From positions 1 to 21,711 of IMG/VR virus record IMGVR_UViG_3300040801_002483: a stretch of 21,711 nt of DNA. One strand, given 5' to 3'. This document shows positions 1-21,711 of this stretch, in pieces (position 1 is the first letter of the stretch; each line of letters opens with the position of its first letter). This stretch comes from a virus. A program made the translations under genes and the position numbers. The notes beneath the pieces were generated by a model. The model saw only the letters and a program-made list of their open reading frames with translations. It searched no databases and was not told where the DNA came from.

Positions 1-174
1 ATAATGAGCGAGACCGTGCATGATATGGGTAATCGGTAGCTCACGCGGACAGCGCACAATACAGTTATAACAAGAAGTACACATCCACATTGAGGTGGAG
101 CTGAGCACCGCTTCGCTATAGCGCGGCGTAAAAACTCTAGAGAACTTGTGTGATAAATAGCTATACCGCACATT
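1..174 (-). pseudogene. HdrC-like 4Fe-4S protein fragment (host flank)
   Basis: The minus strand is open from a stop at 175-177 to the left edge. It encodes a C-x2-C-x2-C-x3-C-P cluster (CTSCYNCIVRCPREL) followed by PITHIMHGLAHY. This is the second [4Fe-4S] motif of HdrC-type subunits (heterodisulfide reductase C and relatives), which pass electrons to partner subunits in the cytoplasm. HdrC proteins normally carry a first cysteine cluster about 40 residues upstream. Here the frame hits a stop only about 37 residues before the first cysteine, and no ribosome binding site precedes the only alternative start (GTG at 171). The fragment abuts the end of the prophage, so I infer the host gene lost its 5' part to phage insertion. 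The 3' end lies outside the window. The family is fairly sure; the break is likely; the exact junction (somewhere about 125-200) cannot be placed. Confidence 0.6.
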
Positions 175-210
175 TCATAATATAAAAACTATATTCATGC
201 TTCGAGTTAT

Positions 211-234
211 AGCCGCCCATAGGGCGGCTTTTTT
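211..234 (+). terminator. Intrinsic terminator at prophage edge
   Basis: An 8-bp perfect GC-rich stem (AGCCGCCC, loop ATA, GGGCGGCT) is followed on the plus strand by six T residues. The T-run faces rightward, so it best stops transcription coming from the host side. On the minus strand, which carries the methylase gene ending at 243, the stem is followed by ATAACT and would be a weaker terminator. It may serve both sides. Confidence 0.7.
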
Positions 235-242
235 ATGCGTGG

Positions 243-1004
243 TTAATAATTCGTGATTAACAGTTCTGGGCTGCGTTTACGAGACGTGCCAACAGAGTAA
301 TTCACGCTGACTTCATGCAAATCAAATTGACTGAATAAATCACGGATTGGCTGTGCATCGTTAATGCTCAGGATAAATTTACCCTTCACGCCCAGCAGAA
401 GATCACGCAGGCGCTCAAAGTCAGCAGGATCAAACACATTCTTGCCATAATAATCCTCACAGCCATAGTACGGTGGATCGATGTAGAAAAAAGTATCTAA
501 ACGATCATGCTTAGTTATTAGCTTGGCATAGTTTTGATTTTCGACATACACACGGGCTAAACGCAAATGCGCAGCGCTTAAGTCTTCCTCAATGCGCAGC
601 AGATTAAAATTGCTGGATCGTGTAGTGCTGACGGAAAAACTAGGGTTATTGATGCGGCTACCATAACCTGATCGCACTAAATAATAGAATCGTGCAGCGC
701 GTTGAATATCTGTGAGCGAATCAGGATCTGATTTAATAAAGCGCTGGAACTCATCCCGCGCGGTCAAAATCCACTTAAACTGCTTTACGAATTCTTCTAG
801 GTGATGCTGCACACAGCGATACAAAGTCACTAGCTCGACATTAATATCATTGATTACCTCAACTCGACTAGGCTCTTTGCGAAACAATAGCCATGCTGCA
901 CCTGCAAACACTTCACAGTAACAATGATGCTCAGGTATTAGCGGAATAATCTCACGAGTTAATTGAGATTTGCCACCCAACCAAGATAAAAAGGATTTAC
1001 CCAT
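243..1004 (-). CDS. D12-class DNA adenine N6-methyltransferase
   Basis: This 253-residue protein transfers a methyl group from S-adenosylmethionine to the N6 of adenine in DNA. Visible D12/Dam-family landmarks are the N-terminal FLSWLGGKSQL, the motif I region FAGAAWLLF, the catalytic DPPY within YIDPPYYG and a C-terminal RKRSPELLITNY. Methionine at 1004 is chosen because GGAG lies nine bases before it; the in-frame TTG at 1019 overlaps that GGAG. Specificity, for example GATC, cannot be read from sequence. It is the last gene before host DNA, separated from the tail operon by about 180 bases. In Mu the modification gene mom occupies the same terminal place, so a role in protecting phage DNA from restriction is a reasonable inference. 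It could also be an orphan methylase of the lysogen. Confidence 0.92.
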   Translation of the reverse strand: MGKSFLSWLGGKSQLTREIIPLIPEHHCYCEVFAGAAWLLFRKEPSRVEVINDINVELVTLYRCVQHHLEEFVKQFKWILTARDEFQRFIKSDPDSLTDIQRAARFYYLVRSGYGSRINNPSFSVSTTRSSNFNLLRIEEDLSAAHLRLARVYVENQNYAKLITKHDRLDTFFYIDPPYYGCEDYYGKNVFDPADFERLRDLLLGVKGKFILSINDAQPIRDLFSQFDLHEVSVNYSVGTSRKRSPELLITNY

Positions 1005-1104
1005 AGCACTAGACTCCAATATTTAAGATGAACGGGCGAATCCAATTCCCACCTTCCTACCATTTTCAATGCACAAACGACTTTAGTTAGGCGAATGATT
1101 AAAT

Positions 1105-1134
1105 AATTTACCATAAACAACAAAGCACTCGCAA
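1105..1134 (-). promoter_or_regulatory. Candidate promoter for the methylase gene
   Basis: On the minus strand TTGCGA (1134-1129) and TAAATT (1110-1105) are 18 bases apart in an AT-rich stretch upstream of the methylase. The region between the last tail gene (1185) and the methylase start holds no other gene. The match is modest and may be chance. Confidence 0.3.
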
Positions 1135-1184
1135 TTCAGATTTAGGAATATAACAGCGAAGAACGCGCTAATATGGTGCTGACC

Positions 1185-1421
1185 TTAAACATAATAGCTT
1201 TCAGTCGGCAGCGCGGGGCTTTCACCGATTACATTACCATTTTGTACATAGGCGAAATTGCCGACTGAAACGCCAGTACCCACTGCGGTAAATTGCCGCC
1301 CTGCATCATCTTCCAGCAGCGTTGTGCCAGCAGCCCGCACAGTCAGCACCGTGCCGATTCGAACCCCGCCACTATCATCATTGCTCAATAAGCGTTTCAA
1401 TTCGATGATTGGATTACTCAT
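1185..1421 (-). CDS. Small tail-tip protein, function unknown
   Basis: A 78-residue protein whose start overlaps the stop of the tail hub gene in an ATGA junction, so the two are probably translationally coupled. It is glycine- and valine-rich (RIGTVLTVRAAGTTLLEDDAGRQ and VSVGNFAYVQNGNVIG), a pattern suggesting a small beta-barrel or OB-like fold. Proteins of this size often follow hub proteins in long-tailed phages, where they help assemble the tail tip. I do not recognise the family. It is the last structural gene before the methylase, so no tail fibre gene follows it. Confidence 0.7.
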   Translation of the reverse strand: MSNPIIELKRLLSNDDSGGVRIGTVLTVRAAGTTLLEDDAGRQFTAVGTGVSVGNFAYVQNGNVIGESPALPTESYYV

Positions 1422-2971
1422 GTAATGTACTCAATCATGGTGACTTGCTGTGTAACCGATGTACGCGACACATTCACTGCGACACGATCCACGATACCAA
1501 ACCAATCGGCGTGCTTAACCACGTCACCTGGTAAGCGTAGCGGGTAATCAACCGCATCCATTAGGTGCTTGCGGGTGCGGTAACGTACATCCCACGCGTT
1601 ATCGTACAAAAAGCCGCGCCCAGCATGTCTACCAGCCTGGGGCGATAAAATCAGCGGATTAATCTGTACAGGTGCTGCATTATCGCCTGGTGAACCAGAC
1701 AAAGTGCAAGCCACGACATAGCCGCTATTTTCACCACGCACGATCACCTGATTATAGCCTGGTCGTTTTTCGTAGCGCCGCGACTCGCTCAGCGTATCCT
1801 CGTCTAAGACTGCGAAGCGCTTATCGCCGTCAACAAAATCGCTCGGGCTTTTAGCAAACTTGTAACGCACAGACAGCATACGACCTGCTAGCGAAGTGCT
1901 GACAAACGCATGTTGAGACTTAGCAATACGCTGGATAATCTGAATTGGATAAACGTCGTGTACGGTGAAGACGTTGGCGGGCACGTCCCAATCATCTATC
2001 TGCCAATCCAGCGTCCAACCCCCACCCGCTGCGGTTAGTAAATACTCGCAAATCTGCCGAGCAGTGGTATTAGTTGCCCAAGTATAGGAGATTGGACGCT
2101 GATGATCTCGCCCTAGATCAGCGCTAGGCGAGCGTCCCTTAAACGTCCATAAATCGCGTTGACCAAACTCAGCAGCACCCGCAGGCGATACATCCTCAAC
2201 CAGAATCGGGAACTGCTGACCGTTAGCAGTGATAATAATCTCGATCTCGCCGTTGGCAGGCTCAATCAGATTTTTAGCCATATCCCCGACAACCGTGCCT
2301 TGCGCACTCCAGCAATACGAATCTAGATCGGTTTCTAAGGTACAACTCAAAGCAGCGACATTAGTGCCGTTATCGGCGGTGACGATTGAAGACATGACTG
2401 GATAAATACTCCCTGTGTAAACTTCAGTAAACCAAACAATATCCAGACGCCATCGCCAATGCGTCACGTCATTTGGGTCAGTACCGTCTTCATTAAAAAC
2501 AGCACCGCCCCACAGCAAAGTTATCGATGGGGTGACAGGCGTTGCAGCATCTAATGTGAGTAAAATAGACGTGTCGACGGGATTGGCAGCACCCCACAAC
2601 AAAACGTGCTGGGTGTCGACGGGATTGGCAGCACTCCATAACAGCGTATGTTCAGTGTCAATTGTTTGCGTTGCGCCCCATAACAATGTGCCGTTAATAG
2701 ATAATGTACTCTGCGCACCCCATAAAAAAGTGCTGTCTTGATCTAAAGGCGCTGCTGCACTGGTGGTCAGATCGATATAACCATCAATAAGGCTCGAATC
2801 TGCCCATAAAAAAATATGTTCTGTATCTAAAGATGAAGCTGCACTAGCGGTTAAGTCAACAAAGGTGACTAAGGTTGAGGCCGACTCTGCAATCAAGCCA
2901 ACTATATCCAGCACTTGCGCAGCCTGAGACCATGCCACCGTAGTGCCAGCCATAACAGCGCGCACTGCCAT
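1418..2971 (-). CDS. Tail hub / tail-tip protein with N-terminal 14-residue repeats
   Basis: This 517-residue protein starts at 2971, two bases after the stop of the previous gene; an in-frame start at 3109 would overlap that gene by 45 codons and is rejected. Residues 19-157 are ten tandem 14-residue units ending in a LLWGAA-like core. Residues from about 160 on look like a phage tail hub: RWRLDIVWFTEVYTGSIYPV, DMAKNLIEPANGEIEIII and a segment with RQICEYLL, GWTLDW, VYPIQIIQRIAKSQHAFVS and LSVRYKF. That last part resembles gp27-like hub domains that sit below the tail tube. Its place after the tape measure and before a small tail-tip gene supports this role. No enzymatic lysozyme or peptidase motif is evident. 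Family assignment is inferred from pattern and context. Confidence 0.65.
   Translation of the reverse strand: MAVRAVMAGTTVAWSQAAQVLDIVGLIAESASTLVTFVDLTASAASSLDTEHIFLWADSSLIDGYIDLTTSAAAPLDQDSTFLWGAQSTLSINGTLLWGATQTIDTEHTLLWSAANPVDTQHVLLWGAANPVDTSILLTLDAATPVTPSITLLWGGAVFNEDGTDPNDVTHWRWRLDIVWFTEVYTGSIYPVMSSIVTADNGTNVAALSCTLETDLDSYCWSAQGTVVGDMAKNLIEPANGEIEIIITANGQQFPILVEDVSPAGAAEFGQRDLWTFKGRSPSADLGRDHQRPISYTWATNTTARQICEYLLTAAGGGWTLDWQIDDWDVPANVFTVHDVYPIQIIQRIAKSQHAFVSTSLAGRMLSVRYKFAKSPSDFVDGDKRFAVLDEDTLSESRRYEKRPGYNQVIVRGENSGYVVACTLSGSPGDNAAPVQINPLILSPQAGRHAGRGFLYDNAWDVRYRTRKHLMDAVDYPLRLPGDVVKHADWFGIVDRVAVNVSRTSVTQQVTMIEYIT
2501..2917 (-). repeat. Ten tandem 42-bp (14-residue) coding repeats in hub gene
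   Basis: The start of the hub protein is made of back-to-back 14-residue units, with no spacer between them: QVLDIVGLIAESAS, TLVTFVDLTASAAS, SLDTEHIFLWADSS, LIDGYIDLTTSAAA, PLDQDSTFLWGAQS, TLSINGTLLWGATQ, TIDTEHTLLWSAAN, PVDTQHVLLWGAAN, PVDTSILLTLDAAT and PVTPSITLLWGGA. The consensus is PvDTxHtLLWGAAn. Central copies are most alike in DNA, sharing runs such as GTCGACGGGATTGGCAGCA, while outer copies have diverged. That fits growth by unequal exchange from the middle. Confidence 0.85.
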
Positions 2972-2973
2972 GA

Positions 2974-5595
2974 CTAAACATCGCCGCCATAGACCACGCG
3001 CACGCTGTCTTGTTGCGCCCAGCTTGAGCCGTACTGCACACCGCGCACCACCCAAAAACGTCCGGCATTGCCGAAGGTGCGAAACGCAAAACCCTCGCCA
3101 AACTGCCAAGTACCTGAGAAGCCCGCTGCGGGCAAGGTGAAGTAAGGTAAGCCTGTACCGCTATCAATTGCCGTGTCCGCTGAGACATTACCCGTACCGA
3201 CAATACCGCGCCGCCGCCCGCGCACATTAAACTCAGTCGAACTGGTGAACTCAATAACCCAGTCTTCATCAACGCAACCTTCATTAGCGACGATAATCGG
3301 ATGATCGAGATCATTAAAGTTGCCACTATTCGGTGCACCCGTTCCTAGCCAGTCTGCTTCATCCCAGGTCTGGAAGAAACTCAACTCAGACACCCGCGCA
3401 TACAGATCGCCTAACTCTAAAACGCCAGCCACCAGCGCACCCGCGCTATAGCTATTTAATAACGGTGTTTTAAGATACACATAGCGAGATGCAATATCGA
3501 CCTTATCCACCACCGCAAGTTCTTCAGTTGCGCCTTCTTTAACGATAATCACGTCATCAGCAAAGAATTGCTGAACAGTCGATTTCCCCCCGTTCTTAGT
3601 CGATTCAACGATAGAATCAACTTTCCAGTATAAATCCCAGACAGGGCGAGTAGTTTCGATTTGCGCAAAGCCGTTTTCAGGCGAATAAACGCCTGAGCCG
3701 TCGCCGCTAATCACGCCAGCGGCATCACAGCTCAGGCTTAACGCTCTCATTTCGCCGTTAAAATCATACGTTGTGCGCGTGAACATCGACAGGCTTTCCG
3801 GCTCCACAACACCGTCAACACTCATCGGCACAATATAGGTATAGCTATCCGGCGTATAGGACGCATCATGCAGCACGTCATAACTAACAATCACATCACC
3901 ATCGCACGGATCATCACCTAAATTTAAGCTCAAGGTATAACCCGTGCCAAAAAAGGAGTTGTTGACGGTGGCGCTGCTTAAAAACCCATCGGCATACGCG
4001 GTGCTATCCAGCAACGACTGCTCATTTGGGTAAATATTCAACTCAGAACTAAACGTCCCAATATCACCCCAATCAGGACCGTACAGTAATGCGGTTTTGG
4101 TTAAGGTCTCAGTAATCGAACCCGAAACCGACTCATAGCTAAAACCTGGGTTTCTGCGCAAATACTGCACACGCAAGGTAGGCAGCAACGTACCGGCTGG
4201 CAGATCGGTGCTATAACTATTGATAGCACCGTTGTTGGGTAAAAGTTGATTTTCTGTGATGCGGTAGCCGCTTCCGATCACCGTTTGCGCGGAAAAGTAA
4301 ACCTTGTCTGGGCTTGCATTTATATCTTTATATAACGTGCTATCGCTACCATACAGGCTTTCCAACGTAGTAATACCCAAATGCTGGAGCGGAACGGTTG
4401 CCGCATCAGTATCAGATACCGCCAATGCGTGCAGTCGCCCACTGGCACGATGCAACAGCGAAACAGGCCAATAACCCGTCGTAGGCAGGTACACATAAAT
4501 CACATCATAATCAGCGCCGGATACCAATACTGTCGAACTACGATCAACTGCACGATAATAGGTATTCTCAGGGCAGACCTCCGATTTGAAATGCCCGTCG
4601 ATATTAGGTGTCGAGCTAGTTTTATCCTTAAATAAAATCTGAAACGAGCCGGATTTGACCGGAGCGGTAAATTCAAAAAAACTATCATCTGACTGACACA
4701 GATTCCCGTCATTCCCGTCAAAAATATTCCAAAACGCATTACATTCCGCATCATTAACGGTTGTTCTATACGCCCAATACGTCATTGTATCCAACACTAC
4801 ATCTTGCACACCCGGCTCACCTGACGTATTACCATAAAATATCCCCTGGCTGGTGACGCGGCTCGACATACTGGGCTGTAAACGCGCACTAACATCACGA
4901 ATGAAAACGCTTGTGCCGCCCGCGCTCGCGCCACCGCTTAACTCGGTATTACCCACCACGCGCATCCCAATCCCCGCCAAGCCCTTAGCTGGCACAACAC
5001 GGATAATCGTACCCGCCGCGACCGCTTTTGACAGTCCTGGATCAATATAAACCGCAACTTGATCCGTGAACTCATTTTTTAACTCTTGCACCGCATAAGG
5101 ACGATGACCTGGGATTAGCGCAATCAAGCTGCCTGGCTGCACCTTATATAGATTGGGTGGGAAATCATTATAAGAAGATGCAGTAATGGAGACGTAAATC
5201 ACTGTATCACCCACAGCAGCCGTTGCGATGAGTGGGCGGCGAACTGAATCCAATAATTCAGCGTCAGCCTCAACATCACCAGGAAACAATTTGTCCATCA
5301 AATCAACACGCCGCTCTTGCGGCGCTTCGACCAGCGACACATAGGTTTTCGGATCAGCAGGCTGATTATCCAGATAAACCAAGGAGTCTTTTAATTGCTC
5401 GTTACCTGGAGCACGGTTACACATATAAAGCTGCTGTGCTTGCACATCACCTTGTACCCGTTCCAATCGAGTAATCCGCTTAAATACATTCTCAACCGTG
5501 TTGTCAGGTACTTCGATCAGCGACATCGCCCCGCCGCCCTGATCATCTTCAGTGGTATTCTCGCTGTAATAAAGTTTAATATCGGTGCTTAACAT
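2974..5595 (-). CDS. Large tail-tip structural protein (873 aa), family unknown
   Basis: The second-largest gene of the window lies directly between the small distal-tail gene and the hub gene, one base after the former's stop. The N-terminus (residues about 20-70) is helical and charged (NTVENVFKRITRLERVQ); the rest is rich in beta-strand, glycine, serine and tyrosine patterns with many short Asp/Asn turns. This is typical of large tail-tip or tail-appended proteins of siphoviruses. No signal peptide, membrane segment or enzyme motif was seen. Since no separate tail fibre gene follows, it could take part in host recognition, but that is a guess from position. It is as GC-balanced as its neighbours and unbroken. 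Confidence 0.65.
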   Translation of the reverse strand: MLSTDIKLYYSENTTEDDQGGGAMSLIEVPDNTVENVFKRITRLERVQGDVQAQQLYMCNRAPGNEQLKDSLVYLDNQPADPKTYVSLVEAPQERRVDLMDKLFPGDVEADAELLDSVRRPLIATAAVGDTVIYVSITASSYNDFPPNLYKVQPGSLIALIPGHRPYAVQELKNEFTDQVAVYIDPGLSKAVAAGTIIRVVPAKGLAGIGMRVVGNTELSGGASAGGTSVFIRDVSARLQPSMSSRVTSQGIFYGNTSGEPGVQDVVLDTMTYWAYRTTVNDAECNAFWNIFDGNDGNLCQSDDSFFEFTAPVKSGSFQILFKDKTSSTPNIDGHFKSEVCPENTYYRAVDRSSTVLVSGADYDVIYVYLPTTGYWPVSLLHRASGRLHALAVSDTDAATVPLQHLGITTLESLYGSDSTLYKDINASPDKVYFSAQTVIGSGYRITENQLLPNNGAINSYSTDLPAGTLLPTLRVQYLRRNPGFSYESVSGSITETLTKTALLYGPDWGDIGTFSSELNIYPNEQSLLDSTAYADGFLSSATVNNSFFGTGYTLSLNLGDDPCDGDVIVSYDVLHDASYTPDSYTYIVPMSVDGVVEPESLSMFTRTTYDFNGEMRALSLSCDAAGVISGDGSGVYSPENGFAQIETTRPVWDLYWKVDSIVESTKNGGKSTVQQFFADDVIIVKEGATEELAVVDKVDIASRYVYLKTPLLNSYSAGALVAGVLELGDLYARVSELSFFQTWDEADWLGTGAPNSGNFNDLDHPIIVANEGCVDEDWVIEFTSSTEFNVRGRRRGIVGTGNVSADTAIDSGTGLPYFTLPAAGFSGTWQFGEGFAFRTFGNAGRFWVVRGVQYGSSWAQQDSVRVVYGGDV

Positions 5596-5596
5596 G

Positions 5597-5980
5597 TCAC
5601 ATAATCCATAATTTTAATTTAATCGAAAACCGATCATCAGCGTCAGGATCGGCATATTCCTGCAAGCTCTTCGCTTCTAGCGGGCGCCCATCCTCATGCC
5701 GCCATACAACGCTATAAGTTGCGCCGCGTAAATCCAGCGTCATTTCGTGCCCTAGCGTGCTAGACAATAATGCGAACAGCGCATCGACATCGCCCTTACT
5801 GGTATCCATCAAAGTCGAACCGCCGCCCAAAGTCATGGGGCGCTTGACTGACATTGATGCCTGCTCGATCTTCACCGTGCCTGTCAGTGTTGTATGCAAT
5901 ATTTGAGTGATCGGTGTCCAGTCATACTCATCTTCCCAATAAATATCATCAGGCAAAGCCACGCCGTTCAAATCACTCAT
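5597..5980 (-). CDS. Distal tail-like protein following tape measure
   Basis: A 127-residue protein starting in a TAGTGATG junction with the tape-measure stop; ATG at 5980 follows AAGGG by seven bases and is preferred to the GTG at 5983. The N-terminus LNGVALPDDIYWEDEYDWTP and the middle SVKRPMTLGG look like the start and core of small distal tail proteins of Mu-like siphoviruses, which connect the tube to the tip. It has an alternating beta pattern (EMTLDLRGATYSVVWRH) and no membrane segment. Position between tape measure and large tail-tip gene agrees with this. The family link is from recalled pattern, not from a search. Confidence 0.6.
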   Translation of the reverse strand: MSDLNGVALPDDIYWEDEYDWTPITQILHTTLTGTVKIEQASMSVKRPMTLGGGSTLMDTSKGDVDALFALLSSTLGHEMTLDLRGATYSVVWRHEDGRPLEAKSLQEYADPDADDRFSIKLKLWIM

Positions 5981-5982
5981 CA

Positions 5983-8900
5983 CTAAACCCTTTTCGACAC
6001 ATCACGCAGACCGTCAACGATGAGGTCTAAATCAGAACGTCCGCCAGACACTTGAGCCGTGCCGCGACTGCCAAAATCAAACCGCAACGTCACAGTTTCA
6101 GTGCTGCCAGCCTGCACTAGCCCGCCCTGATTCAGCATCTGCACCGTACCAGGCTGCGCTTGCAGTTCTGGCACGGACACTGAAGCAGACAGACCGCCGC
6201 GTAATTTCTCCAATGCCGCCGAACCCACTTGCTTAACTACATCTTTAGGCAGCACAAACTCACCAGGGGTGAGCATCGCAGGTACGGTATCGGTATTACC
6301 CGAGCCAGGAACTAGACCGCCTGTATTCAGTTGCAAAATATCCAGCACATCGTCTGGAACATCGTCTGGAGCATCGTCTAAAGTGAAGTCATCTAAAAAC
6401 TCAGTCAGCTTAGCTATCTTTTCATCACGGATCTGACGCCCTGGCGCAAACTCCTTTATTGTATCCAGATGACTGACACCTTTAATTGTCCCTAACAGAT
6501 AGTCCTCATAATCGGATTGCGCTGCAAGGCGCCGCTTTTTACCCTCAGCAGCTAACAGTAAATCAGCCAGATCAACGTCACTAGCACTAGCATCGTCTGA
6601 ACCCGCCTTACTTCTCTTGGGGCTTTGACGCGGCTTGGCTTTTTGTGTTTTTGGGGCATCAATCTGAACATCATTTGCCGCCGCCTGTACATCTGCAATA
6701 GCGCGTAGCGCGTCCTTCACGTCAACCTTAACTGGCAGTGGTACGCTTAAAGCCTCGCTAATATCTCGATACGCACCCTTAGATGCTTTAATCGCGTCAG
6801 TAAAATCAATCGAGATTTGACTATTATTCAGCGCATCAATCAGCGCCTGCGCGTTGTTTGCCTGCACCTGTAGATAATCCAGATCAATCCCTACGCTCAA
6901 GTCCGCTTTACTTTCAGCCACGATAGAGCGCACATGCTCGATAATCGCTGCCTGATTCGCCTTGCGTACTTCAGTAATCTCAGCTTCAAACGCCAGGTGA
7001 TCAGCGTTCTGCTTTTCTTGCAGCCGTGTTTGCAATTGGCTTTTTTGCTCTGCTTGAGACTGGTTAAATACCCGCTTATTACCCTGCCGACGTTGCGCTG
7101 ATTCAGACTTAAACGCCTCTTGTTCCTTATTAAAGGTAGCCTCTTTTTGCAAGAGACCGTTATGTAACTGTCTAACAGACCGAAAGTCCTGCTGCCCTAA
7201 ACCACCTAAACCGCCATTTTTCGTAAGCGACGAAAACCAGCTTTCAATCCCAGGAACAATACCGCCAGCACTAAAAAACAGTGGGCGCTTAAGAACACCC
7301 TCAACGCCTTTATTGAGTTGCTTAACCGTGTCCAACCCTAATTCCTGCACGGCGTGCTTGTTCAGCACAAACTCACCAGGGGTCAGCATCGCAGGCACGG
7401 TGTCAGTATTACCGCTACCAGGAATCAGTCCTTGACGGCGTTGATAGCCACCCGCTAAACCGCCTGCATTGTGCTGCTCAACGGTTTGCACATAGACGGT
7501 ATGCGTGCTGGATGTATCTGCCTGCAATGCAGTAATCGCCGCTTGTGCTTCGCTGGTATCGGCATTAACAGGATGAGGCGTAGCAAACGCGGCGGCAATA
7601 TCTTGCTCAACTTGCAGCGCTGCCTGGATTGTAGGCGTGAAGTCTGCGGTGAACTCAGTCTCAGCACCGATGCCTTCCACCAATTGCTGCGCTTCACGCG
7701 CCTGAGACTGCAAACCCGCCAAATCAATCGACAACGGCAGTGGGGTTTCTGACTTCGCCACCTCAGACGAAAAGCGCAACACGTCTTCCTGTGCCTGTGC
7801 CATCGCTTCAGCCAGGCTTAATGCGTTTAAGCGTTTTTGCGCCAATTCTGCAAACTGATCGACCGCAGCTTGCGCAGCATCAGTTTTAATTTTCAGTTCA
7901 GTGTCTAAGTTTTTCTCTAATGCAGCACCACTTTCTTGGGCTTTTTGTTGTACGCCACCCAGTGCACCTTGCACCTGCGACATCATTGATCGAATGCCTG
8001 CAGCAGCCTTTTTCTCAACTGTAACTTGCTTATTGGTCGCCTCAGCCAAGATGTCCATTGCCGCCCGGCTATCATCGATAGCATTCTGGCGACCCTCCCA
8101 GCTATCCTTAACTGAACTAGCCGACTCCCTCGCCAGCTTGGCACTTTCACCTGCTAACTCTCTAGCCAGCGAAAAATTGCCGCGCTCCAAGGCTTCTTCC
8201 GCTTGGGCGCGTTTTTCCGCAGCTTCACGGCGAATATCGTGATGAATTTCCCATTCGTTCATCCCCTCATGACGCAGATCACGCTCAAACTCAGCTTGTG
8301 TCTTCTGCGCGTCAGCGAGCTCTTCTTCTAGCGATTTCGCCTTATCAATGCGCTTTTGATGCTCATCAGCCAGCTTATCCTGTAACTCCTGATACGCATC
8401 AGCGCGTTCATCATAAAGTTCCTTAAGCTTCTCTTGGTATTCGCTTTCTAGCTCACTGCTATCGTTACCACTGGCCTCAGCCATCTCAATGGCTTGAGTG
8501 TAAAACTCAGATAGCGCGGTTTCACGCTGCGTATAACTTTCCGTAACAGCAGTAAACTCTTGCTGTGCATTATCTTTAACCAGTGCTGCCAGTTTTTTAA
8601 TCTGCTCAGCCTGGCTAATCCGCGACTCCTCAGCCGCCTGGTTAATCGCTGCAAAATGAGACTGATAGGCTTGCGCTTGCTGATCCAGTTGCGCCTCTAG
8701 TGCATCAGCTACGGCGGCATCCTGGTTTTCAAACGGCGAAGCCATTGCCTCAATCGCTGTCATGGCGGTCTCAGACGCCTTAGTCATCTGTTCTTCAATT
8801 GCCGCCGCCGCACCTTCGAGATCAGCAATCGCCATATTCAGCGCACTGGATAATTTATTCGCTGAAGCCTGCGCGGTTAAAAACGCCTCTGGCACAATTG

Positions 8901-10485
8901 TGGCGGTCACTTCTGCGGTTTTTTCCATCTCGGCACGATGCGCAGCAATCGCCGCTTGTTGATCAGCTAAAGCCTGCGCACCGACATCGTTGGGGCTAAT
9001 CCCAAACAACTCAGTGACGGTATCGATCATGCTGCCCAGGCTTGATTGCACAGGCTCGATCTCATAAACCATCGAACCCAGTGCGTAACCTGCTGCTACA
9101 GCAGCGCCGACCAAGCCAGCTTTACCAACCAGGCTGGAAGTCAGTTTTCCCACAGAAACTGAAGAGGCAGCCGAGACAATACCCAAGGTTTTTAGCCAGC
9201 CGATCAGTCCACTGATAATCCCCAATGCCTTGACCGCCAATAGCAGTGCCGCCAATACTTCAATCAGGTTTTGATACTCTAGCGCCACACTGATCAGAGT
9301 CTCAATCCAGCCTGCAAAAATACGCGCTGCCCAGACAATTTCCTGGGCTAACTCAACAATCGCATCCTTGTTTTCGCGCAACCAAACCTGAAGCTCTTGC
9401 AGCCATTCGGTAACATCATCTTCCAGCGCCTTGCCGATTGCCGTTTTCAACCCGTCCCAGGCGGCGGACGTATCAGCCAGCGCCTTACCCAGCCCACCAT
9501 CCATGTTTTGCTGCGCTTCCTGCGCAGTACCGTCAGCCTCTTCTAGCGCCTGCGTGTACTTATCAACCTCGCTGCGACCCTGTCGAAGCAGCGCAACCAT
9601 CGCAGGTCCCGCTTCTTGACCGAAGATTTTCAGCGCATCACGGGTGTTATACGCGCTGCCTTCAAACTGCTCGATAATCTCAGCCATGCTGAGCATCGCG
9701 CCGCCTGAGTCGTAAAGCTGGATTCCTAGGCGTTTTAATGTTGCATTAGCATCTTTAGACGGATTAAGTAATGACGCCAAAGCCCCGCGCAGTGCAGCAC
9801 CTGCCGTCTCGCCCTTATAGCCATTATTAGCCAGTACAGCCAGCAGCGCGGCTTGTTCTTCAAACTGGATGTTTAAACTGGTAGCAATTGGGCCGACGTA
9901 CTTATACGCATAGCCTAGATCGCTGACACTGGTATTAGCACTATTGGCAGCCTTAACCAGTACATCATTGACGTGCGCGAGATCATCAATCCCCTGACCC
10001 GTTTGCGCGAGGATATTAGTGAGAATATCGGCAGCATCGCCTAACTCTAGACTGCCTGCGGTTGCTAATCGTAAAACATAGGGTAGCGAATCAATCGACT
10101 CTTGAATCGATAGCCCAGCCATGCTGAGGTACTGCAAACCCTCAGCCGCCTGAAGCGAGCTATAGCGCGTGGTTTCGCCATAATGCTGCGCGGTTTTTGC
10201 GAACTGCTGATAAGCTGTATCAAAGTCCTGAGTTGTCGCAGCCGCCTTACGCACGGCATCATCAAACTCAGCGTAGGCTAATACCGAGTCTTTGATAAAA
10301 CCCAACGCCGCCTGTGCCGATACATAGCCAGCGTAGGCAGCAAATAAATTTTTCACCGATTGTTTAAGCTGATCAGTGCTAGTCGATAATTTTTTGTTCG
10401 CTTTATCCGTCTTGCCAAACTCTTGCAGCAACTGCTTAGCATTCGCCTTGAGCAAAACCGACAGGCTTAACGTGGTATCAGCCAT
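5983..10485 (-). CDS. Tail tape measure protein (1500 aa)
   Basis: This is the longest gene, as expected for a tape measure, which sets tail length and is ejected with the DNA. The N-terminal third carries the PhageMin_Tail-type region (about residues 75-255: TTRYSSLQAAEGLQYLSMAG, ELGDAADILTNILAQTG, NNGYKGETAGAALRGALASL). Hydrophobic segments follow near residues 395-470, including ALLLAVKALGIISGLIGWL and LVGAAVAAGYALGSMVY, which could insert in the host inner membrane. A long Glu/Ala/Gln/Lys-rich coiled coil spans about 560-960. Two copies of a PAMLTPGEFVL motif, typical of tape measures, lie near residues 1030 and 1400. By the usual 1.5 angstrom per residue rule the tail would be about 220 nm. 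The ATG at 10485 overlaps the end of the chaperone frameshift frame. Confidence 0.93.
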   Translation of the reverse strand: MADTTLSLSVLLKANAKQLLQEFGKTDKANKKLSTSTDQLKQSVKNLFAAYAGYVSAQAALGFIKDSVLAYAEFDDAVRKAAATTQDFDTAYQQFAKTAQHYGETTRYSSLQAAEGLQYLSMAGLSIQESIDSLPYVLRLATAGSLELGDAADILTNILAQTGQGIDDLAHVNDVLVKAANSANTSVSDLGYAYKYVGPIATSLNIQFEEQAALLAVLANNGYKGETAGAALRGALASLLNPSKDANATLKRLGIQLYDSGGAMLSMAEIIEQFEGSAYNTRDALKIFGQEAGPAMVALLRQGRSEVDKYTQALEEADGTAQEAQQNMDGGLGKALADTSAAWDGLKTAIGKALEDDVTEWLQELQVWLRENKDAIVELAQEIVWAARIFAGWIETLISVALEYQNLIEVLAALLLAVKALGIISGLIGWLKTLGIVSAASSVSVGKLTSSLVGKAGLVGAAVAAGYALGSMVYEIEPVQSSLGSMIDTVTELFGISPNDVGAQALADQQAAIAAHRAEMEKTAEVTATIVPEAFLTAQASANKLSSALNMAIADLEGAAAAIEEQMTKASETAMTAIEAMASPFENQDAAVADALEAQLDQQAQAYQSHFAAINQAAEESRISQAEQIKKLAALVKDNAQQEFTAVTESYTQRETALSEFYTQAIEMAEASGNDSSELESEYQEKLKELYDERADAYQELQDKLADEHQKRIDKAKSLEEELADAQKTQAEFERDLRHEGMNEWEIHHDIRREAAEKRAQAEEALERGNFSLARELAGESAKLARESASSVKDSWEGRQNAIDDSRAAMDILAEATNKQVTVEKKAAAGIRSMMSQVQGALGGVQQKAQESGAALEKNLDTELKIKTDAAQAAVDQFAELAQKRLNALSLAEAMAQAQEDVLRFSSEVAKSETPLPLSIDLAGLQSQAREAQQLVEGIGAETEFTADFTPTIQAALQVEQDIAAAFATPHPVNADTSEAQAAITALQADTSSTHTVYVQTVEQHNAGGLAGGYQRRQGLIPGSGNTDTVPAMLTPGEFVLNKHAVQELGLDTVKQLNKGVEGVLKRPLFFSAGGIVPGIESWFSSLTKNGGLGGLGQQDFRSVRQLHNGLLQKEATFNKEQEAFKSESAQRRQGNKRVFNQSQAEQKSQLQTRLQEKQNADHLAFEAEITEVRKANQAAIIEHVRSIVAESKADLSVGIDLDYLQVQANNAQALIDALNNSQISIDFTDAIKASKGAYRDISEALSVPLPVKVDVKDALRAIADVQAAANDVQIDAPKTQKAKPRQSPKRSKAGSDDASASDVDLADLLLAAEGKKRRLAAQSDYEDYLLGTIKGVSHLDTIKEFAPGRQIRDEKIAKLTEFLDDFTLDDAPDDVPDDVLDILQLNTGGLVPGSGNTDTVPAMLTPGEFVLPKDVVKQVGSAALEKLRGGLSASVSVPELQAQPGTVQMLNQGGLVQAGSTETVTLRFDFGSRGTAQVSGGRSDLDLIVDGLRDVSKRV
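6251..6315 (-). repeat. Direct repeat copy 1 in tape measure gene (PGEFVL motif)
   Basis: This 65-bp segment matches 7364-7428 at about 55 of 65 positions. It encodes the glycine-rich linker plus NTDTVPAMLTPGEFVL motif at residues about 1391-1412. The region between the two copies, some 370 residues, is mostly helical, so this may be an old internal duplication that lengthened the tape measure. Confidence 0.75.
6347..6382 (-). repeat. Three tandem 12-bp repeats in tape measure gene
   Basis: Two exact copies of ACATCGTCTGGA and one diverged copy (GCATCGTCTAAA) lie end to end. On the coding strand they give an acidic DDAPDDVPDDV stretch. Length is a multiple of three, so copy number changes would keep the frame. 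Confidence 0.7.
7364..7428 (-). repeat. Direct repeat copy 2 in tape measure gene (PGEFVL motif)
   Basis: Partner of 6251-6315. It encodes GSGNTDTVPAMLTPGEFVL at residues about 1020-1041. Third-position differences dominate, so the protein motif is kept under selection in both copies. Confidence 0.75.
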
Positions 10486-10977
10486 CTTTCTTACTGAGCA
10501 ACTCTATGGTGAGTAAATAGAATGCCCAGCCGTAGCTGGGCGCATTGAGATGGCCGCGTGTGATCAGTGCAGCCAAGTTTTGCTGGATTAGTCGGATACT
10601 GCGGGCGTTGGCGTCGGTTTTGACAAGGCGGCCGCGTGCCCGAGCGTGCCGCGTGCCAGGCCGCTCAATTTTTTCGCGGACGCCAAAAGACCGAAAAAAG
10701 CGGCATTCACCTCTTTGAACTTATCAACAACCGCCTCAACTTCAGAGAATGACAACTGGGTTAATTGCACATCAGCGCTCGGCTGTAGCACGTTCTGCGC
10801 AATAGGCCAGATGTTTTCTTGCCAAAACTGGGGTGTCAGCAGGGTTTCTAATGACCAGTTCTGTTCGTCTGCATCCGCTTTTTTATACAACTGCAACACG
10901 TCGATCACATCCTGCGGACGCAATTCCAAAACCAAGATATGACCACCATCAACAGCAATCGTGTCTTGCTTACGCAT
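10478..10977 (-). CDS. Tail assembly chaperone, -1 frameshift extension (GT-like)
   Basis: The chaperone frame stops at 10588, but the -1 frame is open from the slippery site at 10699-10693 down to a TGA at 10480-10478, overlapping the tape-measure start. The end of this frame reads like protein, with SIRLIQQNLAALITRGHLNA and then PSYGWAFYLLTIELL, and has no ATG or GTG start of its own between the slip site and that segment. This is the layout of lambda G/GT, where a -1 shift makes a minor longer chaperone that binds tape measure and tube subunits. A GC-rich stem (GCGGCC pairing with GGCCGC) lies downstream and could stimulate the shift. The first part after the slip is arginine-rich and odd, so the exact slip point is less certain than the shift itself. 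Confidence 0.65.
10588..10977 (-). CDS. Tail assembly chaperone (G-like)
   Basis: A 129-residue protein starting at 10977 in a TAATG overlap with the tail tube stop, with GGAGAG six bases upstream; an earlier in-frame start at 11007 lies inside the tube gene and is rejected. It has a compact N-terminus (MRKQDTIAVDGGHILVLELRPQDVIDVLQL) and helical remainder, ending in a proline-rich tail (KPTPTPAVSD). Its place between tail tube and tape measure is diagnostic of tail assembly chaperones, which keep the tape measure soluble and recruit tube subunits. Assignment is from synteny plus the frameshift signal, since these proteins diverge quickly. Confidence 0.75.
   Translation of the reverse strand: MRKQDTIAVDGGHILVLELRPQDVIDVLQLYKKADADEQNWSLETLLTPQFWQENIWPIAQNVLQPSADVQLTQLSFSEVEAVVDKFKEVNAAFFGLLASAKKLSGLARGTLGHAAALSKPTPTPAVSD
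10693..10699 (-). promoter_or_regulatory. Candidate -1 ribosomal slippery site T TTT TTC
   Basis: In the chaperone frame the codons are GCT TTT TTC, which is an exact X XXY YYZ heptamer. Both tRNAs can re-pair one base back. A second, less canonical option is the AAA AAA lysine pair about 30 bases further on, placed closer to a GC-rich stem. Whichever is used, the same -1 frame is entered. Confidence 0.6.
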
Positions 10978-11732
10978 TAGGCGCTCTCCAGTTCCATATC
11001 CAGCCAATAGGCCGCGTCATTGCCTGGCAACAACACAGGGCGACCATCAAACGAGGCATTAGCGAATCCATCCCCTTTTAGATCAATTGCGCCATTCGGT
11101 GCAAAAACTGCCTTCGGAATATACAGATGCGCCTCTTTACCGCCATCCTTGTTATAACCATCTAGGCGAAATTCGCCTTCCAGTAGCTGCTGATTACCAC
11201 CTTTCACGCGCTTGCCCGACAACGCATTGCTAGTGCCTGAGATTTTCAGCGCCTCGGCATCCGAGATAGCCCCGCCAGGCAGTGCCTTAATCATGCCTAG
11301 CGCCCAATTAACTTCATAATCAGTACCCAACACATAGGTCGTTACTGCACCAGAATCCGTCACTGTAAAACCCGATTGCACCAGGTTGCGATAATCAGGA
11401 ATATCCACAAAGGAGTTTAATTTAGCGGTCACATCCACCGCAGTGAGCGTACCCGCTGCATCATTCACATCTTCACTGGTACCCAGCCATGCCATTGCAA
11501 CGTTTTCCGCATCCATCTCATCAAACGCGAACGACATTTGCGCAGGCGTTTTGGTGTAAATGGTGCTGAGTGCTGCACCATACGTCCCCTTACCTTTACT
11601 TGGGCGCTCGACCACATTAGTCGGCTCCTGGATAGTAAAGCTGGTGGTGTTGCCTAAAAAGATAAAACCTTGCTCTACATTATTGATAACGCGATTCAGA
11701 TACAAATCGCCTTCTAACATCATGCCTGCCAT
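10977..11732 (-). CDS. Major tail tube protein
   Basis: A 251-residue protein with GAGG eight bases before its ATG. It resembles the tube proteins of Mu-like siphoviruses: DLYLNRVINNVEQG, RPSKGKGTYGAALSTIYTK and the run PAQMSFAFDEMDAENVAMAW. It would stack as hexamer rings to form the tail lumen. Gene order (gp37-like gene, this gene, chaperone, tape measure) supports it. There is no sheath gene before it, unlike Mu, where sheath (L) precedes tube (M); this is the main reason to infer a non-contractile tail. Confidence 0.8.
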   Translation of the reverse strand: MAGMMLEGDLYLNRVINNVEQGFIFLGNTTSFTIQEPTNVVERPSKGKGTYGAALSTIYTKTPAQMSFAFDEMDAENVAMAWLGTSEDVNDAAGTLTAVDVTAKLNSFVDIPDYRNLVQSGFTVTDSGAVTTYVLGTDYEVNWALGMIKALPGGAISDAEALKISGTSNALSGKRVKGGNQQLLEGEFRLDGYNKDGGKEAHLYIPKAVFAPNGAIDLKGDGFANASFDGRPVLLPGNDAAYWLDMELESA

Positions 11733-11749
11733 GTGCAGTCCCTCATTAT

Positions 11750-12181
11750 TTACGAAACCACCCGCCCCGTCTGATAACGCAACGGGTATAAATTAAAACC
11801 GTTAAATTCTGTTCTCGGCTGGGAATCCGCTGCCAGGATTAACCTGTCATGCAAGCGGTTTGGACGCCAGCCATTAAGTTGCTTTGATACCATCCACATC
11901 AAAACGCCCGCCCCCGTTTCCTGGCGGCCGGATGCCAGGCGCGTTTGCCGTGCATCGCGGACAGCAATCACCACATCAAACAGCAAGACAATCTTTTGTG
12001 ATGTGCCGCCAGCGTGTGCGCCGTTTTGCGCCTTATAGAACATCACGAAACAGGACGGGCTATGCGCCGTGCTAGGCTGAGCATCGCGCATATCATCTAG
12101 CGGATACACGCGCCCCTGAAACTGGGCGATCAATTTAAGCTGTTCAACGATCAGCGGTTCAGCTTCTAATAAATCGGTCAT
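11750..12181 (-). CDS. Mu gp37-like (DUF1834) tail terminator/connector
   Basis: A 143-residue protein starting in a TAATG overlap with the gp36-like gene. It has the layout of the gp37/DUF1834 family: MTDLLEAEPLIVEQLKLIAQ at the start, a central beta segment KIVLLFDVVIAVRD, and a C-terminal NRLHDRLILAADSQPRTEF. These proteins sit at the head-tail joint and probably cap the tail tube. Synteny (gp36-like, this, tail tube) agrees with Mu-like phages. No unusual features. Confidence 0.7.
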   Translation of the reverse strand: MTDLLEAEPLIVEQLKLIAQFQGRVYPLDDMRDAQPSTAHSPSCFVMFYKAQNGAHAGGTSQKIVLLFDVVIAVRDARQTRLASGRQETGAGVLMWMVSKQLNGWRPNRLHDRLILAADSQPRTEFNGFNLYPLRYQTGRVVS

Positions 12182-12741
12182 TAAAACCCACCCGTTTCAT
12201 CACGGGTAAACACCCGTGCACTGCTAGTAAACTGGGCTAAATCCTCGCTATCGGTACTGGTTTCCAGCAACCCGTCACGGATTTGCGTTAGCGTTTTTAG
12301 CGCAGCGCGATATTGACGCTGGATAACGTGGGTTTCGGGCATATCACCGCTATCCATAAATAACCAGCGCGCAATTGCAAAGGCTGCCTGGGACAGCATG
12401 CGGCTACTAATGCCTTCAGGTAACGGCACATCTTCACCCGCCGAAACCAGGTAGCTATCGACCTGGCTATTGGCATCAGCGCAGGTTTCACACAGCATTT
12501 GCTCTGCTGCTGTACCCGCCGCCTGTTGCTCTGCGGTGTAGCCACTGAGATCGCCGCCATCGATAACGGTTTGCAACAAAATTAAATCGACTAGACCGCT
12601 TGCATCGCTAACTTGCACCAGCCATTGTTTATCCGTACTACGCGCCAGCAGTCCTGCAGGCGTGATATGCCCGCTACCTAATTGACAGCCCGTCTCTAAT
12701 AGGGCTGTGCCTGTCAGGGTGTAGCTCACGGCGTCCCCCAT
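12181..12741 (-). CDS. Mu gp36-like (DUF1320) head-completion protein
   Basis: A 186-residue protein whose second half matches the gp36/DUF1320 pattern: QVDSYLVSAGEDVPLPEGISSRMLSQ, AFAIARWLF, QYRAALKTLTQIRDGLLE and a C-terminal ARVFTRDETGGF. These helical proteins form the adaptor ring between portal and tail. Its N-terminus (about residues 1-40, TGTALLETGCQLGSG) is longer than usual for the family. The start at 12741 overlaps the discoidin-domain gene by 16 bases, so it is tightly coupled to the accessory cassette upstream. Confidence 0.75.
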   Translation of the reverse strand: MGDAVSYTLTGTALLETGCQLGSGHITPAGLLARSTDKQWLVQVSDASGLVDLILLQTVIDGGDLSGYTAEQQAAGTAAEQMLCETCADANSQVDSYLVSAGEDVPLPEGISSRMLSQAAFAIARWLFMDSGDMPETHVIQRQYRAALKTLTQIRDGLLETSTDSEDLAQFTSSARVFTRDETGGF

Positions 12742-13235
12742 ACCTTCGCTTCATGGATTGAGCCGCGCTGATTTGTGCCGCCCCCGTAATTCGTCAGCGT
12801 GATATAAACGCGAACGTAGCGATACGTCCCCGGGTTATCCAGCACGAATTCCTCAAAACCCGTTGTGCTCCACGTTACTTTACCTGTCACGGTCAGCAGA
12901 TCGTCCCAGATTGAATCGTCGTTACTACCCTGGATCACAAAATCCCGAGGCTGGGCAGTGGCAATACTGCCTGCCGACGATACAATGTCGAACAGGTCGA
13001 CCTGACTCACATAACGCCCAACCCCCAGATCCCAGCGTACCCAACCTGGCCCCGTAAAATACGCCCAACGGGTATTAGAATTGCCGTCAACGGTATACGA
13101 GGCGAGCTGACCGCCGTATTGGGCACTGTACGTTGTAGCCGTAACGTAGGACGTGATGTTTTCAGCAATAAATTGATACTGCAAAACACATATCCCGTTA
13201 TCCCCTGGCAGAATCTGACAGGATTTAGACAGCAT
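12726..13235 (-). CDS. Virion protein with discoidin (F5/8 type C) domain
   Basis: A 169-residue protein starting in a TGATG junction; AGGG lies seven bases before the ATG at 13235. From about residue 30 it reads as one discoidin-like beta-sandwich: ASYTVDGNSNTRWAYFTGPG, WVRWDLGVGRYVSQVDLFD, PRDFVIQGSNDDSIWDDLL, FEEFVLDNPGTYRYVRVYIT and IHEAKVWGTP. Such domains bind sugars or surfaces; residues touching the ligand lie in loops and cannot be assigned here. Its place among structural genes and lack of a signal peptide suggest it is on the virion, possibly as a head or head-neck decoration that lets particles stick to glycans. That is inference; no binding partner is visible. Confidence 0.75.
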   Translation of the reverse strand: MLSKSCQILPGDNGICVLQYQFIAENITSYVTATTYSAQYGGQLASYTVDGNSNTRWAYFTGPGWVRWDLGVGRYVSQVDLFDIVSSAGSIATAQPRDFVIQGSNDDSIWDDLLTVTGKVTWSTTGFEEFVLDNPGTYRYVRVYITLTNYGGGTNQRGSIHEAKVWGTP

Positions 13236-13612
13236 CACACATCCCTCTCATACGCTGTAATCTCAACCGATATTGCGCTCGCTGTATCGGAGGAAATCTG
13301 GAAAAAATCCCCTGCGTTACGACCACCCGCGCCCAACTGCAACTGCACAAGGCTGTTAGCAGCAACCGCTAAATCCCCCAGTCTTTTGCTACTATCGGAC
13401 GCCGTATTGCCAGACAGCACCGCGTGCAGCGTCACCGTCGCCTGCACTGGGGTAATATTGCTGATACTGATAACGATATTGCCCCACGTTTTAGACGCTG
13501 GCACAGTCGCAATCGTTGTCAGCGAGGTGGTCGCTACCGCCTGCACAACCACAGGCACGGCAGGAACGCCCGCTGATAATGAAGCTACGTTCAGGTTGCC
13601 GTTGAGGTTCAT
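13235..13612 (-). CDS. Small beta-rich virion protein, unknown
   Basis: A 125-residue protein overlapping both neighbours by a few bases. It begins MNLNGNLNVASL, reminiscent of IQGNLSVLNVADA at the start of the preceding 207-residue protein, and continues as strands rich in Val, Thr, Ser and Ala (TTIATVPASKTWGNIVISIS, VTLHAVLSGNTASD, SAISVEITAYERDV). It looks like a single beta-sandwich of the kind found in phage decoration or fibre-base proteins. I do not recognise the family. It is the third gene of the cassette between the GpG-like and gp36-like genes. Confidence 0.65.
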   Translation of the reverse strand: MNLNGNLNVASLSAGVPAVPVVVQAVATTSLTTIATVPASKTWGNIVISISNITPVQATVTLHAVLSGNTASDSSKRLGDLAVAANSLVQLQLGAGGRNAGDFFQISSDTASAISVEITAYERDV

Positions 13613-14235
13613 TAACTGATCACCAACCGCCCAGCAAATCGCCCGTCTGGGGTTTCAGGTACGCGGATCGACACGTCGCCGTTGGCTGCGGTTTTGACCT
13701 GGTCAGGCAGGATTGAGACGTAATCTGCACCGCTGACCTCCTGCACAGCAACCGCCGGGGCTGTACCCAGACCGTGCGTGGCGACAGTAACAGTGAACGT
13801 ATAATACCCGCCCGATGCGCTGCCCCAGCTAGTAGTCGCGTCAAAGCTCGATGTATAACGCAGACCCGCGCTCGACTCTTCGAGTTTGTTGCTGTACCAG
13901 GCACCCGCTGCTGTGCCGTTATCGGTTAAAACAAATTCCCAGGCGTCACCTGCCGCAATCGACTTCAATAAAACTGGCGTGGTGGCATGATGGGTTTTTA
14001 CCGCCAGTGCCCCTGCACCCGCAGCCTGGATAATAACCCGCCAGCCGTTGGGTAAGGTGCTAGCGTCTGGCAACACAACATCCTGCCCACTCGCAGCGCT
14101 GAGCGCCTGCCAATGCTGAGCATTGGCCAACAGTTCTTTTTGCGCACTGATCGTCTCAGCATTCAACCCCTGGTTCAGACGCCGCGCATCAGCGACATTA
14201 AGTACACTTAAATTGCCTTGGATTTTTTGACCCAT
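13612..14235 (-). CDS. Fibre-like virion protein with C-terminal PDGRFAG domain
   Basis: A 207-residue protein. Residues about 50-85 (DVVLPDASTLPNGWRVIIQA, AGALAVKT) resemble a domain used in phage tail-fibre and head-fibre proteins. The last 60 residues (TVATHGLGTAPAVAVQEV ending VPETPDGRFAGRLVIS) share their layout with the end of the next gene in the operon: H-x-L, a V-rich strand, N, then VP-x4-DGRFAG-x-L-I. This points to a shared small beta domain, perhaps for docking or trimer formation. Gene ends overlap by one base on both sides. Function as a capsid or neck fibre is inferred from context. Confidence 0.65.
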   Translation of the reverse strand: MGQKIQGNLSVLNVADARRLNQGLNAETISAQKELLANAQHWQALSAASGQDVVLPDASTLPNGWRVIIQAAGAGALAVKTHHATTPVLLKSIAAGDAWEFVLTDNGTAAGAWYSNKLEESSAGLRYTSSFDATTSWGSASGGYYTFTVTVATHGLGTAPAVAVQEVSGADYVSILPDQVKTAANGDVSIRVPETPDGRFAGRLVIS

Positions 14236-14789
14236 TACGGTGCTCTCTCTATTAATGCTGTACCCGCAAACCGCCCGTCTGGGTCAGCAGGCACAAAAAA
14301 TTGAATTGTGTTCAGTGAAGGTGTTTCCACCGAATCAGGATTGACGATCTGGCTGCCCTCACGCAGCCGTGCGAATACGTCCAGCGACTCTAGGTTATGC
14401 GTCAGTGTCAGGCTGTAGCGCCCAGCGCCCAGCACCCAATCATCAACCATAAAATCGAGCCGTACCCCGTCCGCGCCTTCAGGCGTCCCTGTCGCAGTTG
14501 ATAGCGCCGTCAAATACCCAACTGGAAAAGCCAGCAACGAGGGCGGCACAATAGTGATCGCCTTGGTCAACGCACCATACTTATACACAGCACCGCCCAC
14601 CAACTCAGTCATGAGCGCGATATGCGACACCGTATGCACAGCCGCCAGCACCGGAAACCGTACTGTTGCCACGTTCTGCAGATTGCCATCCAGGACAACA
14701 GGCTGGCGACTGTAGTTAGCGTCCACCAGTTCAGAACTCGGCGACAGCGGAAACCCGTCTGCGCTGCTAAACAAGGCGAGGTAATACAT
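14235..14789 (-). CDS. Beta-rich virion protein with C-terminal PDGRFAG domain
   Basis: A 184-residue protein directly following the GpG-like gene (one-base overlap). Its first half (MYYLALFSSADGFPLSPSSE, DGNLQNVATVRFPVLAAVHT, THIALMTE-like and GAVYKYGALTKAITIV strands) looks like a separate beta domain. Its end (SLTLTHNLESLDVFARLREG and NTIQFFVPADPDGRFAGTAL) is the same type of C-terminal domain as in the 207-residue neighbour. The pair therefore looks like two variants built on a common C-terminal module. There is no membrane or signal segment. The role as a virion appendage is inferred. Confidence 0.65.
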   Translation of the reverse strand: MYYLALFSSADGFPLSPSSELVDANYSRQPVVLDGNLQNVATVRFPVLAAVHTVSHIALMTELVGGAVYKYGALTKAITIVPPSLLAFPVGYLTALSTATGTPEGADGVRLDFMVDDWVLGAGRYSLTLTHNLESLDVFARLREGSQIVNPDSVETPSLNTIQFFVPADPDGRFAGTALIERAP

Positions 14790-15322
14790 TATTTTTGCAC
14801 CAGATAATCTTTAAGCTCACCGATATCCATGCGCTCCAACTCACTTGTGTTACGCGGTAAAAACGCCCGCTCGACAATTGTCATGTGCCGGGTGTGGGCG
14901 TTGACTTGTACATCACGCGGCTCGATTTTTTTACCGAACGCCTGGCTGATACGGCGCACATGCGCGGGTATCTGCACATCGTCATTGAAGCCACCTTGAT
15001 GCACCCAGTCATACTCAGGGCGATTAGTACCCCAGGCTGCCCAGTCAGCACCGTATTGACTATTAACGGAATCACCTAAGTGGCCGTCTTTAGTCAACGT
15101 CTTAGTGCCAGTGGCTAAAGCCCGTTGACTAGGCAGCCATTTCTGACCACTGGGGTCGGTTTCAGTTGCAAAGCGCTCACGGGTTTCAGACTCGCCAAGC
15201 GCAGCGACCAAGCGCATAAACGGGCTTAAGTCTTCGGCTTTGTCGATTAGCTCAGTAATGGCTTGGCGTAGTTCCTCAAACCCTTTCGCATCGACATCAG
15301 CCGTAAAAACTTGAGTGGACAT
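14789..15322 (-). CDS. GpG-like virion morphogenesis protein
   Basis: A 177-residue protein of the Mu GpG / phage virion morphogenesis family. Seen in the sequence are the family core RERFATETDPSGQKWLPSQR near residues 50-70, the following TKTLTKDGHLGDSV, and YDWVHQGGF with a C-terminal AFLPRN motif (…ERAFLPRNTSELERMD). These proteins act at head-tail joining or tail completion. In Mu the gene lies before I and T; here it lies after the capsid and gp35-like genes, as a relocated member of the same module. Its stop and the next start overlap by one base. Confidence 0.85.
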   Translation of the reverse strand: MSTQVFTADVDAKGFEELRQAITELIDKAEDLSPFMRLVAALGESETRERFATETDPSGQKWLPSQRALATGTKTLTKDGHLGDSVNSQYGADWAAWGTNRPEYDWVHQGGFNDDVQIPAHVRRISQAFGKKIEPRDVQVNAHTRHMTIVERAFLPRNTSELERMDIGELKDYLVQK

Positions 15323-15513
15323 TAGCTAGCGGCTTCTTGCTTCTGCCAGCCATCGACCACGACAAACATCGAGTCTGCGTTGAGTAGGTTAATCTCTGCT
15401 TGAGTCAACTCAACTTGTGATGCTGAATCAGGCCATGCACGACCAATGCGGCGAAAACCTGCACGTTTACAATGCACAGTCACCTTTAATTTTTTCTCAT
15501 TTGCTGTAGGCAT
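15322..15513 (-). CDS. Mu gp35-like small protein
   Basis: A 63-residue protein beginning MPTANEKKLKV at 15513, with AGGA six bases upstream; earlier in-frame starts (15531 GTG, 15516 ATG) overlap or crowd that site. The body (TVHCKRAGFRRIGRAW, ELTQAEINLLNADSMFVVVDG) matches the gp35/HI1506-like pattern of a basic GFRR-G-AW strand, then a short helix and a V-rich strand. It follows the major capsid gene as in Mu. Its exact role is not known; it is thought to belong to the head module. Confidence 0.75.
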   Translation of the reverse strand: MPTANEKKLKVTVHCKRAGFRRIGRAWPDSASQVELTQAEINLLNADSMFVVVDGWQKQEAAS

Positions 15514-15570
15514 CATTTTTCCTTTAAGCACCTATCCGCGTCCCAGCCTCCCAACCATTTCAGTTAAGAA

Positions 15571-16479
15571 TTACGGCAACCAGGGCACTTTTACAGGCTC
15601 GATTGATTTGTACCAGATATTACTTGCGCCACTCGCATCACGCTCACGCATGATTAACTCAAGCGCTTTCGCTTCGTTGCTTTGACCATAAATTAAATGA
15701 GTTGCACTGATACCGAGTGGACGCCCAGAGCCTGCGCGTTTTTGTGTGCCCATTGCATTGCGAGCGGCTTCATAATTGGTTGCGTTTAACTCGGCTTTAG
15801 AACCGAAGGCCAGTTGGTACCATGCGAAGAACGCTTCATAGCGTGCGCGTACCCCATACAGGTATTCATCGCGCAAGAATACGTTCTCGTCTTCAGCTTT
15901 ATTTAAGGTAGTCATTTCAACCGCGCTGCGCATTTGGATACCGAGCGGCTTGCGTTTGTTGCGGGATAAATCCATTAAAAACCAAGGTGCGCCTGCACCT
16001 GCTTGCACATTGCTATAACTGGTTTCTTTGCCGTTTTCATCGTAGCCGATATGATCGGAATCAAAAAAATATTGCCCGTCAAAAGCCAGCCCGCCCGCAG
16101 CATCAAACCCGGCTTGCAGTTTTGCCCACACCAGATCATCAGGATGCAAAGCCGCGTCTTCGCCAATATCGGCAAAAATGGTGCTGTATAAGCCCAGCGA
16201 GTCATCTTCAATATGATCGCGTTTGACGCCGATGGTGCTTTCGAATTTTCGGTTGGTAACTAAGTAATGTACAGATTCCAGGTTATTAATAACCCGCTCG
16301 CCCAACCATTCGCGCATGGTCGGCAAGTCTTTCATCCAGCCGTAGTTTTCAGCCGCATTAGTGGACGGCACCGTCATCGCTACCAAGTCTTTTTGCGATT
16401 GAACCTGTGCGAATGAACCTTTGAACGCGGCATTAAACCCGTTACTTAACGAGCGCAGCGCTTGTGGAGTAATTTGCAT
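15571..16479 (-). CDS. Major capsid protein (GpT-like)
   Basis: A 302-residue protein close in length to Mu T (about 305). It starts MQITPQALRSLSNGFNAAFK and continues with WMKDLPTMREWLGERVINNL, KFESTIGVKRDHIEDDSLG, YFFDSDH, PWFLMDLSR and RPLGISATHLIYG, all typical of the Mu-like head subunit family. It forms the icosahedral shell with an HK97-type fold. AGGGG lies six bases before the ATG, a strong site suited to the most abundant virion protein. It follows the GpI/Z gene and a small decorator-like gene, the standard Mu order. Confidence 0.93.
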   Translation of the reverse strand: MQITPQALRSLSNGFNAAFKGSFAQVQSQKDLVAMTVPSTNAAENYGWMKDLPTMREWLGERVINNLESVHYLVTNRKFESTIGVKRDHIEDDSLGLYSTIFADIGEDAALHPDDLVWAKLQAGFDAAGGLAFDGQYFFDSDHIGYDENGKETSYSNVQAGAGAPWFLMDLSRNKRKPLGIQMRSAVEMTTLNKAEDENVFLRDEYLYGVRARYEAFFAWYQLAFGSKAELNATNYEAARNAMGTQKRAGSGRPLGISATHLIYGQSNEAKALELIMRERDASGASNIWYKSIEPVKVPWLP

Positions 16480-16480
16480 A

Positions 16481-16900
16481 TCAGACCCCTAATCCTTGTT
16501 TAACCCAGACGCCGTCGCTATCAACACCAATGATCACGCCTGCCTTGGAGCGGGTCGAACCACCATTAGTCTTAGCCACGGTTTGATCGTCTACTGCATA
16601 GCAATCCGCGCTAATATCGGCGGCGGTGATTTCGTCAGCAGCAGCGCTATTAGCCCACTTAAAAACGCCTTCTTTAATCTCAGCAACCAGATCGCCTGCT
16701 GAACCTGCAGCGTTATCATAGGTGTCTACAAAGCGTCCGACGATTTTTAGCGTGGTCGCGGTGCTGGCAGGGACGATGTTGCCGCTGGCGTCATAAGCCC
16801 CCATGCCGCCCTGATAGCAGGTGGTTGCGGCGGCTACATCACCACTACGGATCGTGCCGACCTTTTCCGGCGTGTTGCGTTCTTTAGTTAAAGCGGTCAT
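16481..16900 (-). CDS. Probable capsid decoration protein (Mu gp33 position)
   Basis: A 139-residue protein between the protease-scaffold and major capsid genes. It starts in a TAATG overlap, with AGGGG eight bases before the ATG. It is small, alanine- and glycine-rich and beta-patterned (TIRSGDVAAATTCYQGGMGA, LKIVGRFVDTYDNAAGSAGD, KAGVIIGVDSDGVWVKQG). Proteins at this place in Mu-like and other HK97-fold phages often bind the outside of the shell and stabilise it. I infer that role from position and composition. Confidence 0.65.
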   Translation of the reverse strand: MTALTKERNTPEKVGTIRSGDVAAATTCYQGGMGAYDASGNIVPASTATTLKIVGRFVDTYDNAAGSAGDLVAEIKEGVFKWANSAAADEITAADISADCYAVDDQTVAKTNGGSTRSKAGVIIGVDSDGVWVKQGLGV

Positions 16901-17406
16901 TAAGTTAGCCCCTTACGGTATTCATCTTCAGTCATGCCCAGTGCTGCCATGACAGTTTTGTCTTCAGCGCTTAAGGCGGCGGTTCCCCCGCTGGAAGTGT
17001 CAGGCTCTTGACCTTTAGACTGCGTACCTTCTAAGCCAGGCATTTCAGGCGCAGCAGTCAAATACTCTTGCAAAGCAACTAGACTGCACTTGCCCGCCCA
17101 TTCCTTTAATGAGGGCGTGGCCAGCTTGGATGCGTTGGCATCAATCAAAGCTTGCTTTTTATCGGTTTCGGTTTGCTGCTGTAGTGCAGCCAGGCGCTGA
17201 TTCACTTCTTGTAGTGCAGCGATAGACACATATTTATCAGGATCAGGCTCAGTACTGCCCGTAGTGATTTGCTGATTCAGTTCAGCAATGCGCGTGGTTT
17301 GCTGTGCGCTGTGCGCGTGCAAATCAGTCACGGCCTGCAAAATCTCAGCTTCAGTCACGCCTGGCGCTAATGCCAGAGCTGATTGAAGCTTTGCGGCTAA
17401 AGACAT
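16900..17406 (-). CDS. Internal in-frame scaffold product (GpZ-like)
   Basis: Met172 of the protease gene (ATG at 17406, MSLAAKLQSALALAPGV) is preceded by GGAG with an eight-base spacer, a better site than the one in front of the full-length gene. Translation from it would give a 168-residue helical, Gln/Ala/Glu-rich protein. In Mu the scaffold Z is made in just this way from within I. The product itself is inferred. Confidence 0.55.
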   Translation of the reverse strand: MSLAAKLQSALALAPGVTEAEILQAVTDLHAHSAQQTTRIAELNQQITTGSTEPDPDKYVSIAALQEVNQRLAALQQQTETDKKQALIDANASKLATPSLKEWAGKCSLVALQEYLTAAPEMPGLEGTQSKGQEPDTSSGGTAALSAEDKTVMAALGMTEDEYRKGLT

Positions 17407-17919
17407 AGGGTCATCTCCATACAGTGATTCAGCCAGGCCGGCGACACTATTCATGCCGCTAATACCTGGGCTGTTAGTCAAGCTAAAGTTAATTAATCGG
17501 GTAATCTCGCCGTCTGCGTTATAAGCAAACAAAGGCGAGACATAGCGGATTTCATCGGCATCCATGTGCGCCTGAGCTGCTGCCGTCCATTTAGGCTCAA
17601 TGGCAAACAAGCCAGCATCAGGCTGGAACTCAAACGCATCTGGCTTAACCCAACCAGCGGCCACAGCTTTTTTGCCGTTGGTTTTAGCGTGCAAATCCTG
17701 GTGATCGTAATAAATAGGTATATCGTTTTGGCGTGTAGCCAACTCAGCTAAAAGCCGTTGCGCGATAAGTTCATTTATTTTCCACTTGGCATCAGGCACA
17801 TCACGCGGACGACCATCGACAGCGGCAAAGTTATTAGCAGGTAAAAGCTGCACACGCTGCTTATCGACTAGCTCAAATGCCAGTGCTGCAAATTGAATTG
17901 ATTTAGTTGGATAACGCAT
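16900..17919 (-). CDS. Phage head protease-scaffold (GpI/Z-like)
   Basis: A 339-residue protein of the Mu GpI family. The first 160 residues form the maturation protease: YYDHQDLHAK at 70-79 carries a conserved histidine, and RYVSPLF (125-131) with FSLTNSPGI (145-153) contains the likely catalytic serine region. Residues from about 172 are a coiled-coil scaffold rich in Gln, Ala and Glu, ending in an acidic region with ALGMTEDEYRKG. The protease clears the scaffold from the prohead. It is the first gene of the late operon here; portal and terminase genes, which precede it in Mu, are absent. The ribosome site before the ATG (CTGGTGCC) is weak. Catalytic residues are assigned by pattern only. 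Confidence 0.9.
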   Translation of the reverse strand: MRYPTKSIQFAALAFELVDKQRVQLLPANNFAAVDGRPRDVPDAKWKINELIAQRLLAELATRQNDIPIYYDHQDLHAKTNGKKAVAAGWVKPDAFEFQPDAGLFAIEPKWTAAAQAHMDADEIRYVSPLFAYNADGEITRLINFSLTNSPGISGMNSVAGLAESLYGDDPMSLAAKLQSALALAPGVTEAEILQAVTDLHAHSAQQTTRIAELNQQITTGSTEPDPDKYVSIAALQEVNQRLAALQQQTETDKKQALIDANASKLATPSLKEWAGKCSLVALQEYLTAAPEMPGLEGTQSKGQEPDTSSGGTAALSAEDKTVMAALGMTEDEYRKGLT

Positions 17920-17981
17920 GGCACCAGTGTACGTTTGCGCGCGATAGTTTGAGTGCGAAGGGATTCGCTTTAGGCTAGGGG

Positions 17982-18010
17982 AATTAAATACGTCTTAAAG
18001 CGGTTCACAA
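17982..18010 (-). promoter_or_regulatory. Candidate late promoter for head operon
   Basis: On the minus strand TTGTGA (18010-18005) and TTAATT (17987-17982) are 17 bases apart, 63 bases before the protease ATG. The -35 lies inside an inverted repeat (18000-18025). The -10 match is poor, which would fit a promoter needing an activator, as Mu late promoters need C. Weak evidence by itself. Confidence 0.3.
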
Positions 18011-18025
18011 TAGTTCGCGAACCGC
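18000..18025. promoter_or_regulatory. Inverted repeat upstream of head operon
   Basis: GCGGTTC (18000-18006) pairs with GAACCGC (18019-18025), and a perfect 10-bp palindrome GTTCGCGAAC lies at 18013-18022. No T-run follows on either strand, so it is unlikely to be a terminator. Its place over the candidate -35 suggests a protein binding site. Confidence 0.4.
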
Positions 18026-18034
18026 CTTAAACGC

Positions 18035-18061
18035 AAAACGCCCATCAATATAGATGGGCGT
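18035..18061 (-). terminator. Intrinsic terminator after dinD-like gene
   Basis: On the minus strand ACGCCCATC, a six-base loop and GATGGGCGT are followed by TTT (a four-T run in all with the stem's last base). It lies 40 bases after the dinD-like stop and separates the accessory genes from the head operon, so the head operon needs its own promoter. Confidence 0.7.
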
Positions 18062-18100
18062 GGGGTTTGAAGGCGTGTAGGGGAGATTTATACATTATCG

Positions 18101-18958
18101 CTATTTTGGTTTTTTGGATTGATCAAATCTCTCAAATTTCTTATGCACTCTTTTAACTTTGGTCTTCACCTTAGGTACAGGCTCTTCTATGGGTAAATCC
18201 TCTGGGGCTATACCACCTGTATTCTTAATCATCATGCCGCGAACCTCATCCCCAACCTCTCGCGCCACTTGGTTTAAGTTTTTTTGTCCTTTTACATTCT
18301 GGCTTTCAATGCGGCTTGTCGTCTGTGTAAGTCGGAATAAATTACCCGCCATCTCACTAAGCCCCATAAAGTCATACAAGGTTTTTTTGCCATCAACGCC
18401 TTTGTATTTCTTAAGATTCTTTAGCGACATGTTGTACATGCCTCTATAGCCTGCATCTTTGAATATGCCGAACTGGCTAGATTCAAGCCCACCATTTTTA
18501 GCAGCCCCAGACATCTGACGTTCTGCCAGGGTTAAGTCAGCACGGGTTTCCAGCCTGCCTAACTCATCACCCTGTATCACCAGGCTACTAATTTGATCAG
18601 CTAATGCTGCCAGCATGACCTTTGCCTTAGCGACTTCTGGTTTACGCTCATCAGCGTGCATCGCAACTAAAAAGCAGGCGAAGCGCGTTAAGTTAAAAGT
18701 TTTACACTTTTTATTATCCTCATCCAGATAATAGCTAGATACAAAAGCTTCTGTTGCATCAATATCCAGCTTGGCACATGAGGATATAGCCTTATTAATC
18801 ACCTTCTGAAAAGACTCCCATGAATCATAGCCCAGTCTAACCATAAATTGACGGGCATCCCAATAGATGCTGTCATCTTGATTCGCTTCTTGCTCAAAGC
18901 CTTGAATAGCTGCAACCAACTCGTTAGCCCCATATATATTGTCTTGTGTATCACTCAT
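18101..18958 (-). CDS. DinD-like (BRO-N domain) protein
   Basis: A 285-residue protein starting at 18958, with GAGG nine bases upstream; an in-frame start at 18994 lacks such a site. It matches E. coli DinD in layout: YWDARQFMVRLGYDSWESFQ (BRO-N-like start), FNLTRFACFLVAMHADERKP, FGIFKDAGYRGMYNMSLKNL, LYDFMGLSEMAGNLFRLTQT and GDEVRGMMIKNTGGIAPEDL. The C-terminus is a short basic tail (KVKTKVKRVHKK). DinD of E. coli is SOS-induced and inhibits RecA, so the phage copy may modulate recombination or the SOS response. No clear LexA box is seen before it. It sits alone between two intergenic gaps in the accessory region. Confidence 0.85.
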   Translation of the reverse strand: MSDTQDNIYGANELVAAIQGFEQEANQDDSIYWDARQFMVRLGYDSWESFQKVINKAISSCAKLDIDATEAFVSSYYLDEDNKKCKTFNLTRFACFLVAMHADERKPEVAKAKVMLAALADQISSLVIQGDELGRLETRADLTLAERQMSGAAKNGGLESSQFGIFKDAGYRGMYNMSLKNLKKYKGVDGKKTLYDFMGLSEMAGNLFRLTQTTSRIESQNVKGQKNLNQVAREVGDEVRGMMIKNTGGIAPEDLPIEEPVPKVKTKVKRVHKKFERFDQSKKPK

Positions 18959-19016
18959 TACAGTATGCCTCAGTAAAACATTAATAAAAACCACATAAGA
19001 TTAATAATTCTGCGCA

Positions 19017-19847
19017 TTAACGCACCCCCACGCCTTCCAATCTAAAGTACACTTCACCTGTACTCGCACCAATAACAGGATCAAACACCAGATCAGCCCA
19101 GAGCACTAAAGGTAAGCCGATGGGCGGGATGTACACCATGTACGGAATAGATATACCTAAACTAGGGCGAAGTGCAGGCGGTGCAGTCTCGATTGCAGCA
19201 GGTAGGTTGTCACTGGATATAGAAGCGTAGTACGCCAATACATTAGCTAACTCGCAATTGGATAAAGGTATATCGACATAAAGGGCTGGGTTAGCGCTGG
19301 GAGCGAGTCGCATAGGGGTTTGATTGTAGCCGTGATGAATAAGAGCAAACCTTTGCGATGGGTCAAAGCCAGCATCATTATATGCACCCAGCATAAACTG
19401 GGCTTTATCTGCAATGTTCCAGCACGCATCAGAACAGGTTTCGGGCTGAAGCAGCGACACAGCATAATTAATCCCCTGTTGCTGTAAGGTGAATACAGAA
19501 CCACAAACGTGCATCACGCTGTCATACGGGTCTAATTCAATCCAAGTGGTCTCATGATTGTGCTTGATCTCACGCCAAACCCGTATCCCTAGCGGCATAA
19601 TAGTAGTGGAAGAATGACCCAGGTCATCTTGTAAAACCCAATGCGTACCTGCCAACAAGCCTGTCATATCACCCTCAGTCGACGAATACACCACAACATC
19701 TTCGGCATCCGAATCAATACGGGATAACTCGTTATGACAATGCTGATAGCCATCATAATGGCAGCCGATTGCATTAGTACGCCCATTAGTTGCCAGAACA
19801 GCCTGACTCAACAGGCATAAACACGCACACCATAGACATATCTTCAT
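19017..19847 (-). CDS. Exported protein of unknown function (moron-like)
   Basis: A 276-residue protein starting at 19847, with AGGTGG upstream; the GTG at 19862 overlaps that site. Residues 1-19 (MKICLWCACLCLLSQAVLA) form a typical signal peptide cleaved after ALA. Right after it, GCHYDGYQHCHN resembles the short Cys-His motif of YHYH-like secreted proteins. Four or more further cysteines (HVCGS, ETCSDACW, SNCEL) suggest disulfides, hence a periplasmic or extracellular place. The C-terminal part has proline-rich and hydrophobic stretches. Exported proteins next to a prophage immunity region are often lysogen-expressed, for example in superinfection exclusion, but nothing here shows the function. 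Confidence 0.7.
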   Translation of the reverse strand: MKICLWCACLCLLSQAVLATNGRTNAIGCHYDGYQHCHNELSRIDSDAEDVVVYSSTEGDMTGLLAGTHWVLQDDLGHSSTTIMPLGIRVWREIKHNHETTWIELDPYDSVMHVCGSVFTLQQQGINYAVSLLQPETCSDACWNIADKAQFMLGAYNDAGFDPSQRFALIHHGYNQTPMRLAPSANPALYVDIPLSNCELANVLAYYASISSDNLPAAIETAPPALRPSLGISIPYMVYIPPIGLPLVLWADLVFDPVIGASTGEVYFRLEGVGVR

Positions 19848-19854
19848 AGACCAC

Positions 19855-20034
19855 CTATTCACTGTCCATAACGCAACGGCCGTGATCGCATAGGGCGCGT
19901 CTCACCTGTCGCCAGGCTTGTTGGTTGCGCCAGTTGGCGTGTTCCATCTCTTCAGCAATTAACAGTAAGACATTCGCTTGAGTTTCTGACAATCGTTCTA
20001 CACGCCGTTTTACCTCTTCTTTTGCGCTATCCAT
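19855..20034 (-). CDS. Small helical protein (59 aa), unknown
   Basis: A complete reading frame from ATG at 20034 to TAG at 19857-19855, with AGGA eight bases upstream. It starts MDSAKEEVKRRVERLSETQA, continues with VLLLIAEEMEHANWRNQQAW and ends QVRRALCDHGRCVMDSE. The pattern is amphipathic helix, charged, with two cysteines near the end. It ends seven bases before the ATG of the exported protein and holds that gene's ribosome site at its end, so the two are probably co-translated. No family recognised. Confidence 0.6.
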   Translation of the reverse strand: MDSAKEEVKRRVERLSETQANVLLLIAEEMEHANWRNQQAWRQVRRALCDHGRCVMDSE

Positions 20035-20056
20035 TTGGTGATTCCTGTTCTAAATA

Positions 20057-20170
20057 TTAATCCCCGCGCTTCATGCGCTCTAATGCCTTCAGTGCCTGGG
20101 CTTCGGCTTTTTCCATCGCATTGGCTTCGCGCTCATTGGCTCGCTCCATCTCTCGGATGATCGACAGCAC
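20057..20170 (-). CDS. Very small helical ORF (37 aa), tentative
   Basis: A frame ending at TAA 20059-20057 with codon pattern of a charged helix (REMERANEREANAMEKAEAQ, then ALKALERMKRGD). The only reasonable start is GTG at 20170, with AGGA four bases before it, which is close. It fills the space between the 60- and 59-residue genes. It may continue upstream as SAQQD or be a gene remnant; confidence is low. Confidence 0.35.
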   Translation of the reverse strand: MLSIIREMERANEREANAMEKAEAQALKALERMKRGD

Positions 20171-20211
20171 AGAATCCTGTTGCGCTGAGTTGAGCGCATG
20201 GATTCTGGCAT

Positions 20212-20394
20212 CTAGTGTTGGAACACCTTGAGTTGATTAAATAAGCGCTTCGCAGCGTCTAACTTTTTATTCTCCAGATTCACTTGCCGCACAGCATCTA
20301 ACAGCGCATAACGCTGCACACGCGGCAGGCTCTTGATTTCGCGCATCAAGTCTTGTAACAACAACTCTTGTGTTTGCGAATGCTCTTCACACAT
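20212..20394 (-). CDS. Small helical protein (60 aa), unknown
   Basis: Reads MCEEHSQTQELLLQDLMREI at the start, then KSLPRVQRYALLDAVRQVNL and ENKKLDAAKRLFNQLKVFQH. The ATG at 20394 is preceded by GGAGAAGAG with about nine bases of spacing; a longer reading from 20523 would run through a REP-like palindrome and a hairpin and is rejected. A two-helix fold is likely. It may be a DNA- or protein-binding early phage factor, but no family is recognised. It is the first of three small genes in a row. Confidence 0.55.
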   Translation of the reverse strand: MCEEHSQTQELLLQDLMREIKSLPRVQRYALLDAVRQVNLENKKLDAAKRLFNQLKVFQH

Positions 20395-20430
20395 AACGCT
20401 CTTCTCCATTTGATTATTTATATGATGAAT

Positions 20431-20463
20431 GTAGGTCGGATTAAGCGCAGCGTATCCGACACG
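20431..20463. repeat. REP-like palindrome (GTAGGTCGG...ATCCGAC)
   Basis: The arms GTCGGAT (20435-20441) and ATCCGAC (20454-20460) pair across a GCGCAGCG-containing loop, beginning with GTAGG. This is the shape of dispersed REP/BIME-type elements in gammaproteobacterial chromosomes. It sits in a gap between the repressor-like gene and the first small gene. Confidence 0.6.
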
Positions 20464-20482
20464 CAGTATCCAACCTGCACCA

Positions 20483-20515
20483 AGGGATAACACCGCTTTG
20501 AGCGGTGTTATCCCT
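20483..20515. terminator. Perfect 14-bp hairpin after repressor gene
   Basis: AGGGATAACACCGC and its exact complement enclose a five-base loop (TTTGA). It lies five bases past the repressor-like stop at 20520. No T-run follows on the minus strand, so it may be a processing or mRNA-stability hairpin rather than a classical terminator. Confidence 0.45.
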
Positions 20516-20519
20516 GCGC

Positions 20520-20882
20520 TCACTCAAACGCCTTGCGCAATTGCGCACGGGCTTCTTCAGCTTGCCGATTGGCGGCTTCTAACTTGCTCAAGCCTTCCAT
20601 TAACACATCGCGCTGCTCAGGACTGAGCTGGGCAACACGCGCATCCAGACCAGACGCAGCACTCACTTCGCTGCGCTTGCCTGTGATGATGTACTGAAGG
20701 TCAAAGCCTTTCTCAGCCAGAATTGGCAAGTTCTTAAATGGTATGGAGGCATTCCCATTTTCCCACCGAGATACTCCTTGCTTATTAACACCCAGAATAT
20801 CCCCCAAATCGGTCTGACTTAAACCATTTCTTTCTCTTTCTTTTTGAAGCCTTTTACCAATTTCTTTTAAATTTGTACTCAT
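20520..20882 (-). CDS. XRE-family phage repressor-like regulator
   Basis: From ATG at 20882 the protein is 120 residues. The first 55 form an HTH_3/XRE domain: IGKRLQKERERNGLSQTDLG, DILGVNKQGVSRWENGN, with the recognition helix at about residues 30-38. The rest (FDLQYIITGKRSEVSA, then a helix ARVAQLSPEQRDVLMEGL and a charged tail) suggests dimer formation, not the LexA-type self-cleaving domain. Earlier in-frame starts (20900, 20894) overlap an operator-like dyad; GAGG lies twelve bases before 20882, rather far. It is divergent from the gene at 21027 and overlaps that gene's promoter region, so it is likely the lysogeny or early switch regulator. Mu C and Ner are not clearly matched. Confidence 0.8.
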   Translation of the reverse strand: MSTNLKEIGKRLQKERERNGLSQTDLGDILGVNKQGVSRWENGNASIPFKNLPILAEKGFDLQYIITGKRSEVSAASGLDARVAQLSPEQRDVLMEGLSKLEAANRQAEEARAQLRKAFE

Positions 20883-20887
20883 ATTTG

Positions 20888-20916
20888 TTGACATCCTCAT
20901 ATCTGAGGACTACTAT
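20888..20916 (+). promoter_or_regulatory. Rightward promoter TTGACA-17-TACTAT
   Basis: A perfect -35 hexamer TTGACA (20888-20893) and TACTAT (20911-20916) are 17 bases apart. Transcription would start near 20923 and lead into the GTG-start gene at 21027 after a leader of about 100 bases. The -35 overlaps the upstream leader of the divergent repressor gene. Confidence 0.75.
20895..20908. promoter_or_regulatory. Operator-like dyad between -35 and -10
   Basis: CCTCA-TATC-TGAGG, a 14-bp dyad with perfect 5-bp arms, fills most of the spacer of the rightward promoter. A bound dimer of the adjacent XRE protein would block the promoter directly. No second copy was noticed nearby. Confidence 0.55.
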
Positions 20917-20973
20917 AGAACCCATCAGCACCTATACGCACCTTTCCAAAGCGCTAGGCACTGATACCAACCC

Positions 20974-21000
20974 AAAAAAAGTAGCGGTTGCAGCCGCTAC
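20974..21000 (-). terminator. Intrinsic terminator facing leftward, in divergent leader
   Basis: On the minus strand GTAGCGGC, loop TGCA and ACCGCTAC (one wobble-type pair near the loop) are followed by seven T residues. It is in the leader of the rightward gene but would stop leftward transcription before it reaches the repressor gene. Confidence 0.65.
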
Positions 21001-21026
21001 TAAACGTGAACTTAAGGAGACAGACC

Positions 21027-21711
21027 GTGTCTACACAACAACTTTCACCTGCAATGATTAATGCTTTGCACTTTGTATCCTTCAATGCTTATACGTTTCA
21101 GCATTCAGGACAACAAGCCTACAACACACCACGCCAAATCACCATTAACGCACTGATGAAACGTGAACTCGTTTGTTTAGATGAAATAGGTGTTTGGCAA
21201 CTCACCGAAGCAGGTTTACAAGCCATCGGTTTAACCCCTCAACAAACCCATGATAGCCCAGACGCAGCCGCTGCGCAAACGCCAGAAATCATCTTAGATG
21301 AAACAGACGACGCGGTGATTGAAGCTATCGACACACAGGACAACCACAATGACGCAAACCACACCGAATCTGGACACCGTGCATCAACTGTTGGAATCAG
21401 CGGGTTGGAGCACTCAGGACATGAGCCAGTATCTACAACAACGCTACAACAAGCATGTACCGCGCAAGTTAATCACCAACAAACTGTGGGAATGGAATCA
21501 ACGCACGGGGCGGCCACAGGGCAAAACCGTACTAATTCTGATGTTAGCCTCGCAAATCATACGCAAACCCGTCAGCCCCTCGATTATCGACGCATGGCAA
21601 GCGGACTGGCAACATCAACCTGTGCCACACTGCAACGCCACCCGCGCAGCCGCGTAAGCCCACGCCACACCCTCTACACACCCACCTGCACCCCTGGCTG
21701 GTTGGACGCGG
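21027..21711 (+). CDS. Early-region protein with winged-helix-like N-terminus, open to window edge
   Basis: A GTG start at 21027 follows AAGGAGA by six bases, an excellent site. The first 65 residues (MSTQQLSPAMINALHFVSFN, TPRQITINALMKRELVCLDE, IGVWQLTEAGLQAIGL) look like a small winged-helix domain of the kind that reads new-versus-old cell state or DNA. Then comes a proline, alanine and acidic stretch (AAAAQTPEIILDETDDAVIE). From about residue 107 the frame overlaps another gene and turns Thr/Gln/His-rich, which looks like non-coding shadow, yet no stop occurs before the edge. So the true end is either beyond the window or lost by a frameshift. It is likely the first gene of the rightward operon under the promoter at 20888-20916. 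Confidence 0.6.
   Translation, partial: MSTQQLSPAMINALHFVSFNAYTFQHSGQQAYNTPRQITINALMKRELVCLDEIGVWQLTEAGLQAIGLTPQQTHDSPDAAAAQTPEIILDETDDAVIEAIDTQDNHNDANHTESGHRASTVGISGLEHSGHEPVSTTTLQQACTAQVNHQQTVGMESTHGAATGQNRTNSDVSLANHTQTRQPLDYRRMASGLATSTCATLQRHPRSRVSPRHTLYTPTCTPGWLDA
21349..21657 (+). CDS. Small helical protein (102 aa), early region
   Basis: Starts MTQTTPNLDTVHQLLESAGW at 21349 with AGGA eight bases before the ATG, inside the open frame of the previous gene in the next reading frame. It ends in TAA at 21657. The pattern STQDMSQYLQQRYNKHVPRK, LITNKLWEWNQRTGRPQGKT and VLILMLASQIIRKPVSPSII is protein-like, with a possible helix-turn-helix near residues 20-50. No family recognised; Mu Ner, A and B are not matched. 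It fits a small early-region DNA-binding protein, but this is only a suggestion. Confidence 0.6.
   Translation: MTQTTPNLDTVHQLLESAGWSTQDMSQYLQQRYNKHVPRKLITNKLWEWNQRTGRPQGKTVLILMLASQIIRKPVSPSIIDAWQADWQHQPVPHCNATRAAA

Follow-up and report, generated by a model that had tools for sequence, protein, structure and literature searches.

Tail hubs of the gp44/gp27 type are represented in the structural record by Mu gp44 (PDB 1wru and 9ki1), the hub of phage Milano (8fqc), and T4 gp27 (1k28). Other solutions to the same position are seen in tail hubs of phages with Gram-negative hosts. In T5 pb3, the hdII insertion closes the tube and later anchors in the outer membrane (PMC10038345), and in JBD30 gp53 the tube is closed by helices of hub domain V (PMC11445458); both proteins contain a domain II insertion and C-terminal fibronectin domains (PMC10038345, PMC11445458). 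In Jersey gp32, the hub of a long-tailed phage of the Guernseyvirinae, an N-terminal addition has been described whose place and function are unknown (PMC13243795).

The DNA analyzed here is a 21,711-nucleotide stretch of virus record IMGVR_UViG_3300040801_002483 (hereafter the window), and this 21.7-kb record is likely a fragment. It encodes a hub of known kind that carries an undescribed N-terminal module. Residues 191–517 share the complete fold of the Mu, T4, and Milano hubs, but none of the aligned hubs starts with a repeat array, so window residues 1–186 precede their N-termini; a further difference is that no sheath gene is present among the recognized tail genes of the window phage. 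T5 pb3 shares the hub core (Z 11.8–12.6). However, the window hub has neither the domain II insertion nor the fibronectin domains, and unlike T5 pb3 and JBD30 gp53 it carries its extra mass at the N-terminus. The addition of Jersey gp32, compared by description only, is a small globular domain tethered by a coiled coil and not a series of 14-residue repeats. The JBD30 and LSH1 hubs were considered as precedents for the array and were set aside, as they belong to other hub types. No paper that describes the array was found in a literature search limited to open-access papers. The statement in an initial sequence-only reading that no described hub has such an array thus held for the literature searched, but the array is far from peculiar to this protein, being common to most of its relatives in PHROG 6079.

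The hub gene and its genomic context

The tail hub gene (positions 1418–2971, minus strand, 517 aa) was assigned from its match to PHROG 6079, structure matches, and gene order. Translation likely starts at the ATG at 2971, which sits two bases past the stop of the upstream 873-aa gene, and ends at the stop codon at 1418–1420. The TTG at 3109, which is the mechanical start of the open reading frame, was rejected because the hub gene would then overlap the upstream gene. The PHROG 6079 tail protein profile matches hub residues 195–512 with an E-value of about 1e-56, beginning at profile position 280. With a length of 605 positions, the profile has room for an array preceding the hub part, and the PHROG entry gives no description of a repeat. 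When the PDB was searched by sequence, only Mu gp44 was found, with E = 0.3–0.7. The hub of one relative is annotated as Mu-like gpP.

The tail cluster is composed, in order, of the tape measure gene (5983–10485, minus strand, 1500 aa; PF10145, E = 6.5e-46), a gene for a 128-aa protein (PHROG 4408), the gene for an 873-aa virion protein that is a candidate fiber or baseplate protein (2974–5595, minus strand; PHROG 9261/6128 at the C-terminus), the hub gene, the gene for a 78-aa protein (1185–1421, minus strand; PHROG 5076, E = 1e-12), and, directly after the tail genes, a Dam-type D12-class adenine methyltransferase gene (243–1019, minus strand; PF02086, E = 3e-31). The position of the hub in this cluster, after the tape measure gene, is that expected for a gp44/gp27-type hub, and the tail gene order is the same in Shewanella phage vB_SspS_MuM16-1. 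The start of the 78-aa open reading frame overlaps the hub stop (ATGA). An open reading frame of 72–78 aa is located at the same site beside the hub in most relatives, which marks it as a conserved hub partner; in the window it is a candidate tip or plug protein. A methyltransferase gene follows the tail genes in Shewanella phage MuM16-1 as well, and one lies near gp23 of Stenotrophomonas phage S1. In the C-terminal half of the tape measure protein, the motif GGLVPGSGNTDTVPAMLTPGEFVL is present twice.

The head genes of the window are Mu-like (gpT major head protein and I protease), and a tail tube protein is encoded (PHROG 807). Since none of the window open reading frames tested matched a contractile sheath, the window phage probably has a Mu-like head and a long tail of the non-contractile type. 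Among the neck genes, a 170-aa protein (12726–13238, minus strand) contains an F5/8 type C (discoidin, galactose-binding-like) domain (PF00754, E = 6e-12) and is possibly a capsid decoration protein or adhesin. A 143-aa protein (11750–12181, minus strand) matches PHROG 209, which is labeled 'portal protein'. This PHROG label is probably wrong, because 143 aa is too short for a portal, and the protein more likely acts in the neck or as a tail terminator. Toward the edge of the fragment, a repressor-like HTH_3 gene (20520–20900, minus strand; PF01381, E = 2e-10) and a divergent open frame (20988–21710, plus strand) form a probable lysis-lysogeny switch.

A complete hub fold is modeled behind the repeat array

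The window protein was modeled as a single chain with AlphaFold2, using an alignment of 47 relatives as input. Residues from about 191 to 517 (positions 1421–2401, minus strand) were modeled confidently, with pLDDT mostly above 85, and the first 190 residues were modeled poorly. The linker between the array and the hub (residues 159–190, positions 2402–2497, minus strand) also had low model confidence. In the fold search, the hub model matched the hub of phage Milano (8fqc_C1) with Z 23.2 over 294 residues at 3.0 Å, two structures of the Mu hub with Z 22.2 (9ki1_G) and Z 20.1 (gp44, 1wru), and T4 gp27 with Z 17.7 (1k28). Many hubs were matched with Z 17–23 over 280–300 residues (model residues 187–517), as expected for a four-domain hub fold of about 320–360 residues, and the alignments begin at residue 1–3 of the target structures. 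A second model, calculated for relative L074, likewise contained a confident complete hub after a poorly modeled array. When the array was included in the search, matches covered only residues 187–517 of the window model and, similarly, only the hub part of L074.

The identification of the protein as a tail hub, already proposed from the sequence, is therefore borne out by the modeled and matched gp44/gp27-type fold, and so is the placement of the repeats ahead of the hub, as the complete hub fold only starts at residue 191. Because residues 191–517 model as a complete hub, the array is, in terms of the predicted structures, a pure N-terminal addition.

Eleven 14-residue units form the N-terminus of the window protein

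The repeat array comprises residues 5–158 (positions 2498–2959, minus strand) and forms a chain of 11 units that spans 140 residues from the first to the last anchor. A BLOSUM autocorrelation of residues 1–165 gave z = 11.0 at lag 14, 10.4 at lag 28, and 7.5 at lag 42, values that were reached by none of 2000 shuffled sequences (the top shuffle z over all lags was 4.8). In the C-terminal hub part of the same protein, 14-residue periodicity was absent (z14 = 0.1). Anchor positions of the units are residues 14, 28, 42, 56, 70, 84, 98, 112, 126, 140, and 154, with tryptophan at anchors 14, 56, 84, 98, 112, 126, and 154, and the distance from W14 to W154 is exactly 140 residues (10 × 14).

Ten contiguous repeats had been described in the sequence-only reading. 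Residues 19–157 (positions 2501–2917, minus strand) are indeed ten gapless 14-mers, but the count becomes eleven with AVMAGTTVAWSQAA (residues 5–18, positions 2918–2959, minus strand), which shares the register of the other units. As this is one more in-register unit before the ten, the array begins almost at the initiator methionine. The 'fixed LLW core' ascribed to the units was too strong a description: six of the ten units listed have tryptophan at the core position, with T, A, or L in the remaining four.

Related arrays are common in the PHROG 6079 hub family

When the window protein or its array alone was used as a single-sequence query against IMG/VR, GTDB, and phage genomes, either no relatives or only matches to the hub part were obtained, and relatives were collected exclusively through alignments. 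Hub matches were found in 34 phage-genome records at 22–29% identity. In IMG/VR, a first scan detected 76 loci and a second, pattern-based one detected 349, of which 80 were kept. All 47 relatives scanned matched PHROG 6079; in the same set Pfam gave no convincing match, and there is no Pfam entry for the module.

Among 40 non-redundant N-termini from the first scan, the strongest lag was 14 or 28 in 26, and the mean z14 was 3.4 for N-termini versus 0.1 for the C-terminal parts. Spacings of 14, 28, and 42 residues between [WYFH]xx[AG] anchors were counted 85, 94, and 51 times, respectively, versus about 5–15 times for most other spacings. With the aromatic residue as position 0, the family unit reads [WFYH]0 Q1 [DE]2 [AG]3 x4 [RP]5 L6, and the W-G-A-A-N-P-V of the window places aromatic, small, proline, and aliphatic residues at the corresponding positions. 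The arrays of two relatives, searched alone in phage genomes, retrieved only hubs of the PHROG 6079 family. Judged by these sequence signals, most hubs of the family carry a period-14 array. Homologs with a non-repetitive, unrelated N-terminal segment would have spoken against the repeat, and the relatives instead carry period-14 arrays. In some family hubs the array is degenerate or absent, and array-less hubs of about 404–431 aa exist, which shows that a hub can do without the module.

Eleven-unit arrays are present in Acidovorax phages ACF1 and ACPWH (loci L005 and L016), Stenotrophomonas phage S1 (L012), and Vibrio phage 1.049.O (L013), whose hubs are annotated merely as hypothetical or tail proteins in the deposited genomes. 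In the 31 relatives of an alignment designated A4, the array is bracketed by hairpin-like segments, DLVF...LVFG before it and CYxP..DLVF...NLVFxC after it. Neither type of flanking segment is present on either side of the window array, as if the two had been lost together. Many relatives, including L019, L073, L083, and L069, carry a second, different repeat of about 24–30 residues between the N-terminal hairpin and the array, of which GTITLARPTLVGHVALGIVAS and GALVLARPTLVGEV are examples from L069.

The window array appears to be a distant member of this group, and no close relatives of its hydrophobic DTxHTLLWGAAN-type sequence were found in IMG/VR, GTDB, or phage genomes. Its units scored 8.9 bits against the family unit profile, and the best of 300 shuffles scored 12.0. 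With units this diverged, the profile gives no significant score, and the assignment of the window array to the family array rests on its place, period, register, and span and on a weakly matching pattern of aromatic residues (p = 0.02).

The number and identity of the units are conserved

The first and last anchors lie 140–145 residues apart in every one of the 31 relatives in alignment A4, which corresponds to eleven units. An aligner might favor equal lengths, and a unit profile trained on 110 units served as a second test on 38 new, non-redundant proteins, none of which was near any aligned row. Exactly eleven units were detected in 24 of the 38 proteins. Counts of 12–13 in six proteins resulted mostly from weak extra units at the ends, and counts of 2–9 in eight proteins came from weak or degenerate arrays. 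Inspection by eye also gave eleven units in Acidovorax phage ACF1, Stenotrophomonas phage S1, and Vibrio phage 1.049.O. The earlier expectation that copy number could vary among relatives was not borne out by these data, which indicate that it is essentially fixed at eleven.

The units also have individual identities. Units with the same index scored 11.1 between proteins, versus 5.7 for units of different index, and half of the proteins have no aromatic residue in unit 10, a feature that the window protein shares. Furthermore, units at distance two resemble each other more closely than do neighboring units or units at distance three in 35 of 44 proteins, and this odd/even alternation held in 20 of 26 proteins after those with near-identical, recently duplicated units had been dropped. 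The small residue at position +3 follows the same pattern, with a frequency of 0.91–1.0 in odd units and 0.55–0.77 in units 2, 4, 6, and 8. In the window array itself, the odd/even alternation is not visible.

Predicted shape of the array

DSSP assigned one strand per unit in both models, at a pLDDT of about 30–50. Strands start at residues 6, 21, 33, 48, 61, 76, 90, 105, and 133 in the window protein and at residues 60, 74, 88, 102, 116, 131, 144, 158, 172, and 186 in L074. Independently of AlphaFold, polar residues fall at alternating offsets of the predicted strand in all 44 relatives (0.41 versus 0.18) and likewise in the window array (0.30 versus 0.11); in the turn part of the unit this alternation is absent. 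A regular β structure of the kind suggested by the sequence-only reading is therefore plausible in view of the single strand per unit and the amphipathic alternation, although at a pLDDT of about 30–50 the models give no confident fold. The alternation of the units fits an antiparallel eleven-strand sheet better than a uniform solenoid. In part, it could also stem from ancestral duplication of a 28-residue pair.

The array diverges much faster than the hub

For pairs with a hub identity of 0.65–0.75, the identity of the arrays was 0.32, with a background of 0.30, and it was 0.45 for pairs with a hub identity of 0.75–0.85. Pairs at a hub identity of 0.80 may have arrays at 0.27–0.37. By this comparison of sequences, evolution has been much faster in the module than in the hub. 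The most conserved array positions are the turn glutamine, the small residue, and the aromatic residue, and outer positions are free to vary. The net charge is −16 for the window array and reaches up to +17 in relatives; it correlates with genomic G+C content (Spearman 0.42). The window array is hydrophobic, with no K or R in 157 residues. In the relatives, the non-polar face, mainly Ala, Val, and Leu, is modestly hydrophobic, and Arg is abundant on the opposite face. This Arg-rich face was rejected as a conserved functional surface, given the absence of K and R in the window array and the correlation of charge with G+C content.

Proposed role of the module and alternative explanations

We propose that the array represents an ancient N-terminal module of the gp44/gp27-type hub in phages of Pseudomonadota that have long, probably non-contractile tails. 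Each unit would form an amphipathic β-strand about nine residues long, with the aromatic residue at its end, and then a five-residue turn, with the sequence WQDAxR/P in the relatives and WGAANP in the window. Eleven alternating strands would then build one sheet-like domain per hub subunit and three per tail tip, with an up-and-down sheet or a barrel-like module as the most likely topology. The aromatic residue, the small residue at +3, and the aliphatic residue at +6 may hold the scaffold, leaving the opposite face free to change.

This module may act as a closing or docking part of the cell-facing tip, where it would contact the host surface or seat neighboring fiber proteins. Such a role is suggested because the hub is a minimal form without the T5-type closing insertion and because the module evolves faster than the hub. 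Hubs that have no such addition align with the window hub along its entire length, which would make the N-terminal module and the 78-aa neighbor natural candidates for closure or contact. The array is thus probably a fixed-size structural module that meets the host cell. The complete proposal, a fixed-size eleven-strand β module that decorates the hub at its cell-facing end or closes it there and whose topology, trimeric arrangement, location, and function we infer, is in our estimate about evenly balanced between being right and wrong.

It is also conceivable, but considerably less probable, that the eleven-unit module is itself the fast-evolving contact with the host envelope, i.e. a receptor-binding scaffold with interchangeable faces. 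This would account for arrays at background identity between hubs that are about 70% identical, and for conserved core positions combined with free outer positions and the wide range of net charge. However, genes upstream of the hub in relatives resemble fiber or lectin-type binders (concanavalin A-like lectin, B30.2/SPRY), and no match to a binding domain was found. Fast divergence would fit a tolerant scaffold equally, and charge partly tracks G+C content.

An extendable stalk or fiber, in which a β-solenoid or triple β-spiral would space the hub off at a length set by copy number, appears improbable. Triple β-spiral and triple-stranded β-helix fibers are built of short-period repeats with roughly one strand per repeat, and the triple β-spiral repeat unit has 15 residues, close to the 14-residue period and the one predicted strand per unit observed here. 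Yet the arrays of such fibers vary in length, whereas the arrays of this hub family alternate and keep eleven copies even across proteins in which their identity has dropped to background. The uniform repeats of variable number that characterize a triple β-spiral or β-solenoid stalk were not found, and a freely extendable stalk is disfavored because the unit number is fixed. The odd/even alternation of individually distinct units likewise ruled out a uniform solenoid as the first choice.

We consider it similarly improbable that the arrays of three hub subunits form a large β-barrel through the outer membrane, the membrane-active sleeve of the sequence-only reading. Strands of about nine residues with alternating faces, an aromatic at the strand end in each unit, and an antiparallel-like alternation are compatible with a β-barrel, albeit not diagnostic of one. 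The hydrophobic, K- and R-free array of the window would suit a membrane environment, and the T5 hub anchors in the outer membrane via hairpins (PMC10038345). On the other hand, the non-polar face of the relatives is only modestly hydrophobic and the opposite one is rich in arginine, no membrane-protein match was found, and the tape measure protein is credited with forming the T5 channel itself. There is a comparably small chance that the arrays of the three subunits, contributing eleven strands each, close into a β-barrel of about 33 strands at the tail mouth that would serve as a gate or outer-membrane sleeve. If true, this would be a tail-tip architecture unseen in solved phages and would explain the frozen number of units. 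A disordered or passive linker, i.e. a low-complexity tandem repeat without a fold, would agree with the low pLDDT of both models and the fast divergence but is highly unlikely, since exact 14-residue spacing, a fixed count, positional identity of the units, and amphipathic alternation, kept across strongly diverged sequences, need selection on shape.

The preferred reading, a fixed-size β module at the cell-facing end of the hub, bears on how tail tips are closed and opened in long-tailed phages that have no dedicated central fiber, a process known from few solved structures. The module sits on the hubs of a large group of Pseudomonadota phages, with 349 relatives detected by one pattern scan. 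It shows a rare combination of a frozen repeat number, individually conserved repeats, and near-saturated sequence, which makes the array well suited for studying a repeat domain that is held by its geometry and not by its sequence. For the phages that carry it, the array is a candidate host-contact or gate element.
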